A DNA stretch of 64,000 nucleotides from the NCBI RefSeq assembly GCF_900105885.1, contig NZ_LT629780.1, forward strand, positions 868,001-932,000, in the 5' to 3' direction. Of this stretch, positions 1 to 64,000 are shown piece after piece. How positions within the stretch are numbered: position 1 is the stretch's first letter; every line of letters starts with the position of its first letter. Under the pieces are notes generated by a model. The model did no database searches, was not told the DNA's origin, and saw only the letters and a program-made list of their open reading frames with translations. This DNA is from Pseudomonas guangdongensis (GTDB lineage: Bacteria > Pseudomonadota > Gammaproteobacteria > Pseudomonadales > Pseudomonadaceae). A program made the position numbers and the translations under genes.

Positions 1-806
1 ACCAGCTGCTGGGCGACGATGGCCTTGAGGTTGAGCGACAGGTCCATCCACACCTGCGGATGGCGGTCGGCGGGGAAGAAATGGATGATCCGGTCCAGCG
101 CCTGGTTGGAGTTGTTAGCGTGCAGGGTGGCCAGGCACAGGTGGCCGGTCTCGGCGAAGGCCACCGCATAGTCCATGGTTTCGCGGGTGCGCACCTCGCC
201 GATCATGATCACGTCCGGCGCCTGGCGCAGGGTGTTCTTCAGCGCCACCTCGAAGGAGTCGGTATCGATGCCCACCTCGCGCTGGGTGACGATGCAGCCC
301 TGGTGCTGATGGACGAACTCGATGGGGTCCTCGATGGAAATGATGTGGCCCTGGGAGTGGCGGTTGCGGTGGCCGATCATCGCCGCCAGCGAGGTCGACT
401 TGCCGGTGCCGGTGGCGCCGACGAACAGCACCAGGCCGCGCTTGGTCATCGACAGCTGCTTGAGCACTTCCGGCAGGCGCAGGTCGTCGAGACTGGGGAT
501 GCTGGTCTCGATGCGCCGCAGCACCATGCCCACCTGGTTGCGCTGGTAGAAGGCGCTGGCGCGGAAGCGGCCGATGCCGCGCGCGCTGATGGCGAAGTTG
601 CACTCGTGATGCGCATCGAACTCCTGGCGCTGGGCCTCGCTCATCGACGCCAGCACCATGTTGCGCGCCGCCTCCGGCGACAGCGCGCCCCCGGCGATCG
701 GCAGGATGCGCCCGTCGATTTTCAGCGACGGCGCGACGCCGGTGGTGATGAACAGGTCCGAGGCGCGCTTGTCGACCATCAGGCGCAGTAGTTGTTCCAG
801 TTCCAT
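1..806 (-). CDS. pilU: PilU, type IV pilus retraction ATPase (partial, 3' end off left edge)
   Basis: PilT-paralogous hexameric ATPase acting at the inner-membrane base of the type IV pilus and assisting retraction (twitching). Reading the complement from the ATG at 804-806 gives MELEQLLRLMVDKRASDLF, the typical PilU start, and the frame stays open to base 1. About 268 of the usual ~380 residues are present. The Walker A motif GATGTGKST has its lysine at residue 136; an ISIEDPIEFVHQ Asp-box and the Walker B / His-box region follow before the edge. It starts 27 nt after the pilT stop, so the two are probably co-transcribed. Identification is secure; only the C-terminus is missing. Confidence 0.95.
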   Translation of the reverse strand, partial: MELEQLLRLMVDKRASDLFITTGVAPSLKIDGRILPIAGGALSPEAARNMVLASMSEAQRQEFDAHHECNFAISARGIGRFRASAFYQRNQVGMVLRRIETSIPSLDDLRLPEVLKQLSMTKRGLVLFVGATGTGKSTSLAAMIGHRNRHSQGHIISIEDPIEFVHQHQGCIVTQREVGIDTDSFEVALKNTLRQAPDVIMIGEVRTRETMDYAVAFAETGHLCLATLHANNSNQALDRIIHFFPADRHPQVWMDLSLNLKAIVAQQL

Positions 807-833
807 GCCGGCTCCTTGCGGGCAGAGTGGGAC

Positions 834-1868
834 TTACAGGCCTTCCGGGCTCTTGGCCTTCTCGCGCGCCGCCTCGCGGCTGACCAGGCCGCGGCCGACC
901 AGGTTCTTCAGGCAGGCGTCGAGGGTCTGCATGCCCAGCGCGCCGCCGGTCTGGATCGCCGAGTACATCTGCGCCACCTTGTCCTCGCGGATCAGGTTAC
1001 GGATCGCCGGAGTGCCGATCATGATCTCGTGGGCCGCCACCCGGCCGCCGCCGATCTTCTTCAGCAGGGTCTGCGAGACCACCGCCTGCAGCGACTCGGA
1101 GAGCATCGAGCGGACCATCGACTTCTCCTCGGCGGGGAACACGTCGACGATCCGGTCGATGGTCTTGGCGGCGCTGGTGGTGTGCAGGGTGCCGAACACC
1201 AGGTGGCCGGTTTCCGCCGCGGTCAGCGCCAGGCGGATGGTTTCCAGGTCGCGCATCTCGCCGACCAGGATGATGTCCGGGTCCTCGCGCAGCGCCGAGC
1301 GCAGCGCCTCGGCGAAGCCCAGGGTGTCGCGGTGCACCTCGCGCTGGTTGACCAGGCACTTCTTCGACTCGTGGACGAACTCGATGGGGTCCTCGATGGT
1401 GAGGATGTGCTGGTACTTGGCGTTGTTGATGTAGTCGAGCATCGCCGCCAGGGTGGTCGACTTGCCCGAGCCGGTCGGCCCGGTGACCAGCACCAGGCCG
1501 CGCGGCACCTCGGCGATGCGCCGGAACACCTCGCCCATGCCCAGCTCCTCCATGCTCAGCACCTTGGAGGGAATGGTACGGAACACCGCGCCGGCGCCGC
1601 GGTTCTGGTTGAAGGCGTTGACCCGGAAGCGTGCCACCCCCGGCACCTCGAAGGAGAAGTCGGTTTCCAGGAACTCCTCGAAGTCCTTGCGCTGCTTGTC
1701 GTTCATGATCTCGTAGATCAGCGCGTGAACCTGCTTGTGCTCCAGCGGCGGCAGGTTGATGCGGCGCACGTCGCCATCGACGCGGATCATCGGCGGCAGG
1801 CCGGCGGACAGATGCAGGTCGGAGGCGCCCTGCTTGGCGCTGAAGGCCAGCAGCTCGGTAATATCCAT
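834..1868 (-). CDS. pilT: PilT, type IV pilus retraction ATPase
   Basis: Hexameric cytoplasmic ATPase that depolymerises pilin to retract type IV pili. The 344 residues from MDITELLAFSAKQGASDLHL match the P. aeruginosa protein in length and nearly residue for residue. An N-terminal PAS-like domain is followed by the RecA-like core with Walker A GPTGSGKST (Lys136), the Asp box ILTIEDPIEF, Walker B IILVGEMRD and the His box GTLHTTSAAKTIDR. A longer frame begins 12 nt upstream, but MDITEL is the conserved family start. The neighbouring pilU follows on the same strand, and yggS is transcribed divergently from a 72-nt gap. Confidence 0.97.
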   Translation of the reverse strand: MDITELLAFSAKQGASDLHLSAGLPPMIRVDGDVRRINLPPLEHKQVHALIYEIMNDKQRKDFEEFLETDFSFEVPGVARFRVNAFNQNRGAGAVFRTIPSKVLSMEELGMGEVFRRIAEVPRGLVLVTGPTGSGKSTTLAAMLDYINNAKYQHILTIEDPIEFVHESKKCLVNQREVHRDTLGFAEALRSALREDPDIILVGEMRDLETIRLALTAAETGHLVFGTLHTTSAAKTIDRIVDVFPAEEKSMVRSMLSESLQAVVSQTLLKKIGGGRVAAHEIMIGTPAIRNLIREDKVAQMYSAIQTGGALGMQTLDACLKNLVGRGLVSREAAREKAKSPEGL

Positions 1869-1940
1869 GGGTGTCCCCAATCACAAACAAGCGGGTAGAA
1901 TGCCGCGGACAGGCAGCGACCGGGCAGGCAGCGCAGACAA

Positions 1941-2648
1941 ATGTCCACGATCCCAGACAATATTGCAAAGGTCCGCGCCCGCATCCGTGCGGCAGCGCAA
2001 GCCGCCGGCCGCGAGCCGGCCAGCGTCGGCCTGCTGGCGGTGAGCAAGACCAAGCCGGCCGCCGCCCTGCGCGAGGCCCATGCCTGCGGCCAGCGCGACT
2101 TCGGCGAGAACTACCTGCAGGAAGCCCTGGGCAAGCAGGCCGAGCTGGCCGACCTGGACCTCGCCTGGCATTTCATCGGCCCGATCCAGTCGAACAAGAC
2201 CCGCGCGCTGGCCGAGCACTTCGCCTGGGTGCATTCGGTGGACCGCCTGAAGATCGCCGAGCGCCTGTCCGCCCAGCGCCCCGCCAACCTGCCGCCGCTG
2301 AACGTCTGCCTGCAGGTCAACGTCAGCGGCGAGGCGAGCAAGTCCGGCTGCGCGCCGGAAGCGCTGCCGGCGCTGGCCGCCGCCGTCGCCGCACTGCCCA
2401 GCCTGCGCCTGCGCGGGCTGATGGCGATTCCCGAGCCGACGTCCGATCCGAGCGCCCAGCGCGCCGCCTTCGCCCGCCTGCGCGAACTGCAGGAAGGCCT
2501 GCCGCAGTCCCTCGATACCCTGTCGATGGGCATGAGCGACGACCTCGAAGCGGCCATCGCCGAAGGCGCCACCTGGGTGCGCATCGGCAGCGCGCTGTTC
2601 GGCGCCCGCGCCTATCCGCCTCCGAGCCAGACCACGCCGGGCGCCTGA
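1941..2648 (+). CDS. yggS: YggS/PROSC family PLP homeostasis protein
   Basis: Single-domain alanine-racemase-fold protein that binds pyridoxal 5'-phosphate and buffers its pool; no catalytic activity is known for the family. The 235 residues contain the PLP lysine at position 36 in LLAVSKTKP, the same position as in E. coli YggS, plus the family stretches FGENYLQE, WHFIGPIQSNK, and SMGMSDDLEAAI with the phosphate-binding end GATWVRIGSALFG. It heads a compact forward run with proC and yggT, the usual pseudomonad context. A TAGAAT hexamer at 1896-1901 is a possible -10 box for this run; no good -35 was found. Confidence 0.95.
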   Translation: MSTIPDNIAKVRARIRAAAQAAGREPASVGLLAVSKTKPAAALREAHACGQRDFGENYLQEALGKQAELADLDLAWHFIGPIQSNKTRALAEHFAWVHSVDRLKIAERLSAQRPANLPPLNVCLQVNVSGEASKSGCAPEALPALAAAVAALPSLRLRGLMAIPEPTSDPSAQRAAFARLRELQEGLPQSLDTLSMGMSDDLEAAIAEGATWVRIGSALFGARAYPPPSQTTPGA

Positions 2649-2683
2649 GCGCCCGCCCGCACAGCACAGACAAGGAACCGCCC

Positions 2684-3502
2684 ATGACCCATCCGCGCAT
2701 CGCTTTCATCGGCGCCGGCAACATGGCCGCCAGCCTGATCGGCGGCCTGCTGGCCCGCGGCGTTCCCACCGCCCGCATCGTCGCCAGCGAACCCCACGCC
2801 GAGCAGCGCCAGCGCATCGCCGCCGAGCACGGCATCGCCGTGCTGGAAGACAACGCCGCCGCCGCGGCCGGCGCCGACATCGTGGTCCTCGCGGTCAAGC
2901 CGCAGGTGATGAAGGACGTCTGCCTGGCCCTGGCCCCGGCGCTGCCGCAAGGCGCGCTGGTCGTCTCCATCGCCGCCGGCATCCCCTGCGCCAGCCTGGA
3001 GCGCTGGCTAGGCGAGCAGGCCATCGTGCGCTGCATGCCCAACACGCCGTCGCTGCTGCGCGAGGGCGCCAGCGGCCTGTACGCCAACGCGCGCACCAGC
3101 GCCGCGCAGCGCGAGCAGGCCGGCGAGCTGCTCGGCGCGGTCGGCCTGGCCCTGTGGCTGGACGAGGAGGCACAGATCGACGCGGTGACCGCCGTGTCCG
3201 GCAGCGGCCCGGCCTACTTCTTCCTGCTGATGGAGGCGATGAGCGCCGCCGGGCAGCGTCTCGGCCTCGACGCCGCCACCGCCAGCCTGCTGGCCCGCCA
3301 GACCGCGCTGGGCGCCGCGCGCATGGCGCTGGAAAGCGACGTCGATCCGGCCGAACTGCGCCGCCGGGTGACCTCGCCCAAGGGCACCACCGAGGCGGCG
3401 ATCAACGCCTTCCAGGCCGGCGGCTTCGAAGCGCTGGTCGATCAGGCGCTGCACGCCGCCGCCCACCGCTCGGCGCAGCTCGCCGAGCAACTTGGCCAAT
3501 AA
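2684..3502 (+). CDS. proC: Pyrroline-5-carboxylate reductase
   Basis: Last step of proline synthesis: NAD(P)H reduction of pyrroline-5-carboxylate to L-proline in the cytoplasm. 272 residues beginning MTHPRIAFIGAGNMAASLIG, a Rossmann GxGNMA dinucleotide motif, with the family signature near the C-terminus (a long helix region around SGSGPAYFFLLMEAM and the stretch RRRVTSPKGTTEAAI). The frame is open well upstream, into yggS, but the ATG at 2684 follows an AAGGA-type ribosome site and is the only start giving the expected N-terminus. It lies 35 nt after yggS and 9 nt before yggT. Confidence 0.96.
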   Translation: MTHPRIAFIGAGNMAASLIGGLLARGVPTARIVASEPHAEQRQRIAAEHGIAVLEDNAAAAAGADIVVLAVKPQVMKDVCLALAPALPQGALVVSIAAGIPCASLERWLGEQAIVRCMPNTPSLLREGASGLYANARTSAAQREQAGELLGAVGLALWLDEEAQIDAVTAVSGSGPAYFFLLMEAMSAAGQRLGLDAATASLLARQTALGAARMALESDVDPAELRRRVTSPKGTTEAAINAFQAGGFEALVDQALHAAAHRSAQLAEQLGQ

Positions 3503-3511
3503 GGAGCCCCG

Positions 3512-4105
3512 ATGAACGGACTCAGTACCGCCGCCGTCTATATACTGCAGACCCTCGGCAGCCTGTACCTGCTGATCGTCCTGCTGCGCTTCGTCCTGCA
3601 ACTGGTGCGCGCCGATTTCTACAACCCGATCAGCCAGTTCGCGGTCAAGGCCACCAAGCCGCTGCTCAACCCGCTGCGCCGGCTGATCCCCGGTTTCGGC
3701 GGGCTGGACCTGGCTTCGCTGACCCTGGCGATCCTCGTCCAGCTCGTGCTGATGGCGCTGACCCTACTGCTGATGGGCCTCTTCGAGGCCGCGCTACTGC
3801 CGCAACTGCTGGTCTGGGCGCTGATCGGCGTCACCTCGCTGCTGATCAAGCTGTTCTTCTATGCGCTGATCGCCAGCGTGATCCTCTCCTGGGTCGCGCC
3901 GCACAGCCACAACCCCGGCGCCCAGCTGGTCGGGCAGATCTGCGAGCCGCTGCTGGCGCCGATCCGCCGCCTGCTGCCCAGCCTCGGCGGGCTGGACCTG
4001 TCGCCGATCTTCGCCTTCATCGCGCTGAATCTGGTCGACATGCTGGTGATCAAGAACCTCATGGTGATGACCGGCATGCCGCGCCTGCTGGCCCTGCTGG
4101 GCTGA
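3512..4105 (+). CDS. yggT: YggT family inner-membrane protein
   Basis: Small integral membrane protein of 197 residues made of two tandem YGGT repeats, each with two hydrophobic helices and the recurrent stretch NPISQFAVKATKPLLNPLRR / CEPLLAPIRRLLPSLGGLDLSP. Function is not firmly established; relatives have been linked to osmotic tolerance and cell-division neighbourhood genes. It is transcribed with proC and overlaps yggU by one base (TGATG), indicating translational coupling. Confidence 0.93.
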   Translation: MNGLSTAAVYILQTLGSLYLLIVLLRFVLQLVRADFYNPISQFAVKATKPLLNPLRRLIPGFGGLDLASLTLAILVQLVLMALTLLLMGLFEAALLPQLLVWALIGVTSLLIKLFFYALIASVILSWVAPHSHNPGAQLVGQICEPLLAPIRRLLPSLGGLDLSPIFAFIALNLVDMLVIKNLMVMTGMPRLLALLG

Positions 4106-4410
4106 TGGCCTGGTTCCGCTGGGACGGCGCGGACCTGGTCCTCGACTGCCACCTGCAGCCCAAGGCGAGCAAGGACGAGTTCGCCGGGCTGCACGGCGAG
4201 CGGCTGAAGATCCGCCTCACCGCGCCGCCGGTGGAGGGCAAGGCCAACGCCCACCTGCTGGCCTTCCTCGGCAAGGCCTTCGGCGTGGCCAAGAGCCAGG
4301 TGACCCTGGAAAGCGGCGAGCTGAACCGGCAGAAACGCGTGCGCATCCGCGCGCCGCAGAAGCTGCCGGCCGAGCTGGCCGGCGAACTCGCCGCCGCCCG
4401 CCGGCCGTAG
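4105..4410 (+). CDS. yggU: YggU/DUF167 family protein
   Basis: 101-residue cytoplasmic protein of the DUF167 fold, recognised by LQPKASKDEFAG, RLKIRLTAPPVEGKANAHL and the basic C-terminal stretch SGELNRQKRVRI. The start at 4105 is chosen because its ATG overlaps the yggT stop and gives the usual ~100-residue length. The molecular role is unknown. It closes the yggS-proC-yggT-yggU run; the following 69 nt carry the presumed metX promoter. Confidence 0.9.
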   Translation: MAWFRWDGADLVLDCHLQPKASKDEFAGLHGERLKIRLTAPPVEGKANAHLLAFLGKAFGVAKSQVTLESGELNRQKRVRIRAPQKLPAELAGELAAARRP

Positions 4411-4421
4411 CGGCCGCGCCC

Positions 4422-4450
4422 TTGCCCCTGGGGGACGCGCTCTTTAGACT
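4422..4450 (+). promoter_or_regulatory. Candidate sigma-70 promoter for metXW
   Basis: TTGCCC at 4422-4427 and TAGACT at 4445-4450 are separated by 17 bp and lie 30 nt before the metX start. This is the only recognisable hexamer pair in the short yggU-metX gap. It is a sequence match only. Confidence 0.4.
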
Positions 4451-4479
4451 GGCGCCCTTCACGTTTCTGGAGCAGGTCC

Positions 4480-5619
4480 GTGCCATCCGTCTTCCCTGAA
4501 GATTCCGTCGGCCTGGTCAGCCCCCAGGTATTGCATTTCAAGGAACCCCTGCCGCTCGCCTGTGGTCGCCACCTGGCCGACTACGAGCTGGTCTATGAAA
4601 CCTACGGCACGCTCAATGCCGAGCGCAGCAATGCCGTGCTGATCTGCCACGCGCTCTCCGGCCACCACCACGCCGCCGGCTACCACAGCGTCGACGACCG
4701 CAAGCCGGGCTGGTGGGACAGCTGCATCGGCCCCGGCAAGCCGATCGACACCCGCAAGTTCTTCGTCGTCAGCCTCAACAACCTCGGCGGCTGCAACGGC
4801 TCCACCGGCCCCGGCAGCCGCAACCCGGCCACCGGCCGCGCCTATGGCGCCGACTTCCCGGTGCTCACCGTCGAGGACTGGGTGCACAGCCAGGCGCGCC
4901 TGGCCGACGCCCTCGGCATCCGCCAGTGGGCGGCGGTGATCGGCGGCAGCCTCGGCGGCATGCAGGCGCTGCAGTGGAGCATCAGCTACCCCGAGCGCAT
5001 CCGCCACTGCCTGGTGATCGCCTCGGCGCCCAAGCTGTCGGCGCAGAACATCGCCTTCAACGAGGTGGCGCGCCAGGCGATCCTCACCGATCCGGAGTTC
5101 CACGGCGGACATTTCCAGGAAAAGGGCGCGATCCCCCGACGCGGCCTGATGCTGGCGCGCATGGTCGGCCACATCACCTACCTGTCCGACGACGGCATGG
5201 GCGAGAAATTCGGCCGCGAGCTGAAGACCGACCAGCTCAACTACGACTTCCACAGCGTCGAGTTCCAGGTGGAAAGCTACCTGCGCTACCAGGGCGAGGA
5301 GTTCTCCGGGCGCTTCGACGCCAACACCTACCTGCTGATGACCAAGGCGCTGGACTACTTCGACCCGGCCGCCGCCCACGACGGCGATCTGGTGCAGACC
5401 CTGGCCCCGGCGCGCGCCGACTTCTGCGTGATCTCCTTCTCCACCGACTGGCGCTTCTCGCCGGCCCGTTCACGGGAGATCGTCGACGCGCTGGTCGAGG
5501 CGAAGAAGAACGTCTGCTACCTGGAGATCGAGTCGGCCCATGGCCACGATGCCTTCCTGATTCCCAGCCCGCGCTACATCCAGGGCTTCTCCCGCTACAT
5601 GAACCGCATCGCCGTATAA
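4480..5619 (+). CDS. metX: MetX, homoserine O-acyltransferase (succinyl type in Pseudomonas)
   Basis: Alpha/beta-hydrolase-fold enzyme that acylates homoserine for methionine synthesis. In Pseudomonas the MetX branch uses succinyl-CoA (established for the genus, not readable from the fold alone). The start is GTG at 4480, giving [20 protein letters not shown] and 379 residues, the usual length. Visible motifs are [14 protein letters not shown], the nucleophile elbow [12 protein letters not shown], and the C-terminal Asp/His region [16 protein letters not shown] and [10 protein letters not shown]. metW follows 15 nt downstream, the standard pairing. Confidence 0.96.
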
Positions 5620-5634
5620 GGAAAGCTGCCGACC

Positions 5635-6225
5635 ATGCGTGCCGATCTCGAAATCATCCAGGAGTGGATCCCCGCCGGCAGCCGGGTCCTCGACCTCGGC
5701 TGCGGCAGCGGCGAGCTGCTGGCCTGGCTGCGCGAGCACAAGGGCGTCCACGGCTACGGCCTGGAACGCGACCCGGACAAGATCGCCCTGTGCCTGGAGC
5801 GCGGGGTCAACGTCATCGAACAGGACCTGGACCTGGGCCTCGACCACTTCGCCGACGACAGCTTCGACGTGGTGGTGATGACCCAGACCCTGCAGGCGGT
5901 GCACTACCCAGACCGCCTGCTCAAGGACATGCTGCGGGTCGGCAAGACCTGCATCATCACCTTCCCCAACTTCGGCCACTGGCGCTGCCGCTGGTACCTG
6001 CTGCGCCACGGCGAGATGCCGGTGTCGGAGTTCATGCCCTACACCTGGTACAACACGCCGAACATCCACTTCTGCACCTTCCGCGACTTCGAGGCGCTGT
6101 GCCGCGAGCTGCGCCTGCGGGTGCTCGACCACCTGGCGGTGGATCGCGACCACCGTCTGCACGCACTGACCCGCCGCTGGCCTAATCTGTTGGGTGAGAT
6201 CGGCATCTACCGCATCACCCGCTGA
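5635..6225 (+). CDS. metW: MetW, methionine biosynthesis methyltransferase-like protein
   Basis: 196-residue class I SAM-methyltransferase-fold protein. Motif I is [15 protein letters not shown] near residue 22, and the family stretch [20 protein letters not shown] follows. It is genetically required with MetX in several proteobacteria and probably assists homoserine acylation; a methyl transfer reaction has not been settled. It lies immediately after metX and before the DUF4426 gene. Confidence 0.93.
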
Positions 6226-6251
6226 ACGCGGACCCTTGAAGGAGATTCCCC

Positions 6252-6671
6252 ATGCGCCGTCTGACCCTGTTCCTGCTCTCCCTGTGCCTGGCCCTGCCGG
6301 CCGCCGCCGAGCGCCTGCAGCGCTTCGGCGACCTCGAAGTCCACTACAGCGTGTTCAACTCCAGCTTCCTGCAGCCGGACATCGCCACCGCCGCCGGGCT
6401 GACCCGCAGCAAGACCCAGGGCGTGCTCAACGTCGCCGTGCTGCGCGACGGCAAGGCCGTGCCGGCCGCCCAGGTCAGCGGCGAGGTGAAGAACCTGCTC
6501 GGCCAGACCCAGTCGCTGCGCTTCCGCCGCGTCACCGAGGGCGAGGCCGCCTACCACCTCAGCCAGTTCAAGATGACCGACCGCGAAGTGCTGACCTTCA
6601 ACCTCAAGGTGCAGGAAGGCGGCGTCAGCCACAGCCTCACCTTCAACCAGGAAGTGTTCCCCGACGAATGA
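6252..6671 (+). CDS. DUF4426 family periplasmic protein
   Basis: 139 residues with a clear Sec signal peptide ([19 protein letters not shown], cleavage near residue 19-20), then a small beta-rich domain ending [13 protein letters not shown]. It belongs to the DUF4426 family found in the metXW-rdgB context of gammaproteobacteria. No catalytic motif is seen and the function is unknown. An AAGGAG ribosome site precedes the ATG, and its stop overlaps the rdgB start as ATGA. Confidence 0.85.
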
Positions 6672-7264
6672 AAGCCCTGACCGAACTGGTGCTGGCCAGC
6701 CACAACGCCGGCAAGCTCAAGGAACTCCAGGCCATGCTGGGCGACGCCGTGCGCGTGCGCTCGGTGGCCGAGTTCAGCACTGTCGAGCCGGAAGAAACCG
6801 GCCTGTCGTTCGTCGAGAACGCCATCCTCAAGGCCCGCCACGCCGCCCGGATCTCCGGCCTGCCGGCGCTGGCCGACGACTCGGGCCTGGCGGTGGACGC
6901 CCTCGGCGGCGCGCCGGGCATCTACTCGGCGCGCTACGCCGGCGGGCTGGGCGATGCCGCCAACAACGCCAAGCTGCTGGAGGCGCTGCGCGACGTGCCG
7001 GACGCCGAGCGCGGCGCGCAGTTCGTCTGCGCCCTGGCGCTGGTGCGCCACGCCGACGATCCGTTGCCGATCCTCTGCGAAGGCCTGTGGCACGGGCGCA
7101 TTCTCTTCGAGGCGCGCGGCGCCGGCGGCTTCGGCTACGACCCGCTGTTCTGGGTGCCGGAGTGCGACTGCGCCAGCGCCGAGCTGCCCGCCGCCGAGAA
7201 GAACCGCCTGAGCCACCGCGCCCGCGCCATGGTCCAGCTCAAGCAGCGGCTGGGCCTGGCTTGA
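6668..7264 (+). CDS. rdgB: RdgB/HAM1 non-canonical purine NTP pyrophosphatase
   Basis: Hydrolyses dITP, XTP and ITP to monophosphates, removing deaminated purines from the nucleotide pool. 198 residues; the N-terminal substrate motif is [15 protein letters not shown], followed by [42 protein letters not shown] and the C-terminal NRLSHRARA, all diagnostic of Ham1 proteins. The ATG at 6668 overlaps the preceding stop by four bases. Its own TGA overlaps the hemW start. Confidence 0.96.
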
Positions 7265-8436
7265 GCCGCGCCGCTCCCGCCCCGGCCACGCCGGGGCTGC
7301 TGCGCCTGCCGCCGCTGGCGCTGTACGTGCACATCCCCTGGTGCGTGCGCAAGTGCCCGTACTGCGACTTCAACTCCCACGCCGCCGGCCCCGAGCTGCC
7401 CGAGGACGCCTACGTCGACGCCCTGCTCGCCGACCTCGATCTCGACCTGCCCGCCGCCCAGGGCCGCGAACTGACCTCGATCTTCTTCGGCGGCGGCACC
7501 CCCAGCCTGTTCTCCGCGCGCGCCCTCGACCGCCTGCTGCAGGGAGTGAACCGCCGCCTGGCCTTCGCCGCCGACATCGAGATCACCCTGGAAGCCAACC
7601 CCGGCACCTTCGAGCAGGCCAAGTTCCGCGACTACCGCCGCCTCGGCATCAACCGCCTATCGATCGGCGTGCAGAGCTTCCAGACCGAGCAGCTCAAGGC
7701 GCTGGGGCGCATCCACGACGGCCTCGAAGCGGTGCACGCCGCCGAGATGGCCCGCGCGGCCGGCTTCGACAACTTCAACCTCGACCTGATGCACGGCCTG
7801 CCGGGGCAGGATGTCGAGGGCGCGCTGGCCGACCTGCACCAGGCCATCGCCCTGGAGCCGACGCACCTGTCCTGGTACCAGCTGACCCTGGAGCCGAACA
7901 CCCTGTTCTGGAGCCAGCCGCCGCAGATTCCCGAGGACGACATCCTCTGGGACATCCAGGAAGCCGGCCAGGCGCTGCTCGCCGCCGAGGGCTTCGTCCA
8001 GTACGAAACCTCCGCCTACGCGCGCGACGGCCGCCGCGCGCGGCACAACCTCAACTACTGGAGCTTCGGCGACTTCCTCGGCATCGGCGCCGGCGCCCAC
8101 GCCAAGCTCAGCGATCCCGACGGGCGCATCCGCCGCACCTGGAAGACCCGCCTGCCCAAGGACTACCTCGACCCGGCCAAGCGCTTCCAGGCCGGCGAGC
8201 GGGTGCTGGAGGCGGCCGAGCTGCCCTTCGAGTTCATGATGAACGCCCTGCGTCTTACCGAGGGCGTGCCGGCGGCACTGTTCGAGCAGCGCACCGGCCT
8301 GCCGCTGGCCGGCATCGAGGCGGCCTGCGCCGCGGCGCGCGCCGCCGGGCTGCTGGAGCACGACCCGCAGCGCCTGCGCCCCACGCCGCGCGGCCAGCTG
8401 TTCCTCAACGACCTGCTGCAGCACTTCCTCGACTAG
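7261..8436 (+). CDS. hemW: HemW, radical-SAM heme-binding protein
   Basis: Radical SAM protein of the HemN-like clade. HemW binds heme and is implicated in heme delivery; it is not an oxygen-independent coproporphyrinogen oxidase, as it was long annotated. The [4Fe-4S] motif is [10 protein letters not shown], followed by [10 protein letters not shown] and [15 protein letters not shown]. No ATG lies between the rdgB stop and the motif; the TTG at 7261, overlapping the rdgB TGA as TTGA, gives 391 residues and is preferred. The start codon is therefore inferred. Confidence 0.92.
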
Positions 8437-8465
8437 CCTCGCCACTGCGCCGACAAGGAGTCCGC

Positions 8466-8789
8466 ATGAATACCGTCCTGGAGCTGTTCGTCACCCTGTC
8501 GCGCTGGTGCCGCGGGCACCTCGACGAGATCGCCCTGGCCCTGGTCGCCGCGCTGCTGGTGCTGTTCGGGCCGGCCTGCAACGCCTGGCTGCAGCGCCAG
8601 GCCGGCAGCCTGCACTTCCTGCTGCGTACCCTGCTGTTCGTCCTGCTCTGCGCCGTTGGCTACGGACTGCTGATCGTGCAGGCCAGCCCCTGGCTGGCCA
8701 GGGCCCTGGCACAGCTCAACGACTACGCGCTGGGCCCGGCGCTGCTGCTCGCCTTCGTCGCCGTCGGCGTGCTCGCCGAGCGGCGCTGA
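8466..8789 (+). CDS. DUF3392 family membrane protein
   Basis: 107-residue integral membrane protein with about three hydrophobic helices (roughly residues 22-38, 50-72 and 86-104), starting MNTVLELFVTLSRWCRGHL. It matches the DUF3392 family commonly found after hemW in pseudomonads. Function is unknown. An AAGGAG sequence sits 7 nt before the ATG, and a strong hairpin follows the stop. Confidence 0.82.
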   Translation: MNTVLELFVTLSRWCRGHLDEIALALVAALLVLFGPACNAWLQRQAGSLHFLLRTLLFVLLCAVGYGLLIVQASPWLARALAQLNDYALGPALLLAFVAVGVLAERR

Positions 8790-8804
8790 GCCTTCCCGGA
8801 CGCC

Positions 8805-8843
8805 AACACGACGAAGCCGGGCATCGCCCGGCTTCGTCGTGTT
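8805..8843. terminator. Bidirectional hairpin between DUF3392 gene and trmB
   Basis: A perfect 18-bp inverted repeat (arms 8805-8822 and 8826-8843, loop ATC) lies between two convergent genes. The arms end in AACACG / CGTGTT and there is no long T-run, but position and perfect pairing support a shared terminator. Confidence 0.75.
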
Positions 8844-8856
8844 CGGTGGCGTCGTC

Positions 8857-9579
8857 TCACTCGACGCGCTGGAACTTCAGATCCCACACCCCGTGACCGA
8901 GGCGCTCGCCGCGGCGCTCGAACTTGGTCACCGGACGCTCCTGCGGGCGCGGCACGTAGGCGCCGTCCTCGGCCAGGTTGTGGTAGCCGGGCGCGGCGTT
9001 CATCACCTCCAGCATGTGCTCGGCGTAGGGCTGCCAGTCGGTGGCCATGTGCAGCACGCCGCCGACCTTGAGCTTCTCGCGCACCAGCTCGGCGAACGCC
9101 GGCTGGACGATGCGCCGCTTGTGGTGGCGGGCCTTGTGCCAGGGATCGGGGAAGAACAGCAGCACGCGGTCCAGACTGGCGTCGGCCACACACTGGCGCA
9201 GCACTTCCAGCGCATCGCAGCTGTACACGCGGATGTTGGAGAGGTTCTGCGCCAGGGCGCCGGACAGCAGGGCGCCGACGCCCGGCTTGTGCACCTCGAC
9301 GCCGATGAAGTCCTGCTCGGGAGCGCTCGCCGCCATCTCCAGGGTCGAGTGGCCCATGCCGAAGCCGATCTCGAAGGTGCGCGGCGCTTGGCGGCCGAAC
9401 ACCTGGTCGAAGTCGCGCAGGCCGTCTTCCAGCTGCAGGCCGAACTTCGGCCAGCCCAGGTCGAGGCCGCGCTGCTGGCCGTCGGTCATGCGCCCGGCGC
9501 GCATCACGAAGCTCTTGATGGTGCGCATCCGCGGCGCATCGCCGGCGGTCTCCGGCGCTTGTTGGATTTCGTCGGTCAT
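8857..9579 (-). CDS. trmB: TrmB, tRNA (guanine-N7)-methyltransferase
   Basis: SAM-dependent enzyme making m7G46 in the tRNA variable loop. 240 residues: SAM-binding [15 protein letters not shown], then [14 protein letters not shown], and the family signature [18 protein letters not shown] with the substrate residues. It is reverse-strand and converges on the DUF3392 gene; thiG lies upstream on the same strand, separated by a hairpin at 9599-9626, so it may have its own promoter. Confidence 0.95.
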
Positions 9580-9598
9580 GCTGCTTCCTGAAAGACAG

Positions 9599-9626
9599 GC
9601 GCGCCCTGCCGTCGGGCAGGGCGCGC
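9599..9626 (-). terminator. Hairpin after thiG
   Basis: Perfect 12-bp stem (9599-9610 with 9615-9626) and GTCG loop just downstream of thiG on the reverse strand, followed on that strand by TGTCTTTC. Likely the thiSG terminator, possibly leaky into trmB. Confidence 0.6.
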
Positions 9627-9662
9627 GGAGGGGGCGGGCGACGCCTGCGCCGCCCGGATGGA

Positions 9663-10460
9663 TCAGCGGATCAGCCCTTCCAGCGGCGAGGAGGCGCTGG
9701 CGTAGAGCTTCTTCGGCATGCGCCCGGCAAGATACGCCAGGCGGCCGGCGACGATGGCGTGCTTCATCGCCTCGGCCATCAGCACCGGGTGCCTGGCGTG
9801 GGCGATGGCGCTGTTCATCAGCACCGCCTCGCAGCCCAGCTCCATGGCGATGGCGGCGTCGGAGGCGGTGCCCACCCCGGCATCGACCAGCACCGGCACC
9901 TTGGCTTCCTCGAGGATGATCCGCAGGTTGTAGGGGTTGCAGATGCCCAGGCCGGTGCCGATCAGGCCGGCCAGCGGCATCACCGCGATGCAGCCGATCT
10001 CGGCCAGCTGGCGGGCGACGATGGGGTCGTCGCTGGTGTAGACCATCACGTCGAAACCGTCACGGACCAGCACTTCGGCGGCCTTGAGGGTCTCGATGAC
10101 GTTGGGGAACAGGGTCTTCTGGTCGGCCAGCACTTCCAGCTTGACCAGGTTGTGGCCGTCGAGCAGCTCGCGGGCCAGGCGGCAGGTGCGCACCGCCTCC
10201 TCGGCGTCGTAGCAGCCGGCGGTGTTGGGCAGGATGGTGTACTTGTCCGGGCTGATCACGTCGAGCAGGTTAGGCTCGTCGGGATTCTGGCCGAGGTTGG
10301 TGCGGCGCACCGCGACGGTGACGATCTCCGCGCCGGAGGCCTCGATGGCCAGACGGGTCTCGTCGAGGTCCTTGTACTTGCCGGTGCCGACCAGCAGGCG
10401 CGAATGGTAGGTACGGCCGGCCAGGACCAGCGGCGTGTCGATCGGGGAAGACGGGCTCAT
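9663..10460 (-). CDS. thiG: ThiG, thiazole synthase
   Basis: Builds the thiazole ring of thiamine from deoxyxylulose 5-phosphate, dehydroglycine and ThiS thiocarboxylate. 265 residues of TIM-barrel fold. The start [20 protein letters not shown] is followed by [12 protein letters not shown], the Schiff-base lysine in [17 protein letters not shown], and the phosphate site [20 protein letters not shown]. It follows thiS on the same strand with a 57-nt gap. No TPP riboswitch was found upstream of the pair. Confidence 0.97.
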
Positions 10461-10517
10461 CGGGAGTTCCTCTGCGGGCAGGCTCGGGCGGGAGAAGGTC
10501 GGGAACGGCAGCGGCGA

Positions 10518-10718
10518 CTAGCCGCCACCGATGGCATGCACCACTTCGACCCGGTCGCCGTCGCCCAGCAGTGTGGTGGCGTGCTGGCTGCGCGGCACGA
10601 TGTCGAGGTTGAGTTCGACCGCCACGCGCTTGCCGGCCAGGTCGAGCCGCGCCAGCAGGTCGGCGACGGACAGGCCGTCGGGCAGGTCGAGGGCTTCGCC
10701 ATTGAGCTGAATGTGCAT
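10518..10718 (-). CDS. thiS: ThiS, thiamine sulfur carrier protein
   Basis: 66-residue ubiquitin-like carrier. It ends in the Gly-Gly (VVHAIGGG) that is adenylated and thiocarboxylated for thiazole formation. MHIQLNGEALDLPDGLSVAD and the conserved VAVELNLDIVPR stretch identify it. Upstream gene of the thiSG pair. Confidence 0.93.
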   Translation of the reverse strand: MHIQLNGEALDLPDGLSVADLLARLDLAGKRVAVELNLDIVPRSQHATTLLGDGDRVEVVHAIGGG

Positions 10719-10798
10719 GGGTATCCGCTCGCAAACTCGGGGAAAGGCGGCATTCTAGCGCCCTTGACCGGGGATCACCAAGGCGCCGGGCGGACGCT

Positions 10799-11179
10799 TC
10801 AGAAGCCGCGCGGCCGCGCCCGCCAGGCGGCCAGCGCCAGGCACAGCCAGCCGAGCATGAAGCACAGCCCGCCCAGCGGGGTGACCATGCCCAGCTTCAG
10901 GCTGCTCAGGGTCAGCAGGTAGAGGCTGCCGGAGAATAGCAGGATGCCGGCGACGAACAGGACGCCGGCCGCGCCGAGCAGCCGCGAGCGCCAGTGCAGG
11001 GCCAGCGCGCCGACGCCGAGCAGGGCCAGGGCGTGGATCAGCTGGTAGAGCACGCCGGTCTGGAACACGGCCAGGTACTCGGGACTCAGCCGGGCGCGCA
11101 GGCCGTGGGCGGCGAAGGCGCCGAGGGCGACGCCGGTGAGGCCGAACAGCGCGGCGAGCAGGACGAAGGGGCGCGACAT
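10799..11179 (-). CDS. DUF423 family membrane protein
   Basis: 126-residue protein with four hydrophobic helices, recognised by GVALGAFAAHGLR near the N-terminus and by the C-terminal TPLGGLCFMLGWLCLA. This is the DUF423 (YgdD-like) family, of unknown function. The frame is open far upstream, but MSRPFVLLAALFGLTG is the expected start. Reverse strand, 81 nt upstream of thiS and divergent from mtgA. Confidence 0.88.
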   Translation of the reverse strand: MSRPFVLLAALFGLTGVALGAFAAHGLRARLSPEYLAVFQTGVLYQLIHALALLGVGALALHWRSRLLGAAGVLFVAGILLFSGSLYLLTLSSLKLGMVTPLGGLCFMLGWLCLALAAWRARPRGF

Positions 11180-11288
11180 GGACGGACTCCGGCGCAGGAA
11201 CGGGCGCCCATGATCGCCGTCGCCGGCCTGGCTGGCAAACCCGCATCTGCCGTTATACTGCCCCTCGACCCGACCACTGCGGTGCCGC

Positions 11289-11987
11289 ATGCCCAAGCTT
11301 CGTCGCCTGTCCCGCCTCCTCGCCCGCCTGCTGCTCGGCGCCGTACTGGCCAGCGTGCTCGCCGTCCTGGCGCTGCGCTGGCTGCCGCCGCCGGGCAGCG
11401 CGCTGATGGTCGAGCGCCGCATCGAGGCCTGGCTGGCCGGCGAGCCCCTCGACCTGCAGCGCCAGTGGCGGCCGTGGACGGCGCTGGCGGACGACCTGAA
11501 GATGGCGGTGATCGCCGCCGAGGACCAGAAGTTCGCCAGCCACCACGGCTTCGACCTCGACGCGATCCGCGCCGCGCTGGCCCACAACGAGCGCGGCGCC
11601 GGCCTGCGCGGGGCCAGCACGCTCAGCCAGCAGGTGGCCAAGAACCTGTTCCTATGGTCCGGGCGCAGCTGGACGCGCAAGGCGCTGGAGGCCTGGTTCA
11701 CCGTGCTGATCGAGGCGCTGTGGCCCAAGCAGCGGATTCTCGAGGTCTACCTGAACAGCGCCGAGTGGGGCCACGGGGTGTTCGGCGCCGAAGCCGCGGC
11801 ACAGCACCACTTCGCCAAGAGCGCCCGCCACCTGAGCCGCCACGAGGCCAGCCTGCTCGCCGCGGTGCTGCCCAACCCGCGCGCCTGGAGCGCCGGGCGA
11901 CCCAGCGCCTATGTCAGCCGGCGCGCCAACTGGATCCGCCAGCAGATCGGCCAGCTCGGCGGCAGCCGCTACCTGCAGCGCCTGTAG
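11289..11987 (+). CDS. mtgA: MtgA, monofunctional peptidoglycan glycosyltransferase
   Basis: Polymerises lipid II into glycan strands at the outer face of the inner membrane. 232 residues with one N-terminal membrane anchor (about residues 10-30) and a GT51 domain: the catalytic glutamate in VIAAEDQKFASHHGFD, then the conserved RGASTLSQQVAKNLFLW and ILEVYLNSAEWGHGVFG. There is no transpeptidase domain, so it is the monofunctional type. TATACT at 11254-11259 is a plausible -10 box, 30 nt before the ATG. Confidence 0.95.
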   Translation: MPKLRRLSRLLARLLLGAVLASVLAVLALRWLPPPGSALMVERRIEAWLAGEPLDLQRQWRPWTALADDLKMAVIAAEDQKFASHHGFDLDAIRAALAHNERGAGLRGASTLSQQVAKNLFLWSGRSWTRKALEAWFTVLIEALWPKQRILEVYLNSAEWGHGVFGAEAAAQHHFAKSARHLSRHEASLLAAVLPNPRAWSAGRPSAYVSRRANWIRQQIGQLGGSRYLQRL

Positions 11988-12118
11988 CGTCAGCGCGGCC
12001 GCGCCGCCCGGATCGCGCGCCGGGCACAGCGGAGCGCGCGGGAGCAAGGGGCGTATCCGGCGACGGTCGGCCGAGTCAGGCTTGCCGAGCGACAGGAGCA
12101 GATGACATCCCGCAGAAA

Positions 12119-12152
12119 CGCCGAAGCCGCCTGCAGAGAGGCGGCTTCGGCG
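12119..12152 (-). terminator. rpoH terminator
   Basis: 13-bp perfect stem (12119-12131 with 12140-12152) just after the rpoH stop on the reverse strand, followed on that strand by TTTCTG. It may also serve mtgA from the other side. Confidence 0.7.
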
Positions 12153-12171
12153 GTCGCGGGGCGAACCGGCG

Positions 12172-13026
<855 letters not shown>

Positions 13027-13125
13027 GGACATCCTCCGAGGTTGCCGAATCAGCGCAGGACTATAGCACTGCGCCATTCAGACAGGGAATTGGCGGGAAA
13101 TGTTCCCGCACGGCGCGCTCTGGCC

Positions 13126-14136
13126 CTACTGCGGGGCCAGCGCGCGCAGGTGGCGGGCCACCGCCAGCCAGGCGCCGACCCAGCCGAGCAGCAGGGCGCC
13201 GGCCAGCAGCGACAGGCCGTCGGCCAGCGGCACGCCGGCCAGGGCGAAGTCGCTGCCGTAGAGGCCGGACAGGCCGACCACCGACTGGTTCAGCCAGCCC
13301 AGCCCGACCTCCAGACCGCCCCAGGCGACCAGCCCGGCGCCGCCGCCGTACAGCGCGCCGCTGTAGAGGAACGGCCGGCGCACGTAGCCGTCGGTGCCGC
13401 CGACCAGCTTGATCACCTCGATCTCGGCGCGGCGGTTCTCGATGTGCAGGCGGATGGTGTTGCCGATCACCAGCAGCAGGGCCAGCACCAGGGTCACCGC
13501 CAGGCCGAACACGAAGCGCTCGCCCAGGTGCAGGATGGCGCCGAGGCGCTCGACCCAGAGCAGGTCGAGCTGCGCCTGCTCGACCCCGGGCAACGCCGCC
13601 AGCCGGGCGCGCAGCGCCTCCAGGGCCGGCTTGTCGATCTCCTGCGGGGTGACCAGCACCACCGCCGGCAGCGGATTCTCCGGCAGCTCGCGCAGCGCAT
13701 CGCCCAGCCCGGAATGCTGCTGCAGGCTCTCCAGCGCCTGCGCCGGGCCGATCCACTCGGCGCTCAGCACCGTATCGAGCGCCGCGATCCGCTCGCGCAG
13801 CGCCAGCCCCTCGGCCTCGGGCAGCTCCAGGCGCAGGAACACGGAAATCTGCGCGGCCCGCTGCCAGGAGCCGCCGAGGCGCTCGACGTTGTCGAGCAGC
13901 AGCGCCAGTCCCATCGGCAGGGCCAAGGCGATGCCCATCGCCAGGCAGGTGAGAAAGCTGCCGAACGGCTGCGCGGCCAGCCGGCGCAGGCTGTCGGCCA
14001 GACTGGCGCGGTGGCTGTCCAGGTAGGCGCGCAGCAGGGCGCCCCAGTCGCTGCCGGGCTCGCGCTCGGGCAGACGCTTCTGCCGCGCCTCGGCGCTGCC
14101 CTCGACGCTGCCGCGCGGCAGCCGGGTGGCGCCCAT
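13126..14136 (-). CDS. ftsX: FtsX, cell-division ABC transporter-like membrane subunit
   Basis: Partner of FtsE at the divisome, where it controls periplasmic septal murein hydrolases. 336 residues: cytoplasmic N-terminus of about 55 residues, TM1 near 60-82, a periplasmic domain of ~120 residues containing the family stretch [15 protein letters not shown], then three C-terminal TMs around [22 protein letters not shown]. The start overlaps the ftsE stop by one base (TGATG). Confidence 0.95.
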
Positions 14137-14804
14137 CAGGCCGCCTCCCCGTCGCCGATCAGCCGGCCGCGCTGCAGGGTCAGCAGGCGGTGACGCATGC
14201 GCGCGATCAGCGCCAGGTCGTGACTGGCGATCAGCACCGTGGTGCCCAGGCGGTTGATGTCCTCGAACACCCCCATGATCTCCGCGGCCAGGCGCGGGTC
14301 GAGGTTGCCGGTGGGCTCGTCGGCGAGCAGCAGGGCCGGCTCGTGGACCACCGCGCGAGCGATGCCGACGCGCTGCTGCTGGCCGCTGGACAGGTCGGCG
14401 GGCAGGGCCTCGCCCAGGTCCTTGAGCGACACCCGCTGCAGCGCCTCGCCGACCCGCCGCGCGATCTCGCCGCGCGGCAGGCCGAGGATGCGCAGCGGCA
14501 GGGCGACGTTGTCGAACACGCTGCGGTCGAACAGCAGCTGGTGGTTCTGGAACACCACGCCGATCTGCCGGCGCAGGTAGGGAATCTCGGCGTTGCGGAT
14601 CGCGCCGATGTCCTGCCCGGCGAGCAGCAACCGACCGCTGGTCGGTCGCTCCAGGGCCAGCAGCAGGCGCAGCAGGGTGCTCTTGCCGGCGCCGGAGTGC
14701 CCGGTGACGAACAGAAACTCGCCGCGCCGGGCATGGAAACTCAGCTCGTGCAGGCCGACATGGCCGTTGGGGTAGCGTTTGCCCACCTGCTCGAAACGGA
14801 TCAT
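14136..14804 (-). CDS. ftsE: FtsE, cell-division ATP-binding protein
   Basis: ABC ATPase that powers FtsX conformational control of amidases. 222 residues: Walker A GHSGAGKST, Q-loop VVFQNHQLL, signature LSSGQQQRVGIARA, Walker B ALLLADEPTGNLD and H-loop IASHDLAL. The ATG at 14804 overlaps the ftsY stop by four bases. It belongs to the coupled ftsY-ftsE-ftsX block. Confidence 0.96.
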   Translation of the reverse strand: MIRFEQVGKRYPNGHVGLHELSFHARRGEFLFVTGHSGAGKSTLLRLLLALERPTSGRLLLAGQDIGAIRNAEIPYLRRQIGVVFQNHQLLFDRSVFDNVALPLRILGLPRGEIARRVGEALQRVSLKDLGEALPADLSSGQQQRVGIARAVVHEPALLLADEPTGNLDPRLAAEIMGVFEDINRLGTTVLIASHDLALIARMRHRLLTLQRGRLIGDGEAA

Positions 14805-16150
14805 CCGCGCTCCTGCTCCGCGAACAGCGCCTTGACGAAGGCCTCGGCCTCGAACGGGCGCAGGTCGTCGATGCCCTCGCCGACGCCGATGTAGCGGATC
14901 GGCAGCGGCAGCTGCTTGGCCAGGGCGAAGATCACCCCGCCCTTGGCGGTGCCATCCAGCTTGGTCAGCGCCAGGCCGCTGAGGTTGACCGCCTGGTGGA
15001 ACAGCCGCGCCTGGCTGAGGGCGTTCTGCCCGGTGCCGGCGTCCAGCACCAGCAGGGTCTCGTGGGGGGCCGACTCGTCCAGCTTGCCGATCACCCGGCG
15101 CACCTTCTTCAGCTCCTCCATCAGGTTGTCCTTGGTGTGCAGGCGCCCGGCGGTGTCGGCGATCAGCACGTCGATGCCGCGCGCCTTGGCGGCCTGCACG
15201 GCGTCGAAGATCACCGAGGCGGAGTCGGCGCCGGTGTGCTGGGCGATCACCGGAATCTTGTTGCGCTCGCCCCACACCTGCAGCTGCTCGACGGCGGCGG
15301 CGCGGAAGGTGTCGCCGGCGGCGAGCATGACCTTCTTGCCCTCGTCCTGCAGCTTCTTGGCCAGCTTGCCGATGGTGGTGGTCTTGCCGGCGCCGTTCAC
15401 GCCGACCACCAGGATCACGTAGGGCTGGCGGGATTCGACGCGCAGCGGCTGCTCGACCGGACGCAGGATCGCGGTGAGTTCCTCCTGCAGGGCCTTGTAC
15501 AGCGCGTCGCTGTCGGCCAGCTCCTTGCGCGACACCCGTTTGGTGAGGTTCTGCATGATCGCGGTGGTCGCCTCGACGCCGACGTCGGCGGTCAGCAGGC
15601 GGGTTTCCAGCTCGTCGAGCAGGTCGTCGTCGATGGCCTTCTTGCCGAGGAACAGGCTGGCCATGCCCTCGCCGATGCTCGCGCTGGTCTTCGCCAGGCC
15701 CTGCTTGAGGCGGGCGAAGAAGCCCAGCTTGGCGGGCTTGTCCTCGACCGGCGCGGGCTCGGCAACCGCGAGCGCGGCGACGGGGGCCGGCTCGGGCTCG
15801 GGGATGGGCTCGGGAAGGACTTCGGCCGGCGGCGGCTCGACGACCGGCGCCGCGGCGAGCGGCTCGGACGGTGCGACGGGCAGCGGGATGTCGATGGCGG
15901 CGGGCGCAGCGACGACCTCCTCGCGGGCAGCGCTCGGTGCCTGCGGAGCGACTTCGGGTTCGAAGGCGGGGGGTTCGACGGCGGGGGGCTCGACCGGAGC
16001 GGCGGCCGGCGCTTCCACCGGCGCTGCGCTCGGCAGCGGCGCCGCCGCGGGCTCGACGGCCTCGGGCTGCGCCTTCTTGCGGAACCAGCCGAACAGGCCT
16101 TTCTTCTCTCCGCTGTCGGAGCTTTTCTTATCGTCTTTGGAACCAAACAT
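14801..16150 (-). CDS. ftsY: FtsY, signal recognition particle receptor
   Basis: SRP-receptor GTPase that docks ribosome-nascent-chain complexes at the membrane. 449 residues beginning [21 protein letters not shown] basic amphipathic start is followed by a long Pro/Ala/Glu-rich acidic linker (about residues 30-130), the N domain, and the G domain with [10 protein letters not shown] near residue 250, [13 protein letters not shown] and [10 protein letters not shown]. The open frame continues ~1.5 kb upstream antisense to the M16 genes; that extension is rejected because MFG begins the conserved N-terminus and has no signal-like match beyond it. Confidence 0.95.
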
Positions 16151-16270
16151 GTGCGGCTTGCATCTCGAATGGGCGGCGCGCACCGGCGTGGCCGCCAGGA
16201 AAATGGTTGGGTATCCTAGCACCCCATGCCCGCCGGCGCTAAGCCGGCCCGCTCCGACAGGTCGACCGCC

Positions 16271-17623
16271 ATGACAGCCTTCACACGCCGCTTCAGCGCG
16301 GCGCTGCTTATTGCCCTGGGCCTGCCGCTGGCCGCCCAGGCCGCCGCGCCGCAAGCGACCCACGAGTTCACACTGGACAACGGCCTCAAGGTCATCGTCC
16401 GCGAGGATCACCGCGCCCCGGTGGTGGTCTCCCAGCTCTGGTACAAGGTCGGCTCCAGCTACGAGAGCGCCGGCTTCACCGGCCTGTCCCACGCCCTGGA
16501 ACACATGATGTTCAAGGGCAGCGGCAAGCTCGGCCCGGGCGAGTCGTCGCGCATCCTGCGCGAGCTGGGCGCCGAGGAGAACGCCTTCACCAGCGCCGAC
16601 TACACCGCCTACTACCAGGTGCTGGCCCGCGACCGCCTGGAAATCGCCCTGGAGATGGAGGCCGACCGCCTGGCCAGCCTGGCGTTGCCGGCCGACGAGT
16701 TCGCCCGCGAGATCGAGGTGATCAAAGAGGAGCGCCGCCTGCGGGTCGAGGACAACCCCTCGTCGCTGGCCTACGAGCGCTTCAAGACCGCCGCCTACCC
16801 GGCCAGCGGCTACCGCAACCCGACCATCGGCTGGATGCGCGACCTGCAGCGCATGGACATCGACGACCTGCGCCGCTGGCACGACGCCTGGTACAGCCCC
16901 AACAACGCCACCCTGGTGGTGGTCGGCGACGTCGCCCGCGACGAGGTGAAGGCCCTCGCCGAGCGCCACTTCGCCGCCATCCCGAGCCGCCCGCTGCCGA
17001 CCGCCAAGGCGCCGCTGGAAGTGGAGAGCCTCGGCGAGCGGCGCCTGAGCCTGCAGGTGCGCACCCAGCTGCCCAGCCTGCTGATGGGCTTCAACGTGCC
17101 GGGCCTGAGCAGCGCCGACAATCCCCGCGAGGTCCACGCCCTGCGCCTGATCGCCGCGCTGCTCGACGGCGGCTACAGCGCCCGCCTGCCCAGCCGCCTG
17201 GAGCGCGAGCAGGAGCTGGTCGCCGGCGCCTCGGCCTGGTACGACCCCTTCACCCGCGGCGACAGCCTGTTCGTGCTCTCGGCGACGCCCAACGTACAGA
17301 AGGGCAAGACCCTGGAGCAGGTCGAGGCCGGCCTGTGGGCCGAGCTGGAAGCCCTCAAGGCCAGCCCGCCGAGCACCGAGGAACTGGCCCGCGTGCAGGC
17401 CCAGGTGATCGCCGGGCTGGTCTACGAACGCGACTCCATCGCCCAGCAGGCCACCAGCATCGGCCAGCTGGAAACCGTCGGCCTGTCCTGGCGACTGCTC
17501 GACGAAGACCTCGCCGCCCTGCGCGCGGTCAGCGCCGCCGACATCCAGGCCGCCGCGCGCCGCCTGTTCCAGCGCGAGCGCCTGACCCTGGCGCAGGTGC
17601 TGCCCAAGGAGACCCCGCAATGA
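16271..17623 (+). CDS. Periplasmic M16 zinc peptidase (active-site subunit)
   Basis: 450 residues with a Sec signal peptide ending near AAQAAA, then an M16 (pitrilysin/insulinase) peptidase domain. The inverted zinc motif HALEH is at residues 74-78 and the distal glutamate lies in EIEVIKEERR, so it should be catalytically competent. The C-terminal M16 half carries the R/Y-type groove region. The ATG at 16271 gives a good signal sequence. It overlaps the next M16 gene by ATGA, so the pair likely forms a heteromeric peptidase. Substrate is unknown. Confidence 0.88.
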   Translation: MTAFTRRFSAALLIALGLPLAAQAAAPQATHEFTLDNGLKVIVREDHRAPVVVSQLWYKVGSSYESAGFTGLSHALEHMMFKGSGKLGPGESSRILRELGAEENAFTSADYTAYYQVLARDRLEIALEMEADRLASLALPADEFAREIEVIKEERRLRVEDNPSSLAYERFKTAAYPASGYRNPTIGWMRDLQRMDIDDLRRWHDAWYSPNNATLVVVGDVARDEVKALAERHFAAIPSRPLPTAKAPLEVESLGERRLSLQVRTQLPSLLMGFNVPGLSSADNPREVHALRLIAALLDGGYSARLPSRLEREQELVAGASAWYDPFTRGDSLFVLSATPNVQKGKTLEQVEAGLWAELEALKASPPSTEELARVQAQVIAGLVYERDSIAQQATSIGQLETVGLSWRLLDEDLAALRAVSAADIQAAARRLFQRERLTLAQVLPKETPQ

Positions 17624-19101
17624 ACAAGCGCCACCTGTGGCTGGTCGTGGTCCTGGCCGCGCTGCTCGGCCTGTTGCTGCTGATCGCCCGTCCGGCCGCC
17701 GAGACCCCGGCCGGCGCCGGCAGCGCTCCGCCTGCGGCCGAAGCGCCGCGCATCGCCTCGCTGGCCGCCCTGGACAGCCAGGCGCCGCCGCGCCGGGCGC
17801 TGGACATCCAGCGCTGGCAGACCGCCGAAGGCGCCCGCGTGCTGTTCGTCGAGGCCCGCGAACTGCCGATGTTCGACCTGCGCCTGACCTTCGCCGCCGG
17901 CAGCAGCCAGGACGCCGGCCAGGCCGGCCTCGCGCTGCTCACCAACGCCATGCTCAACGAGGGCGTCGACGGCCTGGACGCCAGCGCCATCGCCGCCGGC
18001 TTCGAGGGCCTCGGCGCGCGCTTCGGCAACGGCGCCTACCGCGACATGGCGGTCGCCTCGCTGCGCAGCCTGTCGGCCGCCGAGCAGCGGACGCCGGCGC
18101 TGGCGCTGTTCGCCCGGGTGGTCGGCGCGCCGAGCTTCCCGGCCGACGCCCTGGCGCGGGTCCAGAACCAGATCCTCGCCGGCCTCGAACAGCAGAAGCA
18201 GAACCCCGGCAAGCTGGCCAGCCGGGCGCTGTTCCGCCAGCTCTACGGCGAGCACCCCTACGCCTCGCCCAGCGACGGCACCGAGCGCAGCATTCCGACC
18301 CTGCAGCAGGCGCAGCTGCGCGCCTTCCACGCCCGCGCCTACGCCGCCGGCAACGCGGTGATCGCCCTGGTCGGCGACCTCTCGCGCGGCGAGGCCGAGG
18401 CCATCGCCGCGCAGCTCTCCGCCGCGCTGCCCCGCGGCCCGGCGCTGCCGCCGCCGCCCGCGCCAGAGGCGCCGGCCGCGCAGCGCGAGCACATCGAGTT
18501 CCCCTCCCAGCAGACCCACCTGATGCTCGCCCAGCTCGGCATCGAGCGCCGCGACCCGGACTACGCCGCGCTCTACGTCGGCAACCAGATCCTCGGCGGC
18601 GGCGGCTTCGGCACCCGGCTGATGGAGGAAGTGCGCGAGAAGCGCGGCCTGACCTACGGCATCTACTCGGCCTTCACCCCCATGCAGGTCGCCGGGCCGT
18701 TCATGATCAACGTGCAGACCCGCGCCGAACTGGGCGAGGCGACCCTCGAACTGGTACGCCAGCTGGTGCGCGAGTTCGTCGCCAGCGGGCCGAGCGAGGC
18801 GGAACTGGCCCGGGCCAAGCGCGAACTGGCCGGCAGCTTCCCGCTGTCCACCGCCAGCAACGCCGACATCGTCGCCCAGCTCGGCGCCATCGGCTTCTAC
18901 GACCTGCCCAGCACCGCGCTGGAAGACTTCATGAACCAGGTGCAGCAGCTCGACGTCGCCCAGGTGCGCGCGGCCATGGCCCGCCACCTCAGGGACGACG
19001 CCTTCGTGGTGGTCAGCGCCGGCCCGACGGTCGACCAGCAGCCGCTGCCGCCGCCCCTGGAACGCCCCGCCGCGCAACCTGCCGGCATACCGGAGCACTG
19101 A
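17620..19101 (+). CDS. M16 peptidase-like protein (no zinc motif)
   Basis: 493 residues with an N-terminal hydrophobic anchor or signal (residues ~5-22) and a Pro/Ala-rich linker, then an M16 fold. The position of the zinc motif reads ALLTNAMLNEG instead of HxxEH, so this subunit should be inactive. The family C-terminal features NQILGGGGFGTRLMEEVREKRGLTY (two segments) and AELGEATLEL are retained. It probably pairs with the preceding active subunit, as in mitochondrial processing peptidase-type heterodimers; this is inference from overlap and complementarity. Confidence 0.85.
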   Translation: MNKRHLWLVVVLAALLGLLLLIARPAAETPAGAGSAPPAAEAPRIASLAALDSQAPPRRALDIQRWQTAEGARVLFVEARELPMFDLRLTFAAGSSQDAGQAGLALLTNAMLNEGVDGLDASAIAAGFEGLGARFGNGAYRDMAVASLRSLSAAEQRTPALALFARVVGAPSFPADALARVQNQILAGLEQQKQNPGKLASRALFRQLYGEHPYASPSDGTERSIPTLQQAQLRAFHARAYAAGNAVIALVGDLSRGEAEAIAAQLSAALPRGPALPPPPAPEAPAAQREHIEFPSQQTHLMLAQLGIERRDPDYAALYVGNQILGGGGFGTRLMEEVREKRGLTYGIYSAFTPMQVAGPFMINVQTRAELGEATLELVRQLVREFVASGPSEAELARAKRELAGSFPLSTASNADIVAQLGAIGFYDLPSTALEDFMNQVQQLDVAQVRAAMARHLRDDAFVVVSAGPTVDQQPLPPPLERPAAQPAGIPEH

Positions 19102-19700
19102 TGGCCAGATCCCCCGCACGACCCGCCCGCCCCGCCGCCCGCCTGGGCCAGCTGCGCATCATCGGCGGCCAGTGGCGCTCGCGGCGCCTGAACTTCCCCG
19201 AGGCGCCGGGCCTGCGCCCGACCCCGGACCGGGTGCGCGAGACGCTGTTCAACTGGCTGGCGCCCTACGTCGAAGGCGCCCGGGTGCTCGACCCCTTCGC
19301 CGGCAGCGGCGCGCTGCTGCTCGAAGCGCTGTCGCGCGGCGCCGCCGGCACCCTGGCCGTGGAGTTCGACCCCGCCGCCGCCGCCGCGCTGCGCGACAAC
19401 CTCGCCCTGCTGCGCGCCGAGGGCGCCGAGGTGCGCCAGGGCGACGCCCTGCAGCGCCTGCAGCAGGACGCCGCGACGCCCTTCGACCTGGCGTTCCTCG
19501 ACCCGCCGTTCCACAAGGAACTGCTCGCCCCGGCCTGCGCCCTGCTGGAGAGCCGCGGCTGGCTGGCGGCGGACGCCTGGATCTACACCGAGAGCGAAAG
19601 CGCGCCCTCGACCCTCGGCCTGCCGGGCAACTGGCGCCTGCACCGCGAAAAGCACACCGGCCAGGTCCACTACGCCCTCTGGCAGCGCCAGCGGCCCTGA
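19101..19700 (+). CDS. rsmD: RsmD, 16S rRNA (guanine966-N2)-methyltransferase
   Basis: Methylates G966 of 16S rRNA using SAM. 199 residues: family start LRIIGGQWRSRRLNFPE, the substrate loop RPTPDRVRETLFNWL, SAM motif VLDPFAGSGALLLEALSRGA and catalytic DPPF in LAFLDPPFHKELL. The ATG shares one base with the previous stop. It lies upstream of the diguanylate cyclase gene, whereas coaD, its more usual partner, follows later. Confidence 0.95.
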   Translation: MARSPARPARPAARLGQLRIIGGQWRSRRLNFPEAPGLRPTPDRVRETLFNWLAPYVEGARVLDPFAGSGALLLEALSRGAAGTLAVEFDPAAAAALRDNLALLRAEGAEVRQGDALQRLQQDAATPFDLAFLDPPFHKELLAPACALLESRGWLAADAWIYTESESAPSTLGLPGNWRLHREKHTGQVHYALWQRQRP

Positions 19701-19779
19701 CATGACAGACGGATAGGGCGGCGCGTATGCTCCGGCGGTCTTTTGCCATCATGCATGGCGACCGTCACAGGATGTCCAC

Positions 19780-22286
<2,507 letters not shown>

Positions 22287-22303
22287 GTCCCCGCCCAGGC
22301 AAG

Positions 22304-22338
22304 AACGCCGGCCACCCGCGAGGGTAGGCCGGCGTTTT
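22304..22338. terminator. Terminator after ferredoxin gene
   Basis: Stem AACGCCGGCC (22304-22313) pairs with GGCCGGCGTT (22327-22336), with an inner ACCC/GGGT pairing, followed by TT. It lies between convergent genes and likely serves both. Confidence 0.8.
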
Positions 22339-22352
22339 GCATTGTGCGCCGC

Positions 22353-24224
22353 TTACAGATGGATCAGCGGCGCCTCGTCCTCGCTGCGGAACGGCAGCTG
22401 CGGCAGCAGCTCGCGCGCCTCGCCCAGCCCCAGCATCAGCACGTTGCGCAGGCTCTGGCTGATCCGGCTGGCGTAGCCCAGGTCGTTCATCAGCGAACTG
22501 GCCTGCATGCCGTCCAGGCCCTTCTCGCGCACCGCGACGAACAGCCGCTCGCGGAACTGCGCGTCGAAGCGCGCCGCCTCGCCGTCGAACAGCTCCAGGC
22601 GGGCGCGCAGCGCCTCGGTGGGCAGGTCGAGCAGACTGATGGTGCGGATCTCGCGCAGCACCCAGAGCATGTGCCGGCGCAGGTCGGCGTAGGCGGCGCT
22701 GAAGGCCGCAGACTGGCCGTTGAGCTGGCGGCCGAGGTTCTTCTGCAGGTGCTTGGCGTCCTTCACCGCGTCGACCAGCTGCAGCGCCACCACCTGGCTG
22801 GCGATCCAGGCCTGCTGGTGGGCGTCGTCGAGGTTGGCCTTGAGGCGGCCCATGTAGCTGACCAGGTCGCTGTACACGCCCTTGATGTGCTGCTGGTAGA
22901 GCTGGTCGGCGTCCAGCCCGCGGCTGGCGCTCTGCGCCGATTCGCGCAGGGCGTGCTCGTCGATCTGCGCGCTGCGCAGCTGGTCGATCGGCAGGTACAG
23001 GGCGTGGCAGATCACCTCCAGGCTCAGCCGCGCCAGGTGCTGCAGCTCGCGGGCCACCGCCTGCACCGCGGCGTCCGCCGAGTCCAGCGCGTTGTCGTCC
23101 AGATAGCGGGCGCGGGTCGGCACCTTGGCCGCCTCGGGCGCGGCGCTGCCCTGCACCGCGGCGATCAGCACGTGGGGCTCGGCCACCTCCGGCAGCCAGC
23201 GCTCCAGCGCCGTAGCCAGACGTCGATGCAGAGGCAGGAACAGCAGCACGCCCAGGCCGTTGAACAGGGTGTGGAACAGCGCCAGCTCCAGCAGCGCGTT
23301 GCCGGCGAAGCCGAGCTGCGCGGCGATCAGCAGCACCAGCGCGGTCAGCGGCTGCAGCAGCAGCAGGGCGAGGACGGCGACCACCAGGTTGAAGATCACG
23401 TTGGCCAGCGCCAGGCGCATCCCGGCACGCGCCCCGCCCAGCGCGCCGACCACCGCGGTGACCACCCCGCCGACGTTGGTGCCGATGGCCAGGGCGAAGG
23501 CCTGGTCGACGTCGATCTGCCCGGAGGACAGCGCGGTGAGCACCAGCATCAGGCTGGCGTGGCTGGACTGCACCACCGCGGTGACCAGCGCGCCGATGCC
23601 GACGAACAGCAGGATGCCCAGGATCCCCGGCACCTTGAACTGCGCCGGGTCGAACATCTCGGTGGCGTCGCTGAAGCCGCCCTTGATCAGGTCGATGCCG
23701 AAGAACAGGAAGCAGATGCCCAGCAGCACCCGGCCGACGCCCTTGCTGCGCGGGCCGTTGAAGCCGAGCAGGATGCCGAACACCGCCAGCGGCAGGGCCA
23801 GGTCGCCGAGGCTGGCGCTCTGCCCGGCCAGCGCCAGCAGCCAGATGCCGCTGGTGGTGCCGAGGTTGGCGCCGAACACGATGCACAGGCCGGCGCCCAG
23901 GCCGATCAGCCCGGTGCCGAGGAAGGCGATGGTCAGCAGCGACACCAGGGTGCTGGACTGCACCGTCACGGTGGCCAGCACGCCGAAGCTCAGGCTTTTC
24001 CAGGCGCGGTCGGTGGCCCTGGCCAGGAAGCGTTCCAGCTCGCCGCCGGCCAGCAGGCGCAGGCCCTCCTCCAGGCACTGCATGCCGAACAGGAACAGCG
24101 CCAGGCCGCCGGCCAGCCGCGTCCAGCCGGCGCTGAACCAGAACGACACGGCCAGGGCCGCGAGCAGCAGCCAGATGACGATCGTGTTGGATGAGTATTT
24201 GGACAAGGCTTCCCTCCTGAGCAT
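22353..24224 (-). CDS. Na/Pi cotransporter family protein with PhoU-like C-terminus
   Basis: 623-residue inner-membrane protein of the NptA/YjbB type. Two inverted Na/Pi repeats each carry the QSS motif (TVQSSTLVSLLT and VVQSSHASLMLV), with about eight to nine TMs in residues 15-340. A cytoplasmic helical domain (about 370-610) resembling PhoU follows. Likely role is sodium-coupled phosphate movement, perhaps efflux as for E. coli YjbB; direction cannot be read from sequence. Reverse strand, convergent with the ferredoxin gene. Confidence 0.86.
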   Translation of the reverse strand: MLRREALSKYSSNTIVIWLLLAALAVSFWFSAGWTRLAGGLALFLFGMQCLEEGLRLLAGGELERFLARATDRAWKSLSFGVLATVTVQSSTLVSLLTIAFLGTGLIGLGAGLCIVFGANLGTTSGIWLLALAGQSASLGDLALPLAVFGILLGFNGPRSKGVGRVLLGICFLFFGIDLIKGGFSDATEMFDPAQFKVPGILGILLFVGIGALVTAVVQSSHASLMLVLTALSSGQIDVDQAFALAIGTNVGGVVTAVVGALGGARAGMRLALANVIFNLVVAVLALLLLQPLTALVLLIAAQLGFAGNALLELALFHTLFNGLGVLLFLPLHRRLATALERWLPEVAEPHVLIAAVQGSAAPEAAKVPTRARYLDDNALDSADAAVQAVARELQHLARLSLEVICHALYLPIDQLRSAQIDEHALRESAQSASRGLDADQLYQQHIKGVYSDLVSYMGRLKANLDDAHQQAWIASQVVALQLVDAVKDAKHLQKNLGRQLNGQSAAFSAAYADLRRHMLWVLREIRTISLLDLPTEALRARLELFDGEAARFDAQFRERLFVAVREKGLDGMQASSLMNDLGYASRISQSLRNVLMLGLGEARELLPQLPFRSEDEAPLIHL

Positions 24225-24356
24225 GATGAGCCGCCCCTGTCGACGGGGCGGCCGGCGATTGTGACCGAAAGATGAAGCGTCAGGGAGGGGGACGGACGCT
24301 GGCCGGACAATCGCCCTGGCGAGGCGGGCGCGGGCGCAAGGTGCGCCGCGCGCGAC

Positions 24357-24689
24357 TCAGCGCTGGTAGCCGCTGGCGCAGCCCAGACAGCGCACGAAGG
24401 CCTCGCGGCCCGGCTCGATCACCAGCGCATCGCCCGCTTCCTCGACGTTGCCGCCCAGCGCGCTGAACGGCAGGGTGACCACGAACACCGCTGCGCCCAG
24501 CGCCGTACCGGCGATCAGCAGCGGTCGGGCGATCAGCAGGTCGGCGACCATCGAATAGGCACGCGGCGCGTCGGCCTGGTACATCGGGTCGCTGCCGGCG
24601 CTGGCGGCGGCGAAGCTGGCCTGCAACGGCAGCAGGCTCAAACCGGCGCCGAGCAGCAGGGCGGGAAGCAGGGAACGGAGGCGGGGCAT
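24357..24689 (-). CDS. Small exported hypothetical protein
   Basis: 110 residues with a Sec signal peptide ([20 protein letters not shown]..., cleavage near ASFA at ~27), a short polar part, one hydrophobic segment (about residues 57-77) and a C-terminal tail [11 protein letters not shown] containing a CLGC pair. The CLGC is not followed by His, so it is not a heme site. Not recognised as a named family; conserved small proteins of this kind occur next to mutM in pseudomonads. Membrane-anchored periplasmic location is inferred. The 132 nt between it and the upstream cotransporter gene (24225-24356) show nothing recognisable. Confidence 0.65.
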
Positions 24690-24763
24690 GGCAGGGGTCC
24701 TTTGCGCAATGACGGGCTGCCCCGACTATAGCAGCGTCGCGCGCCGCGCCTGCGTGAAGCCCA

Positions 24764-25576
24764 TCAACGCTGGCAGCGCGGGCAGTAGACGCTGGCCCGC
24801 TGGCCCAGCTTGACCTCGCGCAGGGTGCCGCCGCAGACCGTGCAGAACTGCCCGCCGCGGCCATAGGCCAGCAGGGTCTGCTGGAAATAGCCGGGCTTGC
24901 CGTCGCCGCCGACGAAATCGCGCAGGGTGGTGCCGCCGCAGTCGATGGCGGCGGCGAGGATGCGCCTGATCTCCTCGGCCAGCTTCAGGTAGCGGGCGCG
25001 GGAGATCGATCCGGCCTCGCGGCGCGGGTCGATGCCGGCGGCGAACAGCGCCTCGGTGGCGTAGATGTTGCCGACCCCGACCACCACCGCGTTGTCCATG
25101 ATGAACGGCTTGACCGCCATCGAGCGCCCGCGCGACAGCTGGTAAAGCCGTTCGCCGTTGAACGCCTCGCCCAGCGGCTCCGGCCCCAGCCGGCGCAGCA
25201 GCTCGTGTTCGAGCGGGTTCGCGCTCCACAGCAGCGCGCCGAAGCGCCGCGGATCGTGGTAGCGCAGCGCCAGCCCCGAATCCAGCTCGATGTCGACGTG
25301 GGCGTGCTTCTCCGCCGCCAGCCCGGCCTCGATCAGCCGCAGGCTGCCGGACATGCCCAGATGGCCGATCAGCGTGCCGCACTCGGCCTCGATCAGCAGG
25401 TACTTGGCGCGCCGGCCGACCCGCAGGATGCGCTGGCCGGACAGGCGCACGTCGAGATCCTCCGGCACCGGCCAGCGCAGGCGGCGCTCGCGGACGATCA
25501 CGCGGGTCACCCGGCGGCCTTCCAGATGCGGGGCGATGCCGCGGCGGGTGGTTTCGACTTCGGGCAATTCGGGCAT
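24764..25576 (-). CDS. mutM: MutM/Fpg, formamidopyrimidine-DNA glycosylase
   Basis: Base-excision repair enzyme removing 8-oxoguanine and Fapy lesions, with AP-lyase activity. 270 residues starting [14 protein letters not shown], where Pro2 (N-terminal after Met removal) and Glu3 are catalytic. Family features [12 protein letters not shown], the helix-two-turn-helix around [17 protein letters not shown], and the C-terminal zinc finger CTVCGG ... YCPRC with TLLAYGR. Divergent from the chemoreceptor gene. Confidence 0.96.
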
Positions 25577-25639
25577 GGTGCGGCACCGCAACAGCAGGGT
25601 GCGCCAACATAGCAGGATTGTCGCAGCAGTAAAGTCGGT

Positions 25640-25655
25640 CTTTTGGCGCCAAAAG
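25640..25655. promoter_or_regulatory. 16-bp perfect palindrome between mutM and chemoreceptor gene
   Basis: CTTTTGGCGCCAAAAG is a perfect 16-bp palindrome, 64 nt upstream of mutM and 70 nt upstream of the chemoreceptor ATG. Its position between divergent genes suggests an operator; the regulator is unknown. Confidence 0.45.
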
Positions 25656-25724
25656 CTCAAGATCGCACCTTGGCGGCCGATGTAACCAGTCTGCAATCTT
25701 GCCGTGCCCTTGGAATACCCCGCC

Positions 25725-27287
25725 ATGCTGACCCGCCAATCCATCGCCGCCCGCCTGGGCATCGCCTTCGCCAGCCTGGTCCTGCTGCTCGTCGTCGCCC
25801 TCGGCGTCGGCCTGTACGGACTCGCCGCGCTGGAAGACTCGACGCACGACCTGCGCCACAACGCCGGCCTGACCCACAACGCCGCCCAAGTGCGCCGCCT
25901 GGCCCTGGAACTGCGCCGCTTCGAGAAGGACAGCTTCATCAACCTCGCCGCGCGCGACAAGGTCGCCGACTACCGGCGCCGCTGGGACAGCACCCGGCAG
26001 AGCCTGGCCGCCACCCTCGAACAGGGCGCCGCCCTGGCCGGCGACAGCGCCCTGCGCGAGCAGTACCGGGACGCCCGCCGCGCGCTGGACGGCTACGCCA
26101 GCGGCTTCGCCGCGGTGGCGCTGCGCATCGCCGACGGCGAACTGGACGGCGCCGCCGCCGCCAACGCCGCGATGGGCCGGTACAAGGACGAGGTCTACCG
26201 CCTCGACGCCAGCGCCGCGGCCATCGACGCCAGCGCCCTCGCCCAGCTGGAAGCCGCCGAGCAGCGGGCCGGCGTCCAGGCCCGCAACGCGCGCCTGGGC
26301 CTGCTCGGCTTCGCCGTGCTGGCGGTGCTGGCCGCCGCCGTGCTGGCGCTGCGCATCACCCGCAGCATCACCGCGCCGCTGCGCGACGCCCTGGAGGCGA
26401 CCCGCCGGCTGGCAGAGGGCGACCTGACCCATGCGCCGCAGAGCCGCCGGCAGGACGAGACCGGTCGCCTGCTGGCCGCCATGGGCAGCGCCAACCACAA
26501 GCTCGGCGCGCTGGTCGGCTCGCTGCACCACAGCAGCGACAACGTCCTGCAGCGCGCCCACGAGGTGCTGATCGGCAGCCAGGAGCTGGCCGCGCGCACC
26601 GAGGAACAGGTCGCCGCCCTGCAGCAGACCGCCGCCAGCATGGAGCAGGTCAGCGCCAGCGCGCAGCAGACCAGCGAGGCCACCGCCCAGGCCAACAGCC
26701 TCGCCGCCACCGCCGCGCGCACCGCGCAGAGCGGCGGTCGCGACGTCGAGGAGAACATCCAGCTGATGCGCGCGCTGGCCGACAGCTCGCAGCGCATCAA
26801 CGACATCATCCGGGTCATCGACGGCATCGCCTTCCAGACCAACATCCTCGCCCTCAACGCCTCGGTGGAGGCGGCGCGGGCCGGCGAGCAGGGCCGCGGC
26901 TTCGCCGTGGTGGCCCAGGAAGTGCGCAGCCTGGCCAGCCGCAGCGCCGCCTCGGCGCAGGAGATCCGCGCGCTGATCGAGGACATCGGCGAGCGCATCC
27001 AGCAGGGCACCCGCCAGGCCGAGAACAGCGGACGGACCATCGGCGAGGCGGTGGCGGCCATCCACCAGCTGGCCGGGCTGATGCAGGAAATCTCCGCCGC
27101 CACCGGCGAGCAGCGCAGCGGCTTCGCGCAGATCAACGGCGCCATCGGCCAGCTCGACGGCACCACCCAGCACAACGCCAGCCTGGTCGAACAGTCGCGC
27201 GCCGCCGCCGCGGCCCTCGAAGAACAGGCCGAGCGGATGCAGCAGCAGGTCGCCGCCTTCAAGATCGACGCGCCGCGCGCCGCCTGA
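25725..27287 (+). CDS. Methyl-accepting chemotaxis protein
   Basis: Inner-membrane chemoreceptor signalling to CheA/CheW. 520 residues: TM1 about 11-33, a periplasmic four-helix-bundle-type sensor (35-190), TM2 about 192-213, HAMP (214-265), and a cytoplasmic signalling hairpin. Its tip reads [20 protein letters not shown] then [20 protein letters not shown]; the usual alanine in LNAAVEAA is serine here. Adaptation helices flank it, with EEQ-rich stretches. The ATG at 25725 is preferred over a GTG 21 nt upstream. Ligand unknown. Confidence 0.92.
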
Positions 27288-27404
27288 CCCCGCACACCCG
27301 CCACCCGCCGCACGCCGGCGACGGCGACGGCGTGGCAGCCGAGCGCCGGCTGAGGGTGGCGGGGGGCTTTGCGCTATACTCCGCGCTTTTTGCGAGAGAG
27401 CCCC

Positions 27405-28601
27405 ATGTCCCTGCCCAGCCTGCGACTGAAAGCCAACGCCGAGCGCCGTCTGCGCGCCGGTCACCTGTGGGTCTACAGCAACGAGGTGGACGTGGCGGCC
27501 ACCCCGCTCAACCTGTTCGCCGCCGGCGACCAGGCGATCCTCGAAATGAGCAACGGCAAGCCCCTGGGCATCGTCGCGCTCAGCCCGCAGAACCTGATCT
27601 GCGCCCGTCTGGTGTCGCGCGACACCAAGCACCTGCTGGACAAATCGCTGCTGGTGCACCGCATCAACGTCGCCCTCAGCCTGCGCGAGCGGCTGTTCGA
27701 CAAGCCCTTCTACCGCCTGGTCTACGGCGACTCCGACCTGCTCCCGGGCCTGGTGGTCGACCGCTTCGGCGACGTGCTGGTGGTGCAGCTGGCCTCGGCG
27801 ACCATGGAGCGGCTGAAGGACGAGGTGCTCGCCGCCCTGCTCCAGGTGCTCAAGCCCGCCGCCGTGCTGTGGAAGAACGACAGCGCCGCGCGCGACGCCG
27901 AAGGCCTGGCCCGCTACGTGGAAAGCGCCTACGGCGAGGTGCCCGAGTGGGTGGCGCTGGAAGAGAACGGCGTGAAGTTCGAGGCGCCGGTGCAGGGCGG
28001 GCAGAAGACCGGCTGGTTCTACGACCACCGCCTGAACCGCGCGCGCCTGGCGCCCTACGTCAAGGGCAAGCGCGTGCTCGACCTGTTCAGCTACGTCGGC
28101 GGCTGGGGCGTGCAGGCGGCGGTGTTCGGCGCCTCCGAGGTGATGTGCGTGGACGGCTCGGCGCTGGCGCTCGATGGCGTCGAGCGCAACGCCGCGCTCA
28201 ACGGCGTGGGCGAGAAGATGGCCTGCGTGGAAGGCGACGTGTTCGAGGCGCTCAAGGAACTGAAAGCCGCCGAGGAGCGCTTCGACGTGATCGTCGCCGA
28301 CCCGCCGGCGTTCATCAAGCGCAAGAAGGACCTGAAGAACGGCGAGGCCGCCTACCGCCGCCTCAACGAGGCGGCCATGCGCCTGCTGAGCAAGGACGGC
28401 ATCCTGGTCAGCGCCAGCTGCTCGATGCACCTGCCCGAGGACGACCTGCAGAACATCCTGCTCTCGAGCGCCCGCCACCTCGACCGCCACATCCAGCTGC
28501 TCGAACGCGGCGGCCAGGGCCCGGACCATCCGGTGCATCCGGCCATCGCCGAGACCCGCTACATCAAGAGCCTGACCTGCCGCATCCTGCCCAACGGCTG
28601 A
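27405..28601 (+). CDS. rlmI: RlmI, 23S rRNA (cytosine1962-C5)-methyltransferase
   Basis: SAM-dependent methylase for C1962 of 23S rRNA. 398 residues: N-terminal PUA domain (LRLKANAERRLRAGHLWVYSNEV), the EEHEH-like linker with GQKTGWFYDHRLNR, and a Rossmann domain with VLDLFSYVGGWGVQAAVFGA and catalytic-loop DPPAFIK and SASCSMHL. TATACT at 27375-27380 is a good -10 candidate, but no matching -35 is evident. A hairpin follows the stop. Confidence 0.94.
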   Translation: MSLPSLRLKANAERRLRAGHLWVYSNEVDVAATPLNLFAAGDQAILEMSNGKPLGIVALSPQNLICARLVSRDTKHLLDKSLLVHRINVALSLRERLFDKPFYRLVYGDSDLLPGLVVDRFGDVLVVQLASATMERLKDEVLAALLQVLKPAAVLWKNDSAARDAEGLARYVESAYGEVPEWVALEENGVKFEAPVQGGQKTGWFYDHRLNRARLAPYVKGKRVLDLFSYVGGWGVQAAVFGASEVMCVDGSALALDGVERNAALNGVGEKMACVEGDVFEALKELKAAEERFDVIVADPPAFIKRKKDLKNGEAAYRRLNEAAMRLLSKDGILVSASCSMHLPEDDLQNILLSSARHLDRHIQLLERGGQGPDHPVHPAIAETRYIKSLTCRILPNG

Positions 28602-28613
28602 GTGCGCCACGCA

Positions 28614-28635
28614 CCGCCCGGCCCGCGCCGGGCGG
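28614..28635 (+). terminator. Hairpin after rlmI
   Basis: Perfect 9-bp GC stem (28614-28622 with 28627-28635), loop CCGC, followed by CTTCCT. It sits 12 nt after the rlmI stop. Confidence 0.55.
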
Positions 28636-28693
28636 CTTCCTCCGGGACGGCACGCCCGTGCTTCCCGCATGACATTGCTTGCCGGGGAATGCC

Positions 28694-29386
28694 ATGCACA
28701 GCGACATCCTCCTCAACCTGCTGGTGGCCACCGCCATCGGCGCGCTCATCGGCCTGGAGCGCCAGTGGCGCCAGCGCCTGACCGGCCTGACCACCCACGC
28801 CCTGGTGGCCCTCGGCGCCGCGGTGTTCACCAGCCTGCCGCTGCTGGTCGACGGCGACACCAGCCCCAGCCGGATCGCCGCCCAGGTGGTCTCGGGCATC
28901 GGCTTTCTCGGCGCCGGGGTGATCCTGCGCGACGGCTTCAACGTGCGCGGCCTGAGCACCGCGGCCACCCTCTGGTGCTCGGCGGCGGTCGGCGTGCTGG
29001 CCGGCTCCGGCTTCGCCCTGCTGGCCGCCGAGGTCGGCGCGCTGATCCTCGCCACCCACCTGCTGCTCAACCCGCTGGGCCGCTGGATCAGCCGCCGCGC
29101 CCTGCAGGAAAACGAGACCGAGCAGTACTACCGCATCGAGCTGACCTGCAAGGCCTGCGACGAGGCGCGCATCCGCGCCCTGCTGCTCAAGGGCCTGAGC
29201 GACCAGCAACTGCGCCTGCAACGCCTGGAAAGCCACGCCCTCAAGGACAGCGACCGCGTCGAGGTCAGCGCCACCCTGCTGGCCCTGGAGCGCCGCGACG
29301 CCCTGCTCGAACGCCTGGTCGGCCAGCTCTGCCTGGATCCCAACGTCAGCGCCGCCAGCTGGCTGGCCGCGCCGCCGCCGGCCTGA
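28694..29386 (+). CDS. MgtC/SapB family membrane protein
   Basis: 230-residue inner-membrane protein. The N-terminal MgtC domain has about four to five TMs and the signature IGLERQWRQRLTGLTTHALVALGAAVF and VSGIGFLGAGVILRDG; the C-terminal cytoplasmic part (~150-225) is ACT-like. The MgtC family is linked to low-magnesium growth and, in Salmonella, to modulation of F-type ATP synthase; the role here is not known. ATG at 28694 follows GGGGAA. Confidence 0.88.
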   Translation: MHSDILLNLLVATAIGALIGLERQWRQRLTGLTTHALVALGAAVFTSLPLLVDGDTSPSRIAAQVVSGIGFLGAGVILRDGFNVRGLSTAATLWCSAAVGVLAGSGFALLAAEVGALILATHLLLNPLGRWISRRALQENETEQYYRIELTCKACDEARIRALLLKGLSDQQLRLQRLESHALKDSDRVEVSATLLALERRDALLERLVGQLCLDPNVSAASWLAAPPPA

Positions 29387-29396
29387 GCGGGCTTTC

Positions 29397-29415
29397 GCCG
29401 CCGCGCCGCGGCGGC
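29397..29415 (+). terminator. Short GC hairpin after mgtC-like gene
   Basis: GCCGCCGC (29397-29404) pairs with GCGGCGGC (29408-29415), then TTAAAAT. It may end the mgtC transcript. The TAAAAT at 29417-29422 could also be an ilvD -10 box. The remaining leader to 29606 shows nothing recognisable. Confidence 0.4.
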
Positions 29416-29606
29416 TTAAAATCGCCGCTTCCTGCCCCACCCTGGCGGACTCGTGAGCCACGTCCGAACCTGCGGCGACCCCGCACCCCGACGTCCTCCG
29501 GCGCGCAGACGGTCACTGCCGTTTGCCTCGGCCGCGCTCCGCGCTCACCATACTCACCAACGGGTCATGCACCCGCCCCTGATCAGCCTCCAGCAGGAAC
29601 GCCGCA

Positions 29607-31445
29607 ATGCCTGACTATCGCTCGAAAACCTCCACCTTCGGCCGCAACATGGCCGGCGCCCGCGCCCTGTGGCGCGCCACCGGGATGAAGGACGAGGACT
29701 TCAAGAAGCCGATCATCGCCGTCGCCAACTCCTTCACCCAGTTCGTGCCCGGCCACGTCCACCTCAAGGACATGGGCCAGCTGGTCGCCCGCGAGATCGA
29801 GAAGGCCGGCGGCGTAGCCAAGGAATTCAACACCATCGCCGTCGACGACGGCATCGCCATGGGCCACGACGGCATGCTCTATTCGCTGCCGTCCCGCGAG
29901 ATCATCGCCGACTCCGTCGAGTACATGGTCAACGCCCACTGCGCCGATGCCCTGGTGTGCATCTCCAACTGCGACAAGATCACCCCCGGCATGCTGATGG
30001 CCGCCCTGCGCCTGAACATCCCGGTGGTGTTCGTCTCCGGCGGGCCGATGGAGGCCGGCAAGACCAAGCTGGCCGCCCACGGCCTCGACCTGGTCGACGC
30101 CATGGTCGCCGCCGCCGACGACAACTGCTCCGACGAGACCGTCGCCGAATACGAGCGCAGCGCCTGCCCGACCTGCGGCAGCTGCTCGGGCATGTTCACC
30201 GCCAACTCGATGAACTGCCTGACCGAGGCCCTCGGCCTGGCGCTGCCGGGCAACGGCACCACCCTGGCCACCCACAGCGACCGCGAGCAGCTGTTCCTGC
30301 GCGCCGGCCGGCTGATCGTCGAGCTGTGCCAGCGCTACTACGGCGAGGGCGACGAGTCGGTGCTGCCGCGCGCCATCGCCAGCTTCAAGGCGTTCGAGAA
30401 CGCCATGACCCTGGACATCGCCATGGGCGGCTCGACCAACACCATCCTGCACCTCTTGGCCGCCGCCCAGGAAGGCGAGGTCGACTTCGACCTGCGCGAC
30501 ATCGACCGTCTGTCGCGCCGCGTGCCGCAGCTGTGCAAGGTCGCGCCGAACATCCAGAAGTACCACATGGAAGACGTGCACCGCGCCGGCGGCATCATCA
30601 GCATCCTCGGCGAGCTGGCCCGCGGCGGCCTGCTGCACACCGACGTGCCGACCGTGCACAGCAAGACCATGGCCGAGGCCATCGAGCAGTGGGACATCAC
30701 CCGCACCAGCGACGAGGCGGTGCACACCTTCTTCAAGGCCGGCCCGGCCGGCATCCCGACCCAGACCGCGTTCAGCCAGAGCACCCGCTGGCCGACGCTC
30801 GACACCGACCGCTTCGAGGGCTGCATCCGCAGCGTGGAGAACGCCTACTCCCAGGAAGGCGGCCTGGCCGTGCTGTACGGCAACATCGCCGAAGGCGGCT
30901 GCGTGGTGAAGACCGCCGGCGTCGACGAATCGATCCACGTGTTCGAGGGCCGCGCGCGGATCTTCGAAAGCCAGGACGCCGCGGTGAAGGGCATCCTCGC
31001 CGACGAGATCCAGCCGGGCGACATCGTGGTGATCCGCTACGAAGGCCCGAAAGGCGGCCCGGGCATGCAGGAAATGCTTTACCCGACCAGCTACCTGAAG
31101 TCCAAGGGCCTGGGCAAGCAGTGCGCCCTGCTCACCGACGGCCGCTTCTCCGGCGGCACCTCGGGCCTGTCGATCGGCCACGTCTCGCCGGAAGCCGCCT
31201 CGGGCGGCGCCATCGGCCTGGTCGAGGACGGCGACAAGATCCTCATCGACATCCCCAACCGCAGCATCAGCCTGCTGGTCGGCGACGACGAGCTGAAGGC
31301 CCGCCGCCTGCACCAGGACCACAAGGGCTGGAAGCCGGCAGCAAAGCGTGCGCGCAAGGTCAGCACCGCGCTCAAGGCCTACGCCCTGCTCGCCACCAGC
31401 GCCGACAAGGGCGCGGTGCGCAACAAGGCGCTGCTGGAAGACTGA
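29607..31445 (+). CDS. ilvD: IlvD, dihydroxy-acid dehydratase
   Basis: Dehydrates dihydroxy-isovalerate and dihydroxy-methylvalerate in valine, leucine and isoleucine synthesis; an iron-sulfur enzyme. 612 residues. Cluster cysteines lie in [14 protein letters not shown] and the [18 protein letters not shown] stretch, with the substrate regions [12 protein letters not shown] and [20 protein letters not shown]. The length and [13 protein letters not shown] spacing match the E. coli-type [4Fe-4S] enzyme. It has a 220-nt untranslated leader with no attenuator peptide that I could find. Confidence 0.97.
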
Positions 31446-31462
31446 TCCCCGCCGCCACGCCC

Positions 31463-31495
31463 GGACGCCCCGCTTGCGGGGCGTCCGTCTTTTTG
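31463..31495 (+). terminator. ilvD rho-independent terminator
   Basis: Stem GGACGCCCCGC / GCGGGGCGTCC (31463-31473, 31476-31486), followed by GTCTTTTTG. A textbook terminator 18 nt after the ilvD stop. Confidence 0.92.
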
Positions 31496-31525
31496 CTCCG
31501 GCCACGTACGCCCGCAGGAGACCCC

Positions 31526-32287
31526 GTGCCCAGCGACACGCCCCCGTCCGCCAACCCCCTGCGCGTGCTCTACCGCGACGACTGGCTGCTCGCCGTGCAC
31601 AAGCCGGCCGGCCTGCTGGTGCACCGCAGCCCCATCGACCGTCACGAGACCGAATTCGCCCTGCAGTACGCCCGCGAGCTCAACGGCGGCGAACACGTCT
31701 ACCCGATCCACCGCCTCGACCGCCCGACCTCCGGGCTGCTGCTGTTCGCCCGCGATCCGGCCACCGCCAGCCGCCTGGGCAAGGCCTGGATGGCCGGCGA
31801 GATCGACAAGACCTACCTGGCCATGGTGCGCGGCTGGACCGCCGAGAGCGGGCTGATCGACCACCCGCTGCGCGAACACGCCACCGACCGCCGCGCCAGG
31901 GACGAACCGCAGCCGCTGCGCGACGCCCTGACCCGCTACCGCCGCCTGGCCACCACGGAGATCCCGGTGCAGATCGAAGGCTACCCGGCCAGCCGCTACA
32001 GCCTGGTCGAGCTCTACCCGCAGACCGGCCGCAAGCACCAGCTGCGCCGCCACCTGCAGCACATCAGCCACCCGATCATCGGCGACACCAACTATGGCCG
32101 CACCCGCCACAACCACTACTTCGCCGAACGCTTCGGCCAGGGCCGCCTGATGCTCGCCGCCACCGCCCTGAGCCTGCGCCATCCGGCCAGCGGCGAGCCC
32201 CTGCAGCTGCAGGCGGCGCCGGAGGACAGCTTCCTGCGGGTACTGTCGGTGTTCGCCGGGGACGCTGTCCCGCTCTCCACGAACTGA
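31526..32287 (+). CDS. truC: TruC, tRNA pseudouridine65 synthase
   Basis: RluA-family pseudouridine synthase, probably for tRNA U65. 253 residues from a GTG start at 31526 with GCAGGAG eight bases upstream. The catalytic aspartate is Asp65 in IHRLDRPTSGLL, followed by the TGRKHQLRRHLQHISHPIIGD motif and the TruC-type C-terminus. It lacks an S4 domain, which separates it from RluA/C/D proteins with that domain. The next gene is 170 nt away. Confidence 0.9.
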   Translation: MPSDTPPSANPLRVLYRDDWLLAVHKPAGLLVHRSPIDRHETEFALQYARELNGGEHVYPIHRLDRPTSGLLLFARDPATASRLGKAWMAGEIDKTYLAMVRGWTAESGLIDHPLREHATDRRARDEPQPLRDALTRYRRLATTEIPVQIEGYPASRYSLVELYPQTGRKHQLRRHLQHISHPIIGDTNYGRTRHNHYFAERFGQGRLMLAATALSLRHPASGEPLQLQAAPEDSFLRVLSVFAGDAVPLSTN

Positions 32288-32364
32288 GGCGAAGCCGCAG
32301 CCGCCCTGTCGGCGCCGTCCCGACATCCTGCGTCGCAGCAATCGCTCGCGCTCGCCAACAGCAT

Positions 32365-32393
32365 TTGTCGATCCTCCCCGACTTGCTTATGCT
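32365..32393 (+). promoter_or_regulatory. Candidate sigma-70 promoter for the DgcZ-like gene
   Basis: TTGTCG (32365-32370) and TATGCT (32388-32393), exactly 17 bp apart, 67 nt before the start codon. Among the better hexamer pairs in the window. Confidence 0.55.
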
Positions 32394-32459
32394 GGCTGGC
32401 CATGTGCCGCCAGCGCCTTGCGGGGCGGCCAGCCGCCACCGAGGGATCAGGGACGCGCC

Positions 32460-33347
32460 ATGCCAGTAGAAGATGCACAGATCGAGCAGGCCATCCAGCA
32501 CCTGGACGGCGCCAAGCGCAGCCATTTTCTCTGGACCCAGCGGTTGCTGCGCCTGGCCCTGCTCGGGGGCGAGCCGCAGGCCGACCTGCTCGCGGTCGAT
32601 GCCGCGCAGCGCTGCGCCTTCGGCCACTGGCTGACGCACGAGGCCGGGCTACTCGCCCAGGTGGCGCCCGAAGTGCATCGCCAGCTGTGCGAGCTGCACG
32701 GACAGATGCACGGGGCCGCCCGCGAAGTCGGTCTCAGCATTCTCGCCCGCCAGGTGGCGCCGGCCGCACTGGATGCCTTCGAGCAGTTGCAGGAGCGCCT
32801 GATCGGGCTGATCGACGCCGGCCGCATGCGGCTGCTGGAGGTGCAGAACCTGAAGAACCTGCACGATCCGCTGACCGGCCTGCCGCAGCGGCGCCTGCTG
32901 CAGGACGCTTTCGGCCAGTTCCGCAAGCGCTGCCAGCGCGACGGCCGGCAGCCGTTTCTCGCCATGATCGACCTGGATCGCTTCAAGAGCATCAACGATC
33001 GCTTCGGCCACGGCATCGGCGACCGCGCGCTGTGCCACATGGTCGACACCCTGAGCGCGGTGCTGCGCGAGGACGAGGCGCTGTTCCGCTTCGGCGGCGA
33101 GGAGTTCGTCCAGCTGATCGCCGCGCGCGACGGCCGCGAGGCGGCCTGCGCGGTGCGCCGCGGCCTGGAGCGGCTGCGCCATGCGCCGCTGGCGCTGCCG
33201 GACGGCGGGCAGCTGCAGATGACCCTGACCGCCGGGCTGGTCGCGGTCGGCGAGCAGGAAGGCCTCGACGAGGCGCTCGCCCGCGCCGACGCGGCGCTGT
33301 ACCGGGGCAAGCAGGACGGCCGCGACCGCTGCGTGCTGGCCGTCTGA
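32460..33347 (+). CDS. dgcZ: DgcZ-like diguanylate cyclase with N-terminal CZB zinc domain
   Basis: Soluble protein of 295 residues: a CZB (chemoreceptor zinc-binding) domain over residues 1-125 and a GGDEF domain from ~145. The zinc ligands of E. coli DgcZ (His22, Cys52, His79, His83) are matched by His22, Cys52, His80 and His84. The cyclase site reads GGEEF in FRFGGEEFVQLI; the I-site position is REDE, not RxxD, so product inhibition may be weak. In E. coli zinc represses this enzyme; the same is inferred here. It has its own promoter-like sequence and is convergent with folA. Confidence 0.87.
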   Translation: MPVEDAQIEQAIQHLDGAKRSHFLWTQRLLRLALLGGEPQADLLAVDAAQRCAFGHWLTHEAGLLAQVAPEVHRQLCELHGQMHGAAREVGLSILARQVAPAALDAFEQLQERLIGLIDAGRMRLLEVQNLKNLHDPLTGLPQRRLLQDAFGQFRKRCQRDGRQPFLAMIDLDRFKSINDRFGHGIGDRALCHMVDTLSAVLREDEALFRFGGEEFVQLIAARDGREAACAVRRGLERLRHAPLALPDGGQLQMTLTAGLVAVGEQEGLDEALARADAALYRGKQDGRDRCVLAV

Positions 33348-33380
33348 GCGGCGCGCCCGGTCAGGTTGCAGGGGGCTGCG

Positions 33381-33896
33381 TCAGTCGGCCCGTTCCCAGG
33401 TTTCGAAGACGTAGGCCGGGGTCTGTTCGCCGGCCGGATGGGCTTGGCTGTCCACGCAGCGCCAGGCGCTGGTGTACTCGGGGAAGAAGGCGTCGCCCTG
33501 CACGCACAGGTCGATGCGGGTCAGGTAGAGGCGCGCGGCGTCGGCCAGGCCTTCGGCGTACAGCTGGCCGCCGCCGATCAGCATCACCTCGGCGGCGCCC
33601 TGCTCGCGCGCCCACTGCTCGGCGCGCATCCGGGCGTCGTGCAGCGAGGTGCAGACTTCGGCGCCCTCCAGACACAAGCCGCTCTGCCGGCTGACCACCA
33701 GATTCAGCCGCCCCGGCAGCGGGCGACCGATGGAGTCCCAGGTCTTGCGGCCCATGATCACCGGCTTGCCGAGGGTCAGCGCCTTGAAGTGGCGCAGGTC
33801 GGCCGGCAGGTGCCAGGGCATGCGGTTGTCCAGACCGATCACGCGGTTCTGCGCGTGGGCGGCGATGAGGGCGAGGGGCAGGCGTGAGGTCGTCAT
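33381..33896 (-). CDS. folA: FolA, dihydrofolate reductase
   Basis: Reduces dihydrofolate to tetrahydrofolate with NADPH. 171 residues: LIAAHAQNRVIGLDNRMPWHLPADLRHFK, with Asp catalytic in PADLRHFK, the NADPH site VIMGRKTWDSIGRPLPGR, and GGGQLYAEGL. Target of trimethoprim; no unusual residue was noticed in the drug-binding stretch. In P. aeruginosa folA also lies near thyA, and here they are ~18 kb apart. Reverse strand. Confidence 0.96.
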   Translation of the reverse strand: MTTSRLPLALIAAHAQNRVIGLDNRMPWHLPADLRHFKALTLGKPVIMGRKTWDSIGRPLPGRLNLVVSRQSGLCLEGAEVCTSLHDARMRAEQWAREQGAAEVMLIGGGQLYAEGLADAARLYLTRIDLCVQGDAFFPEYTSAWRCVDSQAHPAGEQTPAYVFETWERAD

Positions 33897-33990
33897 GGCG
33901 GCGAGGATAGCAGGCACATCCCCGGCTGACGATGCCGGCGCCGGCGCCAGCGGGTATTCTCTGCGCAGATTGCCCCGCCACGGAGGCCGC

Positions 33991-35370
33991 GTGCCGCTCA
34001 AGTCCATTCCCGAATCCCTCTGGCTGGCCGAAACCCTGCGCCTGAGCGAAGCCCGGGCCGGTACCCTGGAAGACGCCGAGGCCTGCCGCCAGGCGCGCGC
34101 CGGCGGCGGCGACCTGCGCCAGCGCCTGCTCGTCCGCGCCCGCTGGCTGGCGCAGCGCGACGGCCTCGACCGCGCGCTCGGCCACTGGCGCCAGGGCGCC
34201 GCACTGGCCCTGGCCCTGCTCGCCGCGCTGGCCCTGGGCAGCGGCGCCGGCCTGGCGCTGGCGGCGCTGGGCGACGGCAGCCGCCCGGTCAACCTGCTCT
34301 GGGCGCTGGGCAGCCTGCTCGGCCTGCACCTGCTGACCCTCGCCGGCTGGGCGCTGGGCAGTCTGTTCGGCGCCGGCGCCGGCAGCCTGCTCGGCCGCCT
34401 GTGGCTGGACCTCGGCCAGCGCCTGGCCCGCGATGCGCGCAGCGCCCTGCTCGGCCCGGCCTTGCTGGCGCTGCTCGGCCGCGCCGGGCTGCAGCGCTGG
34501 GCGCTGGGCCTGCTCAGCCACGGCCTGTGGCTGCTGGCCCTGCTCGCCGCGCTGGCGGTGCTGCTGGTGCAGCTGGCCACCCGCCGCTACGGCTTCGTCT
34601 GGGAAACCACCCTGCTGCCCAGCGCCAGCTTCGCCGCGCTGATCCACGGCCTCGGCGCCCTGCCGGCGCTGCTCGGCTTCGCCCAGCCGGACCTCGACCT
34701 GCTGCGCGCCAGCGGCGAGGCGGTGGTCGGCGGCGAGGCGGCGCGGCAGACCTGGGCGAGCTGGCTGCTCGGCGTGTTCCTGGTCTACGGCCTGCTGCCG
34801 CGCGCGCTGCTCGCCCTGCTCTGCCTGTGGCGCTGGCGACGCGGCCTGGCGCGCCTCGACCTGGACACCGGGCATCCCGACTATCTGGCGCTGCGCGAGC
34901 GCCTGCTGCCGTCCAGCGAGCGCCTCGGCATCAGCGATGCCGCGCCGGCGCAGCTGTACCGCCCGCAGGCCGGCAGCGCGCCGGCCGGCAGCGCCCGCGC
35001 CCTGCTGGTCGCCGTCGAGCTGGACGAGCGCCAGCCCTGGCCGCCGCGGGAAGCGTCCGGCGTCGAGGACGCGGGGATTCTCGACGACCGCGACAGCCGC
35101 CACCGCCTGCTCGAACGCCTGGCCGGCGCGCCGCCCGCGCGCCTGCTGATCGCCTGCGACCCACGCCGCTCGCCGGACCGCGGCACCCTCGCCCTGCTCG
35201 GCGAGCTGGCGCGCAGCGCCGGACAGACGCGGGTCTGGCTGCTTCCCGCGCCGCCCGGCGCAACCCTCGATACGCAGCGTCTCGGCGACTGGCAGGCGGC
35301 GCTCGACGCGCTGCAGCTGGCCCATGCCGGCGAGGCTCCCTGGCACTGGCTGGAGCACGGCGATGACTGA
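33991..35370 (+). CDS. DUF2868 membrane protein
   Basis: 459 residues from a GTG start preceded by CGGAGG. A short cytoplasmic N-terminus is followed by about five to six hydrophobic helices (residues ~70-95, 105-130, 175-200, 250-275), separated by loops, and a soluble C-terminal part (~330-455) of unknown fold containing LLIACDPRRSPDRGTLALL. DUF2868 genes are routinely coupled to the following DUF3482 GTPase, which this one overlaps by 8 nt. Function unknown; a membrane complex with the GTPase is inferred. Confidence 0.8.
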   Translation: MPLKSIPESLWLAETLRLSEARAGTLEDAEACRQARAGGGDLRQRLLVRARWLAQRDGLDRALGHWRQGAALALALLAALALGSGAGLALAALGDGSRPVNLLWALGSLLGLHLLTLAGWALGSLFGAGAGSLLGRLWLDLGQRLARDARSALLGPALLALLGRAGLQRWALGLLSHGLWLLALLAALAVLLVQLATRRYGFVWETTLLPSASFAALIHGLGALPALLGFAQPDLDLLRASGEAVVGGEAARQTWASWLLGVFLVYGLLPRALLALLCLWRWRRGLARLDLDTGHPDYLALRERLLPSSERLGISDAAPAQLYRPQAGSAPAGSARALLVAVELDERQPWPPREASGVEDAGILDDRDSRHRLLERLAGAPPARLLIACDPRRSPDRGTLALLGELARSAGQTRVWLLPAPPGATLDTQRLGDWQAALDALQLAHAGEAPWHWLEHGDD

Positions 35371-36739
35371 AGCGGCGCCCCTGAAACTGGCAGTGGTCGG
35401 CCACACCAACGTCGGCAAGACCTCGCTGCTGCGCACCCTGACCCGCGACGCCGGCTTCGGCGAGGTGTCGCACCGGCCGAGCACCACCCGCCACGTCGAG
35501 GGCGCGCGGCTGTCGGTGGACGGCGAGGCGCTGCTCGAACTCTACGACACCCCCGGCCTGGAGGACGCCATCGCCCTGCGCGACCACCTCGACCTGCTCG
35601 CCCCGCCCGCCGAACGCCTCGACGGCCCGGCGCGCATCGCCCGGCTGCTGGCCGGCGCCGAGGCGCGCGGGCGCTTCGAGCAGGAGGCTAAGGTGCTGCG
35701 CCAGCTGCTGGCCTGCGACGCCGGGCTGTACGTGATCGACGCCCGCGAGCCGGTGCTGGCCAAGTACCGCGACGAACTGGCGGTGCTCGCCGACTGCGCG
35801 CGGCCGCTGCTGCCGGTGCTCAACTTCGTCGCCAGCCCCGGCCACCGCGAGGCCGACTGGCGCGCCGCGCTGGCCCGCCTCGGCCTGCATGCGCTGGTGG
35901 GCTTCGACAGCGTGGCGCCGCCGCTGGACGGCGAGCGGCGCCTCTACCAAAGCCTCGCCCTGCTGCTGGAGCGGGCCCGCCCGCAGCTGGAGCGGCTGAT
36001 CGCCGACCACGAGGCGCAGCGCCTGGCCAGGCGCGCCGCCGGCATCCGGCTGATCGCCGACCTGCTGCTGGATGCCGCCGCCTGCCGGCGCCTGGTCGAC
36101 GCCGCCGCGCCCAGCCTGCAGGCCGCGCTCGAACGCCTGCAGGGCGACCTGCGCGCCCGCGAGCAGCGCTGCGTGGACGCCCTGCTGCGCCTGTACGCGT
36201 TCCGCGCCGAGGACGCCGACGCCGGCGAGCTGCCGCTGCTCGACGGGCGCTGGGGCGACGACCTGTTCCATCCGGAAACCCTGAAGCAGCTGGGCGTGAA
36301 GGTCGGCGGCGGGATGGCGGCCGGCGCCGCCGCCGGCGCCGGCATCGACCTGCTGGTCGGCGGCCTGACCCTGGGCGCGGCGGCGGCGCTGGGGGCGCTG
36401 GCCGGCGGCGGCTGGCAGACCCTGCGCAACTACGGCGAGCGGCTGAAAGGCAAACTGAGCGGCCAGCGCGAGCTGAGCGTCGACGACGCCGTGCTGCGCC
36501 TCTTGGCGCTGCGCCAGTGCCGCCTGCTCGACGCCCTGGAGGCGCGCGGACATGCCGCGCAGCAGCCGCTGCGCCTGGAGCGTCCGCAGGAGCAGGCCTG
36601 GCGTGAGGGACAGCTGCCGGAGCCGCTGCACCGCGCCCGCGCCCATCCCGAGTGGTCGGCCCTCAACCCCGGCCGCCGCGACGACGCGGCGTCGCGCCAG
36701 GAGGCGCTACACCGCCTGACGCAGGAGCTGCAGGCCTAA
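35363..36739 (+). CDS. GTPase/DUF3482 domain protein
   Basis: 458 residues. The N-terminal Era/YchF-like GTPase has G1 VVGHTNVGKTSLL near residue 12, a G2-type RPSTTRHVEG, G3 LYDTPGLED, and a degenerate G4 at LPVLNFVASPGH (NFxxS in place of NKxD). The DUF3482 C-terminus contains a glycine-rich stretch with alternating GAAAGAGIDLLVGG and GAAAALGALAGGGW, possibly membrane-inserting. Coupled to the DUF2868 gene. Cellular role unknown; related pairs are widespread in pseudomonads. Confidence 0.82.
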   Translation: MTEAAPLKLAVVGHTNVGKTSLLRTLTRDAGFGEVSHRPSTTRHVEGARLSVDGEALLELYDTPGLEDAIALRDHLDLLAPPAERLDGPARIARLLAGAEARGRFEQEAKVLRQLLACDAGLYVIDAREPVLAKYRDELAVLADCARPLLPVLNFVASPGHREADWRAALARLGLHALVGFDSVAPPLDGERRLYQSLALLLERARPQLERLIADHEAQRLARRAAGIRLIADLLLDAAACRRLVDAAAPSLQAALERLQGDLRAREQRCVDALLRLYAFRAEDADAGELPLLDGRWGDDLFHPETLKQLGVKVGGGMAAGAAAGAGIDLLVGGLTLGAAAALGALAGGGWQTLRNYGERLKGKLSGQRELSVDDAVLRLLALRQCRLLDALEARGHAAQQPLRLERPQEQAWREGQLPEPLHRARAHPEWSALNPGRRDDAASRQEALHRLTQELQA

Positions 36740-36816
36740 CGGCCCAGCGCCGGCGGCCGCGGCGGAACGCCAGCCGCGCGCGGCGCAGACCCCGCGCAAG
36801 GCGGGGTGCCGGGCGA

Positions 36817-37557
36817 CTACTGCCCGCCCTGCAGCGCCGCGCGGACCGCCTGCAGGGCGGCGGCGTAGTAGGCCTGGCCTTCGAGCGACTCGGCGAAAGC
36901 GACGAATTCGCCCAGCTGGGCGTCGCTCAGGTCGCGATAGACGTGCAGCAGGGTGTTTTCCAGATCGGCGTCGATCTTCTCCGCCAGACGCTCCCGCGAG
37001 CCGCCGAGCAACTGTTCGGGGCCGCCGTTGCCGAGCAGTCCGGGCAGACCCGGCAGCATCTGGCTGAGGCTGTCGGCGGCGACCCCGGCCAGCGCCAGGC
37101 TGACCTCGGCGCCGGCCTCGCGGGCCGGCAGCACGCGGCCCAAGCGTTGCACCAGGGCGCGCCGGGCGGCGCTGGCGGCGACCCGCGGCAGGCCGTCGGC
37201 GTGCTGCGCCAGCGCCGCCGGGGCGGTGGCCTGCACCTCGCGCAGCACCACCGCGCGGCCCAGCGGGCTGTCGAAGAAGCGGATCGCCGGCAGCGGGTCG
37301 GGCAAGCGGGCGCGCAGGCTGTCCAGTGCGCGGGTCTCCATCGCGGCGGCGGCGAAGCGCCGGTTGCTGTTGTCCACCAGCGCTTGGTACAGCGCCGGCG
37401 GCAGGGTGCCGCGATAGCGCTGCTGGGCGGCGGCCAGCGCGGCGCCGAAATGCTCGCGCTGCTGGGCCCAGCCGGCCAGTTGATAGAGCTGGTCGTGCTC
37501 GTCGGCGCGGCTCAGCAGGCTGACGAGGCTCAGGGCAAGGACAATCAGGACACGCAT
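36817..37557 (-). CDS. Exported DUF2059-like protein
   Basis: 246 residues with a signal peptide (MRVLIVLALSLVSLLSRADE, cleavage around residue 18) and an all-helical mature part. The C-terminal segment YRDLSDAQLGEFVAFAESLEGQAYY is typical of DUF2059 proteins, where it occurs as a short helical repeat. No catalytic residues are seen. Convergent with the DUF3482 gene and divergent from the 2OG oxygenase gene. Function unknown; family assignment is moderate. Confidence 0.65.
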   Translation of the reverse strand: MRVLIVLALSLVSLLSRADEHDQLYQLAGWAQQREHFGAALAAAQQRYRGTLPPALYQALVDNSNRRFAAAAMETRALDSLRARLPDPLPAIRFFDSPLGRAVVLREVQATAPAALAQHADGLPRVAASAARRALVQRLGRVLPAREAGAEVSLALAGVAADSLSQMLPGLPGLLGNGGPEQLLGGSRERLAEKIDADLENTLLHVYRDLSDAQLGEFVAFAESLEGQAYYAAALQAVRAALQGGQ

Positions 37558-37730
37558 GGGAACTCCTGCAACAGAGCGCCTATTGTCGGGCGCGGGCGGC
37601 GAGCTTGTCGAGGCATGCGCCGACCGCCGCCCGCCAATAGGCGCAGGTTGGCCGGGCGGTGCCCGCGCGCTCGCGCATTTCCTCCCGGCGGGGCCTTCTG
37701 TCCGCCGGGCGGCGCCCCGTAGAATGGGCC

Positions 37731-38357
37731 ATGACCGACGCACTCGCCCCCGCCCCCCTGATCGATGCGATTCTCGACGACCTGGCCCGCCAGGGCTGGT
37801 CGCTGCAGACCCGCGCCCTGCCGCCGGCGCTGAGCGCCGCGCTGGCCGACGACTGCCGCCAGCGCTATGCCCGCGGCGCCATGAACCGCGCCGCCATCGG
37901 CCGCGGCGGCGGCCAGCAGCTCGACGAGCGGATCCGCGGCGACCACATCCAGTGGCTCAACGGCGGCGAGTCGGCGGCGGTGGACGGTTACCTGGCGCTG
38001 CTCGACGAGCTGCGCGGGGCGCTCAACCGCGAGCTGTTCCTCGGCCTGGAGGACTACGAGTGCCACTTCGCCCTGTATCCGCCGGGCAGCTTCTACCGCC
38101 GCCACCTGGACCGCTTCCGCGACGACGACCGGCGCACGGTGACCACGGTGTGCTACCTCAACGACGACTGGCGCGCCGAGCACGGCGGCGCGCTGCGCAT
38201 CGAGCTGCCCGACGGTAGCGAGCGCGACGTGCTGCCGGCCGCCGGCACCCTGGTGGTGTTCATGTCCGCCGATTTCCCCCACGAGGTGCTGGCGGCCAGC
38301 CGCGAGCGGCTGTCGATCGCCGGCTGGTACCGTCGGCGCGGCAGCGCGCCGCTGTAG
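37731..38357 (+). CDS. 2-oxoglutarate/Fe(II) dioxygenase family protein
   Basis: 208-residue prolyl-4-hydroxylase-like fold. The iron triad is visible as HLD in FYRRHLDRFRDDD, and the distal His in ADFPHEVLAAS, followed by RLSIAGWYR for 2-oxoglutarate binding. This resembles PA-type 2OG-Fe(II) oxygenases such as P. aeruginosa PPHD, which hydroxylates EF-Tu; the ortholog assignment is likely but not proven. Ends at a strong bidirectional hairpin facing serA. Confidence 0.85.
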   Translation: MTDALAPAPLIDAILDDLARQGWSLQTRALPPALSAALADDCRQRYARGAMNRAAIGRGGGQQLDERIRGDHIQWLNGGESAAVDGYLALLDELRGALNRELFLGLEDYECHFALYPPGSFYRRHLDRFRDDDRRTVTTVCYLNDDWRAEHGGALRIELPDGSERDVLPAAGTLVVFMSADFPHEVLAASRERLSIAGWYRRRGSAPL

Positions 38358-38385
38358 CCAGCGGCGATTTGCGCCGCGCAGAAAC

Positions 38386-38416
38386 GCAGAAGGGAGGCCA
38401 GTGGCCTCCCTTCTGC
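38386..38416. terminator. Bidirectional terminator between 2OG oxygenase gene and serA
   Basis: Perfect 14-bp stem (38386-38399 with 38403-38416), loop AGT, between two convergent genes. The arms end in GCAGAAGG / CCTTCTGC. Confidence 0.85.
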
Positions 38417-38432
38417 ATTCACCCGGACGGGA

Positions 38433-39665
38433 TCAGAACAGTACGCGGCAGCGGATGGTGCCGTTGACTGCCTGCAGCTTCTGCTGGGCCAGGTCGGAGT
38501 ACTCGGCGTCGACGTCGATCACCACGTAGCCGACCTTCTCGTTGGTCTGCAGGAACTGGCCGGCGATGTTGATGCCGTTGTCGGCGAACACCTTGTTGAT
38601 CTCGCTCATCACACCGGGGATGTTCTGGTGGATGTGCAGCAGGCGGTGCTTGCCCGGGTGCGACGGCAGGGCCACTTCGGGGAAGTTGACCGAGGACACC
38701 GAGGTGCCGTTGTCGCTGTACTTGACCAGCTTCTCGGCCACTTCCAGGCCGATGTTGGCCTGCGCCTCGGCAGTGGAGCCGCCGATGTGCGGGGTGAGGA
38801 TCACGCGATCCAGGCCGCGCAGCGGGCTCTCGAACTCCTCGTCGTTGGACTTGGGCTCGACCGGGAACACGTCGATGGCGGCGCCGATCAGGTGCTCGTC
38901 CTTGATCGCCTCGGCCAGGTGGTCCAGCTCGACCACGGTGCCGCGCGCGGCGTTGATCAGGATGCCGCCCTTCTTCATCGCGCGGATTTCCTTCTCGCCG
39001 ATCATCCACTGGGTGGACGGCAGCTCCGGCACGTGCAGCGAGACGATGTCGCACAGGCCCAGCAGCTCGTGCAGCGAGCCGATCTGCTGCGCGTTGCCGA
39101 TCGGCAGCTTGGTCACCACGTCGTAGAAGTACACCTGCATGCCCATCGCCTCGGCCAGCACCGACAGCTGGGTGCCGATCGAGCCGTAGCCGACGATGCC
39201 CAGCTTCTTGCCGCGGATCTCGAAGGAGTTGGCCGCCGACTTGATCCAGCCGCCGCGGTGACAGGAAGCGTTCTTCTCCGGGATGCCGCGCAGCAGCAGG
39301 ATGGCCTCGGCCAGCACCAGCTCGGCCACCGAGCGGGTGTTGGAATAGGGGGCGTTGAACACCGCGATGCCGCGTTCGCGGGCGGCGTTCAGGTTGACCT
39401 GGTTGGTGCCGATGCAGAAGCAGCCGACGGCGACCAGCTTCTTGGCGCAGTCGAAGACTTCCTCGGTCAGCTGGGTACGCGAGCGGATGCCGATGAAGTG
39501 CACGTCGGCGATCTTTTCCTTCAGTTCGTCGCCCGACAGCGCGCCCTTCAGGTACTCGATGTTGGTGTAGCCGGCGGCCTTGAGGGTATCCACGGCGTTC
39601 TGATGCACACCTTCGAGAAGAAGGAACTTGATCTTGCTCTTGTCGAGAGAGGTCGTCTTGCTCAT
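38433..39665 (-). CDS. serA: SerA, D-3-phosphoglycerate dehydrogenase
   Basis: First step of serine synthesis, NAD-dependent. It also reduces 2-oxoglutarate to D-2-hydroxyglutarate. 410 residues: substrate domain, Rossmann motif LGIVGYGSIGTQLSVLAEA, catalytic Arg in NAARGTVVE, Glu and His in DVFPVEP and ILTPHIGGST, and a C-terminal ACT domain (about 335-410, with NIPGVMSEINKVFADNGIN) for feedback by serine. This is the E. coli-like short type. Divergent from the D-2-hydroxyglutarate dehydrogenase gene. Confidence 0.97.
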   Translation of the reverse strand: MSKTTSLDKSKIKFLLLEGVHQNAVDTLKAAGYTNIEYLKGALSGDELKEKIADVHFIGIRSRTQLTEEVFDCAKKLVAVGCFCIGTNQVNLNAARERGIAVFNAPYSNTRSVAELVLAEAILLLRGIPEKNASCHRGGWIKSAANSFEIRGKKLGIVGYGSIGTQLSVLAEAMGMQVYFYDVVTKLPIGNAQQIGSLHELLGLCDIVSLHVPELPSTQWMIGEKEIRAMKKGGILINAARGTVVELDHLAEAIKDEHLIGAAIDVFPVEPKSNDEEFESPLRGLDRVILTPHIGGSTAEAQANIGLEVAEKLVKYSDNGTSVSSVNFPEVALPSHPGKHRLLHIHQNIPGVMSEINKVFADNGINIAGQFLQTNEKVGYVVIDVDAEYSDLAQQKLQAVNGTIRCRVLF

Positions 39666-39849
39666 CTGCGTAAACCTGTTGTCCCGGGGGTTGTCTGGGC
39701 GGTGGACAGCGCGGGCTGTGCCGACCCGCAAGTCGGCGGCGGGCGCGATTGGCGGGGGCCGTATGCTACCATAGCGCCCCCGCCACGCGCCCCATCCCCG
39801 AGCATGAAGCCTGCTCAGGGTGACCATGAACCGCCCGAGATTTCCGCAG

Positions 39850-41241
39850 ATGACCCAAGCTGCCCTGATCGAAGAACTCAAGACCCTGGTCGAGCCCGGC
39901 AAGGTGCTGACCGACGCCGATTCCCTGGATGCCTACGGCAAGGACTGGACCAAGCAGTTCGCCCCGGCCCCCCTGGCCATCGCCTTCCCGAAATCCATCG
40001 AGGAAGTGCAGGCCATCGTGCGCTGGGCCAACGAGCGCAAGGTCGCCCTGGTGCCCTCGGGCGGGCGCACCGGCCTGTCGGCCGGCGCCGTCGCCGCCCA
40101 CGGCGAGGTGGTGGTGGCCTTCGACTACATGAACAAGATCGTCGAGTTCAACGCCTTCGACCGCACCGTGGTGTGCCAGGCCGGGGTGGTCACCGAGCAG
40201 CTGCAGAACTTCGCCGAGGAGCAGGGCCTGTACTACCCGGTGGACTTCGCCTCGGCCGGCTCCAGCCAGATCGGCGGCAACATCGGCACCAATGCCGGCG
40301 GCATCAAGGTGATCCGCTACGGCATGACCCGCAACTGGGTGGCCGGCATGAAGGTGGTCACCGGCGCCGGCGAGATCCTCGAACTCAACCGCGACCTGAT
40401 CAAGAACGCCACCGGCTACGACCTACGCCAGCTGTTCATCGGTGCCGAGGGCACCCTGGGCTTCGTGGTGGAAGCGACCATGCGCCTGGAGCGCGCGCCG
40501 AAGAACCTCACCGCGATGGTGCTCGGCGCGCCGGATCTCGACTCGATCATGCCGGTGCTGCACGCCTTCCAGAGCAAGATCGACCTGACCGCCTTCGAGT
40601 TCTTCTCCGACAAGGCACTGGCCAAGGTGCTGGCCCGCGGCGACGTGCCGCCCGCCTTCGAGACCGACTGCCCGTACTACGCGCTGCTCGAATTCGAGGC
40701 CAGCAGCGAGGAGGTGTCCAACGCCGCGCTGGAGCTGTTCGAGCACTGCGTCGAGCAGGGCTGGGTGCTCGACGGCGTGATGAGCCAGAGCGAGCAGCAG
40801 CTGCAGAACCTGTGGAAGCTGCGCGAGTACATCTCCGAGACCATCAGCCACTGGACCCCGTACAAGAACGACGTGTCGGTGACCGTCTCTAAGGTGCCGG
40901 CGTTCCTCAAGGAAATCGACGCCATCGTCGAGGCCAACTACCCCGACTTCGAGGTGATCTGGTTCGGCCACATCGGCGACGGCAACCTGCACCTGAACAT
41001 CCTCAAGCCCGATGCGATGGCCAAGGAAGAGTTCTTCGCCAAGTGCGCCACGGTCAACCAGTGGGTGTTCGAGACCGTCGACAAGTACAACGGCTCGATC
41101 AGCGCCGAGCACGGCGTCGGCATGACCAAGCGCGACTACCTGGGCTACAGCCGCTCGCCGGAAGAGATCGCGCTGATGAAGGCCATCAAGGCGGTGTTCG
41201 ACCCCAACGGCATCATGAACCCCGGCAAGATCTTCGCCTGA
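39850..41241 (+). CDS. d2hgdh: D-2-hydroxyglutarate dehydrogenase (FAD-linked)
   Basis: Flavoprotein oxidising D-2-hydroxyglutarate to 2-oxoglutarate. 463 residues: FAD-binding PCMH domain with VALVPSGGRTGLSAGAV and GSSQIGGNIGTNAGGIKVIRYG, a linker, and a C-terminal cap with zinc-region histidines in WFGHIGDGNLHLNI and SAEHGVGMTK. It closely resembles the P. aeruginosa protein that is divergent from serA. In P. stutzeri the enzyme recycles the 2-HG made by SerA (established work on that species). The start at 39850 (MTQAALIEELK) is preferred; an ATG 24 nt upstream is also possible. Confidence 0.9.
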   Translation: MTQAALIEELKTLVEPGKVLTDADSLDAYGKDWTKQFAPAPLAIAFPKSIEEVQAIVRWANERKVALVPSGGRTGLSAGAVAAHGEVVVAFDYMNKIVEFNAFDRTVVCQAGVVTEQLQNFAEEQGLYYPVDFASAGSSQIGGNIGTNAGGIKVIRYGMTRNWVAGMKVVTGAGEILELNRDLIKNATGYDLRQLFIGAEGTLGFVVEATMRLERAPKNLTAMVLGAPDLDSIMPVLHAFQSKIDLTAFEFFSDKALAKVLARGDVPPAFETDCPYYALLEFEASSEEVSNAALELFEHCVEQGWVLDGVMSQSEQQLQNLWKLREYISETISHWTPYKNDVSVTVSKVPAFLKEIDAIVEANYPDFEVIWFGHIGDGNLHLNILKPDAMAKEEFFAKCATVNQWVFETVDKYNGSISAEHGVGMTKRDYLGYSRSPEEIALMKAIKAVFDPNGIMNPGKIFA

Positions 41242-41311
41242 CCCGCAGCGGGGCGGCAGCCGCAGCGCGGAGCCCGCCCCGCCCGCCACCCCGGATTACC
41301 AGGAGCCTGTC

Positions 41312-41977
41312 ATGAGCTACCAGCACCAGTACCTCGACGGCACGCGCATCCACTTCCCGCTGGGCAAGGTGGTCTGCGTCGGGCGCAACTACGCCGAACA
41401 CGCCCGCGAGCTGAACAACCCGATCCCCGAGGAGCCGCTGCTGTTCATCAAGCCGGCCAGCGCGGCGGTCGAACTGGAAGGCGGCTTCGCCATCCCCGAG
41501 GGGCGCGGCGAGGTGCACTACGAGGCGGAGATCGCCGTACTGATCGGCAAGCCGCTGTCGCGCCAGCCGGGCGACGAGGAAATCCGCGACGCCATCAGCG
41601 GTTTCGGCGTGGCCCTCGACCTAACCCTGCGCGAGGTTCAGGCGCGCCTCAAGGCCAAGGGCCATCCGTGGGAAATCGCCAAGGCCTTCGACGGCGCCTG
41701 CCCGCTGTCGCCCTTCGTGCCCGGCGACGCCGTCGAGGACCTGGGCGACATCGGCGTGCGCCTGAGCATCGACGGCGAGCTGCGCCAGGACGGCAACAGC
41801 CGCGACATGCTGACCCCGATCCTCGACCTGCTGCGCTACATCAGCGGCCACTTCTCCCTGCAACCGGGCGACGTGGTGCTCACCGGCACCCCGGCCGGGG
41901 TCGGCATCCTGCAGCGCGGCAACCGCCTGCTGCTGGAACTGGGCGACCTGTGCCGCGTCGAGAGCCGCGTGCTCTGA
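41312..41977 (+). CDS. Fumarylacetoacetate hydrolase family protein
   Basis: 221 residues, the short FAH type (YcgM/FAHD1-like). Metal-binding carboxylates are seen in VHYEAEIAVLIGKPL and FGVALDLTLREVQ, with KPASAAVE substrate contacts and C-terminal GDVVLTGTPAGVGIL. Possible activities are acylpyruvase, oxaloacetate decarboxylase or tautomerase; the sequence does not decide. An AGGAG sequence precedes the ATG. It follows the D-2-hydroxyglutarate dehydrogenase gene by 70 nt and may share its transcript. Confidence 0.88.
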   Translation: MSYQHQYLDGTRIHFPLGKVVCVGRNYAEHARELNNPIPEEPLLFIKPASAAVELEGGFAIPEGRGEVHYEAEIAVLIGKPLSRQPGDEEIRDAISGFGVALDLTLREVQARLKAKGHPWEIAKAFDGACPLSPFVPGDAVEDLGDIGVRLSIDGELRQDGNSRDMLTPILDLLRYISGHFSLQPGDVVLTGTPAGVGILQRGNRLLLELGDLCRVESRVL

Positions 41978-42096
41978 GCCCTGTCCGCGCCGGCCGCCGC
42001 TGACCGCGGCCGGCGCGCCTTCACGAAGTTTTCATCCGCCGCGCGGCATCCTCCGGCACCCGCCACCGCTACAACCCTGCCGAGTGCCCCGCCACC

Positions 42097-43020
42097 ATGC
42101 CCGCGCCCGTCCGCCGCCCGCTCCTGCGCCGCCTGTCCGCTGCCGTCCTGCTGTGCCTGCTGATCGCCCTGCCGCTCGCCGCCCACCTGCTGCACTGGGA
42201 CGACCAGCTGCGCCTGTACTGGCAGGAGCGCTCGACCGGCGCCGAACAGCGCGCCGCCGGCATCTGGCTGCCGGACTATCGCCTGGCGCTGGAGCGCGAG
42301 CTGCCCGGCCTGGCCGGCGACGAGACCTCCGGGCTGACCTGGAACGCGCCGACCGGCACCCTGTTCACCGTCACCGGCAAGCACCCGCAACTGGTCGAGC
42401 TGGCCACCGACGGCCGCATCCTGCGGCGCATCCGCCTCGCCGGCGTGGCCGATCCGGAAGCGGTCGAGTCCCTCGGCGACGGCCGCCTGGCCATCGTCGA
42501 CGAGCGCCGCCGCCTGCTGACGGTGTTCCCCCTGCCCGCCACCGACGAGCCCCTCGACCTCGCCGCCTGGCCCCAGTACGACCTGGGCTTCGCCGAGGCC
42601 GGCAACAAGGGCTTCGAGGGGCTGGCCTGGGAGCCGCGCCGCCAGCGCCTGCTGCTGGCCAAGGAGCGCGACCCGCTGGGCCTGTTCGAGCTGCCGCTGC
42701 CGAGCGGGCCGAGCGCCGCCGTCAGCCTCGCCGCGCTCCCCTCCGCGTTCCTGCCGATGCGCGACCTGTCGTCGCTGGCCATCGATCCGCGCAGCGGCCA
42801 CCTACTGTTGCTCTCCGACGAGTCGCGCCTGCTGCTCGAACTCGACCTCGACGGCCAGCCGCGCAGCTTCATAGCCCTGCGCGGCGGCCGGCACGGCCTG
42901 AGCACCAGCATCGAACAGGCCGAGGGCGTGGCGATGGACGACGCCGGCAACATCTACCTGGTCGGCGAGCCGAACCGCTTCTACGTGTTGCGCAAGACCG
43001 CCGGCACGGAACCGCATTAA
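42097..43020 (+). CDS. SdiA-regulated/YjiK family protein, copy 1
   Basis: 307 residues: N-terminal signal anchor (about residues 12-30) and an extracytoplasmic beta-propeller domain of the SdiA-regulated (YjiK) family. Family stretches are DETSGLTWNAPTGTLFTVTGK, GVADPEAVESLGDGRLAIVDE, NKGFEGLAWEP and KERDPLGLFEL. Function is unknown; the name comes from regulation of yjiK in Escherichia/Salmonella, not from quorum sensing here. It shares most motifs with the next gene and is separated from it by a hairpin. Confidence 0.83.
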   Translation: MPAPVRRPLLRRLSAAVLLCLLIALPLAAHLLHWDDQLRLYWQERSTGAEQRAAGIWLPDYRLALERELPGLAGDETSGLTWNAPTGTLFTVTGKHPQLVELATDGRILRRIRLAGVADPEAVESLGDGRLAIVDERRRLLTVFPLPATDEPLDLAAWPQYDLGFAEAGNKGFEGLAWEPRRQRLLLAKERDPLGLFELPLPSGPSAAVSLAALPSAFLPMRDLSSLAIDPRSGHLLLLSDESRLLLELDLDGQPRSFIALRGGRHGLSTSIEQAEGVAMDDAGNIYLVGEPNRFYVLRKTAGTEPH

Positions 43021-43045
43021 GGAAAGATTCATCCAAGAGAGACAT

Positions 43046-43070
43046 GCTCGGCACTCATCGAGTGCCGAGC
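43046..43070 (+). terminator. Hairpin between the tandem YjiK-like genes
   Basis: Perfect 11-bp stem GCTCGGCACTC / GAGTGCCGAGC (43046-43056, 43060-43070), loop ATC, in the 60-nt gap between the two paralogs. There is no T-run, so it may shape differential expression rather than terminate fully. Confidence 0.5.
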
Positions 43071-43080
43071 CCCCTCTCCC

Positions 43081-44025
43081 ATGCACCGCGCCCTGCCGAC
43101 CATGCCCAGACTCCTGCCCCACCTGCGCCGCCTGCCCTGGCTGCTCGCCGCCCTGAGCCTGCTGCTCCTGCTGGCCTTCGCCCAGTACCTGCGGCTGTTC
43201 GAGCGCGGCTGGTTCTTCGTCCAGGAATGGCGGCACGCCGCCGAATGGCGCGCGCGCTCGCTCTGGCTGCCCGACTACCGGGTGGAGATCGAGGCGCAGG
43301 CGGTCGAGGGGCTGGACGACGACATCTCCGCGCTGACCTTCGATCCCGAGCGGCGCAGCCTGTTCACCGTCACCAACGCCAATCCGGAAGTCCTCGAACT
43401 GTCCCTGGACGGGCGCCTGCTGCGGCGCATCGCCCTGCGCGGCTTCGGCGATCCGGAGGCCATCGAGTACATCGCCCCCGGCCTCTACGTGATCAGCGAC
43501 GAGCGCGATCAGCGCCTGTTCAAGGTGCGCATCGACGACGCCACCACCCGCCTGGACGCCGCCGACAGCCAGCAGCTGGCGCTAGGCATCGGCCGTAACG
43601 GCAACAAGGGCTTCGAGGGGCTGGCCTACGACCGCGCCGGCCAGCGCCTGTTCGTCGCCAAGGAGCGCGACCCGCTGCGCATCTACGAGATCCGCGGCTT
43701 CCCCCATGTCGACGCCGGGCAGCCGCTGGCCGTGCAGGTGAGCGACGATCCGCAGCGCGACGCCCGCCTGTTCGTCCGCGACCTGTCCAGCCTGCAGTAC
43801 GACCCGCGCAGCGGCCATCTGTTGGCGCTGTCCGACGAGTCGCGGCTGATCATCGAGCTGGACACCACCGGGCGGCCGGTCAGCAGCCTGTCGCTGCGGG
43901 CCGGCCGGCACGGCCTGCGCCAGTCGGTGCCGCAGGCCGAGGGCATCGCCCTGGACGACGCCGGCAACCTCTATCTGGTCAGCGAGCCCAACCTGTTCTA
44001 CCGCTTCGCCAGGCCGGCCGACTGA
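43081..44025 (+). CDS. SdiA-regulated/YjiK family protein, copy 2
   Basis: 314 residues with a membrane anchor around residues 18-38 and the same propeller domain as the preceding gene: DDDISALTFDPERRSLFTVTN, GFGDPEAIEYI, NKGFEGLAYD, KERDPLRIYEI, PRSGHLLALSDESRLIIELD. The two share order and spacing of these motifs, so they are tandem paralogs, but they are well diverged at the termini. An alternative start is the ATG at 43102. The gene converges on the DUF1508 gene with a 2-nt gap. Confidence 0.83.
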   Translation: MHRALPTMPRLLPHLRRLPWLLAALSLLLLLAFAQYLRLFERGWFFVQEWRHAAEWRARSLWLPDYRVEIEAQAVEGLDDDISALTFDPERRSLFTVTNANPEVLELSLDGRLLRRIALRGFGDPEAIEYIAPGLYVISDERDQRLFKVRIDDATTRLDAADSQQLALGIGRNGNKGFEGLAYDRAGQRLFVAKERDPLRIYEIRGFPHVDAGQPLAVQVSDDPQRDARLFVRDLSSLQYDPRSGHLLALSDESRLIIELDTTGRPVSSLSLRAGRHGLRQSVPQAEGIALDDAGNLYLVSEPNLFYRFARPAD

Positions 44026-44027
44026 AC

Positions 44028-44366
44028 TCAGCCCAGCGTCTCGTCGATCAGCTGCGCTTCGGGGGCGTATTTCTGCACCGACTCGATGCCCTGGTTGCAG
44101 CTGGCGGCGCTGGCGTACATCTGGCTCTGGCCGACGACCTGGCCATTGGTCGCCTTGAGCACGAAGTAGGGCCGCCCGTCCTTGGCGGTCAGCGGCTCGA
44201 AGGCCCCGGCGCGCGCGGCGTTGCGGCGCACCGAATCGATGCCCTTGAGCGCCGAGTCCTTGGCCTTGTAGTGCTCGCTGCTGAGGATCGTTTGGCCGTT
44301 GCCGGCCTCCAGGTTGAAGTGGTACTGGCCGTTGCTGCCCTTCTTCAGACGGAATTTGCCGGACAT
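44028..44366 (-). CDS. YegP/DUF1508 family protein
   Basis: 112 residues consisting of two tandem DUF1508 repeats: FRLKKGSNGQYHFNLEAGNGQTILSS... and DGRPYFVLKATNGQVVGQS..., each followed by a short helix (KGIDSVRRNA, QGIESVQKYA). Family role is unknown; small soluble proteins of this type are stress-linked in some bacteria. The ATG at 44366 has AGGAGACAGG upstream. Reverse strand, 3'-to-3' with the YjiK copy 2. Confidence 0.9.
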   Translation of the reverse strand: MSGKFRLKKGSNGQYHFNLEAGNGQTILSSEHYKAKDSALKGIDSVRRNAARAGAFEPLTAKDGRPYFVLKATNGQVVGQSQMYASAASCNQGIESVQKYAPEAQLIDETLG

Positions 44367-44452
44367 GTCCTGTCTCCTCGCATGGCGGATGTGCCTGCGA
44401 TAAAGCTAGACGCGACAGGCGCAGGCTGCGCGATGCGGCAGCGCGCGGGCAG

Positions 44453-44485
44453 AAAAAACGCCGGGCTGCACAGGCAGGCCGGCGT
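44453..44485 (-). terminator. rpiA rho-independent terminator
   Basis: On the reverse strand, a 12-position stem with one mismatch (44474-44485 pairing with 44458-44469) and loop CTGT, followed by TTTTTT. It lies 18 nt after the rpiA stop. Confidence 0.88.
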
Positions 44486-44503
44486 CGAGGCGCGCGGTGC
44501 GGC

Positions 44504-45175
44504 TCAGCGCTGCAGGCTGCGCACGCCCTCGGCGGTGCCGAGCAGCAGCAGGTCGGCCGGGCGGGCGGCGAACAGGCCGTTGGTGACCACGCCGACGATG
44601 TTGTTGATGCGCTGCTCCAGCGCCACCGCATCGCCGACCAGCAGGTTGTGCACGTCGAGGATCACGTTGCCGTTGTCGGTGACGAAGCCCTCGCGGTACA
44701 CCGGGTCGCCGCCCAGCTTGACCAGCTCGCGGGCCACATGGCTGCGCGCCATCGGCAGCACTTCCACCGGCAGCGGATAACCGCCGAGGCGCTCGACCAG
44801 CTTGCTCTGGTCGGCGATGCAGACGAAGGTCTTGGCCACCGCCGCGACGATCTTCTCGCGGGTCAGCGCGCCGCCGCCGCCCTTGACCAGCTGCAGATGG
44901 GCGTCGGCCTCGTCGGCGCCGTCCACGTAGAACTCCAGCTCCGGCACGCTGTTGAGGTCGTAGACCGGGATGCCGTGGCTCTTCAGGCGCGCCGCGGTGG
45001 CCTCGGAGCTGGCCACCGCGCCGTCGAAGTCGTGACGGATCTTCGCCAGCGCGTCGATGAAGCAGTTGGCGGTGGAACCGGTACCGACGCCGACGATGCT
45101 CTTGGCATCGAGACGCGGGTGGATGAAATCGACGGCGGCCTGGGCCACCGCCTGCTTGAGCTGATCCTGGTTCAT
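44504..45175 (-). CDS. rpiA: RpiA, ribose-5-phosphate isomerase A
   Basis: Interconverts ribose 5-phosphate and ribulose 5-phosphate in the pentose phosphate pathway. 223 residues: [42 protein letters not shown] with the catalytic glutamate, [12 protein letters not shown], and [12 protein letters not shown]. On the reverse strand, TATAAT (45209-45214) is a perfect -10 hexamer 33 nt before the start, without a good -35. Divergent from ilvA, as in other pseudomonads. Confidence 0.96.
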
Positions 45176-45245
45176 GGCGGGTTCCGCAAAGGGGGGAAAG
45201 TGGCCGGCATTATAGCCCCAAGCACCCGCGGCGCGGCCCGCGCGG

Positions 45246-45275
45246 TTGGCCGAGCGGCAAGCGCAGGAGTAGACT
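45246..45275 (+). promoter_or_regulatory. Candidate sigma-70 promoter for ilvA
   Basis: TTGGCC (45246-45251) and TAGACT (45270-45275), 18 bp apart, 36 nt before the ilvA ATG. Confidence 0.45.
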
Positions 45276-45311
45276 CGGGCGATTGTGCATAGCCCGCCTG
45301 CGACCCCTCCC

Positions 45312-46847
45312 ATGCTCGAACAGTACGTCAAGAAGATGCTCACCTCGCCCGTCTACGACGTGGCGGTGGAAACCCCCCTGCAACCGGCCCGCAGCCTCTC
45401 CGAGCGGCTCAACAACCAGATCCTGCTCAAGCGCGAGGACCTGCAGCCGGTGTTCTCCTTCAAGATCCGCGGCGCCTACCACAAGGCCGCGCTGCTCAGC
45501 GAGGAGGAGAAGGCGCGCGGAGTGATCGCCGCCTCGGCCGGCAACCACGCCCAGGGCCTGGCCCTGGCGGCGAAGAAGCTCGGCATCAAGGCGGTCATCG
45601 TCATGCCCAAGACCACCCCGGACATCAAGGTCCAGGCGGTGCGCGCGCGCGGCGCGCGGGTGGTGCTGCACGGCGAGGCGTTCCCCGAGGCGCTGGCGCA
45701 CTGCCTGAAGCTGGTCGAGGAGAAGGGCTACACCTTCGTCCATCCCTACGACGACCCCGAGGTGATCGCCGGGCAGGGCACCGTGGCCATGGAAATCCTC
45801 CGCCAGCAACCGGGCCGGCTGGACGCGATCTTCGTGCCGGTCGGCGGCGGCGGCCTGATCGCCGGCATCGCCGCCTACGTCAAGTACCTACGCCCGGACA
45901 TCAAGGTGATCGGCGTCGAGCCGGAGGAGTCCGACTGCCTGCGCGCCGCCATGGCCGCCGGCGAGCGCGTGGTACTGAGCCAGGTCGGGCTGTTCGCCGA
46001 CGGCGTGGCGGTGGCGCAGATCGGCGCCGAGACCTTCCGCATCTGCCGCGAGCACGTCGACGAGGTGATCACCGTGAGCACCGACGAGATCTGCGCGGCG
46101 ATCAAGGACATCTACGACGACACCCGCTCGATCACCGAGCCGGCCGGCGCCCTCGGCGTGGCCGGGATCAAGCGCTACGTGCAGCGCGAAGGCGTATCCG
46201 GGCAGACCCTGGTGGCCATCGACTCGGGCGCCAACGTCAACTTCGACCGCCTGCGCTACGTCGCCGAGCGCGCCGAGCTGGGCGAGCAGCGCGAGGCGAT
46301 CATCGCGGTGACCATCCCGGAGAGGCCGGGCAGCTTCAAGGCCTTCTGCCAGGCCATCGGCAAGCGCTCGATCACCGAGTTCAACTACCGCTACAACCGC
46401 CCCGACCAGGCGCACATCTTTGTCGGCGTGCAGACCCACCCGGAGAACGACCCGCGCGAGCAACTGGTGAACCTGCTGCGCGAGCAGGGCTTCCCGGTGC
46501 TCGACCTAACCGACAGCGAGCTGGCCAAGCTGCACATCCGCCATATGGTCGGCGGCCATGCGCCGGGCGCGCAGAACGAGCGGGTGTTCCGCTTCGAGTT
46601 CCCCGAACGTCCCGGCGCGCTGTTCAACTTCCTCAACAAGCTCGGCGGGCGCTGGAACATCTCGATGTTCCACTACCGCAACCACGGCGCCGCCGATGGC
46701 CGCGTGCTGGTCGGCCTGCAGGTGCCGGACGGCGAGCTGGCGCTGCTCACCGAAGCCCTCGACGCCATCGGCTATCCCTACTGGTGCGCCAGCGACGATC
46801 CGGCCTACCGGCTGTTCCTCGGCAACTGCCCGGGCGAGCCGAACTGA
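45312..46847 (+). CDS. ilvA: IlvA, biosynthetic threonine dehydratase
   Basis: PLP enzyme converting threonine to 2-oxobutyrate, the committed step of isoleucine synthesis. 511 residues: PLP lysine Lys51 in [20 protein letters not shown], and the glycine loop [10 protein letters not shown]. Two C-terminal ACT-like regulatory domains (about 330-400 and 420-505) indicate the feedback-inhibited biosynthetic form, not the single-domain catabolic one. The ATG at 45312 is favoured over a TTG-initiated frame 27 nt upstream. No leader attenuator seen. Confidence 0.96.
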
Positions 46848-46944
46848 GCCGGCGCGGCAGCGCGCAACGGCGCCGTCGCGCGCGTTGCCGCTGTCGCGGG
46901 CTTTGTGGAACAATCCGGGGATATCTGTATCCGAGGTGTCTGCC

Positions 46945-47424
46945 GTGATCGATTCCGATGGCTTCCGACCCAATGTCGGCATCATCCTCGCCAATGAGGT
47001 CGGCCAGGTCATGTGGGCGCGGCGCATCAACCAGGATGCCTGGCAGTTCCCCCAGGGCGGCATCAACCCGCAGGAGTCGCCGGAAGAAGCGCTGTTTCGC
47101 GAGCTGAACGAGGAAGTCGGCCTGGAGCCGCACGATGTGCGCATCCTCGCCTGCACCCGCGGCTGGCTGCGCTATCGTCTGCCGCAGCGCCTGGTGCGCA
47201 CCCACAGCCAGCCGCTGTGCATCGGCCAGAAACAGAAGTGGTTCCTGCTGCGCCTGACCGGCGACGAACAGCGGGTGCGCATGGACCTCACCGGCAAACC
47301 GGAATTCGATGGCTGGCGCTGGGTCAGCTACTGGTACCCGCTGGGCCAGGTGGTGTCCTTCAAGCGCGAAGTGTACCGTCGTGCCCTCAAGGAGCTGGCT
47401 CCGCGCCTGCCCGTCCGCGACTGA
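46945..47424 (+). CDS. rppH: RppH, RNA pyrophosphohydrolase
   Basis: Nudix enzyme that removes pyrophosphate from 5'-triphosphorylated mRNA and so triggers RNase E decay. 159 residues from a GTG start at 46945, [20 protein letters not shown]. The Nudix box runs [20 protein letters not shown] then VGL. The WQFPQGG and C-terminal [13 protein letters not shown] are family-typical. It lies 40 nt upstream of ptsP, the usual arrangement. Confidence 0.96.
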
Positions 47425-47464
47425 CCGAGACTGACCGAACTACAGGAGCGCCGCCCCTTTGACC

Positions 47465-49744
47465 ATGCTCAACACGCTGCGCAAGATCATCCAGGAGGTC
47501 AACTCGGCCCAGGATCTGAACACCGCCCTGACGATCATCGTCGAGCGCGTGCGCGCCGCCATGGGCACCCAGGTCTGTTCGGTCTACCTGCTCGACCCGC
47601 AGAGCAACCGCTTCGTGCTGATGGCCACCGAGGGCCTCAACAAGGCCGCCATCGGCCGGGTCAGCATGGCCCCCAGCGAGGGGCTGGTCGGTCTGGTCGG
47701 CACCCGCGAGGAGCCGCTCAACCTCGAAGACGCCGCCAGCCACCCGCGCTACCGCTACTTCGCCGAAACCGGCGAGGAGCGCTACGCCTCCTTCCTCGGC
47801 GCGCCGATCATCCACCACCGGCGGGTGATGGGCGTGCTGGTGGTGCAGCAGAAGGAGCGCCGCCAGTTCGACGAGGGCGAGGAAGCCTTCCTGGTCACCA
47901 TGAGCGCCCAGCTCGCCGGCGTGATCGCCCACGCCGAGGCTACCGGCTCGATCCGCGGCCTCGGCAAGCAGGGCAAGGCCACCCCCGACACCCGCTTCAT
48001 CGGCGTGCCCGGCTCGCCCGGCGTGGCCCTCGGCACCGGTGTGGTGGTGCTGCCGCCGGCCGATCTGGAAGTGGTCCCGGACCGCCCGATCGACGACATC
48101 GACGGCGAGATCGCCTACTTCTACAACGCCATCGAGGCGGTACGGAAGGACATGCGCGAGCTGTCCGCGCGCCTGTCCAGCCAGCTGCGCCAGGAAGAGC
48201 GCGCGCTGTTCGACGTCTACCTGATGATGCTCGACGACGCCTCCATCGCCGGCGAGGTGGTCAAGGTCATCGAGACCGGCCAGTGGGCCCAGGGCGCCCT
48301 GCGCCAGGTGGTCAACGGCCACGTCAAGCGCTTCGAGCTGATGGACGACGCCTACCTCAGCGAGCGCGCCTCGGACGTCAAGGACATCGGCCGGCGCATC
48401 CTCGCCTACCTGCAGCAGGCGCGCCAGCAGGCGCTGGTCTACCCGGACAACACCATCCTGGTCAGCGAGGAGCTGTCGCCGGCGATGCTCGGCGAGGTGC
48501 CGCCCGGCAAGCTGGTCGGCCTGGTTTCGGTGACCGGCTCGAGCAACTCCCACGTCGCCATCCTCGCCCGCGCCATGGGCATCCCCACGGTGATGGGCGC
48601 GGTCGACCTGCCCTACGCCATGCTCGACGGCATCGAGCTGATCGTCGACGGCTACCGCGGCGACGTGTTCACCAACCCCTCCCACGGCCTGCGCCGCCAG
48701 TTCGCCGAGATCGCCGAGGAGGAGCGCCAGCTCAACCTCGGCCTCGACGCGCTCAGGAGCCTGCCCTGCGAAACCCTCGACGGCCACCACATGCCGCTGT
48801 GGGTCAACACCGGGCTGTTCGCCGACGTGGCCCGCGCCCAGGAGCGCGGCGCCGAGGGCGTCGGCCTGTACCGCAGCGAAGTGCCGTTCATGACCAACGA
48901 GCGCTTCCCCGGCGAGAAGGAGCAGGCGGCGATCTACCGCCAGCAGCTGGCCGCCTTCCACCCGCTGCCGGTGACCATGCGCACCCTGGACATCGGCGGC
49001 GACAAGGCGCTGTCCTACTTCCCGATCAAGGAAGAGAACCCGTTCCTCGGCTGGCGCGGCATCCGCATCACCCTCGACCACCCGGAGATCTTCCTGGTCC
49101 AGGCGCGCGCCATGCTCAAGGCCAGCGAGGGCCTGAACAACCTGCGCATCCTGCTGCCGATGATCAGCGGCCTGGCCGAGCTGGAAGAGGCCCAGCGCCT
49201 GCTGCAGCGCGCCTGGAGCGAGGTGCGCGAGGAAGGCTTCGACGTGCCGATGCCGCCGGTCGGGGTGATGATCGAGATCCCCGCCGCGGTGTTCCAGACC
49301 CGCGAGCTGGCCCGCCGGGTCGACTTCCTCTCGGTCGGCTCCAACGACCTGACCCAGTACCTGCTGGCGGTGGACCGCAACAACCCGCGGGTCGCCAGCC
49401 TCTACGACTACCTGCACCCCTCGGTGCTGCAGGCGCTCAAGCGGGTGGTCGACGACGCCCACGGCGTCGGCAAGCCGGTGAGCATCTGCGGCGAGATGGC
49501 CGGCGATCCGGCCGCCGCCGTGCTGCTGATGGCCATGGGCTTCGACTCGCTGTCGATGAACGCCACCAACCTGCCCAAGGTGAAGTGGCTGCTGCGCCAG
49601 CTGTCGCTGGCCCAGGCCGGCGAGCTGCTCGGGCGCATCCTCGATCTGGAACACCCCCAGGCTACCCATGCCCTGCTGCAGCAGACCCTGCGCGACCTGG
49701 GCCTGGGGCGCATGCTCAACCCGGTCGGCGGTCTGCCGGCCTGA
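47465..49744 (+). CDS. ptsP: PtsP, phosphoenolpyruvate-protein phosphotransferase of the nitrogen PTS
   Basis: EI-Ntr: transfers phosphate from PEP to NPr (PtsO) and then PtsN, a regulatory phosphorelay. 759 residues: GAF domain (1-150, with the start MLNTLRKIIQEVNSAQDL), linker, PEP-utilising N domain, the phosphohistidine domain with His363 in SSNSHVAILARAMGIPTVMG, and the TIM-barrel PEP-binding domain with YRSEVPFM and GSNDLTQYLLAVDRNN. The length and GAF domain separate it from sugar-PTS EI. The frame can start 6 nt upstream at TTG, but ATG is preferred. Confidence 0.96.
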   Translation: MLNTLRKIIQEVNSAQDLNTALTIIVERVRAAMGTQVCSVYLLDPQSNRFVLMATEGLNKAAIGRVSMAPSEGLVGLVGTREEPLNLEDAASHPRYRYFAETGEERYASFLGAPIIHHRRVMGVLVVQQKERRQFDEGEEAFLVTMSAQLAGVIAHAEATGSIRGLGKQGKATPDTRFIGVPGSPGVALGTGVVVLPPADLEVVPDRPIDDIDGEIAYFYNAIEAVRKDMRELSARLSSQLRQEERALFDVYLMMLDDASIAGEVVKVIETGQWAQGALRQVVNGHVKRFELMDDAYLSERASDVKDIGRRILAYLQQARQQALVYPDNTILVSEELSPAMLGEVPPGKLVGLVSVTGSSNSHVAILARAMGIPTVMGAVDLPYAMLDGIELIVDGYRGDVFTNPSHGLRRQFAEIAEEERQLNLGLDALRSLPCETLDGHHMPLWVNTGLFADVARAQERGAEGVGLYRSEVPFMTNERFPGEKEQAAIYRQQLAAFHPLPVTMRTLDIGGDKALSYFPIKEENPFLGWRGIRITLDHPEIFLVQARAMLKASEGLNNLRILLPMISGLAELEEAQRLLQRAWSEVREEGFDVPMPPVGVMIEIPAAVFQTRELARRVDFLSVGSNDLTQYLLAVDRNNPRVASLYDYLHPSVLQALKRVVDDAHGVGKPVSICGEMAGDPAAAVLLMAMGFDSLSMNATNLPKVKWLLRQLSLAQAGELLGRILDLEHPQATHALLQQTLRDLGLGRMLNPVGGLPA

Positions 49745-49866
49745 GTCCCGCGCTGCGCGGCGATCCGGCGGCGCGGTCCGGCACCGCCTCCGGAGCGGGC
49801 CGCGTGCCGGTTGGAGCGCTGCGCGGCCATCCGTTACCATGCCGCCTTTAGTCGAAGGGGCGCGCG

Positions 49867-50649
49867 ATGGAATTTCTTCTCTACCTGCTGCTGGGTGCCG
49901 CGGCCGGCGTGTTGGCCGGGCTGTTCGGCGTCGGCGGCGGCCTGATCATCGTGCCGGTGCTGGTCTACAGCTTCCAGGCCCAGGGTTTCGCCCCGGAAGT
50001 GCTCACCCACATGGCGGTCGGCACCTCGCTGGCGACCATCGCCTTCACCTCGATCAACTCGATCCGCGCCCACCAACGGCGCGGCGCGGTGCGCTGGGAG
50101 ATCGTCCGCTGGCTGACCCTCGGCATCCTCGGCGGCAGCGTGCTCGGCGGCCTGACCGCCTCCTGGCTGCATGGCGACCTGCTGCAGAAGGTCATCGGCG
50201 TGTTCGCCATCAGCATGGCCGCGCAGATGACCTTCAACCTGCAGCCCAAGGCCAGCGGCGGCGTGCCCGGCAAGGCCGGCCTCGGCGTCGCCGGCACGCT
50301 GATCGGCTGGGCCTCGGCGATCATCGGCATCGGCGGCGGCTCGCTGACCGTGCCCTTCCTCAGCTGGCGCAGCGTGCCGATGCAGCAGGCGGTGGCCACC
50401 TCGGCGGCCTGCGGCCTGCCGATCGCCGTGGCCAGCGCGCTGAGCTTCATCTGGCTGGGCCAGGGCGAGGCGCAGCTGCCGGACTGGAGCCTGGGCTTCG
50501 TCTACCTGCCGGCGGTGCTCGGCATCGCCGCCACCTCGATGTTCTTCGCCCGCTTCGGCGCGCAGCTGGCGCACAAGCTGTCGCCGCTGCTGCTCAAACG
50601 CCTGTTCGCCCTGCAGCTGCTGGGCGTCGGCCTGAATTTCCTGCTCTGA
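49867..50649 (+). CDS. TauE/SafE (DUF81) membrane permease
   Basis: 260-residue inner-membrane protein with about eight hydrophobic helices arranged as two repeats. The repeat signature is [17 protein letters not shown] near the start and [15 protein letters not shown] in the second half. The family is proposed to export sulfite or organosulfur anions; the substrate here is unknown. It lies between ptsP and lgt, as in related genomes. Confidence 0.88.
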
Positions 50650-50668
50650 TCCCTTCCGAGGAGTGACC

Positions 50669-51463
50669 ATGCTGGTTTTCCCGCAGATCGACCCGGTGGC
50701 TATCGCCCTCGGCCCGCTGAAGATCCACTGGTACGGCCTGATGTATCTGGTCGGCATCGGCGGCGCCTGGCTGCTGGCGACCCGCCGGCTGGCGCAGTTC
50801 GACCCGGCCTGGAACCGCGACAAGCTGTCCGACCTGGTGTTCTGGGTGGCCTGCGGGGTGATCCTCGGCGGGCGCTTCGGCTACGTGGTGTTCTACAACT
50901 TCGAGCAGTTCCTGGCCGATCCGCTGTGGCTGCTGCGCATCTGGGAAGGCGGCATGTCGTTCCACGGCGGCCTGCTCGGGGTGATGCTGGCGGTGTGGTG
51001 GTTCGGCAAGCGCAACGGCAAAGGCTTCTTCGCCCTGATGGACTTCATCGCCCCGCTGGTGCCGCTGGGCCTGGGCGCCGGGCGGATCGGCAACTTCATC
51101 AACGCCGAGCTGTGGGGCAAGCCCACCGACCTGCCGTGGGCCATGCTGTTCCCGGCCTGGAGCGACCCGCAGCAGCTGGCCCGCCACCCCTCGCAGCTCT
51201 ACCAGTTCGCCCTCGAAGGGGTGGCGCTGTTCGCCATCCTCTGGCTGTACTCGCGCAAGCCGCGCCCGACCATGGCGGTGTCCGGACTGTTCGCCGCCTG
51301 CTACGGCGCCTTCCGCTTCCTCGTCGAGTTCGTCCGCGTGCCGGACGCCCAGCTCGGCTACCTGGCCGGCGGCTGGCTGACCATGGGCCAGATCCTCAGC
51401 CTGCCGATGATCCTCGGCGGCCTGGGCCTGATGCTCTGGGCCTACCGGCGCACCGCCCGCTGA
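50669..51463 (+). CDS. lgt: Lgt, prolipoprotein diacylglyceryl transferase
   Basis: First enzyme of lipoprotein maturation: transfers diacylglyceryl from phosphatidylglycerol to the lipobox cysteine. 264 residues, about seven TMs. Motifs: [23 protein letters not shown] with the essential His, and the Lgt signature [13 protein letters not shown], then ARHPSQLYQ. The ATG at 50669 follows GAGGAGTGACC. Two REP-like hairpins follow the stop. Confidence 0.96.
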
Positions 51464-51471
51464 ACCTGCAG

Positions 51472-51501
51472 GGTGGGCAACGCGCGCAGCGATTGCCCGC
51501 C
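51472..51501. repeat. REP-like hairpin 1 (GGGTGGGCAAC type)
   Basis: GGTGGGCAA (51472-51480) pairs with TTGCCCGCC (51493-51501), one G-U pair, followed by TTTC. Resembles the short intergenic repeat hairpins scattered in Pseudomonas genomes; it may double as the lgt terminator. Confidence 0.5.
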
Positions 51502-51518
51502 TTTCGGCCGGAACCGCT

Positions 51519-51542
51519 AGAAAACCGCGGCGCGGGTTTTCT
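51519..51542. repeat. REP-like hairpin 2 (GTAGGGTAGAAAACC type, inverted)
   Basis: AGAAAACC (51519-51526) pairs with GGTTTTCT (51535-51542), with further GC pairing inside. Read on the reverse strand it begins CGTAGGGTAGAAAACC, related to hairpin 1 but inverted, so the two face each other. Confidence 0.45.
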
Positions 51543-51590
51543 ACCCTACGCCCCCTGAGATTCCCCCACCCTCTTGCCCCGAGCCCTGCC

Positions 51591-52385
51591 ATGAAACAGT
51601 ACCTCGACCTGATGCGCCGCGTGCGCGAGACCGGCACCTTCAAGGCCGACCGTACCGGCACCGGTACCTGGAGCGTGTTCGGCCACCAGATGCGCTTCGA
51701 CCTGGCCGACGGCTTCCCGCTGGTCACCACCAAGAAGTGCCACCTGAAATCCATCGTCCACGAGCTGCTGTGGTTCCTCAAAGGCGACACCAACATCCGC
51801 TACCTGCAGGACCACGGCGTGCGCATCTGGGACGAATGGGCCGACGAGCACGGCGAGCTGGGCCCGGTATACGGCTACCAGTGGCGCTCCTGGCCGGCGC
51901 CCAACGGCGAGTCCATCGACCAGATCGCCAACCTGATCGCGATGATCAAGAACAACCCGGACTCGCGGCGACTGATCGTCTCGGCGTGGAACCCGGCGCT
52001 GGTCGAGCAGATGGCCCTGCCGCCCTGCCACTGCCTGTTCCAGTTCTACGTCGCCGACGGCAAATTGAGCTGCCAGCTGTACCAGCGCAGCGCGGACATC
52101 TTCCTCGGCGTGCCGTTCAACATCGCCAGCTACGCGCTGCTGACGATGATGGTCGCCCAGGTCTGCGATCTCGCCCCCGGCGAATTCGTCTGGAGCGGCG
52201 GCGACTGCCACCTGTACGCCAACCACCTGGAGCAGGCCGACCTGCAGCTGTCGCGCGAGCCGCTGCCGCTGCCGCAGATGAAGCTCAACCCCGCGGTGAA
52301 GGACCTGTTCGCCTTCCGCTTCGAGGACTTCGAGCTGCAGAACTACCAGGCCCACCCGCACATCAAGGCCGACGTCGCGGTCTGA
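51591..52385 (+). CDS. thyA: ThyA, thymidylate synthase
   Basis: Methylates dUMP to dTMP with methylene-tetrahydrofolate. 264 residues, the E. coli length. Nucleophile Cys146 in [30 protein letters not shown] at the N-terminus, and [17 protein letters not shown] and HLYANHLEQ in the C-terminal half. No insertion. Last conserved core gene before the accessory region; a long bidirectional hairpin follows. Confidence 0.97.
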
Positions 52386-52398
52386 CGGGCACCGGAAA

Positions 52399-52439
52399 CG
52401 ACGAGGCCCCGCCCGGCAGTGCCGGACGGGGCCTCGTCG
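52399..52439. terminator. Bidirectional terminator between thyA and dctM
   Basis: Outer 13-bp stem (52399-52411 with 52427-52439) plus an inner CCGGC/GCCGG stem, between convergent genes. It marks the border of the core and accessory parts. Confidence 0.85.
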
Positions 52440-52455
52440 CATTCGCGGACAGCCC

Positions 52456-53778
52456 TCAGAAGCTGAGCAGCCACAGGCTGATCCCGGGGAACAGGGCCAG
52501 CAGCACGATGCGCAGCAGGTCGGAGGTGATGAAGGGGATCACCCCGCGGGCGGTTTCCGCCAGCGGCACGTTGCCGGCGGCGCGCTGGACGATGAACAGG
52601 TTCATCCCCAATGGCGGCGTCACCAGACCGATCTCCACCACCATCAGGGCGAGGATGCCGAACCAGATCGACTTCTCGGACGGGTCCAGGCCGAAGAAGT
52701 CCAGGCCCATGATCACCGGGTAGAAGATCGGGATGGTCAGCAGGATCATCGCCAGCGAGTCCATCACGCAGCCGAGCAGCAGGTAGAGGACGAGGATCGC
52801 CGCCAGCACCAGCATCGGCGCCAGGCCGCTGTTCTTCACCCACTCGGCCAGCTCGTTGGGCATCTGGGTCAGCGCCAGGCCGGAGTTGAGCAGGTCGGCG
52901 CCGAGCAGCACGAGGAAGATCATCGCGGTGGTTTCCGCGGTGCCGAGCAGGCTGGTGCGGATGCCGTCCCAGCGCATGCCGCCCTGGATCACCGCGAGGA
53001 TGCCGCAGGCCGCGGCGCCGATGGAGGCCGCCTCGGTGGGGTTGGACCAGCCGCCGTAGATGCCGACGATCACCACGGTGAACACGCCGATCACCGGCAG
53101 CACGTTGACGAACGCCTTGATCCGCTCGGCCGTGCTGGCCTTGGCCTGCTCCTGATCGTGGCCGCCTTCGCGGGCGACCATGATGCGCAGCACCACCATG
53201 TAGCCGATCACCGCGAGGATGCCGGGAATCACCGCGGCGACGAACAGCTTGGCGATCGACTCCTGGGTCAGCACCGCGTAGATGATCAGCGGCACCGACG
53301 GCGGGATCAGGATGCCCAGGGTGCCGCCGGCCGCCACGGTGGCGGTGGCCAGGCGGCCGGAATAGTTGTGCCGGCGCAGTTCCGGCAGGGCCACGTGGCT
53401 CATGGTTGCCGCGGTGGCCAGCGAGGAGCCGCAGATCGCGCCGAAGCCGGCGCAGGCGCCGATCGCCGACATGCCCAGGCCGCCCTTCCAGTGGCCGACG
53501 AAGGCCGCCGCGCAGCGGAAGATCGCCCGCGACAGGCCGCCGTGGGTGGCGAACTGGCCCATCAGCACGAACAGCGGGATCACCGCCAGGTCGTAGTTGG
53601 ACAGCCGCGAGTAGGCGAGGTTGTTGAGGGTGAACAGCAGCGCGTTGATATCGCCGGAGTTCACCGCCAGGAAGCAGACCGCGCCGCCGATCAGCATGGT
53701 GATGCCGATGTGCACGCGCAAAACCAGCAGGGTCAGGGTAACGGCCAGGCCGATCAGGCCAAGACTCAGACCGCTCAT
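52456..53778 (-). CDS. TRAP transporter large permease (DctM)
   Basis: 440 residues, about twelve TMs, the main channel subunit of a tripartite ATP-independent periplasmic transporter. Recognised by FVLMGQFATHGGLSRAIFR, GSSLATAATMSHVALPEL, AAGGTLGILIPPSVPLIIYAVL and VTPPLGMNLFIVQ, all family-typical. The ATG at 53778 overlaps the small permease stop by four bases. It imports a solute using an ion gradient. Last gene of a three-gene operon read leftward. Confidence 0.93.
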   Translation of the reverse strand: MSGLSLGLIGLAVTLTLLVLRVHIGITMLIGGAVCFLAVNSGDINALLFTLNNLAYSRLSNYDLAVIPLFVLMGQFATHGGLSRAIFRCAAAFVGHWKGGLGMSAIGACAGFGAICGSSLATAATMSHVALPELRRHNYSGRLATATVAAGGTLGILIPPSVPLIIYAVLTQESIAKLFVAAVIPGILAVIGYMVVLRIMVAREGGHDQEQAKASTAERIKAFVNVLPVIGVFTVVIVGIYGGWSNPTEAASIGAAACGILAVIQGGMRWDGIRTSLLGTAETTAMIFLVLLGADLLNSGLALTQMPNELAEWVKNSGLAPMLVLAAILVLYLLLGCVMDSLAMILLTIPIFYPVIMGLDFFGLDPSEKSIWFGILALMVVEIGLVTPPLGMNLFIVQRAAGNVPLAETARGVIPFITSDLLRIVLLALFPGISLWLLSF

Positions 53779-54305
53779 GAACGACCTCCATGGGTCAGGC
53801 AGTGGGCGACCCGCCAGGCGCTGGCCAGCGCCAGCAGGGTCAGGCTGGGCACGATCAGCGCCAGCGGAATCCACATGGGGATCGACAGCAGGGTGGACAC
53901 GTCGCCGTACTCCAGGTTGTCGAGCAGTTGCAGCGCGGTGCGCCAGGCGAGGATCAGCGCGGCGAGCATGCACAGGCTGTGGCCGATGGCGTCCAGACCG
54001 CGCTGCACGCAGCCCGGCAGCTTCATGGTGAAGGTGTCGACCTTGATGTGCAGGCCGCGCATCTCGCACAGCGGCAGGAAGGCGGCGATGGCGATGGACG
54101 CGCCGATCTCCATCAGCTCGATGTCGCCGCGGATCGGCTCGGCGAACAGCTTGCGGCCGATGATCGACACCAGCGACATGTTGATCAGCGCCAGCAGCAC
54201 CACGCCGCCGGCCAGGGCGAAGAATTGGCAGACCCGATAAAGAACGCGGCCCCAGGGGCCGCGTTGCAGTTCCAGGTCGCCTTCGAAGGAAAGCGACTCA
54301 GCCAT
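53775..54305 (-). CDS. TRAP transporter small permease (DctQ)
   Basis: 176-residue membrane protein with about four TMs (residues ~27-48, 64-82, 105-125, 143-163). The DctQ family pattern is seen in RGDIELMEIGASIAIAAFLPLCEMRGLHIKVD. It stabilises the large permease. Six-base gap after the binding-protein gene and an ATGA overlap with the large permease. Confidence 0.92.
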   Translation of the reverse strand: MAESLSFEGDLELQRGPWGRVLYRVCQFFALAGGVVLLALINMSLVSIIGRKLFAEPIRGDIELMEIGASIAIAAFLPLCEMRGLHIKVDTFTMKLPGCVQRGLDAIGHSLCMLAALILAWRTALQLLDNLEYGDVSTLLSIPMWIPLALIVPSLTLLALASAWRVAHCLTHGGRS

Positions 54306-54311
54306 GGTCGT

Positions 54312-55358
54312 TTACCGTGCCGCCTGGGCCGAGGACGAGGCCTGGGCCGCGGCGATGCCGCGCACGCCCTGCAGCAGGGCATTGCCGTCGACGCCCTTGG
54401 CGGCGACTTCCTTGACCCAGTTCTGCGCCACCGGCTCGGCGGCCTTCTGCATGGCCGCGTAGTTGTCGGCGCTGATGTTGACGATCTGCTCGGCCGGAGT
54501 GGCCTGGATGGCGCTCTCCATGTGCTTGTCCCAGACGCCGCTGATCATGTTGTTGAGGGCCTCGCCGCTGTTGCGTTCGAGGATCTCCTGCAGGTCCTTG
54601 GGCAGGCTGGCGAACTTCTTCTCGTTCATCAGCATGGTCAGCACGGTGCTGGTCAGCGACGGCGAGCCGGCCGGCGGCTCGCTGTGGAAGCGGGTCACCT
54701 CGTCGACCTTGACGTCGCGGATGGTGCTCCAGGTGAACAGCACGCCGTCGATCACGCCCTTGGACAGCGATTCAGTCATCTGCGGCGGCGGCATGCTCAC
54801 CGGCGCGGCGCCGAAGGATTCGACCAGCAGCGCGGAGGCGCGGTGCGAGGCGCGCAGCTTCATGCCCTTGAGGTCGTCGAGGCTGGTGATCGCCTTGCTG
54901 CGGGTGTGGAAGCCCATGCCGCCGTCGCCGTGCATGGCCAGCACCTTGTAGCCCTTGAAGTCTTCCTTGGCGTACTGCTGGTAGAACTTCCAGATGATCG
55001 GGTCGCTGTTGCGCGCGCCGTAGGGCATCAGGAACGGCTGCTCGACCGCCTCGATGCGCGGGAACTTGCCCGGCGAGTAGGACGGCGCGGTCCAGACGAT
55101 GTCGGCGACGCCGTTGCGCACCATGTCGGCGAGCTTGGCCGGGGTGCCGCCGAGCTGCATGGACGGGTAGATCTGGCATTCCAGGCGGCCGGCGGACTCT
55201 TCCTTGAGCTTGGCGCACCAGGGCTCGAACATCTCGCGCTGCTGGTAGGAAGTGGACGGCAGGAAGTGACCGAACTTGAGGGTGTAGGTCTCGGCAGCCT
55301 GGGCGGAGGCGGCACAAGCAACGGCGGTGACCAGGGCGGCCAGCTTGAGGCGGATCAT
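54312..55358 (-). CDS. TRAP transporter substrate-binding protein (DctP family)
   Basis: 348-residue periplasmic receptor: signal peptide MIRLKLAALVTAVACAASAQA then a DctP-type bilobed domain beginning ETYTLKFGHFLPSTSYQQ. The stretch DLKGMKLRASHRASALLVES carries the conserved arginine that usually salt-bridges a substrate carboxylate, so an organic acid is likely. A GGGAG site precedes the ATG. First gene of the TRAP operon, driven by the promoter-operator at 55454-55512. Placement next to paaX and aau genes hints at aromatic acids, but this is inference. Confidence 0.93.
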   Translation of the reverse strand: MIRLKLAALVTAVACAASAQAAETYTLKFGHFLPSTSYQQREMFEPWCAKLKEESAGRLECQIYPSMQLGGTPAKLADMVRNGVADIVWTAPSYSPGKFPRIEAVEQPFLMPYGARNSDPIIWKFYQQYAKEDFKGYKVLAMHGDGGMGFHTRSKAITSLDDLKGMKLRASHRASALLVESFGAAPVSMPPPQMTESLSKGVIDGVLFTWSTIRDVKVDEVTRFHSEPPAGSPSLTSTVLTMLMNEKKFASLPKDLQEILERNSGEALNNMISGVWDKHMESAIQATPAEQIVNISADNYAAMQKAAEPVAQNWVKEVAAKGVDGNALLQGVRGIAAAQASSSAQAAR

Positions 55359-55712
55359 GGGTTGCTCCCGAATTATTCTTGTATCGGCTTGTAGGGCTCT
55401 GAGGCTCTTGCCAGCACGCGGCATCGCGGGGCTTGCGGCGAGCCCTCACGCCGAGCATACCCAAAAAGGGATACGGATCAACAATAAAAAAGTCGATTCC
55501 AGTATCCCTTTTATCGCCATTCGACAGGCCGCCACCGGCGCGCCCGAGCGCTGCGGCACGCGGATCGCCACACGATATCCGCAGAAAGCCTCATCAAGGC
55601 TTTGGATCGGCTCTTTTCTGCGCTGCGCCATGCGATACGCAAAAGTACCGCCAAGATGACCGCCCGGCGCACCTATCGTGGCGCGCGCGAGGCCGACGCC
55701 GCGCTTCGGCGC
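55359..55712. other. Intergenic region between the TRAP operon and paaX
   Basis: 354 nt without a credible gene. It holds the TRAP promoter and inverted repeat (55454-55512), a small A/T-richer patch around 55480-55515, and a weak 7-bp hairpin AAAGCCT/AGGCTTT (55585-55603) that could end the paaX transcript. A forward frame over 55327-55659 overlaps the dctP signal region and looks spurious. Confidence 0.6.
55454..55512 (-). promoter_or_regulatory. Promoter and 11-bp inverted repeat upstream of the TRAP operon
   Basis: On the reverse strand, TTGATC (55476-55481) and TATGCT (55454-55459) are 16 bp apart, ~95 nt before the dctP start. The inverted repeat AAAAGGGATAC (55464-55474) and GTATCCCTTTT (55502-55512) places one arm in the promoter spacer and the other upstream of the -35, 38 bp centre to centre. 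This is a typical repressor arrangement; the protein is unknown. Confidence 0.6.
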
Positions 55713-56636
55713 TCAGCGCAGCCCGCCGAAGCGCTGGTAGAAGTTCTCGCCGGCTTCCGGCAGCGGGCCGTCGGCGGTTTCCAGCACCTGGTTCAGCCAC
55801 TGCTCGGCCGGGGCATAGATCAGCCGGTAGATGTTGCGGCACAGCTGGCGCGCGGCGCGCCCTTCCCAGTCGCCGGGGAGCAGCTCGTCGGGCAGCTGCG
55901 GGTCGCGCAGCAGCAGCTTGCGGTATTCGTGGATCAGCAGGGTGCGGGCCAGGAAGCAGTCCTGCGGCTCGTGCCGGTCGGCCTCGCGCAGCGCCTGCCA
56001 GAGCGGGCGGAACAGCTGGATGAACTCGCTGTAGTGGGCGCCGAGGGCGTCGATCTTCCAGCTCTCACGCACCTGCAGGCGCAGCGCCCGCGAGGCCAGC
56101 ACCTCCTGGGCGGTGGTCTCGAACAGGATGGTGTCGTCCAGCGCCTCCAGCTCCTGCAGGGTCGCCGCCACGTCGGCGCGGTCGCAGCGCGGGTTGGCCA
56201 GCACGGTCGGCGCCAGCGCGCCGAAGCCCTGCCACTCCAGCTCCTCGCGCACCTGCTTGCGCTTGTCCGCCTCCAGCTGGGAGAGCACCGCCAGGCACCA
56301 GGTGCCGTCCCAGGCCGGCAGACTGCTGGTATAGATGCGCTTGAAGGCCTTCTCGAAGCGCCGCCGGCCGGGGCCGGTGAGGCTGTAGTAGCTGCGCCGG
56401 CCGACCTTGTCGGCCTTCAGCCAGCCGTCCTTGGTCAGGCGGAACACCGAGGTGCGGATCAGCCGCTGGTTGATGCCCATGGGTTCGAGCAGCTGGATCA
56501 GGCTGCCCAGCCAGACGGCGCCGCCATGGGGTTCGACCGCATCGCCGTAGACGGTGACGATCAGCGAACTGGCACGGATGGGCGTCTGCTCCTGAAAGCG
56601 CTGGATCAGGTTGGCAAGAGGCAGGAGGGAGGTCAT
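55713..56636 (-). CDS. paaX: PaaX, phenylacetyl-CoA-responsive repressor
   Basis: GntR-like repressor of phenylacetate catabolic genes, relieved by phenylacetyl-CoA. 307 residues: N-terminal winged helix (PIRASSLIVTVYGDAVEPHG then RTSVFRLTKDGWLKADKVGRRSYYSLT), the PaaX central domain PAWDGTWCLAVLS, and the C-terminal domain with CFLARTLLIHEYRKLLLRDPQLP. It is reverse-strand and divergent from aauB across 240 nt, so it is placed to control its own and perhaps neighbouring genes. TATAGT (56665-56670, reverse) is a possible -10. Ligand specificity is inferred from the family. Confidence 0.93.
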   Translation of the reverse strand: MTSLLPLANLIQRFQEQTPIRASSLIVTVYGDAVEPHGGAVWLGSLIQLLEPMGINQRLIRTSVFRLTKDGWLKADKVGRRSYYSLTGPGRRRFEKAFKRIYTSSLPAWDGTWCLAVLSQLEADKRKQVREELEWQGFGALAPTVLANPRCDRADVAATLQELEALDDTILFETTAQEVLASRALRLQVRESWKIDALGAHYSEFIQLFRPLWQALREADRHEPQDCFLARTLLIHEYRKLLLRDPQLPDELLPGDWEGRAARQLCRNIYRLIYAPAEQWLNQVLETADGPLPEAGENFYQRFGGLR

Positions 56637-56751
56637 GTCTGCAGAGAATCGCTGGAAAAACGCGACTATACCTAGGGGGTCGGGACGAATGCTACAACCC
56701 GACTACTGCGCTCGGACATTGCGCCTGCGGGCCGCCCGGCGCGGCCCGCCA

Positions 56752-56793
56752 TGGCACAGGCAGACAAGCACTTGGCAGGCACAGCAATGCAGC
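56752..56793 (+). promoter_or_regulatory. Candidate FeaR tandem operator upstream of aauB
   Basis: Two TGGCA boxes at 56752-56756 and 56773-56777 are exactly 21 bp apart in direct orientation, each followed 8-9 nt later by AA. The E. coli FeaR consensus reported in the literature is TGNCA-N8-AAA. The second box starts 104 nt before the aauB ATG. A matching pair lies upstream of feaB. Confidence 0.5.
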
Positions 56794-56876
56794 ACGACCG
56801 GTCAGCCGGCAGACTCGAAGCAGCCAACCCTCCGCTCCAGCACAGCGGCCCGATAAATAGAACAGGGAGCCATCCC

Positions 56877-58019
56877 ATGCGACTACCCCCTTTCCTTGCA
56901 CGCACGACCCTGGCGCTCGGCATGGCGCTGGCCGGCGCCGCCCAGGCCGAACTGCCGGCGGAAGAACTCGGTCAGGTCACCCTGCCCTTCCCGCCGGAAC
57001 CGCACCGCGCCTACGTCGTCGACGTCGAGTTCGAGAACATGATCGCCACCCGGGTCACCGTGATCGACCCGGACAACAAGCGCATGCTCGGCATGCTCAG
57101 CACCGGCGGCATGGCGCCGATGGTGCCCTCGCGCGACCAGAAGCGGCTCTATACCGCCGACACCTACTGGTCGCGCTACGTGCGCGGCACCCGCACCGAC
57201 ATGCTCACCGCCTGGGACAGCTCGACCCTATCGCCGCTGTGGGAGGTGGAGATTCCGCCCAAGCGCGCCAACAGCATCACCGAGCGCTACGCGCTGACCA
57301 CCAGCAGCGACGACCGCTTCGTCTACATCTACAACTTCACCCCGTCGACCTCGGTCACCGTGGTCGACGTCCAGGCGCGCAAGGCCGTCAACGAGATCGC
57401 CATCAGCGGCTGCATCCTCAACTACCCGGTGGGCGCGCGGCGCTTCGCCTCGCTGTGCGGCGACGGCAGCCTGCAGGTGCTGACCCTCGACGACAACGGC
57501 AAGGAAGTCTCCCGCCACCAGACGCCGATGTTCGATCCCAACCAGGTGAAGATGGTCGAGCGCGCCGTGGCCAAGGGCGACACCTACTACTTCACCACCA
57601 CCGAAGGCGTGGTCCACCCGGTCGACCTGTCCGGCGACAAGCCGAAGTTCCTGCCGACCTGGTCGCTGGTCAGCGAGGACGAGAAGAAGGCCGGCTGGGC
57701 GCCCGGCGGCTGGCAGATGATGGCGCTGGCGCCGCAGCTCGACCGCCTCTACGTGCTGATGCACCCCGACCACCAGCCGCTGATGTGGGAAGATCCGAGC
57801 ACCATCGTCTGGGTCTACGACCTGAAGACCCGGAAGAAGATCGGCACCCTGGAGGCGCCCGGCCTGATGTGGAGCCTGCACGCCACCAGCGACGCCAACC
57901 CGCTGCTGCTCGGCACCACCGTCACCGGCGACATGGAAGTGTTCGATCTGAAGAGCGGCAAGCACACCGGCACCGTGGAGAAGGTCGCCAAGACGCCGAC
58001 CCTGATCCAGAGCCACTGA
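56877..58019 (+). CDS. aauB: AauB, aromatic amine dehydrogenase large subunit
   Basis: Periplasmic seven-bladed propeller subunit of TTQ-dependent aromatic amine dehydrogenase (EC 1.4.9.2), homologous to MauB. 380 residues: signal peptide MRLPPFLARTTLALGMALAGAAQA, then a propeller with repeating blades: VTVIDPDNKRMLGMLSTGG, LTAWDSSTLSPLWEVEIPPKR, SVTVVDVQARKAVNEI, STIVWVYDLKTRKKIGTLEAPG. Assignment to aromatic rather than methylamine dehydrogenase rests on operon layout and paa/fea neighbours, since the two large subunits share the fold. The ATG at 56877 follows AACAGGGAGC; the frame is open 42 codons upstream, but without a signal sequence. Confidence 0.88.
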   Translation: MRLPPFLARTTLALGMALAGAAQAELPAEELGQVTLPFPPEPHRAYVVDVEFENMIATRVTVIDPDNKRMLGMLSTGGMAPMVPSRDQKRLYTADTYWSRYVRGTRTDMLTAWDSSTLSPLWEVEIPPKRANSITERYALTTSSDDRFVYIYNFTPSTSVTVVDVQARKAVNEIAISGCILNYPVGARRFASLCGDGSLQVLTLDDNGKEVSRHQTPMFDPNQVKMVERAVAKGDTYYFTTTEGVVHPVDLSGDKPKFLPTWSLVSEDEKKAGWAPGGWQMMALAPQLDRLYVLMHPDHQPLMWEDPSTIVWVYDLKTRKKIGTLEAPGLMWSLHATSDANPLLLGTTVTGDMEVFDLKSGKHTGTVEKVAKTPTLIQSH

Positions 58020-58029
58020 GGAGGCCGCC

Positions 58030-58569
58030 ATGCCCATCGACCCGATCCTGATCCACGCCTGCGCCCTGGCGCTGGCGGCGATCCTCGCCACCGCGGCGAC
58101 CCACAAGCTGCGCGCGCCGCACTGGTTCGCCGCGCAGCTGCGGGCCTACGCGCTGCTGCCCGAGGCCCTGCTCGGCCCGGCGGCGCGGGTCCTGCCGCTG
58201 GTCGAGGGCGCCATCGCCGTGGCCCTGCTGCTGCCGGCGAGCCGCGCCGCGGCGGCGCTGGCGGGCGCGGCGCTGATGCTGGCGTACGCCGGCGCCATCG
58301 CCATCAACCTGCAGCGCGGTCGCCACGACATCGACTGCGGCTGCGCCGGCCCCGGCGCCAGCCAGCCGCTGCGCCCGGCGCTGCTGCTGCGCAACGCCGC
58401 GCTGCTCGGCCTGGCGCTGCTCGCCGCGCTGCCGCCGCTGTCCCGCTCGCTAGGCCTGTTCGACGGTTTCGTCGCCCTCGCCGCCGCGGCGGTCATCCTG
58501 CTGCTCTACGCGGCGGCCGACGGTCTGCTGACCAACGCCCCGCGCCTGCTCAAACTGACTGGAAGGTGA
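58030..58569 (+). CDS. aauE: AauE (MauE family), amine dehydrogenase maturation membrane protein
   Basis: 179-residue inner-membrane protein of the MauE family, with about four to five TMs (roughly residues 8-24, 50-66, 72-92, 118-136, 146-166) and the conserved cysteine pair Cys103/Cys105 in DIDCGCAGPG. Together with MauD-type protein it is needed to make stable small subunit, probably by supplying disulfides or export help. It lies 10 nt after aauB and 4 nt before aauD. Confidence 0.88.
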   Translation: MPIDPILIHACALALAAILATAATHKLRAPHWFAAQLRAYALLPEALLGPAARVLPLVEGAIAVALLLPASRAAAALAGAALMLAYAGAIAINLQRGRHDIDCGCAGPGASQPLRPALLLRNAALLGLALLAALPPLSRSLGLFDGFVALAAAAVILLLYAAADGLLTNAPRLLKLTGR

Positions 58570-58573
58570 AACC

Positions 58574-59197
58574 ATGGAAGCCCTGATCGTTTCCAACATC
58601 CTGCTGTGGGTCCTGCTGATCGTCCTGGCCTTCGTGCTGATGGGCCTGGTGCGCCAGATCGGCGTGCTGCACGCTCGCCTCGCCCCGGCCGGCGCCCTGG
58701 TGATCGACAAGGGCGTGGCGGTCAACGCCGCCGCGCCGCAGATCACCGCCGCCGACCGCAACGGCCGTCCGGTGAACTTCGGCTACCCCTCCGACCGCGG
58801 CCAGCTGTTGTTCTTCCTCTCGCCCAGCTGCCCGATCTGCAAGTCGCTGCTGCCGGCGGTCAAGGCCATCGCCAAGGCGCGCAGCGACCTCGACGTGGTC
58901 TACGTCAGCGACGGCGAGCCGGAAGCCCAGGCCGCGCTGATCCGCGAGTTCAAGCTGGACGACGCCGCCTACGTGGTCGGCCCGGAGGTCGGCATGACCT
59001 ACCAGATCGGCAAGCTGCCCTACGCGGTACTGATCGATAAGGCCGGCACCCTGCGCGCCAAGGGCCTGGTCAACTCCCGCGAGCATCTGGACAGCCTGTT
59101 CGAGGCCGAGCAGATGGGCATCGCCTCCCTGCAGGACTACCTGCACAACCCCGACCACGCTCACGGCCACGACAACGCCGTGAAGATCCACCAATAA
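58574..59197 (+). CDS. aauD: AauD (MauD family), thioredoxin-like maturation protein
   Basis: 207 residues: one N-terminal membrane anchor (about residues 8-28), then a periplasmic thioredoxin-like domain with the redox motif SPSCPICKSLLPAVKA (Cys86 and Cys89) and a cis-Pro region LPYAVLIDKAGTLRAKGL. MauD homologues are required for the six disulfide bonds of the small subunit. The C-terminus is His-rich (NPDHAHGHDNAVKIHQ), perhaps metal binding. Third gene of the operon. Confidence 0.9.
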   Translation: MEALIVSNILLWVLLIVLAFVLMGLVRQIGVLHARLAPAGALVIDKGVAVNAAAPQITAADRNGRPVNFGYPSDRGQLLFFLSPSCPICKSLLPAVKAIAKARSDLDVVYVSDGEPEAQAALIREFKLDDAAYVVGPEVGMTYQIGKLPYAVLIDKAGTLRAKGLVNSREHLDSLFEAEQMGIASLQDYLHNPDHAHGHDNAVKIHQ

Positions 59198-59218
59198 GAA
59201 GGCCCGAGGAGACTCCCG

Positions 59219-59740
59219 ATGAAACTACTGGACATGCTGTTCGAGCGCTCCGCGCGCCGGGTCGCCGACGTCACCTCGCGCCGCCAGGCGCTGTCGCGCC
59301 TGGGCTCCTGGCTGGTGGCCGGCGCCGCCCTGCCGCTGCTGCTGCCCATCGACCGCGCCTCCAAGGCCCACGCCGAAACCGGCAACCCCGGCGATCCGGG
59401 CGATCCCAGCAACTGCGACTACTGGCGCCACTGCTCGGTGGACGGCTTCCTGTGCAGCTGCTGCGGCGGCACCACCACCAGCTGCCCGCCGGGCACCGAA
59501 GTGTCGCAGATCACCTGGGTCGGCACCTGCCGCAACCCGGCCGACGGCAAGAACTACGTGATCTCCTACAACGACTGCTGCGGCAAGCAGGCCTGCGGCC
59601 GCTGCGCCTGCACCCGCAACGACAGCGAGGAGCCGATGTACCGGCCGTTCAACAACAACGACGTCAACTGGTGCCTGGGCGCCAAGTCCAACAGCGTCTA
59701 CAACTGCACCGTCTCGGTGATCCGCGGCGTCGCGTCGTGA
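59219..59740 (+). CDS. aauA: AauA, aromatic amine dehydrogenase small subunit (TTQ-bearing)
   Basis: Catalytic subunit, 173 residues. A long basic N-terminus with a twin-arginine-like start (TSRRQALSRLGSW) precedes a signal region ending near AHA (residue ~52). The mature part has 14 cysteines. Trp100 and Trp151 are 51 apart, the same spacing as the TTQ-forming pair of MADH (57/108) and A. faecalis AADH (109/160). Asp119 and Asp75 fall at the catalytic-base and TTQ-biogenesis positions (+19 and -25). Cysteine spacing CSCCGG, YNDCCGKQACGRCAC matches the family. Fourth gene of the operon. Confidence 0.93.
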   Translation: MKLLDMLFERSARRVADVTSRRQALSRLGSWLVAGAALPLLLPIDRASKAHAETGNPGDPGDPSNCDYWRHCSVDGFLCSCCGGTTTSCPPGTEVSQITWVGTCRNPADGKNYVISYNDCCGKQACGRCACTRNDSEEPMYRPFNNNDVNWCLGAKSNSVYNCTVSVIRGVAS

Positions 59741-59754
59741 CCGGAGGTGCCGCC

Positions 59755-60279
59755 ATGCGACTGCTGATCCTCGCCGGACTGGCCGCCGTGCTGGCGGCGC
59801 CGCCGGCGCTGGCCCGCGCCATTCCCGACCCGCAACAGAAACCGGCGCCCGGCAACGAGGCGCCGCAGACGCCGATCGCCCAGGCCGGCTACAGCGCGGC
59901 GACCAACTACCAGCTGCAGTGCCTGGGCTGCCACCTGACCCACGGCGAGGGCGCGCCGCGCAACGACACGCCACGGATGACCGGCTTCGTCGGCAACTTC
60001 CTGCGCGTCGAGGGCGGCCGCGACTTCCTGGTCCGCGTCCCCGGCGTGGCCCAGTCGGCGCTCAGCGACGCGCAGATCGCCGAGCTGCTCAACTGGATCC
60101 TCGATCCGCAGGGTATGGCCGGCGCCAGCACCCCGGCCGACTTCCGCCCCTACAGCGCCACGGAAGTCGGCCAGGTGCGCCGCCAGGCCCTGCTCAACCT
60201 GCCCGGCACCCGCGCCGAGCTGATCGCCCGGATGCGCGCGCAGGGCATCGCCATCGACGACGGCATGGGCACGCCGTAG
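59755..60279 (+). CDS. Monoheme cytochrome c of the aau operon (orf-2 type)
   Basis: 174 residues: Sec signal (MRLLILAGLAAVLAAPPALA) and a heme site CLGCH with Cys56, Cys59 and His60. Candidate axial methionines are Met75 and Met121. It corresponds to the monoheme cytochrome reported after aauA in A. faecalis. It could carry electrons from reduced TTQ; in A. faecalis azurin is the studied acceptor, and no azurin gene is seen here. The start ATG at 59755 follows GGAGGTGCC. Operon ends with a strong terminator. Confidence 0.82.
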   Translation: MRLLILAGLAAVLAAPPALARAIPDPQQKPAPGNEAPQTPIAQAGYSAATNYQLQCLGCHLTHGEGAPRNDTPRMTGFVGNFLRVEGGRDFLVRVPGVAQSALSDAQIAELLNWILDPQGMAGASTPADFRPYSATEVGQVRRQALLNLPGTRAELIARMRAQGIAIDDGMGTP

Positions 60280-60302
60280 CGCCTGCGGGCGAGTGCTGCG
60301 AC

Positions 60303-60338
60303 ACGACACGGGCCGGCTCATGCCGGCCCGTGTCGTTT
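60303..60338 (+). terminator. aau operon terminator
   Basis: Perfect 15-bp stem (60303-60317 with 60322-60336), loop TCAT, then TTTGC, 24 nt after the cytochrome stop. Confidence 0.88.
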
Positions 60339-60372
60339 GCGCGCAACCCCGCCACCGGACGCAGCGCCGGCC

Positions 60373-60408
60373 ACAAAAAAACGGGCGGGGCATCGCTGCC
60401 CCGCCCGT
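60373..60408 (-). terminator. feaB terminator
   Basis: On the reverse strand, a 12-bp perfect stem (60397-60408 with 60381-60392), tetraloop GCGA, followed by TTTTTTT. A strong rho-independent terminator for the fea/paa group, back to back with the aau terminator. Confidence 0.92.
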
Positions 60409-60444
60409 CTTCCCGCTCAGCGGTCGTCGCCGCCGCCCGCTCCG

Positions 60445-61935
60445 TCAGTGGGCGATGCACACCGACTTGATCTCGGTATAGGCCTCGATCACCGCGCGGC
60501 CGAACTCGCGGCCGACGCCGGACTGCTTGACCCCGCCGAACGGCATGTTGGGGTCGAGCAGCACATGGGCGTTGACCCACACGGTGCCGGCCTCGATGCG
60601 CGGCACCAGGTTCATCGCCTTGGTCAGGTCGTTGGTCCACAGGCTGGCGGCCAGGCCGTATTCGCTGTCGTTGGCCAGGGCGATGGCCTCCTCGTCGCTG
60701 TCGAAGGCCAGCACCGAGAGCACCGGGCCGAACACCTCGTCGCGGGCGATGCCCATCTCCTGGCGCACGTCGGCCAGCACGGTGGGCTGCACGTAGAAGC
60801 CGGCGCCCTCCAGCGGCGTACCGCCGGCCACCACGCGGGCGCCCTCGGCGCGGGCCCGGGCGATGTGCTCCAGCACGCTCTGCTGCTGGCGGCGCGACAC
60901 CAGCGGGTTGATCGCCGCGCTCGCATCCATGCCCGGCCCGACCTTCAGCGCGGCCACCGCCTCGCCCAGCCGGGCGACGAACTCGGCGTAGCGCGAGCGG
61001 TGCACGTAGAAGCGCGAGGCGGCGGCGCACACCTGGCCCTGGTTGAGCAGGCCGCCGAGCAGCGCACCCTGCACGGCCTTGTCGAGGTCGGCGTCGGCCA
61101 GCACGATCATCGGGTTCTTGCCGCCCAGTTCGAGGGCGAAGCGGGTCATGTTCTGCATGGCGGCGATGCCGACGCCGCGGCCGACCTCGGTGGAGCCGGT
61201 GAACGACACCTTGCTCACCAGCGGGTGGCCGGCCAGGGCGTTGCCGATGCGGCTGCCGCGGCCGGTGACCAGGTTCAGCGCGCCGGCCGGCACCCCGGCC
61301 TCATGGGCCAGCTCGACCAGGCGCAGGGCCGACAGCGGGGTTTCGCTCGCCGGCTTGAGCACCACGGTGCAGCCGCAGGCCAGCGCCGGCATGGCCTTCC
61401 ACAGGGCGATCATCAGCGGGAAGTTCCACGGGATGATCCCGGCCACCACGCCGACCGGCTCGCGGCGGGCGAAGGCGGTGTAGCGCGCGCCCTGCGGGAT
61501 GGGGATCGACACGTCGAGGCTCTGGCCCTCGATCTTGGTCGCCCAGCCGGCCATGTAGCGCATGAACTCGACGCTGGCGCCGACGTCGAGCATGCGCGAG
61601 GTGTTGATCGACTTGCCCTGGTTGAGGGTTTCCAGCTGCGCCAGCTCCTCGCCGTGTTCCTCGACCAGCGCGGCGAAGCGCAGCAGGATGCGCTCGCGGT
61701 CGGCCGGGCGCAGGCCCGACCACACGCCGTTCCTGAACGCGGCATGGGCCGACTGCACGGCGCGGTCGAGCAGCGCCTCGTCGGCCTCGGCGACCTCGGC
61801 GATGCGCTCGCCGCTGGCCGGGTCGAGCACCGGGCTGCGCGGGCTGTCGTCGATCAGCCACTGGCCGTCGATGAAGCAGCCGTGACGGCGCTGAAGAAAG
61901 GCCGCGACCTGCGGCAGGACGTTGACGACACTCAT
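60445..61935 (-). CDS. feaB: FeaB-type phenylacetaldehyde dehydrogenase
   Basis: NAD-dependent aldehyde dehydrogenase, 496 residues (E. coli FeaB 499). Catalytic Cys303 in NQGQVCAAASRFYVHRS, general-base Glu269 in LELGGKNPMIVLADAD, NAD site VSFTGSTEVGRG, and PWNFPLMIALWKAMPAL. The tetramer signature matches the FeaB/betaine-aldehyde group, so phenylacetaldehyde specificity is assigned from neighbours: FeaR-type regulator upstream, aau operon and paa genes alongside. The ATG at 61935 has GAGGT eight bases upstream; an upstream frame start is rejected. Confidence 0.88.
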   Translation of the reverse strand: MSVVNVLPQVAAFLQRRHGCFIDGQWLIDDSPRSPVLDPASGERIAEVAEADEALLDRAVQSAHAAFRNGVWSGLRPADRERILLRFAALVEEHGEELAQLETLNQGKSINTSRMLDVGASVEFMRYMAGWATKIEGQSLDVSIPIPQGARYTAFARREPVGVVAGIIPWNFPLMIALWKAMPALACGCTVVLKPASETPLSALRLVELAHEAGVPAGALNLVTGRGSRIGNALAGHPLVSKVSFTGSTEVGRGVGIAAMQNMTRFALELGGKNPMIVLADADLDKAVQGALLGGLLNQGQVCAAASRFYVHRSRYAEFVARLGEAVAALKVGPGMDASAAINPLVSRRQQQSVLEHIARARAEGARVVAGGTPLEGAGFYVQPTVLADVRQEMGIARDEVFGPVLSVLAFDSDEEAIALANDSEYGLAASLWTNDLTKAMNLVPRIEAGTVWVNAHVLLDPNMPFGGVKQSGVGREFGRAVIEAYTEIKSVCIAH

Positions 61936-62030
61936 GGGAATACCTCGCGGGCGCTGGATCGGGGAGCCGCGCACCGCCTCGGGCCTGCGCGCGGAGATTC
62001 GCCGGGCATTGTGCGCAGGCGCCGGAGCGC

Positions 62031-62071
62031 GTGCTTGTGCCTGCGTGCCAGGCCGCTTGCTCAGACTGCCA
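62031..62071 (-). promoter_or_regulatory. Candidate FeaR tandem operator upstream of feaB
   Basis: Two TGGCA boxes on the reverse strand, at 62071-62067 and 62050-62046, exactly 21 bp apart and each followed by AAG 8-9 nt later. The second starts 115 nt before the feaB ATG. The first overlaps an 8-bp hairpin (62052-62077) right after the feaR stop, so part of the symmetry has another explanation. Confidence 0.45.
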
Positions 62072-62077
62072 AGCGGC

Positions 62078-63001
62078 TCAGGCCTCCGGCCGGTAGCGCT
62101 TGCGGTACTCGCCGGGCGACACGCCGAAGCGCGCCTTGAAGGCGGTGGAGAAGTAGCTGGAGTCGGAGAAACCCCAGGCGTAGCCGAGCGCCGACAGCTT
62201 CAGCTCGCTGCCGGCGTGGCGCAGCGCCTCGGCGCAGAAGTCCAGGCGGCGGTTGCGGATGTACTGCGCCACCACCAGCTGGCGGCGGGCGAACATCCGG
62301 TACAGGCCGCGCAGCGACACGCCGATCTCGCGGGCGATCAGCTCCGGGCTCAGCTCAGGCTCGCAGAGGCGCCGGTCGATCAGCGTCACCGCGCGGCGGA
62401 ACAGCCGCTCGTGCGGATCGTCGTCGCTGTCGACGCCGGCCAGCGCCGGGCGCAGCAGGCTGAGCAGGGCATCCAGGGTCGCCTCGCTCTCCGCCAGGCT
62501 CAGCCCTTCCTGGCGCGCCGACTCGCGCACCAGACTGTTGGCCAGCACCGCCACCGGGGTGTGCGCGGCGATCCGCGCGCAGCTGCGCACGCCGGAGAAG
62601 CGCAGGCTGCGCTCGACCACCTCGCGCGGCAGGATCAGGCTGAGCTGGCGCGAACTCTCGCCGTACTCGAACTCGCTGGGCCGCGCCGCATCGATCAGGG
62701 TGATGTCGCCGGGAGCGAGGACGATGCGCTGGGTGTCCTGGGCCATCTGCGCGCGGCCTTCGAGCTGGAACACCGCGAAGTAGCCCTTGTCCTCGCCGGC
62801 GGCCAGCTCGCGCTCGGTGCGGTACAGCCGCGCGTGGGCGATGTCGTTGAACGACATCTGCAGCGCGCCGCTCTGGTACTGCTCGATGCGCCCGGCGAAC
62901 GCGTCGCCCAGCGCCTTGGCGCAGAAGCGCCCGCACAGCTCGTTGACGCGCTGCAGCCAGCCGTCGAGCGCCTGGTCCCGCGCCATGTGCCTGCTGTTCA
63001 T
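62078..63001 (-). CDS. feaR: FeaR-type AraC family transcriptional activator
   Basis: Activator of phenylethylamine-type amine catabolic genes in E. coli (feaB, tynA). 307 residues: an N-terminal AraC-binding-like domain (about 1-190, with DAFAGRIEQYQSGALQMSFNDIAHARLYRT region) and a C-terminal double helix-turn-helix (about 205-305), with LIAREIGVSLRGLYRMFA and GYAWGFSDSSYFSTAFKARF. The start MNSRHMARDQ at 63001 has GGAGG seven bases upstream; an upstream ATG giving 42 more residues lacks a ribosome site and is Ala/Arg-rich. It sits between paaY and feaB. Confidence 0.9.
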   Translation of the reverse strand: MNSRHMARDQALDGWLQRVNELCGRFCAKALGDAFAGRIEQYQSGALQMSFNDIAHARLYRTERELAAGEDKGYFAVFQLEGRAQMAQDTQRIVLAPGDITLIDAARPSEFEYGESSRQLSLILPREVVERSLRFSGVRSCARIAAHTPVAVLANSLVRESARQEGLSLAESEATLDALLSLLRPALAGVDSDDDPHERLFRRAVTLIDRRLCEPELSPELIAREIGVSLRGLYRMFARRQLVVAQYIRNRRLDFCAEALRHAGSELKLSALGYAWGFSDSSYFSTAFKARFGVSPGEYRKRYRPEA

Positions 63002-63048
63002 TCGCCACCTCCCGGCATGTTCAGCCTGGCGCAGCCCGGCAGCGCCGC

Positions 63049-63642
63049 TCAGGACACGCCCTTGGGCTTGACCTCGGAGAGCGGCAGACGCGGCCGCTCG
63101 GCTTCCGGCTCGGCGAGCGGCGCGCACTCCTCCAGCTGGGTCAGGCAGCGCTCGGCGAGCACCTGGTACTCGCGGGTACCGGCCTGCTTCCAGGCCACTT
63201 CCTTGTCGCTGAGCTGACGGGCGACCCGCGCCGGCGCGCCCATCACCAGCGACTGCTCCTCGCAGGCGAAGCCGGCCTTGACGAAGGCGCAGGCGGCGAC
63301 GATGGAGCGCGGCGCGATCTGCGCCTCGTCCATCACCACCGCGTTCATCCCGACCATGGCGTCCTCGCCGATCTGGCAGCCGTGCAGCACCGCGCCGTGG
63401 CCGACGTGGCCGTTGCGGGCGATGCGGGTGACGCTCTCCGGGAAGCCGTGGATCACGCAGGTGTCCTGCAGGTTGGCCCCCTCTTCGAGGACGATGCGCC
63501 CGAAGTCGCCGCGCAGGCTGGCCAGCGGACCGACGTAGCAGCCGGGGCCGACGATCACGTCGCCGATCAGCACTGCGGTGGGATGGACGTAGGCGGTGGG
63601 GTGCACCACCGGGGTGACCCCGGCGTAACGGTAGCAGGGCAT
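63049..63642 (-). CDS. paaY: PaaY, phenylacetate-pathway thioesterase/gamma-carbonic anhydrase fold protein
   Basis: 197 residues, left-handed beta-helix with hexapeptide repeats (VHPTAVLIGDVIVGPGCYVGP, VIHGFPESVTRIARNGHVGHG). Metal-ligand histidines include HGF and HVGHGAVLH. In E. coli PaaY is a thioesterase that hydrolyses ring-1,2-epoxide or related CoA dead-end products; it guards the paa pathway. Length is the same as E. coli (196). GAGG precedes the ATG. Confidence 0.93.
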   Translation of the reverse strand: MPCYRYAGVTPVVHPTAYVHPTAVLIGDVIVGPGCYVGPLASLRGDFGRIVLEEGANLQDTCVIHGFPESVTRIARNGHVGHGAVLHGCQIGEDAMVGMNAVVMDEAQIAPRSIVAACAFVKAGFACEEQSLVMGAPARVARQLSDKEVAWKQAGTREYQVLAERCLTQLEECAPLAEPEAERPRLPLSEVKPKGVS

Positions 63643-63671
63643 GGCAAATCCTCGTTTCTTGTTGTTTTCAG

Positions 63672-63696
63672 CCCCGGCAGGCGCAACCTGCCGGGG
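63672..63696. terminator. Hairpin between the paaN-like gene and paaY
   Basis: Perfect 10-bp stem CCCCGGCAGG / CCTGCCGGGG (63672-63681, 63687-63696), loop CGCAA, in the 68-nt gap. On the reverse strand it is not followed by a T-run, so read-through into paaY is possible. Confidence 0.5.
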
Positions 63697-63710
63697 TCGG
63701 GCAGCGGCGC

Positions 63711-64000
63711 TTATGCGCCGGCGACGTGGCGGCGGCTCTGCACCACCACGAAGCGCCGGGCGACGAAGGCCGCGTCGGTCAGCGCGGCATTCGCCGCCGG
63801 GTTGGCGCCGGTGCCGTGGAAGTCGCTGAACGCCGCCGACTGGTTGACGAACAGGCCGTTGTCCAGATTGACCGACAGCGCCACGCCGACATCCTGCGCC
63901 AGTTCCTCGGCCTGCTCCAGCACTTGCGCGTCGGTCGAGTATACCGCCAGGGTCAGCGCGCCCTTCTCGCTGAGGGTCTCGCGCACCAGCTGCAGGCTGT
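63711..64000 (-). CDS. PaaN-like (aldehyde-dehydrogenase family) phenylacetate pathway protein, C-terminus only
   Basis: About 96 C-terminal residues; the 5' part lies beyond the right edge. The sequence LSVNLDNGLFVNQSAAFSDF then HGTGANPAANAALTDAAFVA and the end FVVVQSRRHVAGA recall the PaaN proteins of Pseudomonas (ALDH-like, without the MaoC hydratase domain of E. coli PaaZ). Same strand as paaY. With only a fragment, the family call is moderate. Confidence 0.65.
   Translation of the reverse strand, partial: SLQLVRETLSEKGALTLAVYSTDAQVLEQAEELAQDVGVALSVNLDNGLFVNQSAAFSDFHGTGANPAANAALTDAAFVARRFVVVQSRRHVAGA

Follow-up and report, generated by a model that had tools for sequence, protein, structure and literature searches.

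A c552-like cytochrome without the methionine-ligand loop in a MauG-less TTQ amine dehydrogenase operon of Pseudomonas guangdongensis

The window, a stretch of 64,000 nucleotides from the genome of Pseudomonas guangdongensis, holds an aau-type operon of an already known kind, whose most unusual part is a cytochrome that lacks the loop bearing the methionine ligand. This protein, for which the name VPG cytochrome is coined here, never occurs in one cluster with MauF, MauJ or MauG among the loci examined. It may be a TTQ maturation factor working in place of MauG, or else a dedicated electron acceptor, the maturation role being only slightly the more likely. The explanation as a whole, to which a probability of about 0.7 is assigned, is that a periplasmic TTQ operon of the aau type would channel aromatic amines towards FeaB and the paa genes, with the cytochrome taking part in the making of TTQ.

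Organization of the operon and features of its cytochrome

The operon consists of five intact open reading frames on the forward strand (56877-60279), in the order aauB-mauE-mauD-aauA-cytochrome c. The sequence-only reading had described tightly spaced genes with gaps of 4-21 nt, which is borne out by the distances measured (10, 4, 21 and 14 nt in the 5' to 3' direction) and by the domain matches. Specifically, the aauB-like gene (56877..58019) encodes the large, beta-propeller subunit of the TTQ enzyme, a protein of 380 aa with a signal peptide recognised by eye and a PF06433 match of 174.7 bits; its best solved relative is 2h3x. It is followed by the genes of a MauE-like accessory membrane protein (58030..58569; PF07291, 97.8 bits) and of a MauD-like accessory protein with a thioredoxin fold (58574..59197; TIGR02661, 211 bits, cut-off 188.6), the latter probably involved in disulfide formation in the small subunit. 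The aauA-like small subunit (59219..59740; PF02975, 174.2 bits) begins with a twin-arginine-type leader, SRRQALSRLG, recognised by eye, and the last gene (59755..60279) encodes the c552-like monohaem cytochrome, with a single CXXCH motif (CLGCH). In the small subunit W100 and W151, the presumed TTQ tryptophans, are invariant among 14 aligned homologues, as are D75 and D119; the roles of the two tryptophans and of the catalytic aspartates are presumably those of their counterparts in methylamine dehydrogenase (MADH). The operon thus has both subunits, the two TTQ tryptophans and the catalytic aspartates of the TTQ amine dehydrogenase superfamily.

When gene order was read by stop codon in the best 80 of 567 confirmed loci from named genomes, the order B-E-D-A-cytochrome recurred in 78. 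The remaining two (L015 and L078), in which the available stretch starts less than 1 kb upstream of the small subunit, show E-D-A-cytochrome with no large subunit found. Two of the 78 contain split genes: the large subunit of L031 is in two pieces, and L080 has two MauE pieces and a cytochrome spread over two reading frames, which was counted as present with its pieces left separate. The five-gene arrangement is far from chance. Laboratory pseudomonads such as P. umsongensis and P. capeferrum WCS358 (L019 and L053) have an operon of this kind. Since the aau-type small subunit is present in 54 of 218 Pseudomonadaceae genomes, the operon as such is ordinary. The sequence-only reading correctly placed a TTQ enzyme among fea and paa genes, but the operon type that it described is common and the loop-less cytochrome escaped it.

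The window cytochrome counts 174 aa and has no Pfam match, and the best solved relatives of the VPG cytochrome are cytochromes of the c552 type. In c552, a methionine of the distal loop is a ligand of the haem. The VPG cytochrome aligns with Thermus c552 on both sides of this loop and differs from it in that the loop itself is deleted, so that the window protein lacks the conserved distal methionine of a conventional class I cytochrome c carrier. The deletion also shows when the protein is aligned against the optional cytochromes that bear the Met. Moreover, in an alignment of 131 sequences no column apart from CXXCH has Met, His, Lys or Cys in more than 85. In a segment of constant length, the site that follows VPG is occupied by M in 55, V in 38, I in 22, S in 14, A in 5 and T in 1 of 135 sequences, and by V in the window protein. 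A methionine at this site could be a haem ligand in the species that have it, and was rejected as an axial ligand of the whole family. Nearly all the cytochromes (130 of 131) have a tyrosine directly preceding the haem motif; placed in the predicted N-terminal helix, it would be an unlikely ligand. With the methionine loop lost, the haem is therefore predicted to be without a fixed sixth ligand. An AlphaFold2 model of the cytochrome, built from 22 sequences, was too poor (mean pLDDT 68.7) and was set aside.

Distribution of the VPG cytochrome in relation to MauG

Of the distinct TTQ loci in which BLAST (1e-5, queries from P. denitrificans) detected no mauF, mauJ or mauG, 103 out of 107 have the gene of the VPG cytochrome after that of the small subunit, an arrangement seen in none of 8 MADH-type loci. 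The 107 are what is left of 108 loci after removal of L157, a fragment with a second cytochrome devoid of CXXCH. The four lacking the cytochrome are L191, located at a contig end, and three aauB-aauA pairs (L122, L130 and L243); a further locus, L190, is truncated at the end of its contig. In one genome both types coexist: its MauG-type cluster (L245) lacks the cytochrome, which is present in its MauG-less cluster (L246).

The same association is observed at the level of whole genomes. Among 218 Pseudomonadaceae, cytochrome and small subunit occur in the same 54 genomes, with 63 copies each, and the cytochrome is found at high score in none of the other 164, among the matches listed. Similarly, in the class of G742 the same 12 genomes hold both genes, and none of 325 others has the cytochrome at high score, among the matches listed. 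These counts depend on score limits of about 150 and 122 bits, which were chosen after the results were known and which set aside matches scoring between 39.7 and 49 bits in five genomes (G901, G949, G916, G701 and G1257). Per-genome scoring used the best 17 first-look candidates in the Pseudomonadaceae cytochrome search, or the best 11 in the class of G742, and the genome lists were compared by eye. Two considerations bear on the weight of the survey. The switch between MauG and the cytochrome falls on a single deep branching of the tree, and it therefore represents a single evolutionary contrast and not many. In addition, any close partner encoded next to the enzyme in the same operon would be expected to co-occur with it, and this applies to an electron acceptor as well.

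Maturation factor or electron acceptor

To our knowledge, the route by which aromatic amine dehydrogenase (AADH) gains TTQ without MauG is not settled. The survey narrows the question of TTQ maturation to one candidate gene, present where MauG is absent among the loci examined. A tentative proposal is that MauG-less TTQ dehydrogenases could build their cofactor with a dedicated single-haem protein, that is, a c552-type carrier minus its methionine loop. The cytochrome would oxidise the TTQ precursor, as the di-haem MauG does in MADH, and, given such a maturation role, azurin or another carrier would accept the catalytic electrons. The likeness to MauG concerns the proposed role only: a periplasmic c-haem protein encoded together with a TTQ enzyme, with a haem predicted in the window cytochrome to be open to small molecules. 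MauG of P. denitrificans has two haems and a CCP_MauG domain in 387 aa, whereas the window cytochrome, less than half as long, has one haem and neither a second CXXCH nor a CCP_MauG domain. We know of no case in which one class I haem performs the two-haem chemistry of MauG. The supply of MauG from elsewhere in the genome was also considered and rejected: the lone CCP_MauG protein found in this genome, of 330 aa and encoded far from aau, shares 29% identity with MauG of P. denitrificans where the two align and, being peroxidase-like by eye, is taken as a peroxidase.

A real possibility is that the cytochrome instead serves the enzyme as a dedicated physiological acceptor of electrons, taking the place of amicyanin in MADH, while TTQ forms unaided or by means of an unlinked protein. 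Its gene adjoins that of the small subunit, at or close to the position that amicyanin occupies in three of the MADH clusters examined, and the solved structures nearest to it are of the c552 type. Against an acceptor role, the VPG cytochrome does not conserve the methionine with which c-type carriers typically ligate their haem, and the genome has one azurin-like protein, encoded away from the operon. Furthermore, it is a second cytochrome that is optional: among 104 clusters having the loop-less protein, 19 contain one, and its single-haem forms keep an M[PQ] motif in all 16 cases.

Chistoserdov 2001 is said to have described an aau cluster with orf-2, and Hothi 2005 reportedly obtained active AADH by expressing aauBEDA together with orf-2 in P. 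denitrificans. Both would fit a maturation role, and the idea itself may already be in one of them. On AADH maturation or the VPG cytochrome, nothing was found in the available parts of the literature searched (including PMC7876137, PMC6405878, PMC7699789, PMC8746199, PMC4640556 and PMC4949571), a partial coverage, so that the matter may be in print. If true, the maturation proposal would mean that TTQ biosynthesis has been solved a second time, by a route unrelated to MauG and commoner than it, and the five genes would offer a compact cassette for producing TTQ enzymes in foreign hosts. The presence of the cytochrome in operons lacking MauG makes an old question of cofactor assembly directly testable.

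Enzyme class and proposed pathway

As for the enzyme, the large subunit has A. faecalis AADH (2h3x) as its best solved relative, with 189.8 bits versus 144 for the best MADH, at 31% identity over 363 aligned positions. The small subunit shares 60% identity with A. faecalis AADH across 111 positions and scores 167.9 bits against it, versus 166.8 for the best MADH chain in a match that includes the leader. Both subunits are therefore closer to AADH than to MADH, the small one only narrowly. In a joint tree, from which 5 of 77 small subunits (L031, L125, L127, L157 and L203) were left out because no large subunit above 250 aa accompanies them, MADH splits off with support 100, while the window lineage is sister to that of A. 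faecalis AADH with modest support (81 and 79). By these comparisons, the enzyme belongs to the TTQ-type amine dehydrogenases but not to the MADH group, as the sequence-only reading had maintained; AADH is its closer relative, but the label AADH is putative, since the window enzyme appears to lie beside the A. faecalis lineage and not within it. The A. faecalis aau cluster (EC 1.4.9.2), which includes an orf-2, shares with the window operon its gene order, the two TTQ subunits and the MauE and MauD homologues, with no mauF, mauJ or mauG; unlike it, the window operon is located between paaX and feaB/feaR. The A. faecalis cluster itself was not found in the survey, and the relatives that turned up among 36 genomes of a different family reached only 58-66%.

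The operon is embedded in a phenylacetate island in the order paaX, aau, feaB-like, feaR, paaY, paaN and further paa genes, the flanking genes named here that lie inside the window being on the reverse strand. In particular, PaaX, the repressor of phenylacetate degradation, is encoded divergently from aau (55713..56636; TIGR02277, 328.5 bits, cut-off 264.55). Downstream are a FeaB/StyD-like phenylacetaldehyde dehydrogenase (60445..61974; PF00171, 583.4 bits), whose best NCBIfam model is StyD with 679.2 bits, under the cut-off of 850, and the AraC-family activator FeaR (62078..63127; NF007243, 342.4 bits, cut-off 199), whose start codon is provisional, as the listed frame overlaps paaY. The hexapeptide-repeat protein PaaY follows (63049..63642; TIGR02287, 325.7 bits, cut-off 319.6), and then the C-terminal part of PaaN (63711..64000), whose gene runs beyond the window end and scores 922.1 bits with TIGR02288 (cut-off 578.75) when taken whole, as in L258 2215-3945 without the stop codon. 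The fea and paa neighbours previously proposed are thus present, the aldehyde dehydrogenase among them being FeaB-like.

In the proposed pathway, the large and small subunits would form a periplasmic dehydrogenase, with MauE and MauD assisting the folding of the disulfide-rich small subunit. Primary aromatic amines, most likely 2-phenylethylamine, would be converted to the aldehyde, which the FeaB-like dehydrogenase would oxidise to phenylacetate for degradation through the adjacent paa genes; FeaR would probably turn this step on. Gene context favours phenylethylamine, tyramine and tryptamine as putative substrates. As the window enzyme probably belongs to a sister lineage, with 31% large-subunit identity, aromatic substrates are suggested mainly by this context, and the substrates may differ from those of the A. 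faecalis enzyme.

An unlikely alternative is a third kind of TTQ dehydrogenase, acting on a non-aromatic substrate such as an aliphatic amine, with the proximity of paa being incidental. The low identity of the large subunit and the modest support of the sister relationship would agree with it, as would the fact that, among the 80 relatives from named genomes (the best of 567 confirmed), 50 have no fea or paa gene within the available stretch. Against it are the position of the window operon between paaX and feaB, feaR, paaY, paaN and paa genes, and the fea/paa context of the other 30 of these 80 loci, where feaR (at least 45% identity) occurs in 21 and paaX (at least 60%) in 14. That the operon encodes MADH, as Pfam and automatic database names ('methylamine dehydrogenase light chain') have it, is very improbable and was rejected, since both equivalog cut-offs are missed (large subunit 181.3 versus 454.45 for TIGR02658, small subunit 179.1 versus 196.85 for TIGR02659), the tree separates the two groups, and BLAST with P. 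denitrificans queries (E 1e-5) detected no mauF, mauJ, mauG or amicyanin gene near the operon. The mau clusters of Paracoccus and Methylobacterium share with it homologous subunits, MauE, MauD and both TTQ tryptophans; those examined also carry mauF, amicyanin, mauJ, di-haem mauG and mauM/N, none of which was found at the window operon.

In E. coli, FeaR activates tynA and feaB, and TynA is a copper/topaquinone oxidase that releases hydrogen peroxide (PMC4640556). Unlike E. coli, this genome yielded no copper amine oxidase in a PF01179 search, an absence that is only moderately sure because, among 14 control genomes, Sulfolobus acidocaldarius alone was matched and the E. coli control (strain unnamed) was not. 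Like the TynA-FeaB-FeaR system, the window has the genes of the amine-oxidising step next to feaR and a FeaB-like gene; with FeaR activating tynA and feaB in E. coli, the view that the TTQ enzyme is a non-homologous replacement of TynA beside fea genes is a fair reading.

A probable aromatic amine dehydrogenase operon

The five genes that the sequence-only reading had assigned to an aau operon are all intact ORFs on the forward strand, coding for the large subunit (56877-58019), MauE (58030-58569), MauD (58574-59197), the small subunit (59219-59740) and a monohaem cytochrome c (59755-60279), with intergenic gaps of 10, 4, 21 and 14 nt. The small subunit carries, by eye, a leader of the twin-arginine type and keeps two tryptophans and two aspartates, invariant across 14 aligned homologues, which by the precedent of methylamine dehydrogenase (MADH) presumably build and serve TTQ. 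Sorted by stop codon, 78 of the 80 named loci (the best 80 of 567) show the full gene order; the other two are without the large subunit only, and there the sequence examined starts close to the small subunit.

The subunits were also compared with MADH and aromatic amine dehydrogenase (AADH) sets and placed in a tree, the check proposed along with the original claim. Both score below the two MADH equivalog cut-offs. Among solved structures, the A. faecalis AADH is clearly the best match of the large subunit (189.8 vs 144 bits) and narrowly that of the small subunit (167.9 bits, vs 166.8 bits for the MADH chain 3c75_L, whose match takes in the leader), the next MADH reaching 138 bits. In a tree built on the joined subunits of 72 loci, seven MADH-type loci stand apart from all others, the window included, with a support of 100. 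Specifically, the window falls in a clade of 21 tips (support 100) with members from Pseudomonas, Marinobacter, Halomonas, Salinisphaera and Alloalcanivorax; this clade sits within a 32-tip group (support 81), which is the sister of a 33-tip group containing the A. faecalis AADH (support 79). Identity to the latter enzyme is 60% for the small subunit but only 31% for the large one. Taken together, cut-offs, structure matches, tree and identities indicate that the window enzyme is most probably AADH-like.

A cytochrome without the methionine loop

The fifth gene product has one CXXCH and no Pfam match, while 21 of the 30 members of the cytochrome alignment A3 match PF00034 (E 0.01). It resembles the Thermus cytochrome c552, in which a loop methionine is a haem ligand; in the alignment, however, about 20 residues corresponding to this loop are absent relative to c552 and to the conventional cytochromes of some clusters. 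Besides CXXCH, no column has methionine, histidine, lysine or cysteine in more than 85 of 131 loop-less cytochromes. Of the 131, 130 retain a tyrosine four positions ahead of the haem motif; judging by its place, it should lie in the first helix, away from the open haem side. The GR-to-N[WY] segment does not vary in length among the 139 distinct sequences that span it, of which 135 were recognized by pattern and 4 by eye. Among the 135, the residue following the VPG position is M in 55, V in 38, I in 22, S in 14, A in 5 and T in 1, and 54 segments are without any methionine. Given the missing loop, the lack of a conserved ligand column and the variable residue after VPG, the haem is predicted to have no fixed sixth ligand.

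In the genomes searched, the loop-less cytochrome accompanies TTQ dehydrogenases without MauG, the di-haem enzyme of TTQ maturation. The search model was A3, whose rows come partly from the genomes searched, and the best 17 candidates of each genome were scored in Pseudomonadaceae. Strong matches (at least 151 bits) occur in the same 54 of 218 genomes as the small subunit, with 63 copies of each, equal genome by genome; the other 164 gave just two partial matches (39.7 bits) within the 1e-8 limit. In the class of genome G742, which differs from that of the window and is taken as Alphaproteobacteria, the best 11 candidates per genome gave strong matches (at least 122 bits) in the same 12 of 337 genomes as the small subunit, with 12 cytochrome copies vs 14 small subunits (loci L243 and L245 being unpaired) and one partial match (40.7 bits) in a genome outside those 12.

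The 158 loci sorted comprise 116 distinct by small subunit, 108 of them without mauF, mauJ or mauG; with the fragment L157 set aside, the loop-less cytochrome lies by the small subunit in 103 of 107. The exceptions are L191, at a contig end, and three aauB-aauA pairs, L122, L130 (genome G127) and L243 (G1188), for which no mauE, mauD or cytochrome was found. G127 and G1188 each also have a five-gene cluster (L123, L244), and the pairs may rely on another cluster for maturation. In contrast, none of the eight loci with mauF, mauJ or mauG has the loop-less cytochrome; mauG was seen in six of them, not in L131 nor in L148, which is cut by a contig end. One of the eight, L129, does have a single-haem cytochrome of a different kind, placed between mauJ and mauG and assigned by the models to the conventional type. 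Genome G1264 carries both arrangements, a MauG-type locus (L245) without the loop-less cytochrome and a MauG-less one (L246) with it. In L121, mauE and mauD are elsewhere, yet the cytochrome still follows the small subunit. A second cytochrome is present in 19 clusters, L157 included, which makes this second one optional and the loop-less one the fixed component. Sixteen of the second cytochromes have a single haem, and each of the 16 keeps an M[PQ] motif, a count restricted to one-CXXCH proteins and thus excluding those of L137, L256 and L257.

By BLAST, L125 (G013) combines small subunit and loop-less cytochrome with no large subunit, mauE or mauD nearby. The MauF/MauJ-type L129 and L131, from two genomes of the window's class, have seven-CXXCH ORFs nearby, and L131 showed no mauG within 6.5 kb. 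On plasmids of Pseudomonas aeruginosa, the aau-type clusters L150 and L151 have two cytochromes each; L151 is flanked on both sides by recombinase and Tn3 transposase genes, with mercury-resistance genes further out. L154, on a Paracoccus plasmid, is a cluster of AADH type that has genes of the cytochrome c3 and tyrosinase families, by annotation, close by.

Possible roles of the cytochrome

According to excerpts of two papers, the TTQ of MADH is completed by MauG (PMC7699789, PMC7876137); the same excerpts do not mention the AADH route to TTQ. Our leading, if tentative, interpretation is that the loop-less cytochrome is a TTQ maturation factor. In its favor are the missing methionine loop, the other, normal cytochrome of some clusters, the single azurin-like protein of the window's genome, the separation from mauF/J/G, and the fact that cytochrome, mauE and mauD are missing together from the aauB-aauA pairs. 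As it tracks one deep split of the tree, the separation from mauF/J/G is a single contrast. A second possibility, almost as likely, is a dedicated electron acceptor of the dehydrogenase: the ancestry of the protein is of carrier type, amicyanin has a comparable position in mau clusters, and partners supplied by another cluster to the aauB-aauA pairs would suit a carrier equally. A structural or other role takes the remaining, smaller share. That operon identity, pathway and a dedicated role of the cytochrome hold jointly has a probability of about 0.72, a figure that does not refer to maturation alone.

Genomic neighborhood and frequency

Downstream of aau, on the reverse strand, lie genes for a FeaB/StyD-like aldehyde dehydrogenase, FeaR, PaaY and PaaN; paaX is upstream. 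Past the window end, the starts of forward-strand ORFs were read by eye as paaF, H, I, J, K, C, D and E, and paaA and paaB were not recognized among them. This context supports an action of the window enzyme on aromatic amines. FeaR is an activator of tynA and feaB in E. coli, as stated in an excerpt of PMC4640556; therefore, the proposal of a TTQ enzyme in the position of TynA is a fair picture. No copper amine oxidase was found in the window's genome, an absence of which we are only moderately sure, because the E. coli control genome likewise gave no match in this search. The one CCP_MauG protein of the window's genome looks like an ordinary peroxidase. Among the named loci (best 80 of 567), 30 have a fea or paa gene within up to 8 kb on each side and 50 have none; at the identity limits used, FeaR occurs in 21 and PaaX in 14.

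TRAP transporter genes occupy 52456-55424 on the reverse strand, all but dctP named by eye. The binding protein (dctP by family, 54312-55424, reverse) adjoins paaX, and the ORFs next to it are taken for its membrane parts. The close relatives L016 and L017 also carry TRAP transporter genes beside aau.

In terms of frequency the operon is ordinary: among the genomes sampled, those with PF02975 number 13 out of 369 in the window's class, 11 out of 398 in the phylum, 54 out of 218 in the family and 12 out of 337 in G742's class. Within the genus, all eight genomes searched, among them that of the window, have the small subunit, three of them in two copies. The nearest named loci (best 80 of 567) belong to Pseudomonas linyingensis, sagittaria, oryzagri, Pseudomonas sp. 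A-1 and a strain listed under the name Stutzerimonas stutzeri K1, one of these organisms being called Geopseudomonas in one source. In addition, three of the eight genomes carry a second aau operon of general Pseudomonas type (L132 in G003, L133 in G006, L136 in G005), each accompanied by a cytochrome gene of its own and by feaB-like and feaR-like genes; TRAP transporter genes adjoin L133 and L136.
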